Shown: piece after piece, positions 1-64,000 of the stretch
Layout: each line of letters opens with the position of its first letter
Numbering within the stretch: the first letter of the stretch is position 1
Source of the DNA: Thermoplasmata archaeon
GTDB taxonomy: Archaea; Thermoplasmatota; Thermoplasmata; RBG-16-68-12; SOIM01
Reading direction: 5' to 3'
Assembly: GCA_023140195.1 (NCBI GenBank)
Contig: JAGLME010000018.1
Location: 124,001-188,000 of the forward strand
DNA length: 64,000 nucleotides
Made by a program: the position numbers and the translations under genes
The notes under the pieces: model-generated
The model's database searches: none
What the model was told of the DNA's origin: nothing
What the model saw: only the letters and a program-made list of their open reading frames with translations

Positions 1-1
1 A

Positions 2-1036
2 CACGTTTTCCTCAAGGGGGCGGAAGAGGAGGCAATGGCGTACATCCTTGCGGACGAGATCCAGAGGTCGGACGACATTCTCAAGGCGATCAAGGTTCTC
101 ATGAGGAAGCTCAACGGCTCTTACTGTTTGACCCTGCTACACAACGGAAGAGTGTTCGGCATAAGGGACCCGTACGGTATCCGGCCTCTCTGCCTGGGTG
201 AGATGAAGGACGGCTTTGTCGTCGCTTCGGAGAGCGTCGCACTTGATGTCCTTAACGCCAAGGTCCTGAGGGACGTGGAGTGCGGTGAGGTCGTGGAGCT
301 GACCCGCGAAGGAGTGGTCTCTCGCCAGATGGTCAAGAAGAGCCATAAGGCCCATTGTTTCTTCGAGTACGTCTACTTCGCCAGAGCGGATTCGGTCTTG
401 GAGGGGAGGAACATATATGAGGTCAGGCAGAGAGCCGGGGCAAGGTGCGCCGAGGAGCACCCGGTGGATGCTGACCTGGTGATACCCATTCCGGATTCAG
501 GCAGGTCACACGCCTACGGTTTCTCGCACAAGATGAACGTTCCAGTCATTGAAGGACTGATGAAGAACAGGTACATCGGAAGGACGTTCATCATGCCCGA
601 CCAGAAGTCCAGGGACATCAGCATACGGGAGAAGGTGAACCCCATACCCGACGTCATAAGGGGCAAGAGGGTGGTTCTGGTGGACGATAGCATCGTCCGG
701 GGAACCACGATAACCAGAATCGTGCAGGCGGTCAGAGATGCTGGCGCTAAAGAGATTCATGTCAGAATAGGATCGCCACCGCTGATAGCGCCTTGCTACC
801 TGGGAATAGACATGGAGAACAGGGAACAGTTCCTGGCCAACGAGAAGACCATCGAGGAAATAAGAGCGGAGACCACCGCCGATTCGGTGGGGTACATAAG
901 CGTCGATGGAGTTGTGGATGCGATAGGGATCCCAAAAGAGGACCTGTGCTTGGGGTGCGTCACCGACAAATATCCGCTGGACATCCCGTGCGAGATGCAT
1001 CGTTTCCAGAAGACGCTGCCAGACTACGAGGAATAG
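2..1036 (+). CDS. purF: Amidophosphoribosyltransferase paralogue (PurF-like), 5' end cut by window
   Basis: Catalyses, by family, glutamine + PRPP to 5-phosphoribosylamine, the first step of purine synthesis. The frame is open from the first base of the window, so the N-terminal part with the catalytic Cys lies outside; about 344 residues are visible against 467 in the next gene. Visible are the glutaminase core (RDPYGIRPLCLG), the PRPP loop VVLVDDSIVRGTT, and Cys in HCFFEYVYF, APCYLGID and DLCLGC, the four ligand positions of the [4Fe-4S] cluster in Bacillus-type PurF. It ends one base before the start of a second, full-length PurF, so the pair is surely co-transcribed. Whether this copy is catalytically complete cannot be judged here. 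An internal Met at base 35 is not the start. Confidence 0.9.
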   Translation, partial: HVFLKGAEEEAMAYILADEIQRSDDILKAIKVLMRKLNGSYCLTLLHNGRVFGIRDPYGIRPLCLGEMKDGFVVASESVALDVLNAKVLRDVECGEVVELTREGVVSRQMVKKSHKAHCFFEYVYFARADSVLEGRNIYEVRQRAGARCAEEHPVDADLVIPIPDSGRSHAYGFSHKMNVPVIEGLMKNRYIGRTFIMPDQKSRDISIREKVNPIPDVIRGKRVVLVDDSIVRGTTITRIVQAVRDAGAKEIHVRIGSPPLIAPCYLGIDMENREQFLANEKTIEEIRAETTADSVGYISVDGVVDAIGIPKEDLCLGCVTDKYPLDIPCEMHRFQKTLPDYEE

Positions 1037-1037
1037 C

Positions 1038-2441
1038 ATGAAAGCCAAAGAGTGCTGCGGATTGGTGGGGATATGTTCAGATTCATCAGTCTCAAGAAAA
1101 CTCTTCTTCGGTCTCAAGGTCATCCAGCACAGGGGTCAGGAAGCGGCGGGAATGGCGGTTGCCGACGGAACCAAGATGAGATGGCATAAGGACGCGGGAC
1201 TGGTGCACGAGGTCTTCGACAAGGAAATCCTGGATGAGCTGGAAGGGAACGTCGGAATAGCACACGTCAGGTACTCAACCACTGGAATGAAGACGGCAGA
1301 TGAAGCCCATCCCATCATGGCGAAGACCACTATGGGGGATATCGCGGTCTGCCACAACGGAGAGCTGACCAATGCGGAGGCTCTGAGAGATCATTTCAGG
1401 AAGAAGGGAGCCGGGCTGGAGGGTCTATCGGACACCGAGTTCATAGTCAGGATACTGGCAGGTGAGCTGGAAGCCTCGACCGATCCTACCAGGGCCATTT
1501 CAAGAACGCTTGCTAAACTGAGGGGGGCATATTCCCTGGCCATACTTATCGGCGACCGGCTGTTTGCGGTAAGGGACCCGCACGGCATAAGGCCGCTGTG
1601 CCTCGGGAAGATGAAGGACGGTCACGTCATCGCCTCGGAGACTCCAGTGCTCGACCTTCTTGAAGCTGAGTTTATCAAGGACCTCAAACCCGGGGAGATA
1701 GTGGAGGTCGGTGCAAACGTGGCCAAGTCGTACCAGATCCCGACGCCCAGACACAAGGCGCACTGCATGTTCGAGTACGTCTATTTCTCAAGGCCCGACA
1801 ACTGCCTGGACGGACAGCTCGTGTACGATGTCAGAAGGAGGATTGGTGAGATTCTGGCGGTGGAGAGTCCGACCGAGGCAGATTCCGTTTTTCCAGTACC
1901 GGATTCGGGCAGAGCACATGCAGCAGGTTACGCTGACGGCTCAGTGATTCCCATGGCCGAGGGCCTGATCAAGAACAGGTTCGTGGAGAGGACCTTCATA
2001 CTGCCGGAGCAGAGGGACAGGGAGCTGAGCGTCCTTTTGAAACTGAACCCCGTCAAGTCGCTCGTTGAGGACAAGAGGATAGTTGTGGTCGACGACAGCA
2101 TCATCCGCGGAACGACCATGAGGAAGATCGTCCAGATACTGAAGAAGGCTGGCGCAAAGGAAGTTCACGTTCGGATAGGCTGTCCCCCCGTTAGACATCC
2201 GTGCTACCTGGGAATAGACATGAAGACCAGGGAACAGTTCGTTGCCAATGAGAAGGACGAGAAGCAGATAGCGAAGGAGATCGGAGCGGATTCTCTAGTC
2301 CATATCAGTCTCGAGGGCTTGGTTGAAGCTATCGGTCACCCCATGGAGGACCTTTGCTGCGGTTGCCTGATAGGGGAATATCCAGTGCCGATCGAGGGAG
2401 AACGGGTCCGCCACCAGGAAACGCTGAAGAAATTCTACTAG
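1038..2441 (+). CDS. purF: Amidophosphoribosyltransferase, [4Fe-4S] type
   Basis: Full-length PurF of 467 residues. The short leader MKAKEC precedes Cys7 of CGLVGI, which after propeptide removal would be the N-terminal nucleophile of the glutaminase domain (about residues 7-240). The phosphoribosyltransferase half has the PRPP loop VVVVDDSIIRGTT near residue 348. Cys in HCMFEYVYF, HPCYLGID and DLCCGC match the iron-sulfur ligands of the Bacillus enzyme. ATG follows the upstream paralogue after a single base. PRPP, its substrate, is supplied by the prs gene at 10.1-11.0 kb. Close sequence similarity to the upstream gene throughout indicates a tandem duplication. Confidence 0.95.
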   Translation: MKAKECCGLVGICSDSSVSRKLFFGLKVIQHRGQEAAGMAVADGTKMRWHKDAGLVHEVFDKEILDELEGNVGIAHVRYSTTGMKTADEAHPIMAKTTMGDIAVCHNGELTNAEALRDHFRKKGAGLEGLSDTEFIVRILAGELEASTDPTRAISRTLAKLRGAYSLAILIGDRLFAVRDPHGIRPLCLGKMKDGHVIASETPVLDLLEAEFIKDLKPGEIVEVGANVAKSYQIPTPRHKAHCMFEYVYFSRPDNCLDGQLVYDVRRRIGEILAVESPTEADSVFPVPDSGRAHAAGYADGSVIPMAEGLIKNRFVERTFILPEQRDRELSVLLKLNPVKSLVEDKRIVVVDDSIIRGTTMRKIVQILKKAGAKEVHVRIGCPPVRHPCYLGIDMKTREQFVANEKDEKQIAKEIGADSLVHISLEGLVEAIGHPMEDLCCGCLIGEYPVPIEGERVRHQETLKKFY

Positions 2442-2452
2442 ATTAGTTAGAA

Positions 2453-2463
2453 ATGTATTTATT
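2453..2463 (+). promoter_or_regulatory. TATA element for tRNA-Ala
   Basis: The AT-rich box ATGTATTTATT is centred about 30 bp before the first base of the tRNA, the usual archaeal TATA spacing. It lies just after the purF stop codon, so the tRNA has its own promoter. Confidence 0.5.
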
Positions 2464-2487
2464 CCGTTCTTGCCATTGAGTTGGGAA

Positions 2488-2560
2488 GGGCCGGTAGATC
2501 AGCTGGAAGATCGCTACCTTGGCATGGTAGAGGCCGCGGGTTCGAGTCCCGTCCGGTCCA
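2488..2560 (+). tRNA. tRNA-Ala (anticodon GGC)
   Basis: A 73-nt cloverleaf without intron. The acceptor stem GGGCCGG/CCGGTCC contains the G3:U70 pair that identifies tRNA-Ala. D stem GATC/GATC, anticodon stem CTACC/GGTAG with loop TTGGCAT (anticodon GGC), T stem GCGGG/CCCGT with loop TTCGAGT, discriminator A at 2560. CCA is not encoded. A T5 run at 2584-2588 may serve as terminator. Confidence 0.97.
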
Positions 2561-2578
2561 CTCCCACAGGGCCAGTTC

Positions 2579-3157
2579 TCAACTTTTTCTACTCAGAAGC
2601 ATAATAGCCATATCCGCCAGATCCAGTATCTTCCCCAGATATGCTCCATCCTCAGTGAGCTTGTACTTCTTCACCGTCCTAGGGAACTCGCTCTCAACCT
2701 CTTGAAATATCAGACCAGATTTCTTCAGTGAATCCAATGCCGAATACGCGGTGTTCCCGCACATCCCCCCCTCTTCACGCAAATCCGAGATGGTGGTGAA
2801 ACCCTCCTTGTATATCTTAATGAGAATCGCCAAACTGCCGACGGGCAACCTGTTCAAGTTCCTTGTCCCGCTCTTCCTCTCCAGTTCCTTCATGGTCGTG
2901 CAAACGGCGTCAAGATACATGGCAAGCTTCTCGGCCCTATCTCTCGTCGAGTATTTCCGAACCGTCCTGCCTCCGTCCACCAGATCCTCACATTGCAGCA
3001 GGTCCAGTTCCATCAACTTCTCCAATGAAGAATAAGCGGTCTTCTGCGACATCCCAACGTTCCTGATGAGGTCCGTTATCGTCACGCCACCGCTCCTGTG
3101 CGCGGCTGCCATGGTCTCAATGCAACCTACTGGCTTCTCCAATTCCTGAATACTCAA
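2579..3157 (-). CDS. Tandem winged-helix transcriptional regulator
   Basis: 192 residues with two winged-helix DNA-binding units: residues about 20-75 (helix-turn-helix around TITDLIRNVGMSQKTAYSSL) and about 105-170 (TISDLREEGGMCGNTAYSAL). The two halves resemble each other, so the protein is an internal duplication. The start is TTG at 3157; a later internal start is possible. A TATA-like stretch (GCTTATTTAC on the minus strand, about 3226-3237) lies some 75 bp upstream. Such two-winged-helix proteins are frequent in Thermoplasmatota; the target is unknown. Its 3' end faces the tRNA-Ala gene. Confidence 0.75.
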   Translation of the reverse strand: MSIQELEKPVGCIETMAAAHRSGGVTITDLIRNVGMSQKTAYSSLEKLMELDLLQCEDLVDGGRTVRKYSTRDRAEKLAMYLDAVCTTMKELERKSGTRNLNRLPVGSLAILIKIYKEGFTTISDLREEGGMCGNTAYSALDSLKKSGLIFQEVESEFPRTVKKYKLTEDGAYLGKILDLADMAIMLLSRKS

Positions 3158-3403
3158 TCCCTACCCACCTTCAAGCGTTCAGTGGATCCATCCACCAACC
3201 GATGCTTCCGTTCCGAGTAAAGACTGATTGTAAATAAGCGTTTTCATTTGCCGCTTTGATGTATGCTAGATGGTTGAGCGACCCAATGCTTCGATGACGA
3301 TTCGACAACACCGAACCTCAATCTTCGCAAACAGGTCCGATATCACTTCTTAGACTTCCTAATTATTGCTAATAACCAATATAACCCTTGAAGAATTCAC
3401 TTG
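3158..3403. other. Intergenic stretch, no gene seen
   Basis: Upstream region of the winged-helix regulator and of the candidate RNA. It holds a TATA-like box for each (about 3226-3237 on minus, 3377-3386 on plus). I see no coding potential or RNA gene in the rest. Confidence 0.5.
3377..3386 (+). promoter_or_regulatory. TATA element of the candidate structured RNA
   Basis: CAATATAACC is centred about 26 bp before base 3408, where the 5' strand of the closing helix of the putative RNA begins. Position and composition fit an archaeal TATA box. Confidence 0.4.
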
Positions 3404-3595
3404 AAACGGGCGAGATAAGGCAGAGAGATCCCATCGTTGCTTCTGTTCTTGGGAGCTTAGAAATGGGACCGGGACCAAAGAGCAAACAGCTTTTAATTGT
3501 TCTGGGTCTCTCCCCCAGGCACTCAGAAACCCATCTCTGCCTCCGGGAAGGCGGACGACGTGGAGACCTTGGATCTCGCCCTCTAAACTTTTTTT
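3404..3595 (+). ncRNA. Candidate structured non-coding RNA of unknown class
   Basis: No convincing protein is encoded here, yet the ends pair. GGGCGAGAT (3408-3416) is complementary to ATCTCGCCC (3573-3581), nine base pairs. One base inward, AGGCAGAGA (3418-3426) pairs with TCTCTGCCT (3534-3542), another nine. Inside, TCCCAT (3429-3434) can pair with ATGGGA (3463-3468), and AAGG/CCTT closes a hairpin between the 3' strands of the two long helices. A TATA box sits at 3377-3386 and a T7 run (about 3589-3595) ends it, as expected for a transcript of about 185 nt. I could not match it to RNase P RNA, SRP RNA or an H/ACA guide. Function unknown. Confidence 0.4.
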
Positions 3596-3617
3596 GAAAA
3601 TCATCGAAAGCCGAAGA

Positions 3618-3627
3618 GTTTATATGG
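3618..3627 (+). promoter_or_regulatory. TATA element for eL41 / tRNA-Trp
   Basis: GTTTATATGG is a strong archaeal TATA sequence. Transcription would begin near 3645-3650, about 50 nt before the eL41 ATG. No other promoter is evident before the tRNA, so both may share this transcript. Confidence 0.5.
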
Positions 3628-3699
3628 AAACCTTCTCTATTCCCAGAAGGCTCATGGCATGGGTCTTCAGTTGTCCCAGTAAGCCTTTGAGGTCTATCG

Positions 3700-3807
3700 A
3701 TGAAACGCAGTTCACGAGTGTGGAAGAAACGCGGAAAGCAGCGGTGGAAATGGAGGAAGAAGAAGATGCGCCGCCGGAAGCGAAAGCAGAAGATGCGGAA
3801 GCGATAG
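3700..3807 (+). CDS. rpl41e: Ribosomal protein eL41 (35 residues)
   Basis: A 35-residue, extremely basic peptide: it begins MKRSSRVWKKRGKQRW and continues with WRKKKMRRRKRKQKMRKR. The WRKK-MRR-KRK pattern is that of eL41, the smallest ribosomal protein, a single helix bridging the subunits. It ends TAG at 3805-3807, eight bases before tRNA-Trp. A 98-codon frame overlaps it in another register but runs into the tRNA and is rejected. Confidence is high because composition and motif are so characteristic. Confidence 0.88.
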   Translation: MKRSSRVWKKRGKQRWKWRKKKMRRRKRKQKMRKR

Positions 3808-3814
3808 GCCCTGT

Positions 3815-3986
3815 GGGGGTATGGGGTAACACGGTATCCTCGCTGGCTCCAGTTATGGGCGTGATTGCCAACGGGTTTGCTGACAGGTGATGACTAACTG
3901 GAGCAATGACCCGTAATCAATTCATGCGGAGATATCCTCCGCATGGTGGAAACCAGCTGATCTGGGTTCGAATCCCGGTGCCCCCA
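3815..3986 (+). tRNA. tRNA-Trp (anticodon CCA) with 99-nt intron
   Basis: Exons 3815-3852 and 3952-3986 give a 73-nt mature tRNA. Acceptor GGGGGTA pairs with TGCCCCC; anticodon stem GCTGG (3842-3846) pairs with CCAGC (3953-3957); the loop carries C32, T33, anticodon CCA (3849-3851), G37 and A38. T arm CTGGG/TTCGAAT/CCCGG, discriminator A 3986, CCA not encoded. The intron lies at the canonical 37/38 position. TCCA (3848-3851) can pair with TGGA (3947-3950), consistent with a bulge-helix-bulge splice structure. Most of the intron is a box C/D guide, listed separately. Confidence 0.93.
3853..3951 (+). ncRNA. Box C/D guide RNA inside the tRNA-Trp intron
   Basis: A 7-bp terminal stem (3853-3859 with 3910-3916, one G-U) encloses box C GTGATTG (3861-3867, degenerate), box D' CTGA (3880-3883), box C' GTGATGA (3887-3893) and box D ATGA (3906-3909). 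The element before D, CTGGAGC (3898-3904), is complementary to GCTCCAG around the anticodon, and the fifth base upstream of D pairs with C34. The element before D' (GGTTT, 3874-3878) is complementary to AAACC at 3950-3954, and its fifth base pairs with position 39. This matches the known role of euryarchaeal tRNA-Trp introns in guiding 2'-O-methylation at 34 and 39. A separate 8-9 bp hairpin (3923-3945) follows the C/D unit. Confidence 0.85.
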
Positions 3987-4044
3987 CTTCTCTTGGATGC
4001 TGCCTAAGCGCAAATAATATCATCAAGGTCGCAATCTTTCGACC

Positions 4045-4614
4045 ATGAGCCAGAACGAGTTTGTGAAAACCGTGAAACGTCACTTGGACTTCTTCGTGTA
4101 CGCCATCGTCGCAGTTGTGATACTGGTCATCGGGATAGTATTGGTCGGAAATCCCGAAGACGCCGGGATAGCGTTCACCACTCTGAGCGATACCCAAGCA
4201 TCGCCATGGGGGTCCATACTGACAGCCGTGGGAGGATGGTTGATATTCACCTTCCTGGTCTCGTTCATGATACACCGGAGGAGCGAGAAGGAGACCAGCC
4301 ATGAGATCAGAGCCACCACTCACCTCCTTGCGAGCTTCCTGACCGAGCTTGACAAGGCCGAGATAGAGACATACCAGGCCTTTGCCGATCTGAACAAGTC
4401 CATGATGCTCTCGGTCATGGGTGAGATCATGGTCACTCAAGGCGCCGGGGAGGAGCAGACCAAAGAATGCAACAACCGGCTGAGTCAGGCCTTTGATGGG
4501 GAAATAGACGAATTCGGCAAAAGGGCTCTTGGGATCATGGTCCGCAGCGAGGAAAGAATAAGGAGAAGGCTCGATCCCGAACTGGTAGACAGGGCTTCGA
4601 TGGACGGTGCCTAA
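4045..4614 (+). CDS. Two-TM membrane protein, unknown
   Basis: 189 residues, not recognised. Two transmembrane helices (about residues 15-35 and 57-77) flank a short external loop, followed by a charged, mostly helical cytoplasmic domain of about 110 residues rich in Glu and Lys. It converges with the P5C dehydrogenase gene, the two 3' ends overlapping by four bases. An AT-rich box (AAATAATATC, about 4012-4021) lies about 28 bp before the ATG, suggesting a leaderless monocistronic transcript. No catalytic motif is seen. Confidence 0.7.
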   Translation: MSQNEFVKTVKRHLDFFVYAIVAVVILVIGIVLVGNPEDAGIAFTTLSDTQASPWGSILTAVGGWLIFTFLVSFMIHRRSEKETSHEIRATTHLLASFLTELDKAEIETYQAFADLNKSMMLSVMGEIMVTQGAGEEQTKECNNRLSQAFDGEIDEFGKRALGIMVRSEERIRRRLDPELVDRASMDGA

Positions 4615-6242
4615 TCCTTTTTCAGGAACGGGTACCTGTAGTCCTTTGGCGGGTTGAGATTCTCCTTGATCGTTCTGGCCGAGACCCACCTTATCAGGTT
4701 CAGGAGGCTTCCCGCTTTATCGTTCGTCCCCGATGCTCTGGCTCCCCCGAAGGGCTGCTGGCCGACCACGGCTCCCGTTGGCTTGTCGTTGATGTAGAAG
4801 TTTCCCGCAGCGTCCCTCAGAGCGTCTTGGGCCTTCCATATCGCATGTCTGTCCTGTGCGAAGATCGACCCGGTCAAACCGTATGGTGACGTCTCATCAC
4901 AAATCTTCAGATACTTCTCGTAGTCCTTGTCTGGGTAGACGTACACTGTCAGCACCGGACCGAATATCTCCTCTTCCATCGTCCTGAACTTGGGTTTCTT
5001 GGCGTGGATGATCGTCGGCTCTATGTAATACCCGACCTTGTCGGTGCAATCTCCACCGGCTATGATCTCGGCATCCTTCGACCGCTTGGCGTAAGTGATG
5101 TACTTCTTGATGTTCTGATACGCTTCCTTGTCTATGACCGCGTTGATGAAGTTGGAGAAGTCCGTCGGCGGACCCATCTTCATTGTCTTCATCTCCTTCA
5201 ACAGCTTCCTCTTCAGTCCCGGCCATTTGGATTTGGGTACGTACGCCCTTGATGCCGCGGAGCACTTCTGTCCCTGGTACTCAAACGCGCCTCTGAGAAG
5301 AGCCGTCGCCAAGGCATCCAGATCGGCACTCGGATGGGCGAACACGAAGTCCTTCCCACCGGTCTCGCCGACCATTCTGGGATATGTGTTGTATTTCTCT
5401 AGGTTCTCGCTGATGGTCCTCCAGAGATGCTGGAATGTTGCAGTGCTTCCCGTGAAATGTATCCCCGCGAAGTATGGATGGTTCAATATCGGGGGGCTTA
5501 TCACTGAACCAGATCCCGGCAGCATGGTAATGACGCCATCGGGTACCCCGGCCTCCCGGAACAACTCCACCAGGAAATGTGCTGTGTAGATGACCGACCT
5601 GGCAGGTTTCCAGAGGACCACGTTCCCCATAAGTGCAGGAGATGTTGGGAGATTCCCAGCTATGGATGTGAAGTTGAAGGGAGTAACTGCAAACACAAAC
5701 CCTTCCAGCGGACGATACTCGACCCTGTTCCACGTCCCCTCATCGGAAATCGGTTGCATCTCGTAAAGCTGCTGCATGAAGTACGCGTTGAACCTGAAAA
5801 AGTCAATGAGCTCGCAGGCAGCGTCCACCTCAGCTTGATAGACATTCTTGTCCTGACAGAGCATCGTGGCGGCGTTCACAGTCTGCCTGTGAGGTCCGGC
5901 AAGCAGTTCGGCCATCTTTAGGAATATCGCCGTTCTCTGCTCCCAGGGAAGGCAGCACCACTCCTCTCTCGCCTTCAAAGCAGTATCGATGGCCTTCTCC
6001 ACCAGGGCCTTGGTCACCTTGTGATACGTTCCCAGCAGGTGCTTGTGATCATGCGGTGCGCGGCATTCGCCCATGTTCCCGGTCTTGTACTTGCGTCCCC
6101 CGATGATGATGGGTATCTCGATGCTCTTGGACTCGAGTTCATCCAGTTTCCTCTTGAGTTCCTCTCTCTCAGGACTCCCCGGAGCGTAGTTCAGAATTGG
6201 TTCGTTCACCGGATCAGGCACTTCAGCGATACTGTATGACAT
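4611..6242 (-). CDS. L-glutamate gamma-semialdehyde (P5C) dehydrogenase, ALDH4 type
   Basis: 543 residues, full length for the family. It oxidises glutamate-5-semialdehyde/P5C to glutamate with NAD+, the second step of proline breakdown. The NAD-binding fold, the general-base region VGETGGKD and the catalytic Cys in GQKCSAASR (near residue 328) are intact, as is the C-terminal QQPFGGARASGTNDK typical of the ALDH4A1 group shared by mitochondria and some bacteria and archaea. A GGGAGGAAG ribosome-binding sequence precedes the ATG directly. No proline dehydrogenase is next to it; the neighbours are unrelated. Confidence 0.92.
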   Translation of the reverse strand: MSYSIAEVPDPVNEPILNYAPGSPEREELKRKLDELESKSIEIPIIIGGRKYKTGNMGECRAPHDHKHLLGTYHKVTKALVEKAIDTALKAREEWCCLPWEQRTAIFLKMAELLAGPHRQTVNAATMLCQDKNVYQAEVDAACELIDFFRFNAYFMQQLYEMQPISDEGTWNRVEYRPLEGFVFAVTPFNFTSIAGNLPTSPALMGNVVLWKPARSVIYTAHFLVELFREAGVPDGVITMLPGSGSVISPPILNHPYFAGIHFTGSTATFQHLWRTISENLEKYNTYPRMVGETGGKDFVFAHPSADLDALATALLRGAFEYQGQKCSAASRAYVPKSKWPGLKRKLLKEMKTMKMGPPTDFSNFINAVIDKEAYQNIKKYITYAKRSKDAEIIAGGDCTDKVGYYIEPTIIHAKKPKFRTMEEEIFGPVLTVYVYPDKDYEKYLKICDETSPYGLTGSIFAQDRHAIWKAQDALRDAAGNFYINDKPTGAVVGQQPFGGARASGTNDKAGSLLNLIRWVSARTIKENLNPPKDYRYPFLKKD

Positions 6243-6357
6243 CTTCCTCCCTCTTCCCCAATGATAACGACTATGATGAATGCGATTGACGAATTAATTG
6301 TTGTGGTTTGTTAGGGGGCACCCGGAGAGCAGGATTTATGCCAGAGACTTCTGATTC

Positions 6358-6381
6358 TTTGGCAATAGGTATAACCAAAAA
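6358..6381. repeat. Direct repeat copy 1 (24 bp, hairpin-forming)
   Basis: Identical over 24 bp to 6413-6436. The arms TTTGG and CCAAA face each other across the 12-base core CAATAGGTATAA. It lies in the divergent promoter region, 116 bp before the P5C dehydrogenase start. Confidence 0.85.
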
Positions 6382-6410
6382 GAGGCAGCATCTGAACCTA
6401 GGACCTCCAG

Positions 6411-6436
6411 TTTTTGGCAATAGGTATAACCAAAAA
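6411..6436. repeat. Direct repeat copy 2 with 7-bp inverted arms
   Basis: The second copy (24 bp shared, 6413-6436), 55 bp after the first. Here the arms extend to TTTTTGG/CCAAAAA around the same 12-base core. The spacing is close to five helical turns, as for paired regulator sites; the function is inferred only. Confidence 0.85.
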
Positions 6437-6586
6437 TGAGCCAACACAACATACTCCTTCGCCCCTTCATGAAGATGAAGCTCCAGAGCCTTGAAGTCGC
6501 AGCCATTCTCCTATGGCTTGATAGTATCTAGGTCGACGCGGATTCATGAGAAACCCTTTTTAACCCCAGCCGAGAATGTCCTCGCA

Positions 6587-7918
6587 ATGAGCACCGAGGA
6601 AAGAGTGCTGAAGAGGATAGTCCCCTCGAAGTCGGAGGAGGAGCGTCTCAGGGAGGTAATCACCATTCTGAAGAGGATGCTCGAATCCGAAATAGAGAAT
6701 CTGGGTATCGAAGCTCACCCTTTGCTGGTCGGTTCCACATCAAAGGGCACGCACCTGAAGGACCCAGAGATCGACATGTTCGTTTGCTTCTCTCCCTCCA
6801 CCTCCCGCGCCGACCTGGAGAAATACGGCCTGATGCTCGGTGATTACGCCCTCAACAAGCCAGAGAGGCATTATGCTGAACATCCATACCTTTCAGGTGA
6901 TTTCGAAGGGTTCGAGACCGAGATCGTTCCATGTTACGAAGTGAAGGACCCAAGGAAGAAGCTGAGCGCAGTGGACAGGACACCGTTCCATACCGCATAT
7001 GTCAAGGAGAATCTGAAGAAGGGGCAGAACGACGAGGTCCGCCTGCTGAAGAGGTTCGCCAAGGGCATTGGGGTGTACGGTGCGGAGGCGAAGGTCCAGG
7101 GCCTGTCGGGTTATCTCTGCGAACTGCTGGTCCTCAAGTACGGGACCTTCCAGAAGGTCCTCAAGGGCACATCCAGGTGGAGGAATGGATACGTGATTGA
7201 ACTGGACAAGAAGGCCAAGAAGAGGTTCAGGGAACCTTTGGTGTTCATAGATCCTGTTGACTCAGGCAGGAATGTTGCTTCGGCTCTGTCCCTCGATCAG
7301 ATGTCAAGGCTGATGTACCGATCCAAGTCGTATCTGGATAATCCCAAGATCAGCTTCTTCTTCCCCCGTGAACCCAAGAAACCTACCAAGCAGGCAGTTC
7401 AGAAGAAGATGGATGCCAGGGGAACGGACTTCCTTGCGGTCGTGGTCAAGAAGCCAGACGTGGTCGACGACATCCTCTATCCCCAGGTTTGGAAGGCGGA
7501 GAAGTCCATCAGGACCCTCTGCGAGAAGTATGATTTCACAGTTCATGATACCAGCGCCCAAGTGGTGGACAATGAGATACTCATCTTCGTGGAGCTCAAT
7601 TCAGCTGAACTTCCAATGGTCAGGAAACACATGGGACCAGTCCCATGGCTCAAGAACGCGGATGACTTCGTGGAGAAGTGGAAGGGATCGAGGAAGAGGA
7701 TAGCAGGTCCCTATGTCGAGAACGGACGTTTGTTCTTCGATCTGAAAAGGGAATACAGGAACGCAAAGATCCTGCTGAAAAAGGAAGTGAGAACTCTGGG
7801 CCTGGGAAAGAACCTGGACGAAGCAGTATCCAAGACCTTTTATGTTCTCATGAACGAGGAGATTCTCTCCAAGGGTCATACGTTCCCGTTGTCCAAGTTC
7901 CTTCAGAAATCCGTCTAG
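6587..7918 (+). CDS. cca: CCA-adding enzyme (tRNA nucleotidyltransferase), archaeal class I
   Basis: 443 residues from ATG 6587, which sits 27 bp after the TATA box CCTTTTTAACC and is followed by MSTEERVLKRI; the frame extends 32 codons further upstream but that part does not resemble the family. The nucleotidyltransferase head shows GSTSKGTHLKDPEID with the metal-binding Glu61 and Asp63, followed by the archaeal central and tail domains. It builds and repairs the 3' CCA of tRNAs, which fits the two tRNA genes here that lack an encoded CCA. Its 3' end stops one base before a convergent membrane protein gene. Confidence 0.95.
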   Translation: MSTEERVLKRIVPSKSEEERLREVITILKRMLESEIENLGIEAHPLLVGSTSKGTHLKDPEIDMFVCFSPSTSRADLEKYGLMLGDYALNKPERHYAEHPYLSGDFEGFETEIVPCYEVKDPRKKLSAVDRTPFHTAYVKENLKKGQNDEVRLLKRFAKGIGVYGAEAKVQGLSGYLCELLVLKYGTFQKVLKGTSRWRNGYVIELDKKAKKRFREPLVFIDPVDSGRNVASALSLDQMSRLMYRSKSYLDNPKISFFFPREPKKPTKQAVQKKMDARGTDFLAVVVKKPDVVDDILYPQVWKAEKSIRTLCEKYDFTVHDTSAQVVDNEILIFVELNSAELPMVRKHMGPVPWLKNADDFVEKWKGSRKRIAGPYVENGRLFFDLKREYRNAKILLKKEVRTLGLGKNLDEAVSKTFYVLMNEEILSKGHTFPLSKFLQKSV

Positions 7919-7919
7919 G

Positions 7920-8621
7920 TCAGCTTACGGCCGAGAAGGTGAAGGTTGGAGAAGCCTCGGTGTGGCCGTTGACATCCTCTGCAAAAATGTGGAAAATTCT
8001 GCTGTCGCCAGTCGAGAGTGGCAGGGTGTACGAATACGAATCTCCGGAACCTTTGATCATTGGGTAAGATTCAACTGCCGGTGACGTGAACTGGATGACA
8101 ACTGTCTGAACGTCGCTGTTGTCGGTCACTGTCGTCGTCACCGTGAAATCTCGGGTGTCATTGAGTTGCAGCGTGCATGTGTTGACCAATTTGCTGTCCA
8201 GCGTGATCTCTTCGAACCCGGCCCCAGGACATCCAAGCATCCTTACCTTCCCTATCGTGGGATTCGTGAGATCGGAGAACGGCATGTTCAGGATCAGGAC
8301 CCAGATAGCCAGCCAGGTCAGGAAGAACATCGCGCCGTTGCCCACCCAGTCCTTGTTCTCGAACTTGTCGGTCTCGATGTTGAAGAACTGGTAAACGTAC
8401 TTGAGCAGGAAGATGCTTCCGACTCCTATCAGGAAGGCAGCGACCGGCAGCCCGGCAAGCGTGATGACGTAGGCCAATACCGCGATTGGAACGGAAAAGA
8501 CGATGCTGAGGAGCGCGATCTTCGTGTTCCCGATCTCCTTCTGCATGAATTCCACTTCGTCGAACTCGGGCTTCTTGAAGTGCTCCTTCTTCTCTTCGGT
8601 CTTCCTCCTCTTCTTCGCCAC
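7920..8621 (-). CDS. Membrane protein with external C-terminal domain, unknown
   Basis: 233 residues, not recognised. A very basic start (MAKKRRKTEEKK) is followed by three hydrophobic helices between about residues 34 and 115, then an approximately 115-residue Thr/Ser-rich domain predicted outside the cell, ending in a beta-rich fold (FTVTTTVTDNSDVQTVVIQF) reminiscent of immunoglobulin-like domains. Two Cys may form a disulfide. TTTAAAG at about 8645-8651 on the minus strand is 27 bp before the ATG, a good leaderless promoter. Confidence 0.65.
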   Translation of the reverse strand: MAKKRRKTEEKKEHFKKPEFDEVEFMQKEIGNTKIALLSIVFSVPIAVLAYVITLAGLPVAAFLIGVGSIFLLKYVYQFFNIETDKFENKDWVGNGAMFFLTWLAIWVLILNMPFSDLTNPTIGKVRMLGCPGAGFEEITLDSKLVNTCTLQLNDTRDFTVTTTVTDNSDVQTVVIQFTSPAVESYPMIKGSGDSYSYTLPLSTGDSRIFHIFAEDVNGHTEASPTFTFSAVS

Positions 8622-8720
8622 GGCGGTCGATAGTGTGAATTCGCTTTAAATGTTTTCCACATTGCTGGAATGGGTTTCGATAGGATTAACTGGACTGTTG
8701 GCATTCACCAAGTTGGTAGC

Positions 8721-9185
8721 ATGATTGTCGGCGTCATTGGTTCTGATGGGGAGATAGGCGATGAGCAGAGGTCGAACGCGGAAACCGTGGGGAGGTTGGT
8801 CGCCGAGAAAGGCTCCACCCTGGTTTGCGGAGGCCTGGCCGGAGTCATGGAGGCTGCGTGCAAGGGCGCCAAATCGGCTGGAGGACTGACAATCGGCGTT
8901 CTGCCAACGATGGAGAAGGAGTCCGCCAACCCCTATGTAGATATTCCAATAGTCACAGGAATGGGAGTAGCCAGGAATGTGATAATCGTACGGACGGCGG
9001 ACGTGTTGATTGCCGTCGGCGGTCGGTTCGGTACACTGTCAGAGATCGCTCATGCTTTGAGCATGGGGAAGAAGGTGGTCTCATTGAAAAGCTGGGAAAG
9101 CCTCGGATCTGAAGAACCGCCTGAAGGAATGGTCTTCGCATCCACTCCAGAAGAGGCGGTCCAGCTGGCGCTCGAGGACCTCTAG
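8721..9185 (+). CDS. TIGR00725-like (LOG / MoCo-carrier-like) Rossmann protein
   Basis: 154 residues from ATG 8721 (MIVGVIGSDGEIG). The frame allows an ATG at 8670, but the 17 extra residues lie before the usual beginning of the family. The N-terminal GVIGSDG and GGLAGVMEAACKGA resemble nucleotide-binding loops of the lysine-decarboxylase-like LOG and molybdenum-cofactor carrier proteins. The LOG signature PGGxGTxxE appears as VGGRFGTLSE, so the glutamate is kept but the Pro is not. The substrate is unknown; a phosphoribohydrolase or a cofactor-binding role are both possible. It converges with the DUF2085 gene, the stops overlapping by four bases. Confidence 0.75.
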   Translation: MIVGVIGSDGEIGDEQRSNAETVGRLVAEKGSTLVCGGLAGVMEAACKGAKSAGGLTIGVLPTMEKESANPYVDIPIVTGMGVARNVIIVRTADVLIAVGGRFGTLSEIAHALSMGKKVVSLKSWESLGSEEPPEGMVFASTPEEAVQLALEDL

Positions 9186-9874
9186 TCGGAATCCGCGGGC
9201 ATCTCCTGGGACAGTTCGCCCTCCATCACGTATTCTCTGGTCGCCTTGACGGATTTCACCAGTATGGCTATGAGGAATCCTGCAATGAAGCCTGTGGGGA
9301 TGCCCGTGAGGATACGTACGAGATTCGTGCTTTCGTATTCAGTCAAGAACTGGAGTCCTCCGTCCAGGCCCACCGGCAGTACGAGGAGGGTAACGAGAAT
9401 AATCGTGAACCATGTAGCCCCTATCGTGCGGTTGACGTAATCCCTGAACTTACTGGGAAAGACGCTCAGTAGGCCTGCGGAAATGTAGTAGCTCCGCTTG
9501 ACCAGCATACCCGCGAAGAGCCCCAATGTTATGAAAAGGAAGATGAAAACATCTCTCGAACAGACAGGCATCTCGTTGTCGTTGAGGTAGAGCGTCCGGC
9601 TGGATATCTGGTGGCACTGCGCATCGCCGAGGTAGTAGACCGCCTTGGGGTATGGGGGCAAGGTGTCCCACAGTTCCTGAAAGTCCACTCGATTGGCACT
9701 GCCTTCCAGCCCTGAGACCGTGCCCGGGGGGATCGTGAATGGGACAATGAAGATAGATATTGTCCAGACCAGGGATATCAGGAAAAGCACCCAAAGGACC
9801 TTGCTCTCAAAGATCCTCTCTTTCAGAGAATATGCCCCTCCAGCACCTGGTTCTTCCTGCAACTCATTGCTCAT
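9182..9874 (-). CDS. DUF2085 family membrane protein
   Basis: 230 residues with about four transmembrane helices (25-46, 107-125, about 147-168, 190-208). The DUF2085 motifs are present: Cys87-His88-Gln89 followed by SSR, and PVCSRD with Cys105. These conserved Cys/His residues on the external side suggest metal or redox chemistry, but the family's function is not known to me. It lies 32 bp downstream of the small YHS gene on the same strand, so the two are probably one transcript. Confidence 0.75.
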   Translation of the reverse strand: MSNELQEEPGAGGAYSLKERIFESKVLWVLFLISLVWTISIFIVPFTIPPGTVSGLEGSANRVDFQELWDTLPPYPKAVYYLGDAQCHQISSRTLYLNDNEMPVCSRDVFIFLFITLGLFAGMLVKRSYYISAGLLSVFPSKFRDYVNRTIGATWFTIILVTLLVLPVGLDGGLQFLTEYESTNLVRILTGIPTGFIAGFLIAILVKSVKATREYVMEGELSQEMPADSD

Positions 9875-9906
9875 GTCGGCATCTCACGGGTTGGAAAGGT
9901 CGGGTT

Positions 9907-10050
9907 TCACTCCAAGAACTTCTCGGGATCCTGCTCGAACTGCCATTTGCATCCGGGAGCGCAGAAATAATACGTCTTGCCCTTGTACTCCGCAGTCGCG
10001 GCAGGAGCGCTCTCGTCCACTTCCATCTTGCAGACTGGGTCGATAGCCAT
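9907..10050 (-). CDS. YHS domain protein (47 residues)
   Basis: A complete 47-residue YHS-domain protein. It starts MAIDPVCKMEVDESAP and contains YYFCAPGCKWQFEQDP, the DPVC and FC-xxGC-xxxF pattern of the metal-binding YHS/TRASH-like fold found in copper-handling ATPases and monooxygenase partners. The start is supported by a GGAGGT ribosome-binding sequence 5 bases upstream and by a TATA-like box on the minus strand at about 10086-10095. The upstream position to DUF2085 suggests a two-gene metal-related operon; that is inference. Confidence 0.9.
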   Translation of the reverse strand: MAIDPVCKMEVDESAPAATAEYKGKTYYFCAPGCKWQFEQDPEKFLE

Positions 10051-10121
10051 CTCACTACCTCCTCTGGTGTCGAATAATGGTCGTTTTCTATATCAAACCT
10101 TCTCGTTACGAACGTAAGGCA

Positions 10122-10964
10122 TCATCCGATGGCATCCGCGATCTCTTGGGCGACAGAGATCTTACTGTGCTCGCTTTCGACCGTATCCGTCGAGATCACC
10201 TCAGCGCAGTTGTAGAGTTTGTCCATCGCGTCACCTATGAACAGGCCGTGTGTGCACAGGGCAATAATGCTCTCAACGCCTTCCTCCTTCAGCTGCTTGG
10301 TGGCCAATCCCAACGTTCCGCCCGTAGAAATGATGTCGTCCACTATCGCCACCCTCTTCCCGGCGACGTCCAGCGATTTGGTTTTGATCTCAACCGTGGT
10401 GGCGTCATGTCTGATCTTCTCGAGGTAATCGGTGTCGGTCCCCAGGATCTCAGATACACCATTTGCCATTTCCATTCTTCCTTCGTCTGGAGAGAGAACA
10501 ATGTCCACCTTCCCGTCCAGGTGCCGCGCGAATGCCGGAGCTGCCGTCAGATGTGTCACTGGCTTTCCGAAGTACTCCAGCACCTGAGGGTTGTGGATGT
10601 CGACCATAACCACCTCGTCCGTGAACAGCTCGATCCTTTCTGCTATTGCCCTGGCGCTGACAGCCTCCCCGGACTCGAATGCTTTGTCTTGCCTGCCGTA
10701 CCCGAAGTACGGCGTCACGGTGATCAAGTTCTCGATGTCAAAATCATTGACCGCGTCCTGCCATAGGAAGAGCTCCACGATGTTCGGGTCGGGAAGTGTG
10801 GTCTGGACCAGCAACACCTGTTCATCGTTCAGGTCGCCGAGAATGCGCGCATACCCTTCCCCGTCCGGGAACCTCCTGAACTCGGTCTCCACCAAATCCG
10901 CATTCAATACTCTTGCCAGCTCCGCAGCCAGCATTCCAGAAGCCGACCCTCCGATGATCTTCAT
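10122..10964 (-). CDS. prs: Ribose-phosphate pyrophosphokinase (PRPP synthetase)
   Basis: 280 residues, the usual length of archaeal Prs. It makes PRPP from ribose-5-phosphate and ATP. Visible are the N-terminal phosphoribosyltransferase-like fold (RRFPDGEGY), the catalytic flexible-loop region TPYFGYGRQDKAF and the PRPP-binding VAIVDDIISTGGT near residue 210. The minus-strand box AAACTTAACTAA (10991-11002) is about 33 bp before the ATG. Its product feeds both PurF genes at the left edge. Confidence 0.95.
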   Translation of the reverse strand: MKIIGGSASGMLAAELARVLNADLVETEFRRFPDGEGYARILGDLNDEQVLLVQTTLPDPNIVELFLWQDAVNDFDIENLITVTPYFGYGRQDKAFESGEAVSARAIAERIELFTDEVVMVDIHNPQVLEYFGKPVTHLTAAPAFARHLDGKVDIVLSPDEGRMEMANGVSEILGTDTDYLEKIRHDATTVEIKTKSLDVAGKRVAIVDDIISTGGTLGLATKQLKEEGVESIIALCTHGLFIGDAMDKLYNCAEVISTDTVESEHSKISVAQEIADAIG

Positions 10965-11034
10965 GTTATCGATTGGGTGATGTAATGAGGTTAGTTAAGT
11001 TTTGCTTCTGTTGACGACCATCAACTCGGAAGGG

Positions 11035-11046
11035 TTTTTATATATG
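11035..11046 (+). promoter_or_regulatory. TATA element of the archaeosortase gene
   Basis: TTTTTATATATG is centred 29 bp before the ATG at 11069, indicating a leaderless or nearly leaderless transcript and supporting that start. Confidence 0.6.
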
Positions 11047-11068
11047 CACACTTGTATTAATTTGAAGG

Positions 11069-12259
11069 ATGACAATGGCCAGACTGGAAGGTCTATTGGA
11101 TCTGATGAGAAAACGCAGATACCTCTGGATGCTGGTGTGGTTCCTGATTTTCTTTGCCGGATTAGACCTGCTCTGGAACCCGCCGAAGGACTCTGGGCCG
11201 GAGTACTTGATATTGGGGGTTTTCTTCTTCATCATCGGGCTGGCATTCCTTGCATTGCTCTTGGTCCCCAAGGGGAAGTTGAAGATTGAGACCAAGGAAG
11301 GGAACCTGGCCACCGCACTTCTCAACATCATCACCCTGAAGGGCAGGCTGAAGCCGTTCTTCCCGATCTTGGGTATAGCCCTGATCGTCGTTGACCTGCT
11401 CTATAATCTGTACATATCGACAACGCCCGAGATCCTGACCCACGACTCGATAGTCCTGCTCTTTGGAGCGGTGATGATAGCCTACAACTTCATACCCAAC
11501 AGCTACGAGCGTGAACGGGACTTCATTTTTCTGTTCTTCGCTGGACTCATCGCTATACTGGTAGTTCCATTGATGCTCACACGTTTCGTCATTGGGAACA
11601 TCGATGAGAGCGTGAGCTTGTACTCGGCATACCTTCTGGCTCCCGAGGTCTCTGGTTTCCTCAATCTGATCGGGATACCAGCTACCGTGGATTGGTTGAC
11701 CATCACGTTCCCCACGCAGGCGGGCCCGCAAATATCGGTCTACATCAGCACCGCGTGTTCCGGCATTTACTCGTTCACCATCTTCGCCTCGGCGTTCCTA
11801 TCCTTCGTACTGACCGAATATGACAGGGTGGACAGGAAGGTTGGTCTGCTGATGGTCCTGGGCATCATCACCGCCTATGTGGCAAATATCCTCAGAATGG
11901 TCGTCATCGTGCTGGTCGGGTACTACACCTACACCCCGCAGGAAGGTCTGCAGGCCATGCTGGTCGCTCACTCCAACGCCGGATGGCTAATATTCCTGAT
12001 ATGGATAGGCCTGTTCTGGTTCTTGATGTACAGGTTCCTGATAAGGACCGAGGAGCCTGCTGAGGAGGTCCTGGAGGAGAAGCCCATGACCCGATGTGCC
12101 ATCTGCGGGGAGATGATGAAGGTGGACGTTCCCGGAACAAGGTGCGAATGCGGCCAGTTCATTCACCTGGAATGTCTGGAGGATACTGGGAAGTGCCCCA
12201 ACTGCGGTTCCGAGATTCGCATAGACCAGGACCCTGCCACCGGAAGCTCTTTTACCTGA
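11069..12259 (+). CDS. Archaeosortase/exosortase family transpeptidase with C-terminal zinc-binding domain
   Basis: 396 residues, about eight to nine transmembrane helices. The three residues that define exosortases/archaeosortases are in order: Cys230 in TACSGIYSF, Arg276 in ANILRMVV and His301 in AHSNAGW. By family it would cleave a C-terminal sorting signal of exported proteins and join them to a lipid or other anchor. After the last helix come about 70 cytoplasmic residues with C343, C346, C359, C361, H366, C369, C376 and C379, a RING-like or double zinc-ribbon arrangement not part of the usual enzyme. No PGF-CTERM-type tail was found in the proteins of this window, so its substrate is unknown. 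Confidence 0.85.
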   Translation: MTMARLEGLLDLMRKRRYLWMLVWFLIFFAGLDLLWNPPKDSGPEYLILGVFFFIIGLAFLALLLVPKGKLKIETKEGNLATALLNIITLKGRLKPFFPILGIALIVVDLLYNLYISTTPEILTHDSIVLLFGAVMIAYNFIPNSYERERDFIFLFFAGLIAILVVPLMLTRFVIGNIDESVSLYSAYLLAPEVSGFLNLIGIPATVDWLTITFPTQAGPQISVYISTACSGIYSFTIFASAFLSFVLTEYDRVDRKVGLLMVLGIITAYVANILRMVVIVLVGYYTYTPQEGLQAMLVAHSNAGWLIFLIWIGLFWFLMYRFLIRTEEPAEEVLEEKPMTRCAICGEMMKVDVPGTRCECGQFIHLECLEDTGKCPNCGSEIRIDQDPATGSSFT

Positions 12260-12409
12260 ACATTGACCAAACCAGATAAGGTTAAATACGTTGTATTCGA
12301 TTCTTTTACCGCAACCGATGATGTTGTATTAGAGAGAGGGGTAGGCAGCCTGGGCACCCGAACAAGGGCGCCAATTGTCATCCCGACTCCCTACGCGGGC
12401 GTTGGTCAA

Positions 12410-12958
12410 ATGCCAGTTCGAGAATGGTTCAGCCTTCAGTATTTCAGGGTCCAGCAGATTCAAGCCCTGGTTTCTTCAATCCTGGCGATAATGTCGTTTG
12501 CCGTGGTCATTGCGCTGTACTTCAAGTGGGATGACACCAGCCGACTCTTGGTCCTGATCCTCTTTGTCATAGTCGCGGTCTATGCCTTCGCTTGGGTCTG
12601 GGACATGTTCCTCAAGGTGTGGATAGCAAGACAGGTGATCAATGTCAGAAGGAATCCATTCAGCATCTGGAGGATGACACCGAGGGAGCAGATGCAGTAC
12701 AAGGAGACCATTGTCCCCATCATGAAATCCCAGCGGGAGACGATACTCATACTCAATCAGTTCGCCCGGGAGATGGACCTCAACCCAATAGCCACTGTCG
12801 ATCCCGACTCGATTGGACTTTCCGAGGAACAGATCCAGAAATGGGAGAGGATATCTGGAGAAGGCAGGTTCGAACGGGAGGATTATCCTCCTGAACTCAG
12901 GGACGCCGTGTGGGATGAAGCGATCTCCCTAGAGAAGATCAAGAATGGCCACAAGTGA
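12410..12958 (+). CDS. Two-TM membrane protein, unknown
   Basis: 182 residues from ATG 12410 (MPVREWFSLQYFRV). The frame runs back to 12263, but the intervening DNA contains a TATA-like sequence (GGTTAAATACG, about 12280-12290), so I prefer the later start. Two hydrophobic helices (about residues 22-42 and 50-72) precede a charged helical cytoplasmic part with no recognised motif. It follows the archaeosortase on the same strand. Confidence 0.6.
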   Translation: MPVREWFSLQYFRVQQIQALVSSILAIMSFAVVIALYFKWDDTSRLLVLILFVIVAVYAFAWVWDMFLKVWIARQVINVRRNPFSIWRMTPREQMQYKETIVPIMKSQRETILILNQFAREMDLNPIATVDPDSIGLSEEQIQKWERISGEGRFEREDYPPELRDAVWDEAISLEKIKNGHK

Positions 12959-13018
12959 TCATTTCCCATCCAAGAACAGACGATAGTATTTTTTGGGACC
13001 TTCTCATACAGCATTCCC

Positions 13019-13885
13019 GTGAAAGCAGTCATTCCCGCTGCGGGTTTGGGGACCAGGTTTCTGCCGGCGACCAAGGCTCAGCCGAAAGAGATGTTGCCGG
13101 TCGTGGACAAGCCCGCCATCCAGTACGTCGTGGAGGAGGCCGCCAATTCGGGTTACACCGAGATACTCATAATCACTGGAAGGGGCAAGAGGGCCATAGA
13201 GGACCACTTTGACAAGAACATAGAGCTCGAGGAGTATCTATTCAAGAAGAACAGGAAGGAAGCCCTGGCGGAGATGAAGCGGATATGGGAGATGGCCGAG
13301 ATATTCTACGTACGTCAGAAGGAGCCGTTGGGTCTGGGCCACGCTGTTCTGTGCTCACGGAAGTACGTCGGGAATGAGCCTTTCGGGGTCCTACTGGGGG
13401 ACGACATCGTCATCAGCGAGGTGCCGTGCATCCAGCAGTTGACCCAAGTGTTCAACGAGTTCCAGAGTTCTGTCCTGGCGGTGGAAAGGGTCCCCAAAGA
13501 GAAGATGGGTCTGTACGCCATGGTGGTTGGGAAGAAGGTCCGGGACGGTCTGTACAAGATCGAGGACATAGTGGAGAAACCTCCACAGGAGGATGTTGTC
13601 TCGGATATGGGCACCCTGGGAAGATATGTGTTCAACCCCACCATATTCGATCATCTGGAAAGAACTGAACCCGGCTACGGAGGGGAGATCCAGCTCACGG
13701 ACGCCATTAGATCGCTTCTGTCCGAAGAGGATGTCTACGCCTTGGAATTCCAGGGAAAGCGGCACGACGTTGGGGACAAGATGGGCTGGTTGAAGGCGAC
13801 TATTGAGATTGCGATGGAAAGACTTGAGTACAAGGATGAATTGCTAGCTTTCCTCAAGGAAATCAGTCAGGAGGGAACAGAATGA
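13019..13885 (+). CDS. galU: UTP-glucose-1-phosphate uridylyltransferase
   Basis: 288 residues starting at GTG 13019. AAGLGTRFLPATKAQPKEML is the nucleotidyltransferase signature; LLGDD and the GYGGEIQLTDAI segment are typical of GalU. It makes UDP-glucose, a donor for the glycosyltransferases that follow. Its stop overlaps the start of the acyltransferase by four bases, indicating translational coupling. It opens the large glycan island. Confidence 0.92.
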   Translation: MKAVIPAAGLGTRFLPATKAQPKEMLPVVDKPAIQYVVEEAANSGYTEILIITGRGKRAIEDHFDKNIELEEYLFKKNRKEALAEMKRIWEMAEIFYVRQKEPLGLGHAVLCSRKYVGNEPFGVLLGDDIVISEVPCIQQLTQVFNEFQSSVLAVERVPKEKMGLYAMVVGKKVRDGLYKIEDIVEKPPQEDVVSDMGTLGRYVFNPTIFDHLERTEPGYGGEIQLTDAIRSLLSEEDVYALEFQGKRHDVGDKMGWLKATIEIAMERLEYKDELLAFLKEISQEGTE

Positions 13886-14325
13886 GGGGAAAACCCGAGA
13901 AGAAGGTCACCAGCAGGATCAGGGCCGCACTCTTTCAGGTGCCTGCGATGCTCGGTCCGTTCTCCAAGATGAGAGTCTTCTTTCATCGGTTGAGAGGGGT
14001 CAATATCGGAGAGGATGTGGAGATTGGCTATCTTGTTCTGATTGACAATCTGTATCCCGAGAATGTCTTCATCGAGGATGGCGCAGGCATCGGAGCCAGA
14101 TCGACCATTCTTTCTCACGACGCGGCAAACAGGTGGCTGGGGAAAGGGCCAGATATCGTAGGGACAACCGTCATTCGGGAAAGGGCCATGGTTGGGATTC
14201 AATGCATCATCCTCCAAGGCGTAACGGTGGGCAAGGGTGCGATAGTGGGTGCAGGCTCCGTAGTCACCAAGGATGTTCCGGACAACGCAGTAGTCGCAGG
14301 TGTCCCAGCAAGACCCCTGAAGTAG
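13882..14325 (+). CDS. Left-handed beta-helix (hexapeptide) acyltransferase
   Basis: 147 residues. Hexapeptide repeats run through the protein (VNIGEDVEIGY, GAGIGARS, VTVGKGAIVGAGSVVTKDVP) and it ends GVPARPLK, as in Maa/LacA/WbbJ-type sugar O-acetyltransferases. A basic helix precedes the repeats. Coupled to galU by a four-base overlap, it probably decorates a surface glycan. Acceptor and acyl donor are not shown by the sequence. Confidence 0.85.
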   Translation: MRGKPEKKVTSRIRAALFQVPAMLGPFSKMRVFFHRLRGVNIGEDVEIGYLVLIDNLYPENVFIEDGAGIGARSTILSHDAANRWLGKGPDIVGTTVIRERAMVGIQCIILQGVTVGKGAIVGAGSVVTKDVPDNAVVAGVPARPLK

Positions 14326-14326
14326 A

Positions 14327-15175
14327 TTAGTGGGACATGATGTATCCGTAGTAGCCTCTCAGGGCACCAACATATCCAAGGAAGTAAGCTAATGCCACTC
14401 TCGGGTTCCCTCTGAGGAAGGTGTTCCTCGAATCTCGCAGTTGGCTCCTGAGGAATTGTTTCTTGAAGAATCTTATCGCCTCAACGGAATACCGGTGTTT
14501 GGCAAAGAACGCTCCCAAACCTACACGGTAACCGTACATCATCGTTCTGACCTGCGCTCGAGTATCGAGGGGTTCATGACGGATGATGGCCTCAGGCGTG
14601 TATACAACATCATAGCCAGCGTTCATGATCCTGTAATAGATGTCAAGATCCTCTGCTCCACGGTATCTTGTGCCTGGACCAAGTTCCTCATCGAAGAGAC
14701 CAATGTCTGCTATTGCTTCCTTCCGCACCGACAAGTTGTTTCCTCCTCCTATTAACCAAGGAGGAAAGAAATTGTGCCCCTTTTTGAAGACACGTCTTAC
14801 TGGATGCCAATTCGTTGCAGCGTACCAGAGCCCCTCACGTGTCGGAACGGAACCTCCAGTGACACATCCAACATCACCCTCATACTCCTCAACCAGCTTC
14901 TCGACCCATTCTGGTTCGCAAACGCAGTCATCATCCGTCAAGGCGATTATGTCATGCTTGGCCGCCCTGATTCCCACGTTCTTAGCGATTGAGACTCCTC
15001 GGCGCCGTTCAACAATGATCCTCGCAATCGACTGAATTTCCTCGGGAAGGGCCTCGACGGTTGACACGCAGATTATCTCCACATCTTCATAGGTCTGCTC
15101 GGTCAGAGATTCGATGCACCTGACTAGGAGGTCGGATCTTTTCCCATTTGTGCACACAACTACGCTGCAACCCAT
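14327..15175 (-). CDS. GT2 family glycosyltransferase
   Basis: 282 residues, GT-A fold. VVVCTNGKRSDLL begins the UDP-sugar-binding domain, TDDDC is the DxD metal site, and GAEDLDIYYR provides the catalytic ED. A C-terminal amphipathic part (about 230-280) may sit at the membrane. It is the last gene of the minus-strand glycan transcript, six bases after another GT2 gene, and its stop is one base from the convergent acyltransferase. Confidence 0.88.
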   Translation of the reverse strand: MGCSVVVCTNGKRSDLLVRCIESLTEQTYEDVEIICVSTVEALPEEIQSIARIIVERRRGVSIAKNVGIRAAKHDIIALTDDDCVCEPEWVEKLVEEYEGDVGCVTGGSVPTREGLWYAATNWHPVRRVFKKGHNFFPPWLIGGGNNLSVRKEAIADIGLFDEELGPGTRYRGAEDLDIYYRIMNAGYDVVYTPEAIIRHEPLDTRAQVRTMMYGYRVGLGAFFAKHRYSVEAIRFFKKQFLRSQLRDSRNTFLRGNPRVALAYFLGYVGALRGYYGYIMSH

Positions 15176-15181
15176 TCAAAC

Positions 15182-15943
15182 TCATCCTTTGAGTGTCCTT
15201 TTCATTTCTCTTCCGAATCTCTTGATGTTGTCCGTTTTGGAAAGCTTTGGGTAGTTCCCGAACCAGTCCTTTCTCAGCTCTCCTAGGCCCAGGTCAATCG
15301 TGTTCTCCTGAGCTATCTTCTCAAGGTCGAGCTCTCTTATCCCTGTTGTCTTGAGGAGATCATATTCCTTTCTCAGCAATCTGGTTATCTGCTCCCTCTT
15401 GTTGTATCTTGTGGACAGGTAGTCATACCTGCCATCGGACCCTTCATCCTTGACATTCTCCCCCATGACGATCGGGTACCACCTCATCTTTCCCAGTTCC
15501 CATATCCGAATCCACATATCCACGTCCTCGAAAGCGTTCAGACTCCTTCTTCCACCTATCTTCTCCCAGATTCTCCTCGGGAATACTCCCAGGAACATAG
15601 CCTGGACCGCGACATCTGAGTATTCATCCAGATAGATGTTCAGGAACTTCTCGCAAATCGGGTAGTACACCGTATCTGTGTCCATCACAAGAATGAACTC
15701 CCCTTTGCTGTGGGTGAACGAGATCTGCCTTCCTTCGCCCATTGTGCACTTCTTTGACAGCACCTTCATGTTGGATTCCTGGCTTTCCCATCTCTTCAGG
15801 ATCTCCATGCTCCTGTCCTTGGACTTGTTGTCAACGACAATGTACTCAAACTCAAGACCCTTCAGGAGGTCGAACACTGACTTTAGATGCCTGTCCAGCG
15901 CGTGTGCACATTGATAGTTGGTGGTGCAGATGCTGAATTGCAT
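15182..15943 (-). CDS. GT2-like glycosyltransferase
   Basis: 253 residues from ATG 15943 (MQFSICTTNYQC). That start is 27 bp from the minus-strand TATA box CTTAATATAG (15965-15974); the frame also offers a Met four codons earlier, which would be too close. VVDNKSKDRS and the metal site VMDTDTVYY mark a GT-A enzyme; AFEDVDMWIRI supplies the catalytic acid region. No transmembrane helix. The sugar specificity cannot be read. Confidence 0.8.
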   Translation of the reverse strand: MQFSICTTNYQCAHALDRHLKSVFDLLKGLEFEYIVVDNKSKDRSMEILKRWESQESNMKVLSKKCTMGEGRQISFTHSKGEFILVMDTDTVYYPICEKFLNIYLDEYSDVAVQAMFLGVFPRRIWEKIGGRRSLNAFEDVDMWIRIWELGKMRWYPIVMGENVKDEGSDGRYDYLSTRYNKREQITRLLRKEYDLLKTTGIRELDLEKIAQENTIDLGLGELRKDWFGNYPKLSKTDNIKRFGREMKRTLKG

Positions 15944-15964
15944 TTCACGTTCCATATGAACCCA

Positions 15965-15974
15965 CTATATTAAG
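15965..15974 (-). promoter_or_regulatory. TATA element for the GT2 pair
   Basis: CTTAATATAG on the minus strand, centred 27 bp before ATG 15943. It gives the two GT2 genes their own promoter within the cluster. Confidence 0.5.
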
Positions 15975-15986
15975 ATTGGCAGCCAA

Positions 15987-17435
15987 TCATAATGGCGTCT
16001 TGCCCATCGCTTTCCGCAGTTCTCTCCAGTAGAACCTAATCCGTTCACCCTCGTAGGCGTAGATCATGGCCATGTAGACGGCCATTCCCACAAGCCCAAT
16101 GAGCACGAAGGACACTATTCCAGGACCTAGGATGACCTTCGTCATTACCATTAACATCAACATCAGGATTGAAGCGAGTAGTGGACCCCTGAACGTGTCT
16201 CCAATTTCGGAGAAGGTGACGTCCATGTTCTTCGTTATCAACCACCAGAGAACGATCATGTGGCTCAGGTACATCATCACAATCAAGGAGGAGATACCCT
16301 CGATTCCGTAGTATACGGTAGCAGGATAGATGAAGATCAGCAGGATGACGAGATTCAGCAGGTTCGTCACAGACAGAATCTTGGTCTTCCCAACAGCCAA
16401 GAACACACTCCCAGCCGGTTCAGTCAGGGTCCTCATCAAGCCAAAGAAGCAGAGGATCTGGAGCGAGAGGACTGCCGGCATCCATTGATCACCAAGGAAT
16501 ATGGCAACGAAATCGGGAGCCACCACGATAAGAGCGAAATAGAGCGGGAACGAAGCCAGTGAAAGCAGATTAAGGGTCTGCAGATACCCCTTCTTTAGTT
16601 TCGCGGGCTCTTTCTGTATCTGTGCATATGTGGGGAACATGACCCTGTGGACGAGCTTGACCAGGAAGTTCGCAATGAAGGAGGACCCTCGATATGCCAT
16701 ATAGTAGTACCCGAGCACGGTCAGACCGAGGAAAGCGCCCACAAAGGCGTCATCAAGATGGAATATCAGAAAGACAAGGAAAGCCATCAGAAAGACATGT
16801 TTGCCAATTGCATAGAGCTCCTTGGCGATTCTCCGGTCGATTCTGAACCTCATTCTCCACGGACATACCCGGTACAAAGCTACGAGGCCAACCGATGAAC
16901 CGACTATCGGGCCAACGATCATCGCCCAGTACGAGGCCCAGAGCCAAGCTAACGCGATGGATATGGATGCAGATACCAACGAGACGACGACCGATACGAT
17001 TGCGAGCTTTCCGAACTTGAGATCCTTCGTGAGCCTGGTGGTGGACACAAATCCAGCGGAGGTCAGGAAGAACATCAAAGCCGAGACCCGGATGACGGCG
17101 ACCACTTCCCCTGTGCCGAATATCCATGCAGCCACATCTGCTGTGAGAAACGCAAGAATGAACAGGACCAGTGCTATTAGGATTCTCAGCGCCCCGCCTG
17201 TGTACAGTGCCTCCTCAACGTCGGTCTGCCTCTGGATGACCGCAGGCCCAAGTCCGAAGTCGCTGAACTGCGAGATTATGCCTAGAACGAAGCCGGCTAT
17301 TGCCACGATACCGAAATCCCATGGTGTGAGCAGCCTGGCCAGGACTACCAGGGTTATGGCGCTGACCGTGCTTGCGAACACTTGAAGGACAGCAACAATG
17401 CCAATATTCCTGGCCGTCTTCGCTCGAAGAGACAT
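15987..17435 (-). CDS. Polysaccharide/oligosaccharide flippase (MOP superfamily)
   Basis: 482 residues with about 12-14 hydrophobic helices throughout and an N-terminal segment (LARLLTPWDFGIVAIAGFV) characteristic of Wzx/RfbX-like lipid-linked oligosaccharide flippases. It would move the completed glycan on its polyprenol carrier to the outer face. The box TATTAAATAC (17457-17466) on the minus strand is 27 bp upstream of the ATG. It lies among glycosyltransferases, as such genes usually do. Confidence 0.9.
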   Translation of the reverse strand: MSLRAKTARNIGIVAVLQVFASTVSAITLVVLARLLTPWDFGIVAIAGFVLGIISQFSDFGLGPAVIQRQTDVEEALYTGGALRILIALVLFILAFLTADVAAWIFGTGEVVAVIRVSALMFFLTSAGFVSTTRLTKDLKFGKLAIVSVVVSLVSASISIALAWLWASYWAMIVGPIVGSSVGLVALYRVCPWRMRFRIDRRIAKELYAIGKHVFLMAFLVFLIFHLDDAFVGAFLGLTVLGYYYMAYRGSSFIANFLVKLVHRVMFPTYAQIQKEPAKLKKGYLQTLNLLSLASFPLYFALIVVAPDFVAIFLGDQWMPAVLSLQILCFFGLMRTLTEPAGSVFLAVGKTKILSVTNLLNLVILLIFIYPATVYYGIEGISSLIVMMYLSHMIVLWWLITKNMDVTFSEIGDTFRGPLLASILMLMLMVMTKVILGPGIVSFVLIGLVGMAVYMAMIYAYEGERIRFYWRELRKAMGKTPL

Positions 17436-17456
17436 TCGGCGTAAAAAAAGGCTGTC

Positions 17457-17466
17457 GTATTTAATA
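17457..17466 (-). promoter_or_regulatory. TATA element of the flippase gene
   Basis: TATTAAATAC read on the minus strand, 27 bp before the flippase ATG; implies a leaderless transcript. Confidence 0.55.
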
Positions 17467-17512
17467 GGCTCTGTTTGGTTCTTCAGAACAAGCCAAATAG
17501 GAGTAGAACAAC

Positions 17513-18526
17513 CTATCCGTACAGCTCATGGTTGACTATTTCGATCAGCTTCTCTTCCCTGATTCCAGAGCTGAAGCGCTCCTTCACTCTGTTCCTGCAA
17601 TCTTGGCTTCTGGTTGATCTCAAAGCTTTGTGTAGAGCCTCGACGGCTCCATCGACATCACCATAGTCCACGTAGAAGCCTGTGTCACCGACCACTTCTG
17701 GCAGGGCGGATCTATTGGTTGCTACTGGAATGCATCCGCAAGCCATCCCTTCAGCCAGTGATACCCCAAAGGACTCGTGATACGACAACTGAGCGTAGAC
17801 TTTCGCTGCTTGGTAGTAGGACAGCAGTTCGTCTTGGGATGACCATCCAATGATTCTGGTGTTCTTTGGAGCCTCTTTCCGCAGTTTCTTGTCCCATTCT
17901 GGTGAGTTTCGACCAATGATCGCAAACACGGTGTCATCCATCCTTCCCGCAGCTTCCAAGAAAGTCTCTATGCCTTTGATCTTCATTCTCACAGGATCAC
18001 TGATTCCAGCCACCGTGATGACCAGGTTCTTCTTCCCACAGCTTGGCCGGAATTTCTCGGTGTCAACGCTGTTGTAGACCACATCAACATCTCGATCGAC
18101 CCAATCCAGAACTCCCTTCTTGGTGAATTCGGAAACCGCCAGGACTCTGTCAGCATGTTTCAAGGCATACGTCGTTCTTCTGATTCTCTTCTTGCTCCTC
18201 ATGGCGCCGTAGTCGATTTCTGGAAGGTAGAACACATCCCAGCCTCCCGCAACGACCAGCGATTTCTTACGCATGATTCTCGACAGCAGGACCGCAGTTG
18301 TGGCGTTACCCAGTGCGGACCAGGAGAAGACTACCTTGGATCTGGCGATGTGAGCGGCCATGGCCGGAACCGACTTCTTGCCTTTGAACAGGAAGGACTC
18401 GACCTGGAAATGCTTCGAGAAGATCTCCACATCGCGGTCTACGAATGGTGCTGGGTCGCTTTGGGTGATCAGAATCCTAGGTTTCCCATTCATTCTCTTC
18501 TGTGATGCTGGATGTGTCATGTACAA
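17513..18526 (-). CDS. GT4 family glycosyltransferase
   Basis: 337 residues, GT-B fold. The C-terminal donor-binding half has VYNSVDTEKFRP and HESFGVSLAEGMACGCIPV, the E-x7-E motif of retaining GT4 enzymes. The N-terminal half is shorter than usual and differs from the other GT4s here. The start lies three bases after the stop of the preceding GT4 gene, so both are co-translated from the 19.7 kb promoter. A Met at codon 12 is an alternative start. Confidence 0.88.
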   Translation of the reverse strand: MYMTHPASQKRMNGKPRILITQSDPAPFVDRDVEIFSKHFQVESFLFKGKKSVPAMAAHIARSKVVFSWSALGNATTAVLLSRIMRKKSLVVAGGWDVFYLPEIDYGAMRSKKRIRRTTYALKHADRVLAVSEFTKKGVLDWVDRDVDVVYNSVDTEKFRPSCGKKNLVITVAGISDPVRMKIKGIETFLEAAGRMDDTVFAIIGRNSPEWDKKLRKEAPKNTRIIGWSSQDELLSYYQAAKVYAQLSYHESFGVSLAEGMACGCIPVATNRSALPEVVGDTGFYVDYGDVDGAVEALHKALRSTRSQDCRNRVKERFSSGIREEKLIEIVNHELYG

Positions 18527-18529
18527 GCC

Positions 18530-19705
18530 CTACCCACTGAAAACCTCTTGGAGAATCCCCACGATTCTAGATGCTACTGCATTCCAGCTGTACTCTCTTT
18601 CGGCAATGACTCTCCCTCTTTCACCCATTTCTTTTACCTTCTCTCGATTCCTCATGAGGTCAGCCACGGCGCCTGCTAGTTCATCTGGCCTATCCGGTTC
18701 GACCAAGACGCAAACCTCATTCTCGCCGATACCCTCGTTGAGATTCCAGACCGAAGTGGTAACAAACGGCCTGGCGCATGACATGTACTCGTAGAGTTTG
18801 ATCGGTGAAATTCCATGCTTGATATTCCTCTCTATGCCTCTGAAAGGTGCCACACAGACCTCCGCGGCACCCAAGAATAGGGGGACTTCATTGTAGGGGC
18901 GGAAGCCACAGAATTGTACGATATCTTCCACTCCCAACTCTCCAGCAAGTGTCTCCAGATCTTCCCTTTGGACTCCATCACCGACTATCAGCACCCGCAA
19001 GTCTCCGAACTCTCCTGTCAATTTCGTTACGGCAGATATGAGATATTCCACTCCTTGCCAGGGAGCAAGATTGCCTGAGAAACAAATGTAACGAAGGTTT
19101 GGATCAAGGCCCAGTTTTTCGATGCATTCTTTTCTATCCAACGGTCTGAACAGGTCAGTGTTCGCTCCGTTATGGACCACATGGACATTAGGAGCTGGGA
19201 CGCCATATTCATCGATCAATGTTCTGGCTAATCCCTCGGAAACTGCGACAATCCCGTTTGCGGACCTGAAGAAGTACTTGCGTACCCTCCACTTGATTCT
19301 ATCCAGCAATGAAACTGACTTCTCTTCCCCTTCAAGCAATTCCTTCTCCTCTTCGATAATCCCGTTTATCTCCACCATCGAAGGGACTCCGGTGATCTTG
19401 CTCAACGTTCCACTGATCTTGGGAGAGAATCTTCTCTCGTAGATGACATCTGGTTTGAACTTTCTCACAAGTCTTCGGCAAAACCTGAGGATCGCCAGAT
19501 TGCCTCTCTCCTTGGGTATGAAGATCGGGACCCCCATGCCCTTCGCCAGTGCCGGAACTAGGTCTTGGGTATCTTCGGGCGTAAAGCCGATCAGTGCTAC
19601 CGAGTTTCCCAACCTCGAGAAAGAGGATGCCAGCTCCCGAACGTGAGTGGAATCTCCGGTTCTGCCGCATATGTCCACATCAAGGGCCAGAAAGAGTATA
19701 CGCAC
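18530..19705 (-). CDS. GT4 family glycosyltransferase
   Basis: 391 residues. MRILFLALDVDICGRTGDS begins a GT-B acceptor domain, and VVHNGANTDLFRP with SPIKLYEYMSCARPFV is the donor-side signature. First gene of a minus-strand pair. Its promoter is a clear TATA box (19726-19738) 27 bp upstream of the ATG, so the transcript is probably leaderless. Confidence 0.9.
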   Translation of the reverse strand: MRILFLALDVDICGRTGDSTHVRELASSFSRLGNSVALIGFTPEDTQDLVPALAKGMGVPIFIPKERGNLAILRFCRRLVRKFKPDVIYERRFSPKISGTLSKITGVPSMVEINGIIEEEKELLEGEEKSVSLLDRIKWRVRKYFFRSANGIVAVSEGLARTLIDEYGVPAPNVHVVHNGANTDLFRPLDRKECIEKLGLDPNLRYICFSGNLAPWQGVEYLISAVTKLTGEFGDLRVLIVGDGVQREDLETLAGELGVEDIVQFCGFRPYNEVPLFLGAAEVCVAPFRGIERNIKHGISPIKLYEYMSCARPFVTTSVWNLNEGIGENEVCVLVEPDRPDELAGAVADLMRNREKVKEMGERGRVIAEREYSWNAVASRIVGILQEVFSG

Positions 19706-19725
19706 GAGGTGAGAATTAGGTGGAC

Positions 19726-19738
19726 TATTAATATATTC
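19726..19738 (-). promoter_or_regulatory. TATA element of the GT4 pair
   Basis: GAATATATTAATA on the minus strand, centred 27 bp before ATG 19705. Confidence 0.55.
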
Positions 19739-19866
19739 TGCCCTGTGAGTTCTTCATCCGTTACTGGACGCTTTGGCTCTCTCATAACATGCGTCCCCAC
19801 TCTACGAATCGACTCTTGATTACGCCTTCGTTAGTTTTAAGTGTCAAGGAGGGAATGGTGCGCAGA

Positions 19867-20970
19867 ATGAAGGTCTGTCTTGCAACAGTCTACTCTCCCA
19901 GAGAAATCACTGGCGTTGGAGAGGTCGTGATCACAATAGGGAAAGGCCTGCTCGAAAAGGGACATGATTTCACAGTTTTGACCAAGTCCACTGAAGACGG
20001 CGGTCCAACCATTCCCCAACTGGCTGAGATCGGATACCGTGATGTCAGGTTCTTTGGCGGGATGCTGCTGGTCATTGGTGCACTGATCTGGCTCTTCAGA
20101 GAAAGGAAGAACATCGATCTTCTTCATCTGCATTCTGTGAGCTGGCTCACTGCTTCTACCGCCGTCATGGGCGCAGTTCTGGGCATACCTCGGGTGGTAA
20201 CCCTCCATGGCACGTTCCCGTCCCTGTCCAACAGGTTCCTGAACGCTGTTTTCAACCTGAGCCTGTGGCTGGTCATTTCGTACTCGAACCTAGTGACCTG
20301 CGTCAGTGAGGAGACAAAAGGACACCACAAACTCGATTCTGCCATCGTTATACATAATGGGATTGATACCTCCAGGTTCAGCCAGGACATGGAAGGAAGG
20401 AAGGCCAAGAGGGAGGAACTGGAGCTGGGAGATGGATTCGCTCTACTGTACATTGGAAGGCTTGATATCAACAAGGGCATCCGAGAGATAATCCAGGTCG
20501 CAGGAGATCTCGTCCAGGAACACGCTGACCTAAGACTTCTCATCGTTGGCCCTGGGGACAAGGAAATGGTCGAGGAATGCCTGCGGGAGCACTCTTTCGA
20601 GAAGAATGCCATCATGGTTGGAGGCGTGGAGAATCCTGTGCCCTACTACCAGAGCTCGGACGCATATGTCCTTTTCTCGGCCTTTGAGGGCATTCCCTTA
20701 ACACTTCTTGAGGCCATGGCATGCGGTCTTCCTTGTATCGCGACCTCTGTGGGCGGCATCCCCGAGGTCATAGTCGATAAGACAAATGGCTACCTTGTGC
20801 AGCCCAGTGACATGGAAGGACTGAGGAAGACCCTCGCCCTTGTTCTGGGTAACCGAGATGAGGCCCAGGAGATTTCGAGCAAGGCCAGGTTCACCGTCGA
20901 AAACAGGTTCAGCTCTTCCAGGATGATCGAGGATTATCTGGGAGTCTACGAGTCCCTGGTCAGTGGCTAG
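19867..20970 (+). CDS. GT4 family glycosyltransferase
   Basis: 367 residues from ATG 19867 (MKVCLATVYSPREITG). The TATA-like GTTTTAAGTG (about 19832-19841) predicts transcription from near 19861, which excludes the in-frame ATG at 19855 and the longer upstream frame; an AGGAGGG sequence also lies just upstream. Motifs: VIHNGIDTSRF and FEGIPLTLLEAMACGLPCIA (E-x7-E). It is the only plus-strand glycosyltransferase between 14 and 28 kb and converges with the next GT4, their 3' ends overlapping by 11 bases. Confidence 0.9.
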   Translation: MKVCLATVYSPREITGVGEVVITIGKGLLEKGHDFTVLTKSTEDGGPTIPQLAEIGYRDVRFFGGMLLVIGALIWLFRERKNIDLLHLHSVSWLTASTAVMGAVLGIPRVVTLHGTFPSLSNRFLNAVFNLSLWLVISYSNLVTCVSEETKGHHKLDSAIVIHNGIDTSRFSQDMEGRKAKREELELGDGFALLYIGRLDINKGIREIIQVAGDLVQEHADLRLLIVGPGDKEMVEECLREHSFEKNAIMVGGVENPVPYYQSSDAYVLFSAFEGIPLTLLEAMACGLPCIATSVGGIPEVIVDKTNGYLVQPSDMEGLRKTLALVLGNRDEAQEISSKARFTVENRFSSSRMIEDYLGVYESLVSG

Positions 20971-22027
20971 TGTAGAGTTCAAGGAATCCCTTGGAGGCTT
21001 CCTCCCAGGTGAAGTTCGATTCCACGTGCTTTTTGGCATGTTGGCCCAGTTGCTTCATTCTGGCACGGTTCTTTAACAGTCCCTCAACGGCCGAACCGAC
21101 CGCATCTCTGGTGGTGTCTACAAGTATTCCGTTCTCACCATCGCTTACCACCTCTGGTATGCCTCCCACGTTAGAGGCAATGACGGGTTTTCCCAAGGAC
21201 ATCGCCTCCAGTATTGCCTGTGCCAAGCCCTCTTGCAGAGTTATGTGTACGTAGATATCGCTGAGCGTGAGCGGAGCGAAAACGTTCTCCACCAGCCCTG
21301 TGATTGCCACATTGTCCGAGAGGTCGAGATTCCCAATGATCCTCTCCACCTCGCCCCTCCGCGAACCGTCTCCCACGAGAAGGAGTTTCAAGTTGGGGAA
21401 TCTTCTTCGAACATCTGCCACGGCTTCAACCAGTATCTTGACCCCCTTCACCTTATTCTCCCATTCCAGCAGTCCAATAAAAACAAGTATGGGATCTTTG
21501 CCTTCCAGGGCGTGTCTTCTCTTGAAGTCCTCGATTTCGTCCTGGCTGGCACTGCCTCTATGGACTCCTGGATGAACCACTCTTTCGTTGGTTTGAATCC
21601 GAATCTGGCTGGATATAATATCCTTCACCGCTCTGCTCACATACGTCACAGCATCACACCTTTTCAGAAGTCTCCCGAAGATGTTGCTCTTCGCCCCTTT
21701 CATAGGCGCTATGGGCTCGGTGTGAAAAGTGAAGATGACCTTCACGTTCTTGTGGAATCTCTTGTACACAACAGCGGGAGCAAGCATGTGCCAGTGTGAA
21801 TGGCAATGGATCACATCCGGGTCAAGGTCTCTTAGACGCTGAAGCGCCTTGAGTATGAAAACACCCTTGCCTGCGGTAATGACCGAAACGCGTTCTGAAG
21901 ATCCTCCCTCTCGGGCGATCACATTGACGTCTGCAGAATCGCCTATGCCGTCAACCAGTCCCGAGACAAATCGAGCAATCCCTCCCTTGCTCGGAGGGTA
22001 ATATGGTGTGATTTGGACCACTTTCAT
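20960..22027 (-). CDS. GT4 family glycosyltransferase
   Basis: 355 residues from ATG 22027 (MKVVQITPYYPPSKGG), the usual GT4 beginning; an ATG five codons earlier is possible. The acceptor domain has GGIARFV, the donor domain VVHPGV and QEGLAQAILEAMSLGKPVIA. It is 57 bp downstream of the GT-C-like membrane gene on the same strand. Confidence 0.9.
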   Translation of the reverse strand: MKVVQITPYYPPSKGGIARFVSGLVDGIGDSADVNVIAREGGSSERVSVITAGKGVFILKALQRLRDLDPDVIHCHSHWHMLAPAVVYKRFHKNVKVIFTFHTEPIAPMKGAKSNIFGRLLKRCDAVTYVSRAVKDIISSQIRIQTNERVVHPGVHRGSASQDEIEDFKRRHALEGKDPILVFIGLLEWENKVKGVKILVEAVADVRRRFPNLKLLLVGDGSRRGEVERIIGNLDLSDNVAITGLVENVFAPLTLSDIYVHITLQEGLAQAILEAMSLGKPVIASNVGGIPEVVSDGENGILVDTTRDAVGSAVEGLLKNRARMKQLGQHAKKHVESNFTWEEASKGFLELYTSH

Positions 22028-22084
22028 TGCCAAGACTCCCAAGTCTTCAATCAGATCGTGTTCTCATCCAAGCTCCATCTTGGT

Positions 22085-23731
22085 CTACATTGACATCCAA
22101 ACGAAATACCCGGCCGACTCATAGACCTTGTATCTCTGGTAATGGACTTGACTCTCCAAGTAATGTGATGAGTATGCTTTCCCTTCTGCTAAGAAATGAT
22201 CAGAGAACCTCTTGTCCTCAAGGGCATAGTGGATATCGTATTCGATTATGAGCTGGTCCGGGAAGGGTCCATAGAGGGGATTGGTGGGTCTCCATGTATG
22301 CAGCACCCAAAGATGAAGTTCAGCGTTTGGAACGTCTGGAGCCTCGAACGGTGAATCTGAGTTGATGGTGAGATGGTCTAATGGGACCTGATTGACAACA
22401 ACCTCTTCAGCGTCCACAAAACCATAGGCCAGCTGGTCTGCACTTTGAATAGGCACCGTCGCACCTCCTAGTGGTAGGGAAGGCAATCCCGATATGGCCG
22501 AGATCCTACTGCTTGGTAGCCCATTGTTCGCTAGAATGGTTCCCTCCAGATAGAAACGGGCGTACAGTCCGACGTCGTATTCCTCCATCGTCATGGAGTC
22601 GACAGATTGGGATTCGTATTCAAGGAGCATCCCTGTCAAGGCAATCGAACCCGCCAACGCTGAAAAGGCAACAAGAACAGCCAGCTTCTTTCTCCTTTGC
22701 ATTCTGATGAAGTAGCAGACCCCCATCCCTGCCAGGATGGCAATGAATATGGGCATGTAGAACCCGGTATACCTCCTCAGATAGAGCGTGGGGATTATGG
22801 CCAGGGCAATGAATATGATCAGGAATTCCTTCAGGGCCTTGTTCCTCTGTGAAACGAAAGCGAACGTCCCAAGGAGCAGAAATGGAGTCAGCACTCCCGA
22901 ACTCCTCGTGAGGCTGACACCCAGGTTCAGGGCCTTAACGGGCATTGAATCCGATTGCATGAGACGGCCGTACTCATAAACGTCCAGGACGCCACTTCCC
23001 AGTAGCAGCACAAGTCCCAGAGCGAATAGACCAACGAAACTCAGTTTGCGCATTCTGTTGCGGGTTCCAGGCTTGAGAAAAAGCGTGGGCATTTTCAGTT
23101 TCGCTATCTTCGCGACTATGAGGAACATGGACGTGAAGATGTATGCTAGGATGACGACGAGCATCAATATGGCGAGGCGGTGGAAGGTCGCGAGGATGAA
23201 AAGTATGAGGACCGCTATGGCGAAGTTCTTTCTGGTCGGCACCCGATGGGCCCTGAGCAACATGAATAAGAAGATCGGCGTGAAGGCCATGAACCCTCCA
23301 CGGGTGGGCGTCTCCCAGGTCGTGTTCAGAATGAATTTGGGTGCCAGGCAGAAGATGAAAGCTGCGATGAAGGCGAAAAGGTCGTCGTTCTTGAACTCCC
23401 TCGCCAGGATATAGGCACCCAGAACTCCGATAATCCCCATCAGCATGCTGAGAGCCAGGATCGATATCTCGGACGCATACCCGGACAGGACGTCTAAGCT
23501 AGCTGGAAGGAAAATCCCTCCCGAAGGATACGACAGGGGGAACAGTCCCACGTAGCTCAAAGGATGGATTATCCATGCTGCATGGCCGTCGGACACTATC
23601 TGGTTCGCCAGCCCCTGCATGACAAAGGCATCAACGCCGACGCTGTGAGACGTACTCGGAAATCTCAATATCACGCTCAGAAGCACAAGAAAAAGTATGA
23701 GCATGTAGTTCGTGTATCTGGGGAACTTCAT
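22085..23731 (-). CDS. Polytopic membrane protein, GT-C glycosyltransferase-like
   Basis: 548 residues with about 11 transmembrane helices over the first 370 residues and a C-terminal external domain of about 170. An acidic residue in the first external loop (SVGVDAFVMQGLANQI) is placed like the catalytic Asp of GT-C enzymes that use polyprenyl-phosphate sugars. No close family is recognised, and a polymerase role (Wzy-like) is also possible. Its setting among GT4 genes supports a role in glycan transfer or polymerisation at the outer face. Confidence 0.65.
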   Translation of the reverse strand: MKFPRYTNYMLILFLVLLSVILRFPSTSHSVGVDAFVMQGLANQIVSDGHAAWIIHPLSYVGLFPLSYPSGGIFLPASLDVLSGYASEISILALSMLMGIIGVLGAYILAREFKNDDLFAFIAAFIFCLAPKFILNTTWETPTRGGFMAFTPIFLFMLLRAHRVPTRKNFAIAVLILFILATFHRLAILMLVVILAYIFTSMFLIVAKIAKLKMPTLFLKPGTRNRMRKLSFVGLFALGLVLLLGSGVLDVYEYGRLMQSDSMPVKALNLGVSLTRSSGVLTPFLLLGTFAFVSQRNKALKEFLIIFIALAIIPTLYLRRYTGFYMPIFIAILAGMGVCYFIRMQRRKKLAVLVAFSALAGSIALTGMLLEYESQSVDSMTMEEYDVGLYARFYLEGTILANNGLPSSRISAISGLPSLPLGGATVPIQSADQLAYGFVDAEEVVVNQVPLDHLTINSDSPFEAPDVPNAELHLWVLHTWRPTNPLYGPFPDQLIIEYDIHYALEDKRFSDHFLAEGKAYSSHYLESQVHYQRYKVYESAGYFVWMSM

Positions 23732-23750
23732 CCTATCTCACCATTTCGCT

Positions 23751-24869
23751 TCACCGTTTTAAATCCTCGTATACTTCCAGTGTCTTCTTGAAGCTCTTCT
23801 CGAAGCTGAAATCCTTGACCATCTCAATGCATCTTCTGGACATCGCCTCTCCGTCCCCTTCTACGACTTGAATTATCGCATCTGCAATGGATTCGGGGTC
23901 TTGTGGGATGATCCTCCCCATCATAGGGTCCTGGATGAACTCACTCACCCTGCCAACATCTGTGGCGACAACGGGTGTGCCGGTGGCCAAGGACTCCAAG
24001 ACGACCAATGGTCCGGATTCGAAATCTGAAGCCAGACAGAAGACATCTGCTGCCGTCATCATGTCGCGAACGACAGATGCGGGTCGGGCGCCCATGAAGG
24101 AAATCGACTCCGGCGCCGAACTCTCAGCCAGCTTCTTCAAATCTCCTTTCAAGGTCCCGTCTCCTATGATCGCGAGCCTGAAATCATCCACTACTTTCCG
24201 TACGTAAGGAACGCTTTCTATTATCAGATCCAGTCTCTTTTCTTTTTCGAGCCTGCCGACGAATAACGCTACCTTCTGGTTGTCAGAAAAACCAAACTCC
24301 TCTCTTGCTGAGGCCCGGTTACCACTTGCCCAACTGTCAACGTCTATGCCGACCGGTATCAACGAAGACCTATCTGAAAGGAATGGATATTTGTTCACGA
24401 AGAGGTCAAGGGTGGACTTGTCAACTGCTATCACATGGTCTGTACCTTTCATTGAATAGGATTCAAGGAGCTTGTAAGCCGTGCCGTAGAAGCTCCCCTT
24501 CCTGTCTTTGACGCTTCTGTGCAACTGGCCATGCAAAGTGCACAACTTCTTGTTCTCGTGCTTCCGGAAGATGAAAGGAAAGAGGTAGTCAGGTCTCTGG
24601 GCATGGATGATCGTATCCCCGCTGAACGTGTTCTTCTTGGCGAACTTCATCAATCCCCTCAGGAACCTCACGCTTGACACTTTGGGGGCTGTCACGACCG
24701 GAGTGAAATCGAATGGTGGAGAACCGTCGCTTGGGTCGAAATCCACACCAATCAATGAGAAATCCAGTCCTGCCTTTTGAAGGCCTTTGACGAGATTCAT
24801 CAGGTACGTCCGCGTGCCCCCAGGTCGTTCCACCAGCGGATCGACTGGAGCAATGATTGAAACTCGCAT
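23751..24869 (-). CDS. GT4 family glycosyltransferase
   Basis: 372 residues from ATG 24869 (MRVSIIAPVDPLVERPGG), which is 27 bp from the minus-strand TATA box at 24891-24900; a TTG three codons earlier is in frame but too close. VALFVGRLEKEKRLDLI and FESGPLVVLESLATGTPVVA mark the donor domain. It precedes the GT-C-like gene by 19 bp and probably shares its transcript. Confidence 0.9.
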   Translation of the reverse strand: MRVSIIAPVDPLVERPGGTRTYLMNLVKGLQKAGLDFSLIGVDFDPSDGSPPFDFTPVVTAPKVSSVRFLRGLMKFAKKNTFSGDTIIHAQRPDYLFPFIFRKHENKKLCTLHGQLHRSVKDRKGSFYGTAYKLLESYSMKGTDHVIAVDKSTLDLFVNKYPFLSDRSSLIPVGIDVDSWASGNRASAREEFGFSDNQKVALFVGRLEKEKRLDLIIESVPYVRKVVDDFRLAIIGDGTLKGDLKKLAESSAPESISFMGARPASVVRDMMTAADVFCLASDFESGPLVVLESLATGTPVVATDVGRVSEFIQDPMMGRIIPQDPESIADAIIQVVEGDGEAMSRRCIEMVKDFSFEKSFKKTLEVYEDLKR

Positions 24870-24890
24870 CTCGGACAATGAGATGCTCTA

Positions 24891-24900
24891 GATAATTATA
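24891..24900 (-). promoter_or_regulatory. TATA element of the 23.7-24.9 kb GT4 gene
   Basis: TATAATTATC on the minus strand, 27 bp before ATG 24869; it likely drives the GT4, GT-C-like and following GT4 genes. Confidence 0.55.
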
Positions 24901-24938
24901 GTTTTCCGAGAGGTTATTCTCGGGAAGAAGACCTACCC

Positions 24939-26099
24939 CTATCCATGTATCGCGTCTATCGTGTCGGCTCCCTCGAATGGCATTCCGTCCCATAGGTTGC
25001 CAGTGACTGTCAGAACGATGTCCTTTCCTGCCGTCAGCAGGGCCGCCAGCTCCGACCTGTCGAACTTCACGTTCAGTGATGTGCCCGTGAGGACCGTTTT
25101 CTCTGCTGTGATGGTCCCTTTCAATCTCAATGTGTCCGGGTCGATGTCGCTCTCGTCCAGGTATTCTGGAAGTTTGATTATGCAGGTCACCCACTTCCCC
25201 TTGCTCTTGAGGTTCAGTGTTTCAGGATGGATCTCTATGGTCGCTTCGATGGTCCTCAGTTTGATCTTCTGATCCACCATTCTGTCCACGACTTGGTCAA
25301 GTGCGTCGTCTGGGTCGCTCTCGGTCGACCAGACCACCGCCAGCTGAATGCTGACCTCCTCGCCTGCATCCAGATCACCCAGAACGAACTCGGCAGTCGA
25401 AGGGTCGAATGACAGGTCGTCATCGATCGTAAGAGCATCTGGGACGGGATTGTACACCATACCCATCAAGGGAGCGTCGTGCAACCCTGGATGGTCGATG
25501 CCCAACAACTGGCCACCCTTGTATTTGTCCTCGTTGAAGATCATCTGTGCATCGTCAAACCTGTGCTTCTCCACGAAGGTCATATCCTCCATTGTTTCAG
25601 TACCCAGGTTCTCAATCATGAAGGTGAGCAGAAGCCTCTCCGAAGTCAGCTCCGCCGTTCGGGTGAGGCGGACATCGTTGTCCTCCCATGTCGTCACCAT
25701 TGTCCCACCAGTGTCGCTCACAAAGACCGCGGAATATGTCTCGTCCACAGGTCCGTAGTCAAGAAGAATATCCGGAATGCCACCACTCTCAGAGATGACT
25801 TGATATCCGGGGGATCTGATGCCCACGTTGTCCCCTGCGAAAGAGCCTGGAGTATCGTTATACGGGACACTGGGCGGTATGTTCTCGAACACCGAGCCGA
25901 ACAAGAACTCGTCCCTGCTCAGGAAGTATATCTTCTCCAGCAAGCCATCCCCGTCAATGTCCTCCTCAATGTACATGTAGAGGTGGTCTGGAGGATCGGG
26001 TGTGGGTCCCGATTCCATAGCGAATACCGGGAGCGCACCGAAGAAGGAGACCGTCACTATGCTGTATGCAACGAGTAGGCTCACCGCGTTGTTCTTCAT
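24939..26099 (-). CDS. Secreted protein, unknown, with a C-terminal domain shared with the 57-kb protein
   Basis: 386 residues. A signal peptide (MKNNAVSLLVAYSIVTVSFF to about residue 27) is followed by a region starting YIEEDIDGDGLLEKIYF, perhaps calcium-binding, and a beta-rich body. Residues about 280-386 contain ETLNLKSKGKWVTCIIKLPE, a segment also seen in the secreted protein at 57.3 kb (TLNLGSVGNWITCYIELP). No membrane anchor follows. A GGGGGGAG ribosome-binding sequence precedes the ATG and two AT-rich boxes (about 26128-26136 and 26143-26155) lie upstream. It sits inside the glycan island but is not an enzyme I recognise. Confidence 0.75.
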   Translation of the reverse strand: MKNNAVSLLVAYSIVTVSFFGALPVFAMESGPTPDPPDHLYMYIEEDIDGDGLLEKIYFLSRDEFLFGSVFENIPPSVPYNDTPGSFAGDNVGIRSPGYQVISESGGIPDILLDYGPVDETYSAVFVSDTGGTMVTTWEDNDVRLTRTAELTSERLLLTFMIENLGTETMEDMTFVEKHRFDDAQMIFNEDKYKGGQLLGIDHPGLHDAPLMGMVYNPVPDALTIDDDLSFDPSTAEFVLGDLDAGEEVSIQLAVVWSTESDPDDALDQVVDRMVDQKIKLRTIEATIEIHPETLNLKSKGKWVTCIIKLPEYLDESDIDPDTLRLKGTITAEKTVLTGTSLNVKFDRSELAALLTAGKDIVLTVTGNLWDGMPFEGADTIDAIHG

Positions 26100-26240
26100 G
26101 TATCTCCCCCCAAATGGTTTGGGATGAATGAATATATGGAATGCTGGAATATATAATACATTTCATGAGCCAGCCAAGAGTATCTATTGAATTATGTAGC
26201 CACGTCTGGAATGAATCTTGGTGAAAAAAGCGGGGCAATA

Positions 26241-27416
26241 TCACTCTGCCAACAGTCCATACGTACTGTAGAGCCGTTCCTTCATTCGGTTCCACTTGCA
26301 CTTCTCGTAGACCTCATGAGCTTTCGGCGAGAGTGCCTTCATGAGTTCACTGTCCTGATACAATTGGAGGATCTTGTTGACCAGGTCCTTTGCGTTCGAA
26401 GGTTCATAGAAGAGGGCCGAATCTCTGAACAGGTTCTCAAGGGCATCCAGTCTGGCAATGATCAAGGGTTTGCCGAGGGCTGCGAACTCGAAGACCTTGT
26501 TGGGCACAGCGACATCTGTCAAAGGATTGCGAACGTAGGAAATGATGCCGATCTCACTGAGGTCTAGGTATGAAAACACATCTTCTTGAGGCACCCAGCC
26601 GCCGAACCTGACCTCCTGGTCGACATTAAGCCTTGAAGCTAGTCGTCTGAGCTCCTCAACGTATTCTTCCTTTCCAAAGCCGAAAACGAAGAGACGGATG
26701 GGGATCTTGTCCTTCAGTATGCTCGTTGCCTGGATAAGAACCTCGATGTTCCTTTCAGGATTGAGCCCCCCGATGTACATCAGGACGAGCTTTCCCTCTA
26801 AATCATTCTCCGCAAAGAACGAGCTCATATCCTTCTCAATCCTGAGCGTCTCGTCAGGAGAGTTCATGACAACCGATATTGTGTCAGGGTTCATTCCTCG
26901 GCCCACAAACCTGTCCTTAATCGTGTCATTGACGGTGATAATCCTATCGGCGAACCACGAACTGATTGTCTCCAACAGGGCAGCAAGTCTGAATTGCCAC
27001 GAGTCCTGGCCAACTCCGAATCTAGCTGCGAATATCTCCGGCATCGCCTCATGCAAGTCTAGGATGATCTTCTTCCCATACAGTTTGGGGACAAGCGCGA
27101 TAAAGACCTGGAAATCGGGCAAAGAGTGAACGTGAATCACATCATGGTTTTGCTTGAGGAACAACTTGGTCAGCACAGCAAAGGACATTAGCAGGAAGGT
27201 GATGTATTGATAGCCATAGGTCAGATAGCCCCCTTTTCTCATCGATAGGGAAAGGCGGTGAATGGACGCACCGTCCATGACCTCTTCTCTACTCTGTCCT
27301 TCATCCCTCAGACAAATGACATCGACTGTGTGACCCTTGGCAACCAGAGCCCTTGCTTCTTTCCTCACCCTAAGATCCAGCGGGTAGTAAGAGTAGACGA
27401 CCATGCAAGACTTCAT
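26241..27416 (-). CDS. GT4 family glycosyltransferase
   Basis: 391 residues from ATG 27416 (MKSCMVVYSYYPLDLRV). This ATG overlaps the stop of the GPT gene (ATGA), which favours it over the TTG-like start 12 codons earlier. Donor signature NPLTDVAVPNKVFEFAALGKPLI. The fold resembles the GT4 at 51.6-52.7 kb (same VPNKVFE/TPNKVFE region), so these two are a related pair. Coupled translation suggests that it acts directly after the GPT enzyme. Confidence 0.9.
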   Translation of the reverse strand: MKSCMVVYSYYPLDLRVRKEARALVAKGHTVDVICLRDEGQSREEVMDGASIHRLSLSMRKGGYLTYGYQYITFLLMSFAVLTKLFLKQNHDVIHVHSLPDFQVFIALVPKLYGKKIILDLHEAMPEIFAARFGVGQDSWQFRLAALLETISSWFADRIITVNDTIKDRFVGRGMNPDTISVVMNSPDETLRIEKDMSSFFAENDLEGKLVLMYIGGLNPERNIEVLIQATSILKDKIPIRLFVFGFGKEEYVEELRRLASRLNVDQEVRFGGWVPQEDVFSYLDLSEIGIISYVRNPLTDVAVPNKVFEFAALGKPLIIARLDALENLFRDSALFYEPSNAKDLVNKILQLYQDSELMKALSPKAHEVYEKCKWNRMKERLYSTYGLLAE

Positions 27417-28354
27417 GCCAACATCATTGCCCCTATTATCGCCACTGAGCAAACAGCAATCTCCACAAGCAATAGGACGGCCACAATCTGATATTCCTTA
27501 AGCTTCTTCCATTTCATCACCAGATGGGCCAGAGATTGAATTCGTCCTTCGTATGTTAGGTTCCCTTCCTCATCAATCGTCCCGTAATTCTCGCCCTTGA
27601 AGTGCCCTCTTGCCTTCAGGAAGAACTCCACAATCATCGGGATGAAGAGGATTGCCCCAAGGGTCTTCAGGTTGGAAATGATGGCAGCGCAAGCCAAGGT
27701 GGCCCCCACGAAAAGGGTCATCGAATCACCTGGGAAGATCTTTGCTGGATACTTGTTGAACCAAAGAAACGCCACCAGCGCCCCCAGTAGCGGAAAGAGG
27801 AGGAAGAGCCCATCAGTCTGGCCGGTTATGAACGAGATCGCGATCATTGAAGATGTTATGATTATCCCGAGGCCCACACCCAGCCCGTTGAACCCTTCCA
27901 GCATGTTGGCCGCGTTCGCGGCGGCAGTGATCCCAAAAGGAGCTATGAAAAGCATCAGGATACCGAAGTCCACACCCATCAGGACCGTGTTGCTGGTGTC
28001 GACCATCAGGCTTCCTAGAGGGATTGCGAATACGAACGGAAGAACGGCCTTGACCCTCTGCCTTAGGCTGAAAAGGTCGTCCATTATGCCAGTGACGGCG
28101 GCACCCAGTACGGCCAGCAAAGAAAGATAGAATATGGATGATGAGAGGCCGTTCTCCCCCCACACGGTCAGGACGTTCACGCCCACGTAGAACCCGATCA
28201 CAACGGCGAGGCCACCCATCTCAGGTATCTTGGGGGCTCCAGCCTTGTTGTGGTCCCTTCCGCACGCGCTGGTGTTCTTAAGGTTCTTGATCAGCCATGG
28301 AACGACCAGGAAGGTTGTGATAAAAGAGGCTACGGCCGCAACAATGAATATCAG
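27413..28354 (-). CDS. Polyprenyl-phosphate GlcNAc-1-phosphate transferase (GPT/MraY/WecA family), start disrupted
   Basis: Loads the first sugar phosphate on a polyprenyl (dolichyl) phosphate carrier. Family motifs are present: DHNKAGAPKIPEMGG, MDDLFSLRQRVK, NAANMLEGFNGLG, KIFPGDSMT, with about ten helices. ATG 28219 is internal, since conserved residues continue 45 codons upstream. That upstream part has no ATG, GTG or TTG in frame; the first possible codon is CTG at 28354. An ATG at 28368 in the leaderless position lies in another frame, and one extra T in the run at 28357-28359 would join it to the gene. So there is a non-standard start or a one-base indel. The coordinates given use the CTG. 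Confidence 0.8.
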   Translation of the reverse strand: MIFIVAAVASFITTFLVVPWLIKNLKNTSACGRDHNKAGAPKIPEMGGLAVVIGFYVGVNVLTVWGENGLSSSIFYLSLLAVLGAAVTGIMDDLFSLRQRVKAVLPFVFAIPLGSLMVDTSNTVLMGVDFGILMLFIAPFGITAAANAANMLEGFNGLGVGLGIIITSSMIAISFITGQTDGLFLLFPLLGALVAFLWFNKYPAKIFPGDSMTLFVGATLACAAIISNLKTLGAILFIPMIVEFFLKARGHFKGENYGTIDEEGNLTYEGRIQSLAHLVMKWKKLKEYQIVAVLLLVEIAVCSVAIIGAMMLA

Positions 28355-28393
28355 TGAAACCGTCCCATCACCGGCGTCTCAACAACGCTGCTC

Positions 28394-28400
28394 TTATATA
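28394..28400. promoter_or_regulatory. TATA element between GPT and rhomboid genes
   Basis: TTATATA, nearly symmetric, lies 29 bp from the ATG at 28368 on the minus strand. A second box, GTTTTTATC (28425-28433), is about 23 bp before the rhomboid TTG on the plus strand. Confidence 0.5.
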
Positions 28401-28451
28401 CTTTTTTCTCTCAAAAGCAAACACGTTTTTATCTGATGCCACATTCTTCAC

Positions 28452-29357
28452 TTGGTCGATATCACGGAACTCATATCGTTTTTGGCGGTGCTGGCAATGG
28501 TTGTCGGGCCAGCGATTATCTTCTGGCGGAAGATCCCGATAGTCTTTGGGCTGATGATCGTCATAATCTTCGTCTACATCCTGCAGATCGCGTCAAGCCC
28601 CGTATCCCATCCAGTGATTTCTCATGTCTTTCAGGACCTGCATTTTGCCCCCACGGATGTTCTGAACCCTTCCTATTTCTTCACCATCTTCACATCCATG
28701 TTCCTCCATGCCAGCACCCTCCACCTTGTCTTCAACCTCTTCGCGCTTTTCTTCATCGGGATAATGCTCGAGAGAAGGATAGGCATGACCAGATTCTTCG
28801 TCATCTACATCATCGCCGGGCTAATCGGAGGGTTGACATGGGCTGCCATCCACTGGGGCGATCTCGCCATGGCCGTAGGAGCATCTGGCGCGATAATGGG
28901 TACCTTGGGAGCGTTTGCCAGACTGTACGGTCGGGAGAGGATCAGGATGTTGCTCCTGTTCTTCCCCTTGCCCCCGATGCCAGCATACATGATTTTCGTC
29001 CTTCTGTTGTTGATAGACCTCATCATCGCCCTCACCAGCGTTCTGCCTATCGCGGCCGAGGCCCACATTGGGGGCGCCATTGCTGGTTTTCTCATCGCAC
29101 CATACGTCATGAAACTGCCATCCAAGATCGCCCGGCCAAAGCAGATACGGATCCATTACTCGACCATAAGCCAGCTGGCAACCACGAGGGAGCTGCAGGA
29201 GATATTGGCAAACATCGAGAAGGAGACCGAACCCGATGTCCAGCAGGTCTGGTTCACCCATTTCTTGAAGAAGGCTAAATGTCCCAGATGTGGCGGACCC
29301 CTGGGTATAAGAGGGGGTACGCTGTATTCGGATTGTGGATGGAGGACGAGGCTTTGA
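28452..29357 (+). CDS. Rhomboid family intramembrane serine protease with C-terminal zinc-ribbon-like tail
   Basis: 301 residues, TTG start placed by the TATA box GTTTTTATC. About seven helices. The catalytic Ser145 is in GASGAIMG and His205 in AHIGGAIAG; HLVFN with Asn95 supplies the oxyanion-stabilising motif. It cleaves membrane proteins within helices. After the last helix about 80 cytoplasmic residues end with CPRCGG (Cys277, Cys280) and Cys295, a zinc-ribbon-like tail whose fourth ligand is not obvious. Its stop lies inside the start region of the next gene, so the two are coupled. Confidence 0.88.
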   Translation: MVDITELISFLAVLAMVVGPAIIFWRKIPIVFGLMIVIIFVYILQIASSPVSHPVISHVFQDLHFAPTDVLNPSYFFTIFTSMFLHASTLHLVFNLFALFFIGIMLERRIGMTRFFVIYIIAGLIGGLTWAAIHWGDLAMAVGASGAIMGTLGAFARLYGRERIRMLLLFFPLPPMPAYMIFVLLLLIDLIIALTSVLPIAAEAHIGGAIAGFLIAPYVMKLPSKIARPKQIRIHYSTISQLATTRELQEILANIEKETEPDVQQVWFTHFLKKAKCPRCGGPLGIRGGTLYSDCGWRTRL

Positions 29358-29980
29358 GCGAAGATGGTCCAAAGATTTCGGATGTCCCAAGCGGAGCTGC
29401 CCTAGACTGCCCCAAGTGCGGGGAGACCATGCATCGGATCCTGAAAGGCAGAGTCAGCGGCAAGAAGGCCAAGACCCTCGAGTGCGTGGTCAAGTGCTCG
29501 GAATGTGGGGAGGTGCGGAAAGCAACCATCAAGCGGGAGAAGCCAGTTACAGTGAAGGTCATTGTGAGCGACGAGGATAGGTCCAAGAGAACCGAGCTGG
29601 AGCTCCTGCCGAGTGAGGAGATCATTGTCGGGGACAAGATGATCCTGGGCAGCCAGGAGATCGAGGTTTCTTCCATCGAGTCCGACGGCAGAAGGGTCGA
29701 AGTGGCACTGGCAAAGGAGATTGACGCTCTGTGGACCAAAAGAGCAGACAGGGTCAAGGTCAAGTTCTCGATAAGCAAGGGCCGCAGGACACTGTCCAAA
29801 GAGATATTCGCACAGCCCGACGAGGAGTTCTACGTGGGGGACATGGTGGAGCTAGGAAGGATGAAGGTGGTCATTCACAGGATCAGATGCAGGGACAACA
29901 GAACGATCAGGGATGGCAGCGCAACGGCATCCAGCATCGTCAGGATATACGCAAAAGGAATCAAGGAGACCTGGGCCTAG
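29339..29980 (+). CDS. HVO_0476-type zinc finger protein
   Basis: 213 residues from ATG 29339. CPKCGE and CSECGE form one treble-clef/zinc-ribbon in the first 70 residues, followed by a beta-rich portion (about 80-210) with repeated EEIIVGD and EEFYVGD segments. This layout matches the HVO_0476 family of conserved archaeal proteins of unknown function. It overlaps the rhomboid gene by 19 bases; a TTG at 29354, overlapping by four bases, is an alternative start. It converges with the following secreted protein gene. Confidence 0.8.
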   Translation: MEDEALSEDGPKISDVPSGAALDCPKCGETMHRILKGRVSGKKAKTLECVVKCSECGEVRKATIKREKPVTVKVIVSDEDRSKRTELELLPSEEIIVGDKMILGSQEIEVSSIESDGRRVEVALAKEIDALWTKRADRVKVKFSISKGRRTLSKEIFAQPDEEFYVGDMVELGRMKVVIHRIRCRDNRTIRDGSATASSIVRIYAKGIKETWA

Positions 29981-31026
29981 TCCTTTCTCTTGAACAGGAA
30001 AACGGTCGCGGCTGCGACAAGTAGAACAGAAGCGGTCGCACCGAGATAGAAGTCCATTCCTATCTCTTCGGGTCCGATTCTTGAAAGGGTTATCGTCCTG
30101 TGGGAGAAGTGGGGAATGTTGATGAACACCTGTGTGGAATCCTCGTTCTGCAGGGCATAATATGTCCCTTCACCGGATGATATGACATCCTTGACACCTC
30201 CTGCCAGTTGCAGTGTCTTGCCGTCCAGCTCCACTTCCATCTTGTTCAATGGGACGTCGAAAGCGGAGTCGTCTATGGTCAGTATGACCGTACTCCCGTC
30301 CACAAAAGAGGCGTCAGCAGAGATCTCAACCTTGTCTTCGTCGGAGAACTGGACCTCCATGTCGATTGCCTGGTAGTCTATTACCGAGCTTATCAGGTTC
30401 TGACCGTCCAGCTCCAGGTACATCTCGCCGGCTATCCTGCCAGCCGCGATGTCGGATCCAAGGCTCTCTTCATACAGGTAGGAAGCACGGAAGTAGTATC
30501 TGTCACCCGGCTGCAAGGGAACGGATATGTCCTGGTTGTTCTTCACCAGGGTTCCAGAGCCCAGCAGTACCAGATCCCCGCGGAAGTCATCCGCACCTAT
30601 GACAGCGGACTTATCTGAGAGTATGACTCCCATGTCGGGAGACAGCTGGAAGTTGGCAGTGTTCGCGATGTTGGCTTGGAAGCTCATCACTCCCATGGGG
30701 ATGTCGTGAGCTCGTGACGTTCCAGAAGATCCTTCGATGGTGAAGACACCCTCGCCGAACGTGGGTGCGCCCATGGCCTGGAAGTTGTCCAGCTGGACCA
30801 TCTCAAAAACAGGATATGTGGTCACCTGGCCATCATGGGTCATGTTGACAGCGTAGCCATAGAAGACCTCTTCGAAGTAGGTGTAGCAGATATGCCTTCC
30901 ACATAACTCGTAGCTACCATCATCTTGGGGTTCTACACCTACACCAGTACCAGCACTTGAGTTGCCTATGCTGAGGACCACCAGAGTCGCCGATATGGTT
31001 AGTGCCGCTATCAGTGTCTTCTTCAT
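29977..31026 (-). CDS. Secreted membrane-anchored protein, unknown
   Basis: 349 residues: N-terminal signal peptide (to about residue 25), a beta-rich exported body, and a C-terminal helix (GATASVLLVAAATVFLF) followed by KRKD, a typical type I anchor. Two Cys in YELCGRHICYTYF may bond. The layout resembles archaeal surface proteins, but the C-terminus has no PGF or similar sorting motif. The leader region upstream holds two hairpins (31061-31079, 31080-31106). Confidence 0.75.
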   Translation of the reverse strand: MKKTLIAALTISATLVVLSIGNSSAGTGVGVEPQDDGSYELCGRHICYTYFEEVFYGYAVNMTHDGQVTTYPVFEMVQLDNFQAMGAPTFGEGVFTIEGSSGTSRAHDIPMGVMSFQANIANTANFQLSPDMGVILSDKSAVIGADDFRGDLVLLGSGTLVKNNQDISVPLQPGDRYYFRASYLYEESLGSDIAAGRIAGEMYLELDGQNLISSVIDYQAIDMEVQFSDEDKVEISADASFVDGSTVILTIDDSAFDVPLNKMEVELDGKTLQLAGGVKDVISSGEGTYYALQNEDSTQVFINIPHFSHRTITLSRIGPEEIGMDFYLGATASVLLVAAATVFLFKRKD

Positions 31027-31060
31027 TTTCTCCCTCTTCTAAAAAGAATGGAGGAGGCTC

Positions 31061-31106
31061 CCTCCCCCATCGAGGGAGGTTCTATTATGTGGGCAGAATA
31101 ATAGAA
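31061..31106. terminator. Two adjacent hairpins between secreted-protein genes
   Basis: CCTCCC (31061-31066) pairs with GGGAGG (31074-31079), and TTCTATTAT (31080-31088) pairs with ATAATAGAA (31098-31106), nine perfect base pairs. They lie between the stop of the 1084-residue protein (31193) and the start of the next minus-strand gene. They may end the former transcript or act in the leader of the latter; the sequence does not decide. Confidence 0.45.
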
Positions 31107-31192
31107 AAGCCTCAATCGTAGGAAAGCCTCGCTGGGGTTATATTGGATTTGGTACAAACGTCGAACGATTCGTCACATGAACTATCGCGGGC

Positions 31193-34100
31193 TCAGGGGT
31201 CAAATGTAATCTGAAAATAGGGGTCGCCAGGGTCAATGATTGATTGGCTATCAGTTGCCTTGCTTTCCTTGATAGCAGTGAGAACCCCGCCAGGCCTATC
31301 AGCTCTTAGAACGAGCTCCCCCTGGATGGTCCCAGCGTCCATTGGAGAACAGGGCTGCTCTTCAACACCGATTGTCGGGTCCAACAGAATGCTCATAGTC
31401 GTCCACCCACCATCGTCATCCATCAAGGTGAGCGTAATGACGAATTCTCCGGGCGAGGTATAAGAATGTTCGGCCAAGTCTGTGACCATGATGGGGTTTA
31501 TCTCGGGTGAAGGATAGGCGTCTGGACCGACGCCGTCATTGAAGTATTCATGTTGTGTAGATTCACCATCTCCCCAATCCCAATCGAAGATCAGGTCATC
31601 GCTGCCCTGGTCGCTTCCGACGACCTTCAATGTTATGACCGCGAAAGGCAGCAGTATGCCATTATTGATGTCGTCTGCTGTATCTTTGGCCATTGCCATC
31701 TTGTCAGGGTCGTTCAATATGATATCCTCGATCCAGAGGGTGACCTCCCATACCGTCATCGTGACATTGAGCCATGGAACGAGGAGTTTAGCGCCCAGTT
31801 TTATCTTCTCGGATGCCAAGTTCAGCCAGAGTGCCAATAGCTGTTGCTTTGCCTTCTGGGTCATGTTCGAGCTGTACAAATCACCAAGGTAGTCACAGAC
31901 CTCTTCTCTTGTTGATATCCCACTGAAGACCTGTGAGTTGTCCGATATGTAGTCTATGAATTCCTGACGTATGCCCACGTGTTCGAGTGATGGTAGTTTC
32001 ATTGTGCATTGGAAATTCCAGTATCCTTGGGTCCGAGGAACACTGAAGAAGACTTCCCAGGACATGTTCAATATTGCTGGATCGACGTTATTCACAGCCG
32101 CATCCTTCCGAACGGCCACTATTCCCCCATCGTCATCTTCTACGACCAATGAGACCGGGAAATCTCCGTTGTCTCCATATGTGATTGATATCGAGTGGGT
32201 CACACTGAACGGATACGTTCCTGATGGACTCGTGGCCGGATCTTCGGACATGCCATTGTTGTAGAAGACAACAGATTCAGTCCTCCCGTTTCCCCAGCTC
32301 CAGATTAGGGTTAGATCGTCACTTCCCGGATCCATGGCGGTAGCCTGGAACAGGATTGCAGTGTTCTCATCGCCCGAATAGGGTCCTCCCAAATCAACCA
32401 CGGGCAACACGTTTCGAATCTTAATCTGGAATTGAGCGGTGCTCACACCCCCGTCGTCATCTTCTGCCTCCACCGAGACGTGGAAAAATCCATTGTCCCC
32501 GTAAGTGTGGCCGACCTGCATCGTGGCCGAGAACGGGTAGGTTCCCCAGGGACTAAGAATGGGATCGGGTCCGACGCCATCGTTGAAATATACGTTCGAT
32601 CGGGCAGGGCCAAGTTCTAGAGTGAGAATCAATCCGATGTCATCGCTCCCTTGATCAGAGACCCTTATATCAAGAATGAAAGGCTGACCCTCGCTGAAGG
32701 ACGTACGGGTCGGAAGCTCGATTTCTGGAGGTCTGTTGGAAACCGTCAAGGTCACAGTGGTGGCGGCCCAGCCTCCATCGTCATCCTGCACCTTGATGGT
32801 GATACTGTACGCGCCATCATCTCCCCAAGTATGAGCCCTGGTGTCCTCGACAGAGAATGGACTGGTGCCCCATGGACTGGGGAGGGGATCGGGACCACTT
32901 CCATCATTGTAGTACGTCGCGTTCTCGGAAGAGCCATCCCCGAACGACCAGGTGAAAGCCAGATCATCACTTCCGTCATCTGTCGCCTGAGCCGTCATAG
33001 TGATCTCCTCTCCTTCGACAGAGGAGGACGGAATGGAATAGCTCAAACTGGGAGGTAGATTCCCAACTTCCGCGTCCAGTGAACTTACTGTGACGCCCCC
33101 GTCGTCATCTCGCGCAGTGACTTTCACCTCATATTTCCAGTTGTCACCAAACGTATGACCTCTTTTTTCCGAAATGTCTCTGGGGTTGTATTGAGGACTG
33201 GGACTTGGGTCCGGACTCGGAGGCTTGTTCAGGCTGACATATGTCTCATTGGCAGAACCGTCACCCCATTCGAAGAGCAGGTTGATGTCATCGCTCCCTG
33301 GGTCAGTCACGTTAATCCAGAAGTCTACTTCATTTCCTTCATCCATTGGCGGGCTAGCCTCAAGGATCAGTTGAGGTGCGACGTTCTCAACATGGACTGT
33401 GACGCCGTCGGACGCATATACCGTCCCGCCAGTTATTGTCTGGACCACCTTGGATATGTTGCTGTAGATCGATTTCAAATCGTCCGCATCAGGGGCGTGA
33501 TAGTACCTCCCTCCGGTCAAGTATGAGATACTCCTCAGGTAGTCCTCATCAATGCCTGTTCCGAGACCAATTGTGAAGATCCTGATTCCGGTGTAAGCCG
33601 CCAAACGGACCTCATCATCTGTTGCGGTCTTGGAATGTGACGGGTCCCCGTCCGTGAGAAGGATCTCAATCCAGGCACTATTCGCCCCTCCGTTACCTCC
33701 TGGGTAAGGGAAGGTCGGCGAACAATCATTTAACTCGATTGGGGTTGGCAGATACCCTGGAAGGAGTTCCTGATGACCCACCTGTAAGGCCTTCTCTATG
33801 TTCGTGCCTCCTGAGTCAAATCGCGTAGAATCTATGGCGTTCTTGACAATGGCCTTGCCGCTGGTATCAGTCTTAGTGAGGTGGGTGTCATGCACAAGCC
33901 ACCCGGCACTTGAACACGAACCACCAGTATACCTCCCAAACACAACGACAGCTGCACTATCGTTGTCACCCATCAACGAAAGGTATTCTATTGCGGCCTC
34001 TTGTCTCTTCTCATGGGGATCGTTCGATCGCATACTGCCTGAACTGTCTATTATGAGAACCGTGTTCTGGGCAATATTGGTCACGTTGGTTCCTTCCACC

Positions 34101-34447
34101 TTGCTGCCAATTGTCAGGGTTGATGTATAATCTCCGTCATCCCCAAAGCGATGAGAGACGACGGCTCCGATTTCTTCTCTATCGTTCGTGAAGTTTCCAT
34201 CAAAATCCAGATCCACTGAAGCGTCAAAATCCCAGAAATACTCGTCCAAAGTGCCATTGATCACCTGAGACGCTGAACCGTCAAATACAACGAGCGTCCC
34301 CTCTGTGACATTCTGATCGGCTCCAGCTACTGGAATCAGGATGGGCAGTTCGGGGTCGTCGTCATCAGTGGCCGCGGCCGTGGGAAAACGGAATCCAGTT
34401 GGAATCAGCAGCGTCATTACCAAGAGCAGTATAATTGCCCGTTTCAT
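31193..34447 (-). CDS. Secreted von Willebrand A / PKD repeat protein
   Basis: 1084 residues. A signal peptide (to about 26) is followed by a PKD-like domain (about 35-115), then a VWA domain (about 125-340) with an intact MIDAS: D134-S135-S136-G-S138, T215 and D266 in LLTDGD. Five more PKD-like units follow, each with the WSFGDGS-type core and ending DDDGG. Four carry an inserted Pro-rich loop of the form NDGxGPDPxPSPxGT. A helical segment (about 830-930) separates the last unit. No membrane anchor is seen. VWA and PKD modules are typical of extracellular adhesion or matrix proteins; the ligand is unknown. It shares strand and style with the giant protein upstream, 106 bp away. Confidence 0.85.
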   Translation of the reverse strand: MKRAIILLLVMTLLIPTGFRFPTAAATDDDDPELPILIPVAGADQNVTEGTLVVFDGSASQVINGTLDEYFWDFDASVDLDFDGNFTNDREEIGAVVSHRFGDDGDYTSTLTIGSKVEGTNVTNIAQNTVLIIDSSGSMRSNDPHEKRQEAAIEYLSLMGDNDSAAVVVFGRYTGGSCSSAGWLVHDTHLTKTDTSGKAIVKNAIDSTRFDSGGTNIEKALQVGHQELLPGYLPTPIELNDCSPTFPYPGGNGGANSAWIEILLTDGDPSHSKTATDDEVRLAAYTGIRIFTIGLGTGIDEDYLRSISYLTGGRYYHAPDADDLKSIYSNISKVVQTITGGTVYASDGVTVHVENVAPQLILEASPPMDEGNEVDFWINVTDPGSDDINLLFEWGDGSANETYVSLNKPPSPDPSPSPQYNPRDISEKRGHTFGDNWKYEVKVTARDDDGGVTVSSLDAEVGNLPPSLSYSIPSSSVEGEEITMTAQATDDGSDDLAFTWSFGDGSSENATYYNDGSGPDPLPSPWGTSPFSVEDTRAHTWGDDGAYSITIKVQDDDGGWAATTVTLTVSNRPPEIELPTRTSFSEGQPFILDIRVSDQGSDDIGLILTLELGPARSNVYFNDGVGPDPILSPWGTYPFSATMQVGHTYGDNGFFHVSVEAEDDDGGVSTAQFQIKIRNVLPVVDLGGPYSGDENTAILFQATAMDPGSDDLTLIWSWGNGRTESVVFYNNGMSEDPATSPSGTYPFSVTHSISITYGDNGDFPVSLVVEDDDGGIVAVRKDAAVNNVDPAILNMSWEVFFSVPRTQGYWNFQCTMKLPSLEHVGIRQEFIDYISDNSQVFSGISTREEVCDYLGDLYSSNMTQKAKQQLLALWLNLASEKIKLGAKLLVPWLNVTMTVWEVTLWIEDIILNDPDKMAMAKDTADDINNGILLPFAVITLKVVGSDQGSDDLIFDWDWGDGESTQHEYFNDGVGPDAYPSPEINPIMVTDLAEHSYTSPGEFVITLTLMDDDGGWTTMSILLDPTIGVEEQPCSPMDAGTIQGELVLRADRPGGVLTAIKESKATDSQSIIDPGDPYFQITFDP

Positions 34448-34553
34448 CCGATCCCTCCGCCAAGCATCCTATGAACAGGATTGACATTCTCGACAGCACA
34501 TATTCTCACATCTCCAATCCGTCTGCGCCTCGGATTGAGTACCCCTTCCAACA

Positions 34554-37500
34554 TCACAAATCATCCCCCTCTTCCTCTTCTTCTTCCTCAATAGTCTCCT
34601 CATCCTCGGTGGCAATGCTCCGCTTCTCTCTGAAATAGAGGAAGACGGTGAGAATGATCACAATGATTAGGGTAGCCAATAGTACGATCAACGAGAGCCC
34701 TATGAGCCCTAGAAGCTCGATGCTTCGCCTTGTGTCACCGTCCAGTGCTCCTTTGTCCGGATCTGCGTTGTCACCGATTCCATCGCCGTCCGAGTCCCTC
34801 CATTCCGCTGGGTCTAGTGGGAATGCGTCCTGTCCATCATACACGCCGTCGCCATCGTCGTCCTGGTCAAATACATCTGCGATTCCATCGCCGTCCGAGT
34901 CCAGTGGAATTGATAATGGGTCTTTCGGGTCCGATCCAGCCTGTTCCTCCAACAGGTCCGAGTAACCGTCGTTATCATCATCGGGATCATGGTTGTCTCC
35001 CAGACCGTCTCCGTCAGTGTCGATCCATTCGTTTGGGTCCTTCGGGAAAGAATCATTCGTATCAGGCACCCGGTCACCATCATCATCTGTATCGGCGTTG
35101 TCGCCTATTCCATCCCCATCGGTGTCCCTCCATTCGGTGGGATCTTGCGGGAAGGCGTCCTGATAATCTGGAACACCATCATTGTCGTCATCCGTGTCTG
35201 AGTTGTCTCCAATCCCGTCCCCGTCCGAATCCCGGTTCTCGTACGGGTTGCGCGGAAACTCATCCAGTATGTCAGGTACGCCATCACCATCATCATCTGT
35301 ATCGGCATTGTCGCCTATTCCATCCCCATCGGTGTCCCTCCATTCGGTGGGGTCCCGTGGAAAATCGTCTTGATCATCTGGAACACCATCATTGTCATCG
35401 TCCGTGTCCAAGTTGTCACCAATCCCATCTCCATCAGAATCTATGTACTCATACGGGTTGCGCGGGAACTGGTCCGAGATATCCGGTACTCCATCACCAT
35501 CATCATCTGTATCGGCATTATCGCCTATTCCATCCCCATCGGTGTCCCTCCATTCGGTGGGATCTTGCGGGAAGGCGTCCTGATAATCTGGAACACCATC
35601 ATTGTCGTCGTCCGTGTCCAAATTGTCTCCAATGCCATCTCCATCAGAATCTATGTACTCATACGGATTGCGCGGGAACTGGTCCGAGATATCCGGTACT
35701 CCATCGCCGTCGTCGTCGATATCCGCGTTGTCACCAATCCCGTCCCCGTCGGTGTCCCTCCATTCGGTGGGGTCCCGTGGAAAATCGTCTTGATCATCTG
35801 GAACACCATCATTGTCATCGTCCAAATCGTAAAGGTCGACGATTCCATCACCGTCGGTATCTACGTCAGGAACTCCCATGGAAACACTCGATCTTGGAGA
35901 TTCGTTGGGAATGTCATCGCTCGCAGTGATTTGATAGTAATATCGGAATCCGGGGAGAAGTCCTGAATCCGTATAGTTGCAGGACGGTGGGATCACTTTG
36001 CTCTCGAAGAAGTAATTCACGCCATCTATGCTCATGTAAATCGTATAATGGGAGAGGTCAGGCTCTGTATTGGGCGACCACGTAAGTTGAAGTTCCGTTG
36101 GGCTTGGCGTATTCTTGACCTCGAAATTGCTCGGTGTCTGGGGAGGTGTTGTGTCCTGTACGAGGACCTGTTCCTGGGCGATGTTGTTTGTGGTTAAGTT
36201 CTCGTTCGGAATCGGAGAGATCTCAATGGCGACGTCATGTGCTCCAATGGAGGTCGGTATCAGATCGAACGATACAAGATAACTGGAACCCGATAAGAGA
36301 CTGGGTATGAGAATCCCGTCTATGTCATTTCCATCGTAGGTGAGATTCACGGTGATGTTCGTCTCATCGCTCAAGCCCACATTCCTGACCACCGCCTGAA
36401 CGGTCTGAGGTGTCCATCGTTCAAGAACTGAGGGAATGCTAATCTGGCCTATCGAAATGTCATGCAGTAACTTCCTACCCACCAGCCAGTCTATGAGATT
36501 GATTGCTAGTATGCGGTTGTAGGACATGTTAAGATAACTGTCATAGAAGGCCCTTTCGTCTGTAAACGCTCCAACTCTCCCAGGTGTTTCCGATACCGCA
36601 AGCGCGATTCCGCCTCCCACATCTCTGACAAGGCTCGTGGGAGATGCCCCGAGAAGAAGCCTCCGGCCAGGAGATGGCAAATAGACGGAACCCACACCCG
36701 TAGTGACTTCATGGGGCGTGATGTCAGAAGTCGTCCCGAATGACCCACCAGAGGCCCAGGTGATCCCAGCAAAGGAAGTAATGTCCGAATACATGGATGA
36801 GCTGTAGTCACCCCAAAGGAGAAGGCCGTGGCCGGAGCTCACAAATGTCTGGATGGCACTCAGTTCTGATCCTGAGTAGGCCATGTCCGGTTCTGGCAGT
36901 ATGAAAACATCATAGCTGAAAAGGTCAGATGATGTCAGAGGGCTTGATGTCAACATGTCCACCACATAGCCAAGGGAGTTCAGCACCCCCACGAAGGACG
37001 AGTAGAACGAGGCGGGAATGCTGCTGTGAGTCTGGTCGAAGAGTATGAACGCCTTGACCTTCCTCACGTTGATATCGGTGCAGATCTTGTTGTTGGTGGT
37101 CACGTTCTCGTTTGGAACGGGTGTCACCTCGATACATATCGTGTACACCTTCTCCAATGTGGGGATCCAGTAGAACTTCAACGTATCGATTTGTGCCGGG
37201 GACATGAATGATATGTTCTTCTGATCCGAGAGGATTCCATCCACGGTGAAGTTGACCTCAACGTTCGTTTCGTTGTTCAGTCCGTTGTTCCTGATGCTAG
37301 CGTCTATTGTCACATTGTCACTTGGCTGAACGTGCTTTGGGAGCTGGAAATAGGAAATGGCGACGTCATGGTCGTACTTCGTTCCCACCAGCCAATCTAT
37401 GAGATTAATTGCCAGTACGCGGTTGTCTGAAAGGTTAAGATAGCCATCAGCAAAAGCCGCATCGTCTGTAAACGCTCCAACTCTTCCAGGTGTTTCCGAT

Positions 37501-39944
37501 ACCGCAAGCGCGATTCCGCCTCCCACATCCCTGACAATGCTGGTTGCCGGTACGCTTGGTGTGAGTCTGGAACCTGGAGACTGCAAATCGATTGATGTCA
37601 CCCCTAGGGTCACATCATGAGGTGTGATGTCAGATGTTATACCCCAAGATCCACCCGAGGTCCAGGTGATCCCAGCAAAGGAGGTGATGTCGCTGTAGAA
37701 TGAGCTGTAGTCTCCCCAGATCAACAGTCCATGCCCAGAGCTCACAAATGTCTGGATGACACTTCGTTCTGTGGATGTGTAGGCTGAATGCGGTTCGGCC
37801 AATACGAAAACATCATAGCCAGCAAGGGCGGAGGCGGTGAGTGGGGTTGCAGTCAGGACCTCTGTAGCATAACCAAGGGAGTTCAGTATCCCCACGAAGG
37901 ACGAGTAGAACGAGACGGGATAGCAATTGTGAGTCTGGTCGAAGAGTACGAACCCCTTGACCTTCTTGACATCAACATTGGTGCAGATCTTGTTGTTGGT
38001 GGTCACGTTCTCGTTTGGTATGGGTGTTACCTCGACACAGAGGTCGTAGACCTTCTCCGATGTTGGGATCCAGTTGAGCGTGAGCGTGTTGGTCTGCCCC
38101 GGGGACATTGATGTTATGTTCTGCTGATCCGAGAGAACCCCATCCACGGTGAGGTTGACCTCGATGTTGGTCTCGGTGTTCAAGCCCAGGTTCCATATTT
38201 TGGCATCTATCTTCACATTGTCATTAGGCTGAACGTTCTTGGGGAGCTGAAAGGAGGAAACAGCGATATCATGGTCTTTTGGCACACTGCTGGATGCCCA
38301 GAATACTGCATCTCTGACCATCTCCAGCAGATTGCTTGGCATGGTAGAATAGGCGAAAGGACCTAACTCCACAACCCTGCCGCCCCCTGCCACATCGCGT
38401 GCTACAACGTAGGCATTAGAGGGAACGGACTGGCTATCAGTCAGTGCTATTGCATCGGCCGGTAGCATTGAAACATACATGCTCGCGTCGTTCGACTCAG
38501 AGCTAAGGATGTTCCCAATAGAGTAGTCGGCAGTGATTTCGTGGCTTAGAATGACCCTCTGGTCGTTCAAGTTGCTGTCGTAAGCCCAGAATGTGCCACG
38601 ACCGTTCGAACCAGCTGAAGCGGGCCAAAGAAGTCCTGAATACGCCAAGTAACAGGCTCCACTGTCCGCTGCAACGATGCCCTTCCGACTCGAGAAGAAC
38701 GATGCGACATCAGCGAGGTGCACGTCTGGAACCCCATTGTCGGGAAGAATAAGAGCGTCGAAGGAAGACAAGGTGGAGGCATAGAGGTCGGTGACGATGC
38801 TTGTTTCGAACCTACTCATAGGATCGCTATCGAGCGTGTTCTTGAAGGCCTGATAGTTGTTGTCGCTTCCTCCAGAATAATAGGAAATGTCGGAAGTGGT
38901 CGCGTGATCGTAGATAGCCACATGGAATGCGATGCGGACGTTAGCATTCACGCAGTTCCTGTTGTTGGCGGTGAGGATCTCTCCAGGAACAGGTGCCACG
39001 TCCAGACAAAGAGTGAAGACCTTCTCAACCGTTGGGGTCCAGTGAAGGGTTATTGGCTGATTGGTCCCATTTTGAAGGAAGCCTATGATCTGGCTGTCCA
39101 CCAACGCTCCATCGGCTGTGAGGTTCACGGTTATGTTCACCTCATCGCTCATCCCATTGTTTCTCACGGAACCATCAACTGAAACGTTCGTGTTGGGAAG
39201 AATTTTCGAGGGAACGATAGGGCCGTTCACCAGTAGGTCATGTTGAGGGAGGGTGGAGTTTGTGATTTCGATGTCGTCGATATACCATCCTTCTTTCAGA
39301 CCAGTGGTGCCGTAATCCCAACCGACGTGAAAGCGGGTTCTGACTACCGTTCCTGTGTATGACGAGATATTGAAGGACTCATACTGCCAGGTCAATGAAG
39401 CTCCGCCAAATGCCTGAAGGCCTTCGAGCGGATTCAAGTTACCCATTACGATAGCCCCATCGTAGCCTCCCATGGGATAGATCTGTGTCCAGCCCGATCC
39501 ATCATCGATTTCCACAATTCCACCGTCTGTGTTGCCAGAGACGAGAGTGTCGAATTCATACCAGTGCCAGAAGTTGAGGTATGAGAAACTTGCGTTGGTC
39601 ATGTCTATCGCAGGACTCTCCAGACCGGTGTCTCCTCCGTTTACCCAATTAGCGATTTCCGCTCCACTGTACCAGCTATTGCTGGGGCTGTGCCGTCTCG
39701 AACTGGAGATTGACCATTGGTCGGGAACCGATGCCCCACTAATCCAGTAGTGGGTCCACCCATTCGTGCCGCTCTCCACATCATCAAACCAGGCAAGTGT
39801 CCCAAAAGAACTCAGTAGGAGGCTCGCAAGAACAACAATCGAAACGTATTTTGAGGCCGCCCCAATAGGGCCGTTCTCATCACCAGCGGAGCTCGTCTTC
39901 TCGTTTGAACTCAAATCCCTCTCCTCCAGATATCTTAGTGTCAA
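34554..39944 (-). CDS. Giant multidomain surface protein (CARDB, ThuA-like, FN3, TSP3-type repeats)
   Basis: 1796 residues, TTG start. Order: hydrophobic export segment (about 33-50); a MAM/lectin-like domain (about 52-235, GWYIDDIEITN); then units of a CARDB-like beta domain with N-ETNIEVNLTVDG, each followed by a ThuA/DUF4350-like alpha/beta domain (VLFDQTHN, FVSSGHGLLIWGDYSS), three times; a further CARDB-like unit; a fibronectin III domain; about 370 residues of Asp-rich TSP3-like repeats (DTDGDGIGDNADTDDDGDG), which bind calcium in known families; a transmembrane helix (about 1745-1768) and an acidic tail. The ThuA-like units probably bind carbohydrate or are degenerate enzymes. An anchored, calcium-stiffened surface stalk is the likely picture. 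Confidence 0.85.
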   Translation of the reverse strand: MTLRYLEERDLSSNEKTSSAGDENGPIGAASKYVSIVVLASLLLSSFGTLAWFDDVESGTNGWTHYWISGASVPDQWSISSSRRHSPSNSWYSGAEIANWVNGGDTGLESPAIDMTNASFSYLNFWHWYEFDTLVSGNTDGGIVEIDDGSGWTQIYPMGGYDGAIVMGNLNPLEGLQAFGGASLTWQYESFNISSYTGTVVRTRFHVGWDYGTTGLKEGWYIDDIEITNSTLPQHDLLVNGPIVPSKILPNTNVSVDGSVRNNGMSDEVNITVNLTADGALVDSQIIGFLQNGTNQPITLHWTPTVEKVFTLCLDVAPVPGEILTANNRNCVNANVRIAFHVAIYDHATTSDISYYSGGSDNNYQAFKNTLDSDPMSRFETSIVTDLYASTLSSFDALILPDNGVPDVHLADVASFFSSRKGIVAADSGACYLAYSGLLWPASAGSNGRGTFWAYDSNLNDQRVILSHEITADYSIGNILSSESNDASMYVSMLPADAIALTDSQSVPSNAYVVARDVAGGGRVVELGPFAYSTMPSNLLEMVRDAVFWASSSVPKDHDIAVSSFQLPKNVQPNDNVKIDAKIWNLGLNTETNIEVNLTVDGVLSDQQNITSMSPGQTNTLTLNWIPTSEKVYDLCVEVTPIPNENVTTNNKICTNVDVKKVKGFVLFDQTHNCYPVSFYSSFVGILNSLGYATEVLTATPLTASALAGYDVFVLAEPHSAYTSTERSVIQTFVSSGHGLLIWGDYSSFYSDITSFAGITWTSGGSWGITSDITPHDVTLGVTSIDLQSPGSRLTPSVPATSIVRDVGGGIALAVSETPGRVGAFTDDAAFADGYLNLSDNRVLAINLIDWLVGTKYDHDVAISYFQLPKHVQPSDNVTIDASIRNNGLNNETNVEVNFTVDGILSDQKNISFMSPAQIDTLKFYWIPTLEKVYTICIEVTPVPNENVTTNNKICTDINVRKVKAFILFDQTHSSIPASFYSSFVGVLNSLGYVVDMLTSSPLTSSDLFSYDVFILPEPDMAYSGSELSAIQTFVSSGHGLLLWGDYSSSMYSDITSFAGITWASGGSFGTTSDITPHEVTTGVGSVYLPSPGRRLLLGASPTSLVRDVGGGIALAVSETPGRVGAFTDERAFYDSYLNMSYNRILAINLIDWLVGRKLLHDISIGQISIPSVLERWTPQTVQAVVRNVGLSDETNITVNLTYDGNDIDGILIPSLLSGSSYLVSFDLIPTSIGAHDVAIEISPIPNENLTTNNIAQEQVLVQDTTPPQTPSNFEVKNTPSPTELQLTWSPNTEPDLSHYTIYMSIDGVNYFFESKVIPPSCNYTDSGLLPGFRYYYQITASDDIPNESPRSSVSMGVPDVDTDGDGIVDLYDLDDDNDGVPDDQDDFPRDPTEWRDTDGDGIGDNADIDDDGDGVPDISDQFPRNPYEYIDSDGDGIGDNLDTDDDNDGVPDYQDAFPQDPTEWRDTDGDGIGDNADTDDDGDGVPDISDQFPRNPYEYIDSDGDGIGDNLDTDDDNDGVPDDQDDFPRDPTEWRDTDGDGIGDNADTDDDGDGVPDILDEFPRNPYENRDSDGDGIGDNSDTDDDNDGVPDYQDAFPQDPTEWRDTDGDGIGDNADTDDDGDRVPDTNDSFPKDPNEWIDTDGDGLGDNHDPDDDNDGYSDLLEEQAGSDPKDPLSIPLDSDGDGIADVFDQDDDGDGVYDGQDAFPLDPAEWRDSDGDGIGDNADPDKGALDGDTRRSIELLGLIGLSLIVLLATLIIVIILTVFLYFREKRSIATEDEETIEEEEEEEGDDL
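35070..35880. repeat. 210-bp tandem coding repeats (TSP3 stalk), in 420-bp pairs
   Basis: The Asp-rich region is built from 210-bp units. Bases 35101-35189 recur at 35521-35609 without a change, and 35341-35400 recur at 35761-35820, both 420 bp apart, so pairs of units were copied together. Third positions are also conserved, which points to recent duplication or gene conversion. Confidence 0.85.
36470..38230. repeat. Tandem duplication of a 906-bp CARDB/ThuA-like module
   Basis: The segment around 36561-36620 recurs at 37467-37526 almost unchanged, a period of 906 bp (302 codons). The two encoded modules share long runs such as AGITWxSGGS and VSETPGRVGAFTD. A third, more divergent copy lies at about 38250-39000. 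Confidence 0.8.
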
Positions 39945-39988
39945 ATCCCCTCCAGACGATTTGGATTGGACAATTCTCTATCTTTTTT

Positions 39989-40003
39989 ACACTTGATAAG
40001 TGT
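39989..40003. promoter_or_regulatory. 15-bp palindrome upstream of the giant surface protein
   Basis: ACACTT-GAT-AAGTGT is a perfect inverted repeat, 45 bp before the TTG start of the giant gene and within the divergent region shared with the membrane/winged-helix pair at 40.2-41.0 kb. It overlaps a possible TATA position (ACTTATCA on the minus strand). An operator is plausible. Confidence 0.4.
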
Positions 40004-40216
40004 TTCGCTTGAATCTCTCGTCCGACCGCAGTGAGGTAGACTTGGTCTAAGGGGTCTATGGATATCTTTCGGGAATCTCGAACACCTTCGCCTAAAACAC
40101 TCGGCACGCATACACCTGGGTCTGCTGAAGGGATCAGAGACGGAGGCTGTTCTGAATTGTGCAGGCAACCATCTAACAAAACCTTTTTACTCAGTTGACG
40201 ATTCTGTAGCGATAAT

Positions 40217-40480
40217 ATGACCATTGAAGCATTTCTTGCGATTCTTCTTGCTGGTCTTTCTCTCCTCCTTCTCTTAGTGTCCCTGATAAGCTATCGAAGG
40301 ATTGGGAATGTCAAGCTTCTGTTCGTGTCGATGGCCTTCCTTTTATTCTTCATAAAAGCGCTCGTTCTGATCCTCAGCCTCCTTTTCAATACATGGAGCG
40401 AGTTCGGGATGAGGTGGGAGTTGCTATTGCTTGACGTGATAATCATCGTGATGCTATATCTGTCAATTGCGAGGAAATAG
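40217..40480 (+). CDS. Small three-TM membrane protein
   Basis: 87 residues, almost wholly hydrophobic, with three helices (about 4-25, 33-56, 66-84). CCTTTTTACTC (about 40184-40194) lies 28 bp before the ATG. The following winged-helix gene starts 10 bases after the stop. Small membrane proteins of this kind are often paired with winged-helix regulators in archaea, perhaps as sensor and regulator; that is inference. Confidence 0.7.
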   Translation: MTIEAFLAILLAGLSLLLLLVSLISYRRIGNVKLLFVSMAFLLFFIKALVLILSLLFNTWSEFGMRWELLLLDVIIIVMLYLSIARK

Positions 40481-40490
40481 GGGCGGATGA

Positions 40491-41015
40491 ATGGAGGAGG
40501 CCCTCGAGCTAGACAACAGGCGAAAGATATTCAGATTCGTCTCCGAGAATCCCGGAACGTACTTCAGAGAGATTCAGAAAGCGCTGGAACTGGCGACCGG
40601 TGTCCTGGAGTACCACTTGGGCTATCTTGTCAAGAAGAAGCTGTTGTCAACCGAGAAGGACGGGAAGAAGGTTCGGTATTTCGTTTCTCAGGAGGTGCCT
40701 CACCCGGACAAGAGGGCATTGGGTCTGATGCGCCAGAAGACGCCCAGGAGGATCACCATCCACGCCCTGCTGAACCCTAACTGCTCCTTTCAGGACCTCT
40801 TGAGCGAGTTCGGGATATCCAAATCTACGTTGTCATTTCACTTGAAGAAGCTGGAGAGGGCTAGCATACTGAAACCCACCAAGAAAGGCAGGAAGAAGTT
40901 CTACAGGGTCGCCGATCCGGATGAGACCGCCAGGATATTGATCAGCTACAAGTCGTCCTTCGTTGACAGCGCTGTGGACAGTTTCGCAGACGTATGGCTG
41001 GAGGTGGGCAGGTGA
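40491..41015 (+). CDS. Two-domain winged-helix regulator (ArsR-like)
   Basis: 174 residues with two winged-helix domains: residues about 1-65 (TYFREIQKALELATGVLEYHL, then wing KDGKKVRYFV) and about 80-150 (SFQDLLSEFGISKSTLSFHL, wing KGRKKFYRV). Both have the ArsR/MarR-like pattern in which the recognition helix is followed by HL-KL. The start follows the small membrane protein by ten bases; the stop overlaps the pcm GTG start by four bases. Confidence 0.82.
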   Translation: MEEALELDNRRKIFRFVSENPGTYFREIQKALELATGVLEYHLGYLVKKKLLSTEKDGKKVRYFVSQEVPHPDKRALGLMRQKTPRRITIHALLNPNCSFQDLLSEFGISKSTLSFHLKKLERASILKPTKKGRKKFYRVADPDETARILISYKSSFVDSAVDSFADVWLEVGR

Positions 41016-41662
41016 GCCACGAGGAAGATAGGGCGAGAATGGTCAAGAACCTGCAACGCAGCGGCTACGTTAAGAGCAAGGAGGTCGCAGAGGCGATGAC
41101 GGCCGTTCCCAGGCATGTCTTCGTACCCCGCCGGGCTCGTGGAAATGCTTATGCCGATAGACCCCTGCCCATTGGCGAAGGTCAAACCATTTCAGCACCT
41201 CACATGGTCGCGATGATGCTCGAGAAGCTGGACCTGATGGAAGGCCTGAAGGTCTTAGAGATTGGAGGAGGCTCGGGCTACCACGCCGCACTGGCGGCGT
41301 ATATGGTAGGAGAAGAGGGCCTGGTCGTCTCGATTGAGAGGATCGGGGCCCTCGCGGAGAGGGCAAGGGAGGTTCTCAAGGAAACTAGGCTGGAACAGCG
41401 GGTGGTGATGGTCGTGGGCGACGGCTCCCTCGGTTGGGAGAAGAAGGCGCCATACGACCGGATATTCATCACCTGCGCCTCTCCGCAGATTCCTCCTCCT
41501 TTGATGGACCAATTGAAGGACGGCGGAAAGCTGTTGATCCCGTTGGGAAGCCTGCATCTGCAGACGCTGGTGTTGGCCCTGAAGAAGGGGAACAAGATCA
41601 AGAAGAAGTCATATGGTGGTTGCATGTTCGTCCCTCTGATAGGCGAGTATGGGTTCTCCTGA
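41012..41662 (+). CDS. pcm: Protein-L-isoaspartate O-methyltransferase
   Basis: 216 residues from GTG 41012, which overlaps the upstream stop (GTGA); an ATG at 40994 is also in frame. It methylates isoaspartate for repair of aged proteins. Family motifs: GYVKSKEVAEAMTAVPRHVF, the substrate loop PLPIGEGQTISAPHMVA, and SAM motif I VLEIGGGSGYHAA. Later strands YDRIFITCASPQIPPPL and GKLLIPLG also fit. Length is normal. Confidence 0.93.
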   Translation: MSHEEDRARMVKNLQRSGYVKSKEVAEAMTAVPRHVFVPRRARGNAYADRPLPIGEGQTISAPHMVAMMLEKLDLMEGLKVLEIGGGSGYHAALAAYMVGEEGLVVSIERIGALAERAREVLKETRLEQRVVMVVGDGSLGWEKKAPYDRIFITCASPQIPPPLMDQLKDGGKLLIPLGSLHLQTLVLALKKGNKIKKKSYGGCMFVPLIGEYGFS

Positions 41663-41702
41663 AGCAAGACATAAATACGAAGAGAGGGGTCTTTTTCACA
41701 GG

Positions 41703-42395
41703 ATGATAACAATAGTTGGAGTTGGCCACGTTTTCGACATTGGCGATCAGGTTAGTGACGTGATCATTCAGAGAAGTCCATCGGTCGTCTGCGTGGAACT
41801 GGATGCTGCTAGATTTGAGGCTCTCATGACCAAGGAGGTCAGGGGGAGCGCCCCGTTGCCTTATCGAGCATTGGCGTTCTTCCAGAAGAGGATCGCTAAG
41901 AAGTACGGGCAGGACGTGGGGCAGGAGATGGTCGCTGCCGTGCAATCCGCCAGGCAGGTCGGAGCGAAGTTGGCGTTCATCGACCTTGACTCGTTGCAGG
42001 TCTTTCAGAAGTTCTGGCAGATGATGACATTCAAGGAGCGCGTGAAGCTCGTGTTCGCTCTCATCACTAGCGTCTTCATTCCCAAGAAGACGGTGGACAA
42101 GGAGATCCAGAAGTTCGAGGAGCATGAGACCGAGTACATGGAGACATTCGCCTCCGAGTTTCCTTCGGCAAAGAAGATACTCATAGACGACAGGAACGTC
42201 CATATGGCCACAGCGATCAGGAAGCTGAACGAGGAGTATGAGAACATAGTCGCCGTGGTGGGGGACGGACACATCGAAGGCCTCACCAGACTGCTGGAGG
42301 ACAAATATCCGGAGATAATCAGATTGAAGGATTTGCGTGCCCCGAGGGTCCGAGGTTCTTCTGTTTCGTTCAGCTACGACATTCGCAGTGAATAG
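41703..42395 (+). CDS. TraB/PrgY-like protein
   Basis: 230 residues from ATG 41703 (MITIVGVGHVFDIGDQV); a TATA box (ACATAAATACG, about 41669-41679) lies 29 bp upstream and overrides the longer frame. GVGHV near the start and DDRNVHMATAIRKL near the end are the conserved His motifs of the TraB/PrgY (GumN-like) family, related to Tiki metalloproteases. ELDAARFEAL matches the family's Glu region. Unlike many archaeal relatives there is no clear C-terminal membrane part; a single hydrophobic stretch lies near residues 120-135. Confidence 0.8.
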   Translation: MITIVGVGHVFDIGDQVSDVIIQRSPSVVCVELDAARFEALMTKEVRGSAPLPYRALAFFQKRIAKKYGQDVGQEMVAAVQSARQVGAKLAFIDLDSLQVFQKFWQMMTFKERVKLVFALITSVFIPKKTVDKEIQKFEEHETEYMETFASEFPSAKKILIDDRNVHMATAIRKLNEEYENIVAVVGDGHIEGLTRLLEDKYPEIIRLKDLRAPRVRGSSVSFSYDIRSE

Positions 42396-42421
42396 AACTG
42401 GAATGTATGAAGGTCATTGCT

Positions 42422-43216
42422 CTATTTGATTACACAATACCTGCAACTAACCCAATACGGCCAATCAGTTCTGTCTTCCAGTACTTTCAGAATCCTAACA
42501 CCGCTCTTCTTGAGCAGCTTCTCAACCTTCTCTCGCTTCATCCAATACATCTCAATGACTGGTTCGTCGGTCTTCTGCCTTAGATGTTCATACCTAATCT
42601 TGCGAATCCAGTGCAGCAGGACTTCTGGAGCAGTCATCTTGGCAAGATGCTTGATGACTTTTCTCATATTCTTTGAATCGTTTGGATCTAGCTTCGGCTC
42701 ACTCAGATATTGGAATATCAGGAGTCCTCCCGGTTCAACCACTCTCAGGAGCTCTCGTATGTAGTTCCCAGCGTATTTGGGCTCCACGTGCATCAGGGTA
42801 ACATTTGAGTAAATGAAGTCAAACGTGCTATCCGGGAACAGGCCAAGGTCATCGCTTTCGTTCAAATGGTATCTACATCTGTTGCCGTGGGAGTTGAACT
42901 CGTTTGCCTTGTTTATCATTGAAGAGGAAATGTCCACTCCATGAACCTCGTTGAAATAGCCAGCAAGCGCCTGCGTCAACCTTCCAACGCCGCAGCCGAA
43001 GTCAAGTGCCAGTTTCCGGGGGACGCTGACATCGGAGAACCTCTCTTCCAATGATTCGACATATCCCATCACTTCCTTGACCTCTATTACCCCAGTCTCG
43101 AAGAACTCTTTCGCCTTCTCTTCACCCTATCGAGGATCAAGTATCGCTCCGAAAGGATCCTCTTTACGCAATTCGTCCCAGGTCTCTTTCAGCCCTTGAA
43201 CACTCTCATCCTTCAT
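42422..43216 (-). pseudogene. Class I SAM methyltransferase interrupted by in-frame TAG
   Basis: From ATG 43216 the frame encodes 29 residues (including ETWDELRKEDPFGAIL), stops at TAG 43129-43127, then continues open and in phase: GEEKAKEFFETG, KLALDFGCGVGRLTQAL (SAM motif I) and a full methyltransferase domain to 42422. The N-terminal W-x-ELA/R-x-EDP pattern is usual for this methyltransferase family, so both parts belong to one gene. A GTG at 43072 could start a shorter protein of 216 residues. TAG is a normal stop for other genes here, so recoding is not supported by context. A TATA box (GGTTTTATAC, minus strand, about 43251-43261) is intact. Confidence 0.75.
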
Positions 43217-43372
43217 CTGAGTTTCCGAAGGCGACAATAGCGTGTCTTTGTATAAAACCCTATTTCGAACCTGGTCAGACCACTCTATTTGCCGTCGCCG
43301 TTTGGAAAGAGCATAAGCAAATCCCCGGTCCCTGCATGGAACTGTAGAAAAGACGAGTCCTGGATCTCCAGA

Positions 43373-44188
43373 TCAAGATTCGTGAAACCCAACCCCTGGC
43401 TTAGAGACCAGTATCAAATCCTCTTCATACTCTACGCTGTAGTAATCACATTCATTCCTGGAGTACAACTCGTCATTCTTGACAACGTTCAATTGGAAAC
43501 CAGATTCCTCCAATCTCTCGAATAAATCAAGTCCGTAAAGCCGAACATGAGTTGTCTCACCATAGAATCGGATTCTCAGTTCATCAGTGTTGATGTTGGC
43601 ATCCTCAAAGGTCTTTCCCAGAATGCTCGAGTATGGTGTTTGTAGAATAGCCTTCCCACCTTCTCTCAGAACGCGGAATATCTCCCGCATGCCTTTTCCG
43701 TCATTTGGAACATGTTCCAAGACATGATTGCAGATCACAAAATCAAAGGAGTCATCAGGAAACTGAATATCTGTAACATCAATCCTGCTAATCTCATCGC
43801 TGCTTGGATAAAGGTCTCCCATGACGTATTGAGCGGTTTTCATCTGTCTAATCCTCGGATACAAGTTCCTCTCGGGAGCAAAGTGTAGAACATGGGCCTG
43901 AGTGAATTCCTGCCACAAATTTAATTTATCGAAGAACATGAATAAATGTCTTTCCCTATCAGATGAATTACAGAAGAAGCAGCCCCAATCATCAATCGCC
44001 ATCCCGATCATGTTGAGTTCTTCCCAAAAAGGGGAAGCTGAGTCTGAATCTGACCTGTAAGGATAGAAAGCGTGGAATGTCCGACCACAGATGTAGCATT
44101 TGTGCTTCTTCCCCAGTTTGTTGGCTTCCCATTTGAGAACAGCAAGAGGCCTCCTGATCAAGTTCTCAATGGTTTGTCCAACGTTCAT
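43373..44188 (-). CDS. Class I SAM methyltransferase with N-terminal zinc motif
   Basis: 271 residues. CYICG and CFFC, about 40 residues apart, form an N-terminal zinc-binding unit. The methyltransferase domain (about 95-230) has VLHFAPERNLYPRI in place of a glycine-rich motif I, then GDLYPSSDEISRIDVTDIQFPDDSFDFVICNHVLEHV and FRVLREGGKAIL. Such proteins are found in polysaccharide and surface loci. The minus-strand box GGTTATAAGAC (about 44241-44251) lies about 58 bp upstream. Base composition is more AT-rich than in neighbours, which suggests transfer. Confidence 0.85.
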   Translation of the reverse strand: MNVGQTIENLIRRPLAVLKWEANKLGKKHKCYICGRTFHAFYPYRSDSDSASPFWEELNMIGMAIDDWGCFFCNSSDRERHLFMFFDKLNLWQEFTQAHVLHFAPERNLYPRIRQMKTAQYVMGDLYPSSDEISRIDVTDIQFPDDSFDFVICNHVLEHVPNDGKGMREIFRVLREGGKAILQTPYSSILGKTFEDANINTDELRIRFYGETTHVRLYGLDLFERLEESGFQLNVVKNDELYSRNECDYYSVEYEEDLILVSKPGVGFHES

Positions 44189-44444
44189 TTCTACTCACAT
44201 ATTTCCCTGCGGAGTCGAAATGCACCTAACCATTGGTGTCTTATAACCTTTCCGAGCTAGAGAAGTTCTCGAAGAAGCACTCAAGACCAACAAAACCACG
44301 TTGGTTGGGCCCCACCATTATCTAATCAGGCAAACGACAATCCCTACTCAAAAGCCTCCTAGATCCCGCTCCTGATTTGCGTCACCCGAGGGGGTAGATA
44401 CAAACTATTTAGCGTCTATCCGCAATTAGGGGACGGGTGCGAGT

Positions 44445-45047
44445 TTGAAGGTTGAGCTTGTTAGATACACTCACGACCCCGTCGAGGCAGCGGGAAGGGC
44501 CGGCGGCGTATGCTACGACAAGGAAGAGAAAGAGGACTACGGCAAGTTCATCCAGGGGATCGTTCGGAGTGGGCACGAGTCCGTCATCGAACATGTGGTT
44601 TTCACTTTCAGGGTAGAGGGCGTCAGCAGGGCGTGCACTCATCAACTGGTCAGGCACAGGATCGCATCATATTCACAGAGAAGCCAGAGGTACGTGGACG
44701 AGGGGGAGTTCGACTATGTCATACCCCCCAGCGTTCACCGATCAGAAGAGGCTAGGAAGGAGTTTGAACAGACAATGGACTTGCTGATAGGCGAATACGA
44801 GAAACTGAGGGACATGGGAGTTCCCAAAGAAGATGCACGGTTCGTTCTTCCCAATGCATGCACTACGACCATAGTCGTCACCATGAACGCACGGTCATTG
44901 AGGAACTTTCTGAGGGTTAGGCTGGAGAAGCACGCTCAGTGGGAGATCAGACAGCTAGCACAGGAGATGTTCGACCTGGTCAAAGAGGTCGCACCGCCGC
45001 TTTTTGAGGACCTTCAATCCTTGAGGGACACCGGAAGAGAGGAGTAG
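44445..45047 (+). CDS. thyX: FAD-dependent thymidylate synthase
   Basis: 200 residues, TTG start. The ThyX signature RHRIASYSQRSQR is at residues 70-82. It makes dTMP from dUMP with methylene-tetrahydrofolate and a flavin. SGHESVIEHVVFTFRVEGVS and the C-terminal HAQWEIRQLA match the family. The start is supported by homology of MKVELVRYTHDPVEA and by an AT-rich box (ACAAACTATTT) about 40 bp upstream. It precedes priS by 52 bp. Confidence 0.94.
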   Translation: MKVELVRYTHDPVEAAGRAGGVCYDKEEKEDYGKFIQGIVRSGHESVIEHVVFTFRVEGVSRACTHQLVRHRIASYSQRSQRYVDEGEFDYVIPPSVHRSEEARKEFEQTMDLLIGEYEKLRDMGVPKEDARFVLPNACTTTIVVTMNARSLRNFLRVRLEKHAQWEIRQLAQEMFDLVKEVAPPLFEDLQSLRDTGREE

Positions 45048-45067
45048 TTTCACCAGACCGAGACGAA

Positions 45068-45077
45068 CCCTTAATAC
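45068..45077 (+). promoter_or_regulatory. TATA element of priS
   Basis: CCCTTAATAC is centred 27 bp before the priS ATG, which indicates leaderless transcription independent of thyX. Confidence 0.5.
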
Positions 45078-45099
45078 TCGTCAATCCTTTTTCCCGTCG

Positions 45100-46308
45100 A
45101 TGAAAGGTGGGGAGACTCCTAGGAAGACGATCGATTTCATCAAGGGACGGTTCAAGGACTACTACGATGAGGTTGAGCTGTACCTGCCCGAGAGGTTCGG
45201 CCGGAGGGAGTTCGGCTTCATGTTCTTCGATGCGGACTACGTTCAGAGGCACATGAACTTCGCCACCAAGAACGAGATCAAGCAGTACCTGGTCAATAGG
45301 ATGCCGGCCCACGTTTATCATTCAGCAGCATACTACTCCAAACCTGGAGCCCCCACGATGGTCCGGAAAGATTGGCTGGGGGCCGATCTGATATTCGACC
45401 TCGATGCCGATCATGTTATCGGGGCCAGGAAGATGACATACGAACAGATGCTCGGTGTGGTCAAGACAGAGACGATGAAGCTCATAGACGATTTCTTGGT
45501 AGGAGATTTCGGTTTCGAAGAAAGGGACCTTGTCGTGACTTTCTCTGGTGGAAGGGGGTATCACATTCACATCCGTGACCCTCGCGTATGGACACTCTCC
45601 AGCCATGAAAGAAGGGAGATTGTGGACTACATCCTTGGAACGGACATGGACGAGGAAGCCATCTTCGTTAAGAGCCCCTTTGACCGGACGCCATACGGGT
45701 TGAAGTACAAGTTCGAGATGCCCGCCGTGGACGAGGTGGGGTGGAGGGGCCGGATCGCCAGAGGAATAGTGGAAGAGGTTGAACTGTTGAAGGAAATGGG
45801 GAAGGGCGAGGCCCTGGCCAGGTTGAAGGGCTTCGAAGGAGTGGGACACTCTACCGCCAAGGAGCTTTACGACATCCTTTTCGAAGGAGAGAATGGCAAG
45901 ACCGGATACGACTACATCAAACAGGGTAATCTGGACATATTCCCTGGAGACAGATATCTGAACCGTTTCAAGAAGGGGTTTCTGAGCATTGTCATGGACA
46001 CAAGGAGCGGGAAGACCGATGAGCCAGTCACATCCGATGTCAAGAGGCTCATAAGGCTCCCAACCTCTCTGCACGGCAAGACAGGATTCAGAGTTGTACT
46101 TCTATCAAGATCGGAATTGGACGATTTCGATCCCCTTGTTGAAGCGGTCCCAGCAACATGGTCCGATGACGAAGTTGTTCTCAAGGGAAGGTCCAAGGCC
46201 TCCGTCAATTTGAAAGGGGAAACTTTTAATTTGGAAGATGACATAATACGACTCCCCGAATACGCAGCCATGTTTTTCATGTGCAGAGGCATGGCGACCC
46301 TTGCGTAG
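45100..46308 (+). CDS. priS: DNA primase small (catalytic) subunit
   Basis: 402 residues. The catalytic Asp pair is in LIFDLDADH (D100, D102), and SGGRGYHIHI follows, both hallmarks of the archaeal/eukaryotic primase Prim1 subunit. It makes primers for replication with PriL, which is not in this window. The C-terminal part (about 320-390) has LIRLPTSLHGKTGFRV, also conserved. The gene ends close to a membrane TPR protein that starts ten bases after its stop. Confidence 0.95.
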   Translation: MKGGETPRKTIDFIKGRFKDYYDEVELYLPERFGRREFGFMFFDADYVQRHMNFATKNEIKQYLVNRMPAHVYHSAAYYSKPGAPTMVRKDWLGADLIFDLDADHVIGARKMTYEQMLGVVKTETMKLIDDFLVGDFGFEERDLVVTFSGGRGYHIHIRDPRVWTLSSHERREIVDYILGTDMDEEAIFVKSPFDRTPYGLKYKFEMPAVDEVGWRGRIARGIVEEVELLKEMGKGEALARLKGFEGVGHSTAKELYDILFEGENGKTGYDYIKQGNLDIFPGDRYLNRFKKGFLSIVMDTRSGKTDEPVTSDVKRLIRLPTSLHGKTGFRVVLLSRSELDDFDPLVEAVPATWSDDEVVLKGRSKASVNLKGETFNLEDDIIRLPEYAAMFFMCRGMATLA

Positions 46309-46318
46309 GAGAGATGGG

Positions 46319-48325
46319 ATGAGGAGATTCCGAGACAGGCTGGAAGGCGGCTACAGAGTGGTCCGCATACGGAAATTGAAGCACTTGATGTACTTGATTT
46401 TCGGAGTTCTCATACTCGTCGTCGGCATCCTCATGATGGTCCTCAATGGGCTGACACTTGACCCCTTCTTCCTTCCGCTTGACATGTTCCTTCTCGTGAC
46501 CCTCTACTTCTTGATCGTCGTCACCGGTCTGAACTTCCTCTTCAGGAACCTCGAGATCAAGCATAACGCCAGGAACAGCCAGAAGCACCTGATGGCCAGG
46601 AACTCACAGAGGACCGGGATAGCGATAATAGGGATCTGCGCATTCGTGGCGATCATCATCATGCTCCCAGCAACGGCGAGTTCCGCAAATGAGATACTAT
46701 CGTTCGAGGGAAGGGACGCGGTCACACTTGCCGGAGATCGGTTCGTGCGGAACTTCGAAAACCAGGACAGGCTGGGTCTTTTCAAGACCGAGTGGGTCGA
46801 CGTTCGGGTGACAATCGGTCAGGCGATCGTCCAGTTGTGCGAGAAAGCAGATTTTGGGGCAGACGATGTCTGTGACAATCCGTACTTCGAGATGCCTTTG
46901 ACCGCCAACATACCGAGGAGGATCCAAGTTCCGGAAGAAGGCTACGTCCAACTCGCTCTGATTATCACCAACCAGCCCGGTGGTCCATCCACTTTCAGCT
47001 ATCACGTCGAGAGGAATCCAGCTCCCGTCTTCATTGGTCTCCAACCGCTCCTCATATGCTTGGCCTTCATAGTCTTCAACTCGGCATGGACGGTCTATCT
47101 TCAGCCAATCAAGAGAAGATATGCGACTACCTCGGTGTACAGCGAGGACTACATCGCTCCGACGGTTGCCGAGACCGCGTTAAGGACCGGTGCCCAGGCC
47201 CAGAGGCGTCCTGCCCCCGAAGCAGTACGTTTCGGACCCACTAGGCCCAAGATACGTAGAAGAGAGGCTGCGGCCCCCCCACTGCAGGATGAGGATGCCC
47301 TCCCACCTCCGCCTTTGCCGGGAACGGCCCATCCACTTCCCAAAGGAGATTCCCTCAACGAGCTCATGATCATCATGGATTCCGAAGGTGACAAGAAGAG
47401 CACCATAGGCTTTCTAAGGAACCTGATCGGAATGGACCCGGTGAACAAGGACGCCCTTTACCATCTCGGGGATGTTTACCAGCAGGAAGGCAACTACCAG
47501 TTCGCATTCAACGAGTACGATAGGATCACCAAGATAGACCCCAAGGATGACCGGGCCTGGGTCAAGAGAGGGGAGGCACTCATGCCGTTGGAGAGGGAGC
47601 TCGAAGCCGTGGGCAGCTTCAAACACGCGATCGATCTCAATGCCGAAAACCCAGCCGCCACAGAATGGCTCAGAAGCATCAAGCGTGAGAACCAGAAGCT
47701 GATGGCAAGAGCGATAGACCGATCCACGAATAAGGACTTCAATGGGGCGATCGAGCTCTATGACAGGATCCTGCGAAGAGCCCCCGTGAACGTACAGGCC
47801 CTGCTGGGAAAGGGGACCATGTACAGGCGACTGGAGAAATGGCCTGCTTCCCTGGAGGCTCTCAACAAGGTCCTGGAGATTGACCCGGAGAATGTCGCGG
47901 CCATGCGTAACAAGGTCGAGGTATTCGAGAGTGTGATGAGCTGGGAAGAGGCCTTGGATTGCTACGACGAGATGATCGAGAGGGCGCCGGACAATTACCT
48001 GGACTGGGTGAGAAGGGGCGATGTCCTGTTCGAGCTCGGGAGGACCGAGGACGCCATTGAGAGCTACAGAGAGGCTGAGAAACTGAACCCCGACTCGGAA
48101 CGGGTGCAGAAGAGGATCAAGCTTCTGACCGCTCCGGAGATGGATGAGACGGTGAAGAAGTTCACCAAGATCCCCGGTATCGGCAGGTCAAAGGCCATAG
48201 CTCTGTTCGAGGCGGGCTACGAGTCGGTGGACGATCTGATGAAGACCGGCGTGAAGAAGCTGGCGAAGGTCAAGGGCATCAGCAGGAGCTTGGCCAAGAA
48301 GATAAAGCAGCACCTGAAGGATTGA
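46319..48325 (+). CDS. Membrane protein with TPR repeats and C-terminal helix-hairpin-helix
   Basis: 668 residues from ATG 46319, preceded by GGAGAG; an in-frame TTG at 46301 would overlap priS. Four helices (about 23-44, 52-72, 99-119, 237-258); the segment between the third and fourth (about 120-235) is predicted outside. The cytoplasmic part begins with a Pro/Arg-rich linker (about 280-340), then six or more TPR units (about 345-600; for example ALYHLGDVYQQEGNYQFAF). The last 55 residues, IPGIGRSKAIALFEAGYESV and ISRSLAKKIKQHL, form two helix-hairpin-helix motifs, a fold that binds DNA without sequence preference. Its role is unknown; it could link a membrane complex to DNA. Confidence 0.8.
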   Translation: MRRFRDRLEGGYRVVRIRKLKHLMYLIFGVLILVVGILMMVLNGLTLDPFFLPLDMFLLVTLYFLIVVTGLNFLFRNLEIKHNARNSQKHLMARNSQRTGIAIIGICAFVAIIIMLPATASSANEILSFEGRDAVTLAGDRFVRNFENQDRLGLFKTEWVDVRVTIGQAIVQLCEKADFGADDVCDNPYFEMPLTANIPRRIQVPEEGYVQLALIITNQPGGPSTFSYHVERNPAPVFIGLQPLLICLAFIVFNSAWTVYLQPIKRRYATTSVYSEDYIAPTVAETALRTGAQAQRRPAPEAVRFGPTRPKIRRREAAAPPLQDEDALPPPPLPGTAHPLPKGDSLNELMIIMDSEGDKKSTIGFLRNLIGMDPVNKDALYHLGDVYQQEGNYQFAFNEYDRITKIDPKDDRAWVKRGEALMPLERELEAVGSFKHAIDLNAENPAATEWLRSIKRENQKLMARAIDRSTNKDFNGAIELYDRILRRAPVNVQALLGKGTMYRRLEKWPASLEALNKVLEIDPENVAAMRNKVEVFESVMSWEEALDCYDEMIERAPDNYLDWVRRGDVLFELGRTEDAIESYREAEKLNPDSERVQKRIKLLTAPEMDETVKKFTKIPGIGRSKAIALFEAGYESVDDLMKTGVKKLAKVKGISRSLAKKIKQHLKD

Positions 48326-48338
48326 GCGTTGCACCAAT

Positions 48339-48348
48339 GTTTTTATCG
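48339..48348 (+). promoter_or_regulatory. TATA element of the eL20-prefoldin-ftsY operon
   Basis: TGTTTTTATC lies about 33 bp before the eL20 ATG. No other promoter is seen before pfdA or ftsY, so this probably drives all three. Confidence 0.5.
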
Positions 48349-48376
48349 GTAGACCTGCATACTATCGGCGAGTCAG

Positions 48377-48616
48377 ATGAAAGCGTTCAGAATCAAAGGC
48401 GAGTTTCTCATGAAGGACAAGTGGCAGAACTTCGTCAAAGAGATCGCTAGCAAGAACAAGAAGACGGCGACCGAGAGTCTGCTCTCGGACATGGGCGGAA
48501 GGCACAGGACCAAAAGGAAGAACATAAAGATCCACGATATCAAGGAGCTCAAGCTCGATGAGATAGAGAGCCCCTTGGTCAGGGAAGAGCTGGCGGGTGA
48601 CAAGGGTGGCAAATGA
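48377..48616 (+). CDS. rpl18a: Ribosomal protein eL20 (L18Ae/LX)
   Basis: 79 residues, typical of archaeal LX. MKAFRIKGEFLMKDKWQNF and the end of the domain SDMGGRHRTKRKNIKIHDI are characteristic; the protein binds the large subunit near 5S/23S rRNA. It heads the conserved archaeal order eL20, prefoldin alpha, ftsY. Its last 20 bases overlap the pfdA start region. Confidence 0.93.
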   Translation: MKAFRIKGEFLMKDKWQNFVKEIASKNKKTATESLLSDMGGRHRTKRKNIKIHDIKELKLDEIESPLVREELAGDKGGK

Positions 48617-49031
48617 GGAGTTCCAGAAGGCCGCTACCGAATACGAGATGTTCCGTTCGCAGTTGGAAGCGCTGGCCCAGCAGAACGAACTGCTGACCAT
48701 GTCGCTGGAAGAGCATATGAGGGCCAAGGAGACCATGACCCGGTTCCAGGAGGGTGGAAAGGGCTCGGAGATACTTGTTCCAGTGGGCGCCAACTCGTTT
48801 CTCTTCGCCGAGATCAAGGTGCCGGACAAGGCGATAATCGGAATAGGTTCTGACCTTACCGTGGAGGAGGACATGGGAGATGCCATCAAACGTCTGGACG
48901 GAAAGATAGAGGACCTCAACAGCGCCCTCAAGAGCTTGGCGGAGAAGATAGCGGAGGTCAGCCAGAATGCGGAGGAGAAGTCCGAGATCGTGAGGACGCT
49001 TTACGCGCAGGCGCAGCAGGGGACGGAGTAG
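48597..49031 (+). CDS. pfdA: Prefoldin alpha subunit
   Basis: 144 residues, GTG start at 48597 (GTG 48606 also possible). Two long coiled coils (about 5-50 and 95-140) flank the beta hairpin ILVPVGANSFLFAEI, the prefoldin alpha core. The hexamer (two alpha, four beta) delivers unfolded proteins to the thermosome. The overlap with eL20 and the 23-bp gap to ftsY mark one operon. Confidence 0.93.
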   Translation: MTRVANEEFQKAATEYEMFRSQLEALAQQNELLTMSLEEHMRAKETMTRFQEGGKGSEILVPVGANSFLFAEIKVPDKAIIGIGSDLTVEEDMGDAIKRLDGKIEDLNSALKSLAEKIAEVSQNAEEKSEIVRTLYAQAQQGTE

Positions 49032-49054
49032 GCACATTTTGTGAGTAGGGATCC

Positions 49055-49987
49055 ATGTTCAAGGCTCTTAGAGATAGACTCAAGGTCTGGAAGAAACAGG
49101 CCGCCACCGAGCTCGATGATGTCATATCCGAGGACAGCGGGAGGAAGATAAAGGAATCCAAGCTGGAGGATTTTTTGTGGGACCTCGAGATGGTGCTGAT
49201 GGAGGCCGATGTCGCCCTGCCAGTCATTGTGGAGATCAAGTCGAGGATAAAGGAGGACCTCATTGGCAAGAGGGTCACCAAGAAGGTCGGTTTCTCGGAA
49301 GGGATCGAGATCGCTCTGAGGAACGCTATCAAGGACGTCATGCTGGTCGAACCTCTTGATTTCATTCAGTTCATAAAGGATCATGAGAAGCCTGTGGTGA
49401 TAATGTTCGTTGGTGTGAACGGCACGGGCAAGACCACGTCCATCGCCAAGCTGGCCCATTTGCTGAGGAAGAACCAACTGTCATCTGTATTCGCAGCATC
49501 CGACACATTCAGAGCAGGCGCGATAGAGCAGCTGGAGAAGCATTCGTTGAACCTGGGAATAAGGGTCATCAAGCATCAGTCGGGGTCTGACCCGGCCGCA
49601 GTTTCGTACGATGCGGTGGAACACGCCAAGGCCAGAAGGAAGGACGTCGTCCTCATTGACACAGCTGGGAGGATGCAGACCAACGTCAACCTCATGGACG
49701 AGATGAAGAAGATCAAGAAGGTGGCGAACCCGGACCTGATAGTGTTTGTCGGTGACGCTCTCGCAGGCAACGATGCCGTGGAGCAGGCGGTCAAGTTCAA
49801 TGAAGCGGTGGGGATCGATGCGGCCATTCTCTCCAAGATCGACGCGGACGCCAAAGGCGGCGCTGCACTTTCCATCACACACTCTATCGGAAAACCAATC
49901 CTCTTTGTCGGAACCGGGCAGGAATATGACGACATAGCATTCTTCGACGCAAAATGGATGGTAGAGAGGCTCTTCGAAGGCAAGTAG
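49055..49987 (+). CDS. ftsY: Signal recognition particle receptor FtsY
   Basis: 310 residues. A short N-terminal charged helix replaces the long acidic region of bacterial FtsY, as in many archaea; the NG domain follows with the P loop GVNGTGKTT (120-128), DTFRAGAIEQL, DTAGRMQ and SKIDADAKGG. It docks SRP-ribosome complexes at the membrane. The final AKWMVERLF helix is standard. Converges with a GT2 gene, two bases apart. Confidence 0.96.
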   Translation: MFKALRDRLKVWKKQAATELDDVISEDSGRKIKESKLEDFLWDLEMVLMEADVALPVIVEIKSRIKEDLIGKRVTKKVGFSEGIEIALRNAIKDVMLVEPLDFIQFIKDHEKPVVIMFVGVNGTGKTTSIAKLAHLLRKNQLSSVFAASDTFRAGAIEQLEKHSLNLGIRVIKHQSGSDPAAVSYDAVEHAKARRKDVVLIDTAGRMQTNVNLMDEMKKIKKVANPDLIVFVGDALAGNDAVEQAVKFNEAVGIDAAILSKIDADAKGGAALSITHSIGKPILFVGTGQEYDDIAFFDAKWMVERLFEGK

Positions 49988-49989
49988 AC

Positions 49990-50676
49990 CTAGCTAAGGA
50001 AACGTTTTCTCCACAGGAATCTCCAGTTGAGCCAGGCATCCCCCCAAGAACGTATCTTCGCTTCTCCCTTCCTCGGGTAGTAATTGATGGGCACCTCTTT
50101 GAACTTGTAGCCCTTGATTATCGCTTCCAACTTTATCTCCTCCGATAAAGGCATTCCGTCGTGAGTGAGATCCAGGCCCGGTAGAATGCTCCTCTTGAAG
50201 AACCACATCCCAGATTGGCTGTCCTTCAGCTTCGTCCGGAACAGCACCCTTGCGGTGAAGCTGAGCATCCAGTTGCCGAACCTGTGCAGTCTTCTCATCG
50301 AGTCCTTCTCGAGAAGCGTTAGCCGATCGCCAGTGATGAAATCAAGGTTCTCATCCTCCAGCATCTGAAGGAACATGGGTATGTCCTCGGACGGATATGT
50401 GCAGTCTGCGTCCAGTGTGGTTATGTACTCACCCAGGGCCTTCTCGAAGCCGGTCTTGTAAGCCCTTCCGTACCCCCTTCTGGGCTCGTCTATGACCCTT
50501 GCTCCCTTCTCCCTGGCTATCTCAACGGTTCGGTCCTTGGAATTTGTGTCAACTATCAGGATCTCGTAAGTAACAGATGCCCTGCTCATGGCCTTATGAA
50601 CGTCGTCCAGAACTTGCCCGATAGCCTCCTCTTCGTTCATCGTTGGGATAATGACCGAGACCTTGGGAGGGTCCAT
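49990..50676 (-). CDS. GT2 glycosyltransferase, dolichyl-phosphate-mannose/glucose synthase-like
   Basis: 228 residues. VSVIIPTMNEEEAIGQVL, DTNSKDRT and the DxD site TLDADCTYP place it in the DPM1/AglD-like GT2 group, and RRGYGRAYKTGFEKA is typical of polyprenyl-phosphate sugar synthases. There are no C-terminal membrane helices, so it is the short form. Polyprenyl-linked sugars made here could serve the GT-C-like protein at 22-24 kb; that is inference. Confidence 0.88.
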   Translation of the reverse strand: MDPPKVSVIIPTMNEEEAIGQVLDDVHKAMSRASVTYEILIVDTNSKDRTVEIAREKGARVIDEPRRGYGRAYKTGFEKALGEYITTLDADCTYPSEDIPMFLQMLEDENLDFITGDRLTLLEKDSMRRLHRFGNWMLSFTARVLFRTKLKDSQSGMWFFKRSILPGLDLTHDGMPLSEEIKLEAIIKGYKFKEVPINYYPRKGEAKIRSWGDAWLNWRFLWRKRFLS

Positions 50677-50714
50677 GCTCCAGCCAATTCAAGTCGGGCT
50701 AAATAATGTTTCGT

Positions 50715-51524
50715 TCAGTTCTCTGACCTGTCCCATCCGAAGAACTTGTATCCAACGTAGCCCAGAAGCGCCATTGCGAGCCTTGAGAGCGACCAGATTG
50801 TCGTTTCCTGCCTGAACATCTCCCCCGGGCGGTAGTTCTGCCAAAGCCTTCCATGCTTCATGGTAAGCTGCTTCCTGCCAGCACCGTTCCAGAACGCCTG
50901 CTTGAAGAAGTTGTAGAACGAACCTCTCGTCCTGTGGTAGACGACCGCGTCGTCACGGTAGACGATCCTGGCACCCTTCTCGACCGCTCTTAGATTGAGG
51001 TCTATGTCCTCCGCGGTGATGAACCACTCATCGAAACCGCCAACTGACTGGAACAGGGCCTTGTCGTAAGCCAGGTTGGATGTTGGGAATGTGATGTCGA
51101 ACCCCTTGTAGATGAGCTCCACCCTTTCCAGATCCTCGAAAGCGTGATATCCTATCTGGATGGTCTTCCCGGCGACAACCTTGGAGATGCTCAGCTCCTC
51201 CCGCAGGTTCTTCAGCCAGAAGGTGTTCGCGATGCAGTCCCCGTCGATGAATGCAACGGCCTCGCCTGTGGACTTCTCCACACCGAAGTTCCTCCCCGCT
51301 CCTATGGTCCCGCCCTTGAGATGGTACTTCACGAAATCATAATGCTCCTGGTACCCCCTAACGACCTCCCTGGTCCTGTCCGTGCTGTACGCGTCCACGA
51401 TGATTATCTCGAGCGGTCCTTCTTGTGTGACGAGGCTGTCAAGCAGGTCGCCGATGTTCCTCTCTTCGTTCCTTACGGTGACTACCACGCTTATGAACAC
51501 GGAAAACGCAAAGTGGTCCCTCAT
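50715..51524 (-). CDS. GT2 glycosyltransferase
   Basis: 269 residues from ATG 51524 (MRDHFAFSVFISVVVTVRN); the frame continues 51 codons upstream into the divergent promoter region, without family resemblance. DAYSTDRT, FIDGDC (metal site) and TAEDIDLNLR are the GT-A motifs. A hydrophobic C-terminal stretch (SRLAMALLGYVGYKFFGW) may associate with the membrane. It precedes the DPM1-like gene by 38 bp. Confidence 0.85.
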   Translation of the reverse strand: MRDHFAFSVFISVVVTVRNEERNIGDLLDSLVTQEGPLEIIIVDAYSTDRTREVVRGYQEHYDFVKYHLKGGTIGAGRNFGVEKSTGEAVAFIDGDCIANTFWLKNLREELSISKVVAGKTIQIGYHAFEDLERVELIYKGFDITFPTSNLAYDKALFQSVGGFDEWFITAEDIDLNLRAVEKGARIVYRDDAVVYHRTRGSFYNFFKQAFWNGAGRKQLTMKHGRLWQNYRPGEMFRQETTIWSLSRLAMALLGYVGYKFFGWDRSEN

Positions 51525-51623
51525 ATTAATATTTCTCAAGACAGAATCAAATTGGACTTCAATATCAGACCTAACCCAACAAATCCTTAAACGATGACAA
51601 GGTATTCCGAGAAGCGAACCCAC

Positions 51624-52733
51624 ATGAGAAGCCTGATGATAGTCTCGAACGATGTATCGCGCGACGCGAGAGTCCAAAGGGAAGGACAGTCACTGGTGAG
51701 GGCCGGACACGAGGTCGAGGTCATCGGCTGGGACAGGCAGGGAACCGAGTCCAGGCGCGACACCATCGGAGGCGTCAAGGTCACCAGGATGAGGAACACC
51801 CGGCTGATGCGCGTCGCTCCGAGCGATCTGTTCAGGAATCCGCTGTGGTGGAGGATGGCTTATAAGGAAGGAGTCAAGCACGAGTTCGATATCGTACATT
51901 GCCATGATCTGGACACCTTGCAGTCCGGGGTGAAGCTGAAGAAAAGGAAAGGGACGCCTCTGATATTCGACGCTCACGAGATATTCACGTACATGATAGA
52001 GGAGGACGTGTCCAAGATAGTCCGTAACTACGCGGAGAGGATGGAGAAATCGCTTCTCCGAGATGTGGACCATATGATCACTGTCAACGGTGCCTTGCAG
52101 GACTATTATCGGGAGAGGTTCGACGGAGATGTGAGCGTGGTCATGAACTGTCCGGAGGAGATACTCGCCGAATACGAGTCCCCGACATGCGAGATGTTCA
52201 CCCTTCTCTACATAGGGACGCTTCACAAGAGCCGGTTCGTGAGTGAGCTGGTCGATGTTGTTGGTTCCATGGACGATGTCCAGCTGAAGATCGGGGGAGA
52301 AGCGGAGCTCTATGACGAGGTCGAGAGGAAGAGCCAGCAATACGACAACGTGTCGTTCCTGGGGACGGTTCCGTACAAGGCCGTAATGCCACTTACGAAG
52401 GAAAGCCATGCCGTTTTCTGCATGTTCGACCCAGAGAACAGGATCAACCAGGTGGGGACGCCCAACAAGGTGTTCGAAGCGATGGCCATGGGGAAGCCTT
52501 CGATTGTCTCTAAGGGTATTCTGAGCGGGGATATCGTGGAGAAGGAGGAATGCGGTCTGGCCGTGGAGTATGATGAGGAGTCCTTGAGAGATGCCATTGA
52601 GAAGCTGAGAGATGACGCTTCCCTCTTTGAGCAGTTGGGGAGAAACGGACTTGAGGCTGCAAAGAGAGAGTACAACTGGGCTCATCAAGAGAAGAGTCTT
52701 CTGAACGCCGTCGGCAGATTCGAAAACCCATAG
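51624..52733 (+). CDS. GT4 family glycosyltransferase
   Basis: 369 residues from ATG 51624 (MRSLMIVSNDVSRDARV); an ATG at 51594 is in frame but lies on the possible TATA box CCTTAAAC. Donor motif GTPNKVFEAMAMGKPSIV. It resembles the GT4 at 26.2-27.4 kb. It diverges from the GT2 pair, so the region 51525-51623 acts as promoter for both sides. Confidence 0.88.
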   Translation: MRSLMIVSNDVSRDARVQREGQSLVRAGHEVEVIGWDRQGTESRRDTIGGVKVTRMRNTRLMRVAPSDLFRNPLWWRMAYKEGVKHEFDIVHCHDLDTLQSGVKLKKRKGTPLIFDAHEIFTYMIEEDVSKIVRNYAERMEKSLLRDVDHMITVNGALQDYYRERFDGDVSVVMNCPEEILAEYESPTCEMFTLLYIGTLHKSRFVSELVDVVGSMDDVQLKIGGEAELYDEVERKSQQYDNVSFLGTVPYKAVMPLTKESHAVFCMFDPENRINQVGTPNKVFEAMAMGKPSIVSKGILSGDIVEKEECGLAVEYDEESLRDAIEKLRDDASLFEQLGRNGLEAAKREYNWAHQEKSLLNAVGRFENP

Positions 52734-52742
52734 GCAAGACCT

Positions 52743-53885
52743 TCAGGAAACACCCTCGCTGAATAAGTTGGTGATGTACCAGTTCTCTGGCTTCAGGACA
52801 TACTCGCCGGGAATCCCGTACGATTTTACCAACACGTCCATAGTGGCCCGAGGAAGTTCCAAGAAACCGGATTCAGAAAACACCTCTTCATTCAATCTTG
52901 ATGTGTCATTCCTGGATATTCTTGTGGTGAGAATGTGCACCTTCTCGTTCTTCATCGATTGGACCACGCCTTCCATCAGAAGGCTCAATTCTCTCTCATG
53001 ATCCTTCAGGCCCAGCAGGTCAGTGATTCTCCCCTCAACGGTCTTGTCGTTGTCCACAACTGTGAATGCCGCAAGGCCGACCAGCTCCCCATTCCTCTCA
53101 ACACCGAACATCCTGTGAGGTAGTACGACATTCCCCGTCGTTCTCCACCTCATATGATCTGGTGATCGTTCAATCGTGACGCAGTCGTTCTCATCGCTGA
53201 ATCTCTCCCAAAGCCCCTTCAGCCCGCTAAGGTCGTCTCGGATCTCGACAATTCGGACCCCAGGCTCAGAAGGCCTATCTGGCACGGTGATTCTGCTGAG
53301 TTTGTCCGAGGGCGTCGACCAGATAGTTGGAGACCCCCTCAACGCTGAGATTCCAGGTAACTTCCTGATCAAAGTTGAGGTCGTCTTCATGATGCTGATT
53401 GGAAGAATGAGACTCGACATGAGAGAGACCATATGGTCATACCCCGCCTTCACCTGACCCTTTAGTGCGTCCTTGTTCGGAAATCCCCATATGAGGTCGA
53501 CACCTCTCTCGTGCGCTCGGTCGAACGTTTCGTTGATAAGGACGCTGAAGAGGTTCCTTCTCTCTTTCTCCGGAAGAAAGGCCGCTCCCGCCTTTCCTCG
53601 GTATGACGGATGGATTGCTGATCCTTCTGCTTTGGCCCCAAGCACGTCCCCGCCTCCACATTTCATCCTCATTGGAAGGACGGAGTAATGGCCCATTATC
53701 TTGCCGTCGTGCTCCGCAACCGTTATGACCGAATCCTCACAGCATTGCTTGTATTCCCACTCCCAGTTCCTCAAGGCGTTCTCGCCAGAAAGATGCTTCC
53801 AATTCTCCCCCATCAGTTCTATGATCCCGAGCTCGTCACCCTTTTCGTATGCCCTGACGATAATCCTGCCCTGCATGTGCGTCAT
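52743..53885 (-). CDS. GNAT-family acyltransferase-like protein
   Basis: 380 residues containing two GNAT-like halves. The first (about 8-160) has ITVAEHDGKIMGHYSVLP, AKAEGSAIHPSYRGKAGAA and GVDLIWGFPNKDAL, an acetyl-CoA-binding pattern as in Eis-like proteins; the second (about 210-375) includes FGVERNGELVGLAAFTVVD. Large GNATs of this type occur in polysaccharide loci and may acylate amino sugars. The TATA-like AATCTTAAACGG on the minus strand (about 53902-53913) supports the start. Confidence 0.75.
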   Translation of the reverse strand: MTHMQGRIIVRAYEKGDELGIIELMGENWKHLSGENALRNWEWEYKQCCEDSVITVAEHDGKIMGHYSVLPMRMKCGGGDVLGAKAEGSAIHPSYRGKAGAAFLPEKERRNLFSVLINETFDRAHERGVDLIWGFPNKDALKGQVKAGYDHMVSLMSSLILPISIMKTTSTLIRKLPGISALRGSPTIWSTPSDKLSRITVPDRPSEPGVRIVEIRDDLSGLKGLWERFSDENDCVTIERSPDHMRWRTTGNVVLPHRMFGVERNGELVGLAAFTVVDNDKTVEGRITDLLGLKDHERELSLLMEGVVQSMKNEKVHILTTRISRNDTSRLNEEVFSESGFLELPRATMDVLVKSYGIPGEYVLKPENWYITNLFSEGVS

Positions 53886-54048
53886 CCGACCTCTCAGATC
53901 CGTTTAAGATTGTGATTGCCTTTGAAGTTATATGTTTATCGACAGCCTGACCCATGCCAATGATTTCAACATCCGAGGAAGAAGATAGAAAGACTTAAAT
54001 CGAACCTGATTGTAGCTCATCCGACCCTCTGGTTATCGGTGTGGCCAT

Positions 54049-55335
54049 ATGGTTTCAACGAGTTACATGAGAGATGTCTACGATAGTGTCGTGGGATCTC
54101 CCAAAGAGCAATCTGACGCAGTGAACTGGCAGAAGTATGAGAACCGAAGTGGGGAGTTCGGGTCACACCTCAACGGACAAACCCTTTCAAACACCCCCAA
54201 GACCCCGGTCATGAGCGAGTTGCTGAGGCAGATCGAGAACGAATCATGGCGGGATTGTGAGAAGAAATGCATCCCTTGGATCCAGAAATGGTATTATCCC
54301 GGCGAAAAGGAGTTCGCGGTGTTCTTGTCCCACGATGTCGACGAGATCGAATGGAGTTGGAGAAGGAAGCTCCTGATGGGGGTCAGGCATCCTTCGACAT
54401 TGACTGGCGGGAAGAACCATTACTGGGGATTCGACGAGATCATGGAACTGGAGAGAAAGCATGGAGTTAGATCAACATTCTTCTTCGTCTCCAAGAGCAG
54501 ACACAAGCGCGACCCTCCATATTCGATCCAAGACGTTGCCGACGTCATCAGAGAACTCAGAACGGGGGGATGGGAAGTTGGGCTGCATGGTTCGTACAAT
54601 TCGTTTAACAACCGTGAGTTCCTCCAAGAAGAGAAGGAGGCCCTCCAGTATGTGGTTGGCGAAGAGGTAAGTGGGGTGAGGCAACACTTCGTGAACTTCG
54701 ACCCCGCCGTCACTTTCGGACTTCAAGAGTCCATTGGCTTCGCATACGACAGTACAATAGGATATCGAGAGGTTTCCGGCTTCGCTTCAGGCGTCTGCCA
54801 TCCTTACCGGTTCGAAGGAAGCTCATTCTATGAACTGCCTGTGATGGTGATAGACGGACAGCTCTTCTGGCACGAGAAGAAGAGCACCAAAGGTGCGATC
54901 GAAGAGGTCGATAGGTTCTTGAACACAGCAAGGAAGTACAACGGCATACTGACCATGGACTGGCATCAGAGGACAGTGGACGGATACACCTTCCCCGGAT
55001 GGGCCGAGGCCTATGCCGAGTCCCTTGAGAGGATCAAGTCGATGAACGTCTTCATCGCCACCGGAGAGGAGTTGCTGGATTGGTGGAAGAGGAGGGAGTC
55101 TGTCGTCTTCGAAGGTCGAAACGTAACCGACGAATCAGTGGAATGGAACCTCCTGGCCGAAAGGAAGATTGATGATTTCACTTTAAGAATTCGCAACCCC
55201 GAAGGGTCAAGATACAAGAAGCCTGACGTTCAAAGCAAGGTCAAATTCCAGATCGCAGAAAAAGGTAACGAAATCTGGATAAGGTTCAGTGCAATCCCCA
55301 AAGGAGAGAAGATCAGAGTCACGATGGCGAGGTAG
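54049..55335 (+). CDS. NodB-like polysaccharide deacetylase family protein
   Basis: 428 residues. The core (about 85-340) has the metal/catalytic motif FLSHDVDE (motif 1) and VGLHGSYNS (motif 2) of carbohydrate esterase family 4 proteins, with GVRQHFVNFD following and TMDWHQRTVDGYTFPGW near the end. N-terminal 80 and C-terminal 80 residues are not recognised. It may deacetylate a glycan or act as a glycan-modifying enzyme. No signal peptide, so it probably acts inside the cell on precursors. It overlaps no gene; asnB starts 19 bp later. Confidence 0.82.
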   Translation: MVSTSYMRDVYDSVVGSPKEQSDAVNWQKYENRSGEFGSHLNGQTLSNTPKTPVMSELLRQIENESWRDCEKKCIPWIQKWYYPGEKEFAVFLSHDVDEIEWSWRRKLLMGVRHPSTLTGGKNHYWGFDEIMELERKHGVRSTFFFVSKSRHKRDPPYSIQDVADVIRELRTGGWEVGLHGSYNSFNNREFLQEEKEALQYVVGEEVSGVRQHFVNFDPAVTFGLQESIGFAYDSTIGYREVSGFASGVCHPYRFEGSSFYELPVMVIDGQLFWHEKKSTKGAIEEVDRFLNTARKYNGILTMDWHQRTVDGYTFPGWAEAYAESLERIKSMNVFIATGEELLDWWKRRESVVFEGRNVTDESVEWNLLAERKIDDFTLRIRNPEGSRYKKPDVQSKVKFQIAEKGNEIWIRFSAIPKGEKIRVTMAR

Positions 55336-55354
55336 CACGCTTAAGGAGCCTATT

Positions 55355-57259
55355 ATGTGCGGAATCTGCGGGATCTATAGCCCCAAGATACAGGTCGATG
55401 AAGGGATCATCCAGATCATGAAAGACAGCTTGGTCCATCGGGGGCCTGATGATGAGGGGAGCTACTTCGATGGGGATATGGGTCTGGGGTTCAGGCGTCT
55501 CAGCATCCTTGACCTGGAGACCGGAAACCAGCCTATGGCTAACGAGGATGAAACTGTCTGGGTCGTGTACAACGGGGAGCTCTACAACCATCTCGAACTG
55601 AAGGAGGTCTTGCTGAAGAAGGGGCATAGATACTCGACGACCAGCGATACCGAGACCCTCCTCCACGCGTACGAGGAATGGGGCATGGATTTCCTTAACC
55701 GTCTCAACGGCATGTTCTCATTTGCCATCTGGGACAAGGAGAAGAGACGGCTCATCTTGGCCCGTGATAGGGTCGGTGTGAAACCTCTCTACTACTTCTA
55801 TGACGGCGAGAACTTTGCGTTCGCTTCCGAGATGAAATCGCTGATTCTCTGTCCAGGGGTCCCAAGGTCCGTTAACAGGATGGCCTTGTTGGATTATTTG
55901 ACCTATCAGAGTGTTTTTGGTCAGAAGACATTCTTCGAAGGCATCAAGAAGCTCCTCCCAGGACATTTCCTTGTCTTCGACGGCGAGAAGGTCAGTGTTC
56001 ACCAGTACTGGGATTTGGTTTTCGATGAGACCGGAACGGGTGACGAGGACCATTACGCACAGAGCTACCGAAACCTCCTGAACAAGTCGGTCGAGATGCA
56101 ACTCATGAGCGACGTCCCTGTGGGCTTCCATTTGAGCGGAGGACTCGATTCCAGCTCCGTGGTTCTTGCCGCCTCTGAGCATATGAAAGGGTTCAAGACA
56201 TTCTCAGGGAGGTTCCCCGAAAGCGGATTCGATGAATCTCAGTATGCCCATCAGGTCGCCTCCATTGTCGGCGCTGAAGAACATGAGATGACCCTTCAGG
56301 CAGAGGACCTTTCCCGAATGATTCAGGAGATCTTGTGGTTCGTTGATTCACCCCGCGGTGGTCCCGGTGTGATACCCCAGTATCATGTGGCCATGCTGGC
56401 AAGCCAACATGTCAAGGTCGTTCTCACAGGTCACGGTGGCGACGAGCTGTTCGCTGGATATCCTGTTTACCTCATTCCTCACATAATGGAATCCATGCTG
56501 CGGAGACCAACACAGAGCGGCGTTTCAAGAGGAAGAGAGATCGTGAGAGCGATGGAGGATCTGATTCCCCGAGGAAGGGTCGAAGGCTTCAGGAGGATAT
56601 TGGGTCTGCCGGCATATTCTATCATCCAGGGGTCGCTGCGGAAATACGCGAGGGCGACCATGTTCAGCACAGACGAACTCTCCAGGCTACTACTTCCTGA
56701 TGTAACTCATCAATGTCAAGGCTATCAACCAGAGCATATATTGGACGCTTATCTGGAACGCACGAACGCGAAGTCGGCCCTGAACAAGCTGATCTACCTG
56801 GACGTGAAGACATATCTGCCCACCTTGCTTGCGAACGAGGACAAGACCAGTATGGCTTTCTCATTGGAGGCCAGGGTCCCGGTTCTGGACGATGTGATGG
56901 TGGAATTGTCAGGAAGGATACCGGCTCATCACAAGATAAGCGGTCTCACGCTCAAGAACATACCCCGAAAGGCAGCTAAGGGCGTTCTGCCGACCGATGT
57001 GATAAGTCACAAGAAACTCGGATTCCCGGTCCCGATAGCCACATGGTTCAGAACTGAGCTGAAGAGCTATCTGTACGATACTCTGCTATCTCCTGACGCA
57101 AGAAGGAGGGGGTTCTTCAACACGGAATATGTGGAGAAGGTTCTGGACAAACACATGAGGGGCGTCAGGAACCACAGCGATAAACTCTGGTGTTTGCTGA
57201 ACTTCGAGCTGTGGAACAGACTGTACATCGATCCCGAGAAGCCGAGAAGACCAACTTGA
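55355..57259 (+). CDS. asnB: Asparagine synthase (glutamine-hydrolysing)
   Basis: 634 residues from ATG 55355, which places Cys2 of MCGICGIYSP as the nucleophile; AAGGAG is eight bases upstream. The glutaminase domain is followed by the ATP pyrophosphatase domain with SGGLDSS and HGGDELFAGY. In glycan gene clusters close relatives amidate uronic acids or other sugar acids rather than make asparagine. The neighbours (deacetylase, GNAT, glycosyltransferases) favour that here, but the sequence alone does not settle it. Confidence 0.9.
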   Translation: MCGICGIYSPKIQVDEGIIQIMKDSLVHRGPDDEGSYFDGDMGLGFRRLSILDLETGNQPMANEDETVWVVYNGELYNHLELKEVLLKKGHRYSTTSDTETLLHAYEEWGMDFLNRLNGMFSFAIWDKEKRRLILARDRVGVKPLYYFYDGENFAFASEMKSLILCPGVPRSVNRMALLDYLTYQSVFGQKTFFEGIKKLLPGHFLVFDGEKVSVHQYWDLVFDETGTGDEDHYAQSYRNLLNKSVEMQLMSDVPVGFHLSGGLDSSSVVLAASEHMKGFKTFSGRFPESGFDESQYAHQVASIVGAEEHEMTLQAEDLSRMIQEILWFVDSPRGGPGVIPQYHVAMLASQHVKVVLTGHGGDELFAGYPVYLIPHIMESMLRRPTQSGVSRGREIVRAMEDLIPRGRVEGFRRILGLPAYSIIQGSLRKYARATMFSTDELSRLLLPDVTHQCQGYQPEHILDAYLERTNAKSALNKLIYLDVKTYLPTLLANEDKTSMAFSLEARVPVLDDVMVELSGRIPAHHKISGLTLKNIPRKAAKGVLPTDVISHKKLGFPVPIATWFRTELKSYLYDTLLSPDARRRGFFNTEYVEKVLDKHMRGVRNHSDKLWCLLNFELWNRLYIDPEKPRRPT

Positions 57260-57341
57260 CGCCTCAGGTGAAGATGGTCACGCTCTGCAAATTCTATTTA
57301 TACGGCTAGGTCGATAATCATCATGGAGGAGGACTGCGTAA

Positions 57342-58304
57342 ATGGATAGCATTTGGGCGCCCATTGTGTCAATTGCATTATTGGTTGCATGGATTCCTAC
57401 GCTTGGCGTTGTGCCTGTGGAATATGGAGACACGGCCGAATTCAACTCGATGACCGTTGTCCCTGTTTCCGACGGAACGAGCGTCACGATCTATGAGAGA
57501 ACGGGAGATTGGTTCGCACTGACCTATACCGTTGCCACCCTTTCAGGTACGGGAGGGAAGTTCGACTCCGGGGCGCATGAGCACTACACGTTCACAACCG
57601 ACGGAACATATCTGATCTCAGATTGCTACAGGACATATTCCAACGGAGGGGCACACAACATTGTTGCTGCAAGGCTCGACGGTGTGCCAGGATACCCTGG
57701 CGGCATCTGGATCGGGGAGGTCGTCAGCTATGTTCTTGGCCGCGATGGAATACCTGAGACCAGGTTCAGTGCACTTGGAGAGCACATGGAGAACCATACT
57801 AGGTTCGGCGATGAGAACAGCCAATTGGTGTTCGCCTTCCTGGTCGAGTCCGCTCCCACCGAGATAGAAGCCGAGGTGGAATGCGGTCCGCAGACCCTGA
57901 ACCTGGGAAGCGTGGGGAACTGGATAACGTGCTACATCGAGCTTCCTGTGCCGTATGACCCAAGGGACATCAATGTCAACACCATACTCATGAACGGTGT
58001 CCTCTCTCCAGAACTCGACCCAAAATACGGGTTCGTGAACTCAGAAGATTCGTACATCGTTGATCATGACGAGGATGGGATTGAAGAGAGATTGGTCAAG
58101 TTCGACCGCGAGGATGTGCAGGATATGGCGATAATAACCAGACAGTGGGAGATAACCTTGACCGGGAGTCTCGTTGACGGAACTGACTTTGTGGGCCACG
58201 AGGTGATTATGACCATTTATCCGCAGGCGAAGCTTATGGGAGGTGCCGAGTGCACAGAACGGCCTTTGAACGGAAACTACAATCAGGCCCAGTCGTACTA
58301 CTGA
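57342..58304 (+). CDS. Secreted protein with VTIYERTG domain and a C-terminal domain shared with the 25-kb protein
   Basis: 320 residues. A signal-like hydrophobic N-terminus (to about residue 25) precedes a domain (about 45-165) beginning SVTIYERTG and ending SALGEHMENHTRFGDENS. Residues about 180-300 carry TLNLGSVGNWITCYIELP, the segment also present at 24.9-26.1 kb. DHDEDGIEERL may bind calcium. TATA-like TCTATTTATAC at 57293-57303 is about 44 bp upstream. No anchor. The first domain is repeated in the next gene, so the two arose by duplication. Confidence 0.72.
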   Translation: MDSIWAPIVSIALLVAWIPTLGVVPVEYGDTAEFNSMTVVPVSDGTSVTIYERTGDWFALTYTVATLSGTGGKFDSGAHEHYTFTTDGTYLISDCYRTYSNGGAHNIVAARLDGVPGYPGGIWIGEVVSYVLGRDGIPETRFSALGEHMENHTRFGDENSQLVFAFLVESAPTEIEAEVECGPQTLNLGSVGNWITCYIELPVPYDPRDINVNTILMNGVLSPELDPKYGFVNSEDSYIVDHDEDGIEERLVKFDREDVQDMAIITRQWEITLTGSLVDGTDFVGHEVIMTIYPQAKLMGGAECTERPLNGNYNQAQSYY

Positions 58305-59962
58305 CGCTTTTTCTTTTGGTGAACCTGTCATTCACTAGCCCAGTTCAGATTCCAGTGCGGAACGCCGAAACAGATGCTCTGCAAGAGGAAAATCCCTTCT
58401 TCTCGAGTCAAAGCGGATACGAAACAACGATTGGCGACGACCCCTGGATCGAGATTGATGTCGGCGTGTCCGCAGCTAGCAGCGTCACGATCTACGAGAG
58501 GACGGGTGTCTACAACATAAGAACGTATGACCTGGCAACTCTCATGGGTCCCGGAGGTTCGTTCTCCACGGGCGCCTTTGAGGAATACAATGTGACAAGT
58601 GACGGAAATGTTCTCACCATCCACTGCTTCCGACCCAACATCGACGGGGGAGGGAACAACATCGTGGCCACTCGACTCGATGGTGTGGCTGGATTCCCGA
58701 ATGGACTCTGGGCGACCCGGATAGATAGCTACGTTATGGGTATTGGCGGAGTGCCTGAGACCAGGTTCAACGCTCTTGGCGAACATATGATGAACCATAC
58801 AGTGCTCGGAGATGACCACAGCGAGATCGTCCTGGGTTACTCATACATATATCGGGTGTTGCCGCCCTCCAACCTCACCACTGCCGTTCAAGGCTCTGAT
58901 ATCACGCTGAGCTGGACACCTTCACCGTCCTTCGGGATCGACTATTACAAGGTATATGCTGGGAACGCACCGAGATTGATGGATTTGAACACCCCCATTG
59001 GGTCAACACCGTTCGGATCATCAACCCCCGTTTGGACACATTTCGGGGGAGCTTCCAACCAAGAACACTACTATCTTGTTCGGGCATACAATTCCACCTA
59101 CGGGCTTGAGAGCTACACCTCCAACACAGCCGGGATCTTCGCGATCCAGTTTGAGCAAGGAAGGAACGCCTTCTCTCTTCCGTTAGAGCCCTTCAACCTC
59201 ACATATGTCAGCGACCTCTGGAATCGAATACCTGGCTCGCAGTCTTTGTTCTGGATGGGACCCGACGACCGTTGGGTTGAGTATGAGGGTCCCGGATATC
59301 CCGACGTGGTTGCAGAGAACGGGAATGGATACATGGTTGACCTCCTACAGGACGTCAGGTTTGTGTTCACCGGACTTCCGGGCTCCATGATCAAGTGCAA
59401 GGACGGTTTTGGTTTCGATTCGGCGGCCAGAGGTAATTTGAACGGTATTTACGGGAACTACAGAGTTCTTCTACAATGGAGTCGGCCAACTCAGAACGGG
59501 ACCTATTTCAGGGTTCTGCGATCGGACTCCAGGGACGGATTCTTTGAGCAGGGCGGCTATCGCGAGATTGGAACAATCTCATTCAGCACAACCCCACTTT
59601 ATTATGCAGATCTCGACCCGTTCTCGGACTCAGACAACGTTTTCTATATGATCGTACCAGTAGACCCTTCTGGAAGGAATGGAAGCAGTTCCTTCAGTTT
59701 GGCGGTGATCAGAATGGAGTTCGGTCCCGGGATAGTTAGTTTCGGCATCCCAGTGAGGACCTTTGAGATTCACAGCGTTGATTCCATATCCACATCTCTT
59801 GACCCGGTCGTAGGCGTCAGCTACTTCACCGACGGGATCTGGAAATTCCATTCCAAAGAAATGCCATCCTCGGTCTATTATGCTCCAATCACTCAGGGAG
59901 AGGGATATCAGATGTCTGTGGATCTGAACGGGCCTGTGACGATCGAGTTCATCGGGATGTGA
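58250..59962 (+). CDS. Secreted protein with VTIYERTG domain and FN3-like region
   Basis: 570 residues, GTG start overlapping the upstream gene by 55 bases; a hydrophobic export segment (VVLLTLFLLVNLSF) follows the basic N-terminus. Residues about 78-205 repeat the domain of the upstream protein (SVTIYERTG, NALGEHMMNHTVLGDDHS). After it comes a fibronectin III-like domain (about 208-300, PPSNLTTAVQGSDITLSW) and a further beta-rich portion with no recognised family. No C-terminal anchor. The long overlap suggests translational coupling, or that the true start is a rare codon downstream. Confidence 0.72.
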   Translation: MHRTAFERKLQSGPVVLLTLFLLVNLSFTSPVQIPVRNAETDALQEENPFFSSQSGYETTIGDDPWIEIDVGVSAASSVTIYERTGVYNIRTYDLATLMGPGGSFSTGAFEEYNVTSDGNVLTIHCFRPNIDGGGNNIVATRLDGVAGFPNGLWATRIDSYVMGIGGVPETRFNALGEHMMNHTVLGDDHSEIVLGYSYIYRVLPPSNLTTAVQGSDITLSWTPSPSFGIDYYKVYAGNAPRLMDLNTPIGSTPFGSSTPVWTHFGGASNQEHYYLVRAYNSTYGLESYTSNTAGIFAIQFEQGRNAFSLPLEPFNLTYVSDLWNRIPGSQSLFWMGPDDRWVEYEGPGYPDVVAENGNGYMVDLLQDVRFVFTGLPGSMIKCKDGFGFDSAARGNLNGIYGNYRVLLQWSRPTQNGTYFRVLRSDSRDGFFEQGGYREIGTISFSTTPLYYADLDPFSDSDNVFYMIVPVDPSGRNGSSSFSLAVIRMEFGPGIVSFGIPVRTFEIHSVDSISTSLDPVVGVSYFTDGIWKFHSKEMPSSVYYAPITQGEGYQMSVDLNGPVTIEFIGM

Positions 59963-59967
59963 TGAGC

Positions 59968-62900
59968 TTATTCCTCTTCGTCGGGAGACGCTTCCCCTTG
60001 TTCTTCCTCTTCTGGCATTTCAGATTCCGGTTTCGCTTCCACCGGAGGTTCTTCCTCTTTCTTCTTCCTCGAAAGAAGGATGATCACGACAATAAGTAGG
60101 ACGATTATGAGCACCAGGAAGATCCACCAGTAGTCGAGGAAGTTGAACTCTTCTTCTTGCTCTGCAAGCTCAGCGGATTTGGTGACGGTGTTGGTTTCTT
60201 CGTTTCCTGCGGCATCTTCCGCCCTCACGATGAAGAAGTACTCCACACCTCTTTCCAGACCAGAGAACGTGTATTGGGTCAAACCAGTAGTCGCTGTTGG
60301 AACAATGAAGTCAAATGTCGTTGGGGATTCTGAAACGTATATGTTGTACACAATCGGTGTGGAAGGGTCGGAGTTGCACTCTATCGTATCCGGATCTGTG
60401 GCACCCGCCCAGAACAAGTCGACAGCTCCTCCAGATTCTGCGTCGGAGGCCACCACAATTCCGGCAAAAGTCGGCGGTGTATTGTCCACCGCTGTGGTGG
60501 GCATAGCACTGGCTTCAATGGTATTGGTTTCTTGATTTCCAGCTGAATCTCTTGCTCTCACGACGAAATAGTGGGTAACTCCGTTCTGGAGGCCGGATAT
60601 CTCAATCTGAGTAAGTTGCGTGGTGGTAATTGGCAACAAGAAGTTCTGATCGCCAGATGTCGTTGATAAGTAGACAAGATAGGTTATTGGCAGTGATGGG
60701 TCTGAGTTGCTATGTGCCGTGTCAGGATCGGTTGCCGGCGACCACATAAGAGTGACAATGCCATCGATCTGTGAATCGAAAGCAGATGTTATGCCTCCGA
60801 AGTTAGGCGGAGTGTCATCGACAGGGGGCGTGGGAATCGCCGATTCTTCAACAGTGTTTAACTCTTGGTTCAATACAGAGTCCCGTGCTCTCACCACAAA
60901 ATAGTGTGGTATGCCGTTTGTGAGGCCTGTAATGTCGATGGTGAGAAGTTGAGTCGTCGCGTTCGGATTCATGAAGTCCTGTCCGCTAGGGATCTTCGAA
61001 TAGTAGATATTGTAGGTTATCGGCAAGGACGGATCTGAGTTGCATTCTGGTGTATCTGGGTCGACGGCTGCAGCCCATGTCAATCTCACATTCCCGCCAG
61101 TTCCTAAATTAGTGGCTGTAGCCAAGCCCGCGAAAGATGGAGGATTACTGTCAATAGGCGTCGTCGGTATCGCGCTCATCTCAACCGAATTCGTTTCCTC
61201 GTTTCCCGCTGCGTCTTCTGCCCGGACAACGAAGTAGTAGGTATTGCCGTTTGTCAGCCCGGTTACTTCGTAATTGGTGTTCTGGGTTGTGGCATTGGGA
61301 AGAAAGAAGTCCTGTCCTCCTGACGGTTCCGAATAGTAGATGTTGTACGAGATGGGTGAAGATGGATCTGAATTGCTTTCCGGTGTATCTGGGTCGCTGG
61401 CGGCTGTCCAGTTCAAAGTGACGCTGCCTCCAGTCCCAGAGTCAGTTGCCGATGTCAAGCCTCCAAAAACAGGTGCAGTGTAATCAAGAGGGGTCGTGGG
61501 AATCACACTTCTCTCAACCATGTTGGTGTCTTCAAATCCCCAAGAGTCCTCAGCTCTTACGACGAAGTAGTACCCGGTTCCATTCAGAAGCCCAGATACT
61601 TGGAAGGTCGTCAAAGACGTGCTGTAGTCTGGAACGAAGAAGTTCTGTCCACTCGAAACGGTGGCCATGTAGATGTTGTATGTGATGGGTGGATTGGGGT
61701 CCCATGCGGCATTCCAATTGAGAGTGATATCGCCATCTGTTCCATCATCGGTTGCTGACAGCAATCCGCCGAATACAGGTGGATAGACATCGTCCCATGT
61801 TACTGCATAGTCGTGAAGAAGTGGTGTCTGTGCTGAGTTGTTTATCAGATCCCACAGGTCGGCCCTGATTCTAATGGTAGGATTCACCATCGGATCAATT
61901 GACAGCAACGAGAACTGGGAAGCACTCATTTGCTGGTATCCTGAAACTGTTGTCATAGATAAACCGTCAAGAATAGAGTAGGTGACAAGCATATCTGGGT
62001 TTGGTTCGGTCTTGTTCGAGAAGAAATCGACCCAACTATAGCCCGGGTTGGGCCCGATTTCCTCCGATATCACATAACCGTTCCTGCCGTATATCGCCAG
62101 AAGGACCCGTCCGTCACCAGATCCGTCCACTGCACCGTACCACATTGTGATCACATCGGTTGCGTCTATCATTACAGTGCCTGACAGCACTTTGGATTCC
62201 TCTAGAGAATTCGGAAGTATATCAAGAGACAAACCGTGTTTAGTCCAGATGATACCATCAGTCGATGTCGCATTCAGTATTCGGTAGTTTGCTGCGTCGG
62301 ATCCAGTGTACCAGCAGTGGTACAAACCACGAAGGTCCTTTGTTACAGTGCTCTCTATTACCGAAGCCGAATCATACTCTCCAGGAAGGCCTATATCAAT
62401 AGCGAGGCCTTGGGCCGTCCAAGTTGTCCCGTCAGGGGACGTTGCATAGAGGAGGCGCCAATTGCCATTGTATCCGCTGTACCACATCTTGTAAGTAGCT
62501 CCATCTTTCAACACGGATTGAAAGCTAACGCCAACGGTATCATAGGTTCCTTCCAGGCCTAGATCAATGACCTTTCCTTGCCTAGTCCATGTGTAACCAT
62601 CAGGTGAAGTGGCATAGAAGATCCTCGAGCCGTATGGCGGGCTTAGATCGTCACCTACGTACCACATCTTGTAGATTCCAGCATCCTCAATAACGTAGGG
62701 GGCGAAGACCCTGTCTTCCTGGGTCGTATTTGCGCCGATGACGATTCCCATTCTGCTCCAGCTTCTTCCGTCAGCAGACGTCGCGTAGCGTATGTAGAGC
62801 ATGGTGGACCCACTCGTGCCTGTATACCACATTCGGTAGATGTTGTCACTTCCTTTTACGACACTTAGATAGAGAGAACTCTCGAAGGTTCCGGGAGATG

Positions 62901-63144
62901 GTCCTTTGTCAAGCTGAACCCCGTACCTGTACCAGTCCCACCTATTTGCGTCCAGAGAAACGTCTCCTCCTGCAACTACCACGTTTGCCTGTTGTGAGAT
63001 CTTGGTCTGGTCATCGAATAGGTCCTCCCATGCTCCGGGTTGAGCAACTGCATTGAAGGACAGCAGCCCAGATGTTGAAAGAACGATCAATATGGTCAAG
63101 CCCACAGCGGGGTATTTTCCCCAAGAATGAGAAGCAGCCCTCAT
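59968..63144 (-). CDS. Anchored surface protein: five-bladed beta-propeller plus fibronectin III repeats
   Basis: 1058 residues from ATG 63144, preceded by GGAGGA; the frame begins 35 codons earlier without a good site. After a signal helix (about 13-35), residues about 50-355 form a propeller of five blades, each with MWYTG/MWYSG and YATSPDGxTWTRQG, as in GH43/GH32-like folds, though catalytic acids cannot be assigned. Five FN3 units (about 435-985) follow, with NIYYSxxSGQDF and YYFVVRAEDAAGNEETN. A helix (about 995-1020) and a charged tail anchor it. The function is likely glycan binding or breakdown outside the cell. Confidence 0.82.
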   Translation of the reverse strand: MRAASHSWGKYPAVGLTILIVLSTSGLLSFNAVAQPGAWEDLFDDQTKISQQANVVVAGGDVSLDANRWDWYRYGVQLDKGPSPGTFESSLYLSVVKGSDNIYRMWYTGTSGSTMLYIRYATSADGRSWSRMGIVIGANTTQEDRVFAPYVIEDAGIYKMWYVGDDLSPPYGSRIFYATSPDGYTWTRQGKVIDLGLEGTYDTVGVSFQSVLKDGATYKMWYSGYNGNWRLLYATSPDGTTWTAQGLAIDIGLPGEYDSASVIESTVTKDLRGLYHCWYTGSDAANYRILNATSTDGIIWTKHGLSLDILPNSLEESKVLSGTVMIDATDVITMWYGAVDGSGDGRVLLAIYGRNGYVISEEIGPNPGYSWVDFFSNKTEPNPDMLVTYSILDGLSMTTVSGYQQMSASQFSLLSIDPMVNPTIRIRADLWDLINNSAQTPLLHDYAVTWDDVYPPVFGGLLSATDDGTDGDITLNWNAAWDPNPPITYNIYMATVSSGQNFFVPDYSTSLTTFQVSGLLNGTGYYFVVRAEDSWGFEDTNMVERSVIPTTPLDYTAPVFGGLTSATDSGTGGSVTLNWTAASDPDTPESNSDPSSPISYNIYYSEPSGGQDFFLPNATTQNTNYEVTGLTNGNTYYFVVRAEDAAGNEETNSVEMSAIPTTPIDSNPPSFAGLATATNLGTGGNVRLTWAAAVDPDTPECNSDPSLPITYNIYYSKIPSGQDFMNPNATTQLLTIDITGLTNGIPHYFVVRARDSVLNQELNTVEESAIPTPPVDDTPPNFGGITSAFDSQIDGIVTLMWSPATDPDTAHSNSDPSLPITYLVYLSTTSGDQNFLLPITTTQLTQIEISGLQNGVTHYFVVRARDSAGNQETNTIEASAMPTTAVDNTPPTFAGIVVASDAESGGAVDLFWAGATDPDTIECNSDPSTPIVYNIYVSESPTTFDFIVPTATTGLTQYTFSGLERGVEYFFIVRAEDAAGNEETNTVTKSAELAEQEEEFNFLDYWWIFLVLIIVLLIVVIILLSRKKKEEEPPVEAKPESEMPEEEEQGEASPDEEE
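60140..61780. repeat. Fibronectin III coding repeats
   Basis: Five units of about 310 bp within the anchored propeller protein. They share the encoded motifs PPxFGGLxSATD, WxAAxDPDTPExNSDPS and YYFVVRAEDxAGN, with similar DNA in the middle units. Confidence 0.7.
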
Positions 63145-63232
63145 GTTCAATCCTCCTCCCCTACGTGGATTCAGTACACGCCTAATAAGACTTTCCACTG
63201 ATATGTTGCCATTCCAGACGTACTGGGGAATC

Positions 63233-63245
63233 GTTAAATATATCG
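63233..63245. promoter_or_regulatory. TATA-like element in the divergent propeller-gene promoter region
   Basis: GTTAAATATATCG, A/T-rich and readable on both strands, between the two divergent propeller genes (starts at 63144 on minus and 63286 on plus). Confidence 0.4.
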
Positions 63246-63285
63246 GCAATCTTATGTTGAAACTAGAGACGAGAATGGGGGATGA

Positions 63286-64000
63286 TTGTTGAGGGGTACA
63301 ATCCTTCTGGCGGTGCTGTTAGTACTATCGTTTTCTATTCCCGTACACATCACTGCAGATATTGACGAAGATGATTCGACAACCATCTGGGGGGAGGAGA
63401 TTCGCTGGATCAAGATGGGATTGATTGTAGATGTTGGCAACCCTGGGGATTCTGATGACACATGTGCATCCGCCGGCCATGTGATCTTCGATGAAGGTCT
63501 CTACAAGATTTGGTACTCCGCATACAATCAACCAACTGCAACCTGGAGCATAATGTATGCCACCTCACCAGATGGAATGACATTCACAAAACAGGGTATA
63601 GTGCTGCAAGTCGGAGCACCGGGGGAAATGGATGACGACTTCGTTAGGGACTCTATGGTCCTGCGCAATGACGACTCCGGATTGTATGAGATGTTCTACA
63701 CAGGTCAGAAGAATGGAGTGTTCGGTTGGAGAGTATTTCGCGCGACATCCACAGACGGAATCATCTGGCAGAAGTTAGGCGTTGTGTTCTCAGGATCAGG
63801 AGCAGTCGGTCATCCATATGTCATCCGGAATTCGAGTGGTTCTTACCGAATGTGGTTCAGTCAATACGACTCGGTCAATTGGAGAATAAGGTATGCCACG
63901 TCAATCGACGGCCAGACCTGGACCGACGAAGGTCTCGTTCTCGATATCGGATCCCCAGGCGACCCTGATTCTCTTCATGTTTACATGCCCAGCGTCTTGA
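63286..64000 (+). CDS. Secreted beta-propeller protein, 3' end cut by window
   Basis: The frame opens after a TGA at 63283-63285 with TTG codons at 63286 and 63289 and stays open to the last base. A signal peptide (RGTILLAVLLVLSFSIPVHI) is followed by propeller repeats like those of the divergent neighbour: YKIWYSAYN, YATSPDGMTFTKQG, MFYTGQKNG, ATSTDGIIWQKLG, MWFSQYDSVN, YATSIDGQTWTDEG. About 238 residues are visible. There is no ATG in frame near the start. The protein is a paralogue of the 60-63 kb gene. Confidence 0.8.
   Translation, partial: MLRGTILLAVLLVLSFSIPVHITADIDEDDSTTIWGEEIRWIKMGLIVDVGNPGDSDDTCASAGHVIFDEGLYKIWYSAYNQPTATWSIMYATSPDGMTFTKQGIVLQVGAPGEMDDDFVRDSMVLRNDDSGLYEMFYTGQKNGVFGWRVFRATSTDGIIWQKLGVVFSGSGAVGHPYVIRNSSGSYRMWFSQYDSVNWRIRYATSIDGQTWTDEGLVLDIGSPGDPDSLHVYMPSVL

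Follow-up and report, generated by a model that had tools for sequence, protein, structure and literature searches.

In the genome of a Thermoplasmata archaeon, the gene for the small subunit of DNA primase, priS, is followed by a gene for a membrane protein that ends in a helix-hairpin-helix (HhH) domain, and the question raised by this locus is what such a protein does beside the primase. The initial annotation of our window, the stretch of 64,000 nucleotides that was analysed as a whole (contig JAGLME010000018.1, positions 124,001 to 188,000), had suggested that the protein, as a membrane-bound component able to touch DNA, could tether the replisome or the chromosome to the membrane. To our knowledge, little is known about the way in which archaea fix their chromosome or their translation machinery to the membrane.

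The membrane core and its C-terminal arm

The gene, here referred to as TMN, begins ten bases behind priS, as had been stated: the priS stop codon TAG occupies positions 46306-46308, and a GGAGA sequence overlaps this stop ahead of the ATG at 46319 (Table 1). We infer that the two genes are probably co-transcribed and translationally coupled. The nearest solved structures to the primase are archaeal PriS proteins; in comparison with the solved PriS 1zt2, about 100 residues are additional at residues ~182-305, and a weak HhH-like stretch lies within this region in some relatives. An HhH-like insert had no Pfam support in the window's primase and was rejected.

Table 1. Genes and protein regions at the priS locus of the window, with the matches or model values that support them.
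Feature	Coordinates	Strand	Support and remarks
thyX	44445..45047	+	TIGR02170 E 1e-58; upstream neighbour, such placement only in families f1, f2
priS, DNA primase small subunit, 402 aa	45100..46308	+	PF01896 E 3e-24, NF001639 E 5e-99, TIGR00335 above cut-off
Membrane TPR-HhH gene (TMN), 668 aa	46319..48325	+	ATG 10 nt past priS stop
TMN core, residues 1-276	46319..47146	+	AlphaFold2 pLDDT 89, pTM 0.77; alignment of 34 homologues; outside Pfam
Flexible Pro-rich linker, predicted cytoplasmic, residues ~277-343	47147..47347	+	pLDDT <50 for much of it
TPR array, residues 344-604	47348..48130	+	Pfam TPR_1 E 5e-26; pLDDT mostly >90
Two-motif helix-hairpin-helix, residues 606-668	48134..48322	+	HHH_5 (PF14520) E 3e-14 at 614-668
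Ribosomal protein L18Ae/LX (L18a)	48377..48616	+	PF01775 E 2e-18; conserved neighbour downstream
Prefoldin alpha subunit (PfdA)	48597..49031	+	TIGR00293 E 3e-28
ftsY, SRP receptor	49055..49987	+	TIGR00064 E 7e-98

The description of the product as a four-helix membrane protein with TPR repeats and a double HhH was likewise confirmed, as hydropathy gave four hydrophobic transmembrane (TM) segments, AlphaFold2 modelled four TM helices, and the Pfam matches recovered the TPR repeats and both HhH motifs. The core begins with a basic N-terminal helix, TM1, a conserved short loop, TM2, a basic loop on the predicted cytoplasmic side and TM3, and continues with a putatively exoplasmic beta-sandwich (129-234), TM4, and a tail that closes with a SIYS-like motif. 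The AlphaFold2 model, made from the 34 aligned relatives, places helices at residues 2-42, 54-82, 86-115, and 241-269, and eight strands within 129-234. Because Arg and Lys abound in the N-terminal segment, the TM2-TM3 loop, and the tail behind TM4, the positive-inside rule lets us read both termini and the TPR-HhH part as cytoplasmic and the beta domain as lying outside. Pairwise identity is highest in the TM1-TM2 loop (0.51), reaches 0.40 in both the cytoplasmic N-terminus and the cytoplasmic loop, and is lowest in the exoplasmic domain (0.18).

Behind the core, a linker that is less conserved than the TPR or HhH regions leads to the TPR array, which scores 89.8 bits with TPR_1 against a cut-off of 27.8 and is matched by many other Pfam TPR models. 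Its fold matches are consensus TPR proteins and the TPR domain of O-GlcNAc transferase, and a fold search with the full-length model returned nothing besides such TPR matches. The HhH region, which the full-length model places beyond the TPR array, reaches 53.5 bits with HHH_5 against a cut-off of 27, with conserved hairpin glycines.

The core itself could not be assigned to any described family. In the Pfam search it had no family above the cut-off, the best match in the window being 7TMR-DISM_7TM with 20.5 bits against 29, and DUF2207_C, 7TMR-DISM, and similar Pfam membrane families all stayed below their curated cut-offs; among 34 TMN members, each family matched was common to at most three. 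A search of solved structures by sequence found no significant relative of the core, and a fold search left the four-helix part without a solved homologue and gave just generic, weak jelly-roll matches to the beta-sandwich. These include the GOLD-domain protein SPF/SEC14L2 (1o6u; TMq 0.31, rmsd 3.1 Å, 111 columns) and other jelly-rolls, to which no sequence similarity was found and in which the four-helix arrangement is unmatched; the likeness is generic, and too weak for a GOLD assignment of the exoplasmic domain to be claimed. A ligand-binding, enzymatic, or known signalling domain was not seen in the protein. TMN is an uncharacterised membrane-protein family of the Thermoplasmatota that is absent from Pfam.

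Linkage with priS and the wider gene string

Among 200 genomes sampled from the class, the TMN core was detected in 111, PriS in 191, and L18a in 154, and since orthologues of the core family occur throughout the class, the family is not a chance product. For the linkage we used the 108 clear TMN cases. Where both genes are on the same contig, PriS stands directly upstream of TMN in the same orientation in 80 of 82 cases, which come from 16 of 24 families, and the linkage whose conservation the initial annotation had proposed to check is hence conserved. The two exceptions are G017, in which PriS and TMN are 5.1 kb apart, and G004, whose contig contains a run of N; a genuinely split TMN gene in G004 was dismissed, as the run of N at this spot indicates a scaffold fault. 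PriS is on a separate contig in a further 21 TMN genomes, which include fragmented assemblies and clear separations. The junctions that were read in the window's order have gaps of -4 to +12 nt, with a 4-nt overlap in f2. ThyX, TraB, and PCMT, which are encoded upstream of PriS, served as an internal control: they are kept in far fewer families and change much faster than the downstream TMN, and PriS and TMN are therefore held together more tightly than the background.

Some individual loci deserve mention. In one MAG, G019, the final codons of priS are missing together with the stop, and the frame continues into the TMN protein as a single primase-membrane fusion (L070, G019:C156, 8755-12015); the sister genome G034 has a normal priS stop and a 12-nt gap; the single frame may be an assembly error. 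PriS matches at identical coordinates in G214:C32 and G248:C44, two MAGs that belong to different families, suggest a shared or contaminating contig. A profile scan of wider genome contigs with one peptide pattern found 11 TMN loci, all of them in archaeal MAG records assigned to Methanomassiliicoccales, Thermoplasmata, Thermoplasmatota, Euryarchaeota, or plain 'archaeon'.

The downstream side of TMN is conserved as well. In 64 of 65 same-contig cases, L18a follows within 5 kb in the same orientation, mostly with PfdA and FtsY behind it. No TMN was detected in f22, f15, or the majority of f11, all of which keep priS, and in the TMN-less f11 genomes PriS often directly precedes L18a with a gap of ~160-190 nt, suggesting that an order PriS-TMN-L18a-PfdA-FtsY is ancestral and that TMN was lost later. 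G037 keeps TMN-L18a-PfdA-FtsY without PriS, and f12 and f20 keep PriS-TMN without a close L18a. In addition, 54 of the 108 genomes have, as a convergent neighbour of TMN, a gene for a LipS1-type lipoyl synthase (NF053742, E 1e-74) (G228, G236, G232, G048, and genomes of f8 and f12 are among those that have it downstream). It stays by TMN in f17, f18, and f21 though PriS is on another contig, and it lies beside PriS in five TMN-less genomes (G125, G133, G173, G282, and G288), with L18a behind in four of the five; LipS1 is best seen as a member of the same ancestral string. Taken together, these gene orders point to an ancestral housekeeping string, PriS-TMN-(LipS1)-L18a-PfdA-FtsY, that would have been eroded differently by lineage.

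Partners also vary: gcvPB adjoins TMN in f9 and f56, ABC transporter ATPases are near TMN in f17, and at two loci outside the class (L139 and L142, in G064 and G075) a TMN orthologue of ~280 aa stands, away from priS, directly before a gene that we take to be purP-like from its N-terminus. This erosion of the string, the changing partners, and the direct succession of PriS and L18a in genomes without TMN would be expected if TMN were a conserved neighbour only, with an inherited position and a function unrelated to either side, for example as an envelope-stress or transport-associated receptor. We consider this unlikely, though it deserves to be kept in view, because TMN persists while the genes upstream of PriS turn over much faster. 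The LipS1 and GcvPB neighbours could also hint at a role in lipoate or glycine-cleavage metabolism, and the persistence of LipS1 beside TMN on contigs that do not carry PriS would agree with it. Such a role is nevertheless highly improbable: LipS1 is on the opposite strand, f3-f6 and f14 have TMN without a LipS1 match, and LipS1 adjoins PriS in the five genomes that have no TMN.

Linkage and HhH are decoupled

Not all TMN proteins carry the arm. The protein stops just past the SIYS-like motif, at ~275 aa, in f8, f12, f14, f23, and several further families, and in the window's order, f13, f17, f21, and f56 it extends past this motif into the linker, TPR, and HhH regions. Outside the window's order, the membrane core alone is present in most of the linked families, and the f17/f21/f56 clade has the TPR-HhH arm with priS elsewhere. 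On the PriS tree, a quick tree with SH-aLRT support only and with open deep forks, at least 3 changes are required for the TPR-HhH label, and 4 by tool count for the linked state. Linkage therefore follows the membrane core and not the HhH; the two are decoupled, and what travels with the primase is the ~275-residue core. In G013 the protein is split over two neighbouring genes that lie between priS and L18a, one for TMN (273 aa) and one for TPR-HhH (445 aa) (L069, G013:C274, 8474-10657), so that the two halves work as modules. Distant TMN paralogues in another class of the phylum have zinc ribbons (G064) or an HhH-less TPR region (G134) as their cytoplasmic parts.

With respect to the HhH itself, the initial annotation had considered that it might lack basic hairpin residues and serve protein contacts only. 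Basic residues are not lacking: K or R is kept at position 625 in 20, at 652 in 19, and at 656 in 18 of 21 homologues, and nucleic-acid binding by the domain is therefore possible. The domain has a net charge of +7 in the window but of ~0 to +4 in the majority of the other homologues, with values near 0 in many. Sequence matches in the PDB are led by the N-terminal domain of haloarchaeal eL32 (9e-9), followed by NusA (4e-4), Hel308 (8e-4), and RadA (3e-3). The source genome encodes nine HHH_5 proteins, three of which, by our reading of their sequences, resemble the DNA enzymes Hel308, RadA, and PolX. The remaining six comprise the TMN protein itself, a soluble protein with TPR and HhH, two surface proteins of the zinc-ribbon-HhH-TPR-TM type, an IleRS that ends in an HhH-DUF835 tail, and an HhH-KaiC protein. 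HHH_5 thus appears to be used in this genome mostly in scaffold- or signalling-type proteins, as a widely used adaptor, and DNA binding is not to be assumed. Of these, an isoleucyl-tRNA synthetase-like frame runs stop-free into a zinc ribbon-HhH-zinc ribbon-HhH-DUF835 extension (L181, G000:C36, 1264-5784, 1507 aa), and the two surface proteins (L174 and L179, G000:C47 and C28) have an unusual architecture, as they combine zinc-ribbon, HhH, TPR, and VNG-type repeats with one TM segment and a large far-side part.

What do these results mean for the proposed tether, in which the HhH arm would hold DNA, or primase-bound DNA, at the membrane? A tether would be expected to be linked with a replisome gene, and to keep its DNA-binding part along with that linkage; the former was found, the latter was not. 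The adjacency of priS and the conserved basic hairpins speak for it, as do Hel308 and RadA among the weaker PDB matches and the G019 single frame, and the lasting adjacency, the overlap in f2, and the G019 fusion could reflect a real physical link to the primase. On the other hand, TPR and HhH are missing from most linked families outside the window's order, f17/f21/f56 has both without the linkage, f22, f15, and most of f11 have kept priS with no TMN found, the L18a-PfdA-FtsY and LipS1 side is conserved too, the HhH is matched best by ribosomal eL32 and NusA, and its charge is often near neutral. With linkage and HhH decoupled on the PriS tree, the conclusion drawn from their coincidence is weakened, and we now regard a tether as quite improbable. 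An HhH beside priS should accordingly not be read as a replication protein, as the conserved partner is the membrane core.

The same matches and the downstream neighbours raise another option, namely that the cytoplasmic arm docks the large ribosomal subunit or nascent-chain factors near FtsY at the membrane. The close sequence match to eL32, the near-constant L18a with PfdA and FtsY behind it, and the PriS-less string of G037 would suit such a dock. It is nonetheless doubtful, and only a little less so than the tether, since f12 and f20 have PriS-TMN without a close L18a, and since L18a, set off from TMN by 51 nt that include an AT-rich stretch, is probably transcribed from a promoter of its own.

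A putative membrane platform and its known relatives

Our preferred reading, to which we assign a probability of roughly 0.45 and which is therefore tentative, is that of a modular membrane scaffold or receptor whose predicted cytoplasmic TPR-HhH arm recruits soluble partners, and which is co-expressed with the primase through inherited gene order. The four-TM core, the exoplasmic beta-sandwich, and the conserved basic cytoplasmic segments would together form a putative membrane platform or receptor, and in the window's order, as in two further lineages, the attached arm would most likely bring soluble partners to the membrane, the TPRs by protein contacts and the HhH by putative contacts with nucleic acid or nucleoprotein. 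The arm would come and go on the more widespread core. Co-transcription with priS would bring co-expression with replication and growth, and if the priS neighbourhood is an inherited string, a contact of the TMN protein with the primase would not be required. A bolder version seems to us unlikely, in which a Thermoplasmatota platform co-expressed with primase uses a TPR-HhH arm on the more widespread core to couple the membrane physically to the chromosome or replisome, or to the ribosome; if true, it would be an archaeal membrane-attachment system without a described counterpart. In any case, TMN is a clear candidate family, present in 111 of 200 class genomes and in some relatives outside, with a fixed place beside primase, and its forms with and without the HhH arm, its split genes, and its losses provide a natural experiment.

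The statement of the initial annotation that no counterpart has been described agrees with our search of the open-licence literature, in which neither a priS-adjacent HhH/TPR membrane protein nor a replisome-membrane link in Thermoplasmata was found; a description elsewhere is possible. A PCNA-PriS-Gins15 cluster with ribosomal genes is known in archaea (Berthon et al., 2008, PMC2643942), and as here, it places primase genes beside replication and translation genes. In a term search of the text of that paper, 'membrane', 'ftsY', 'prefoldin', and 'L18' were absent, so that by this search its cluster has no membrane protein beside priS, whereas the partners here are TMN, LipS1, L18a, PfdA, and FtsY. 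The text searched of a survey of conserved archaeal membrane proteins (PMC5898192) mentions no primase, TPR, or HhH.

At the level of domains, RadA, Hel308, the eL32 N-terminus, and NusA have the two-motif HhH module in common with the TMN protein, in which, by contrast, the HhH terminates a membrane protein behind a TPR array. The surface proteins L174 and L179 of the source genome likewise join HhH and TPR to a membrane anchor and have a large part across the membrane, but they differ in their single TM segment, zinc ribbons, N-terminal HhH, and lack of priS linkage. ComEA of competent bacteria is a membrane-anchored HhH DNA receptor with a single TM segment and an extracellular HhH. It is described as a DNA-binding protein required for uptake (PMC9747964). 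The TMN protein resembles ComEA in its membrane anchor and HhH, but it has four TM segments, its HhH is on the predicted cytoplasmic side, and TPRs are placed between the two.
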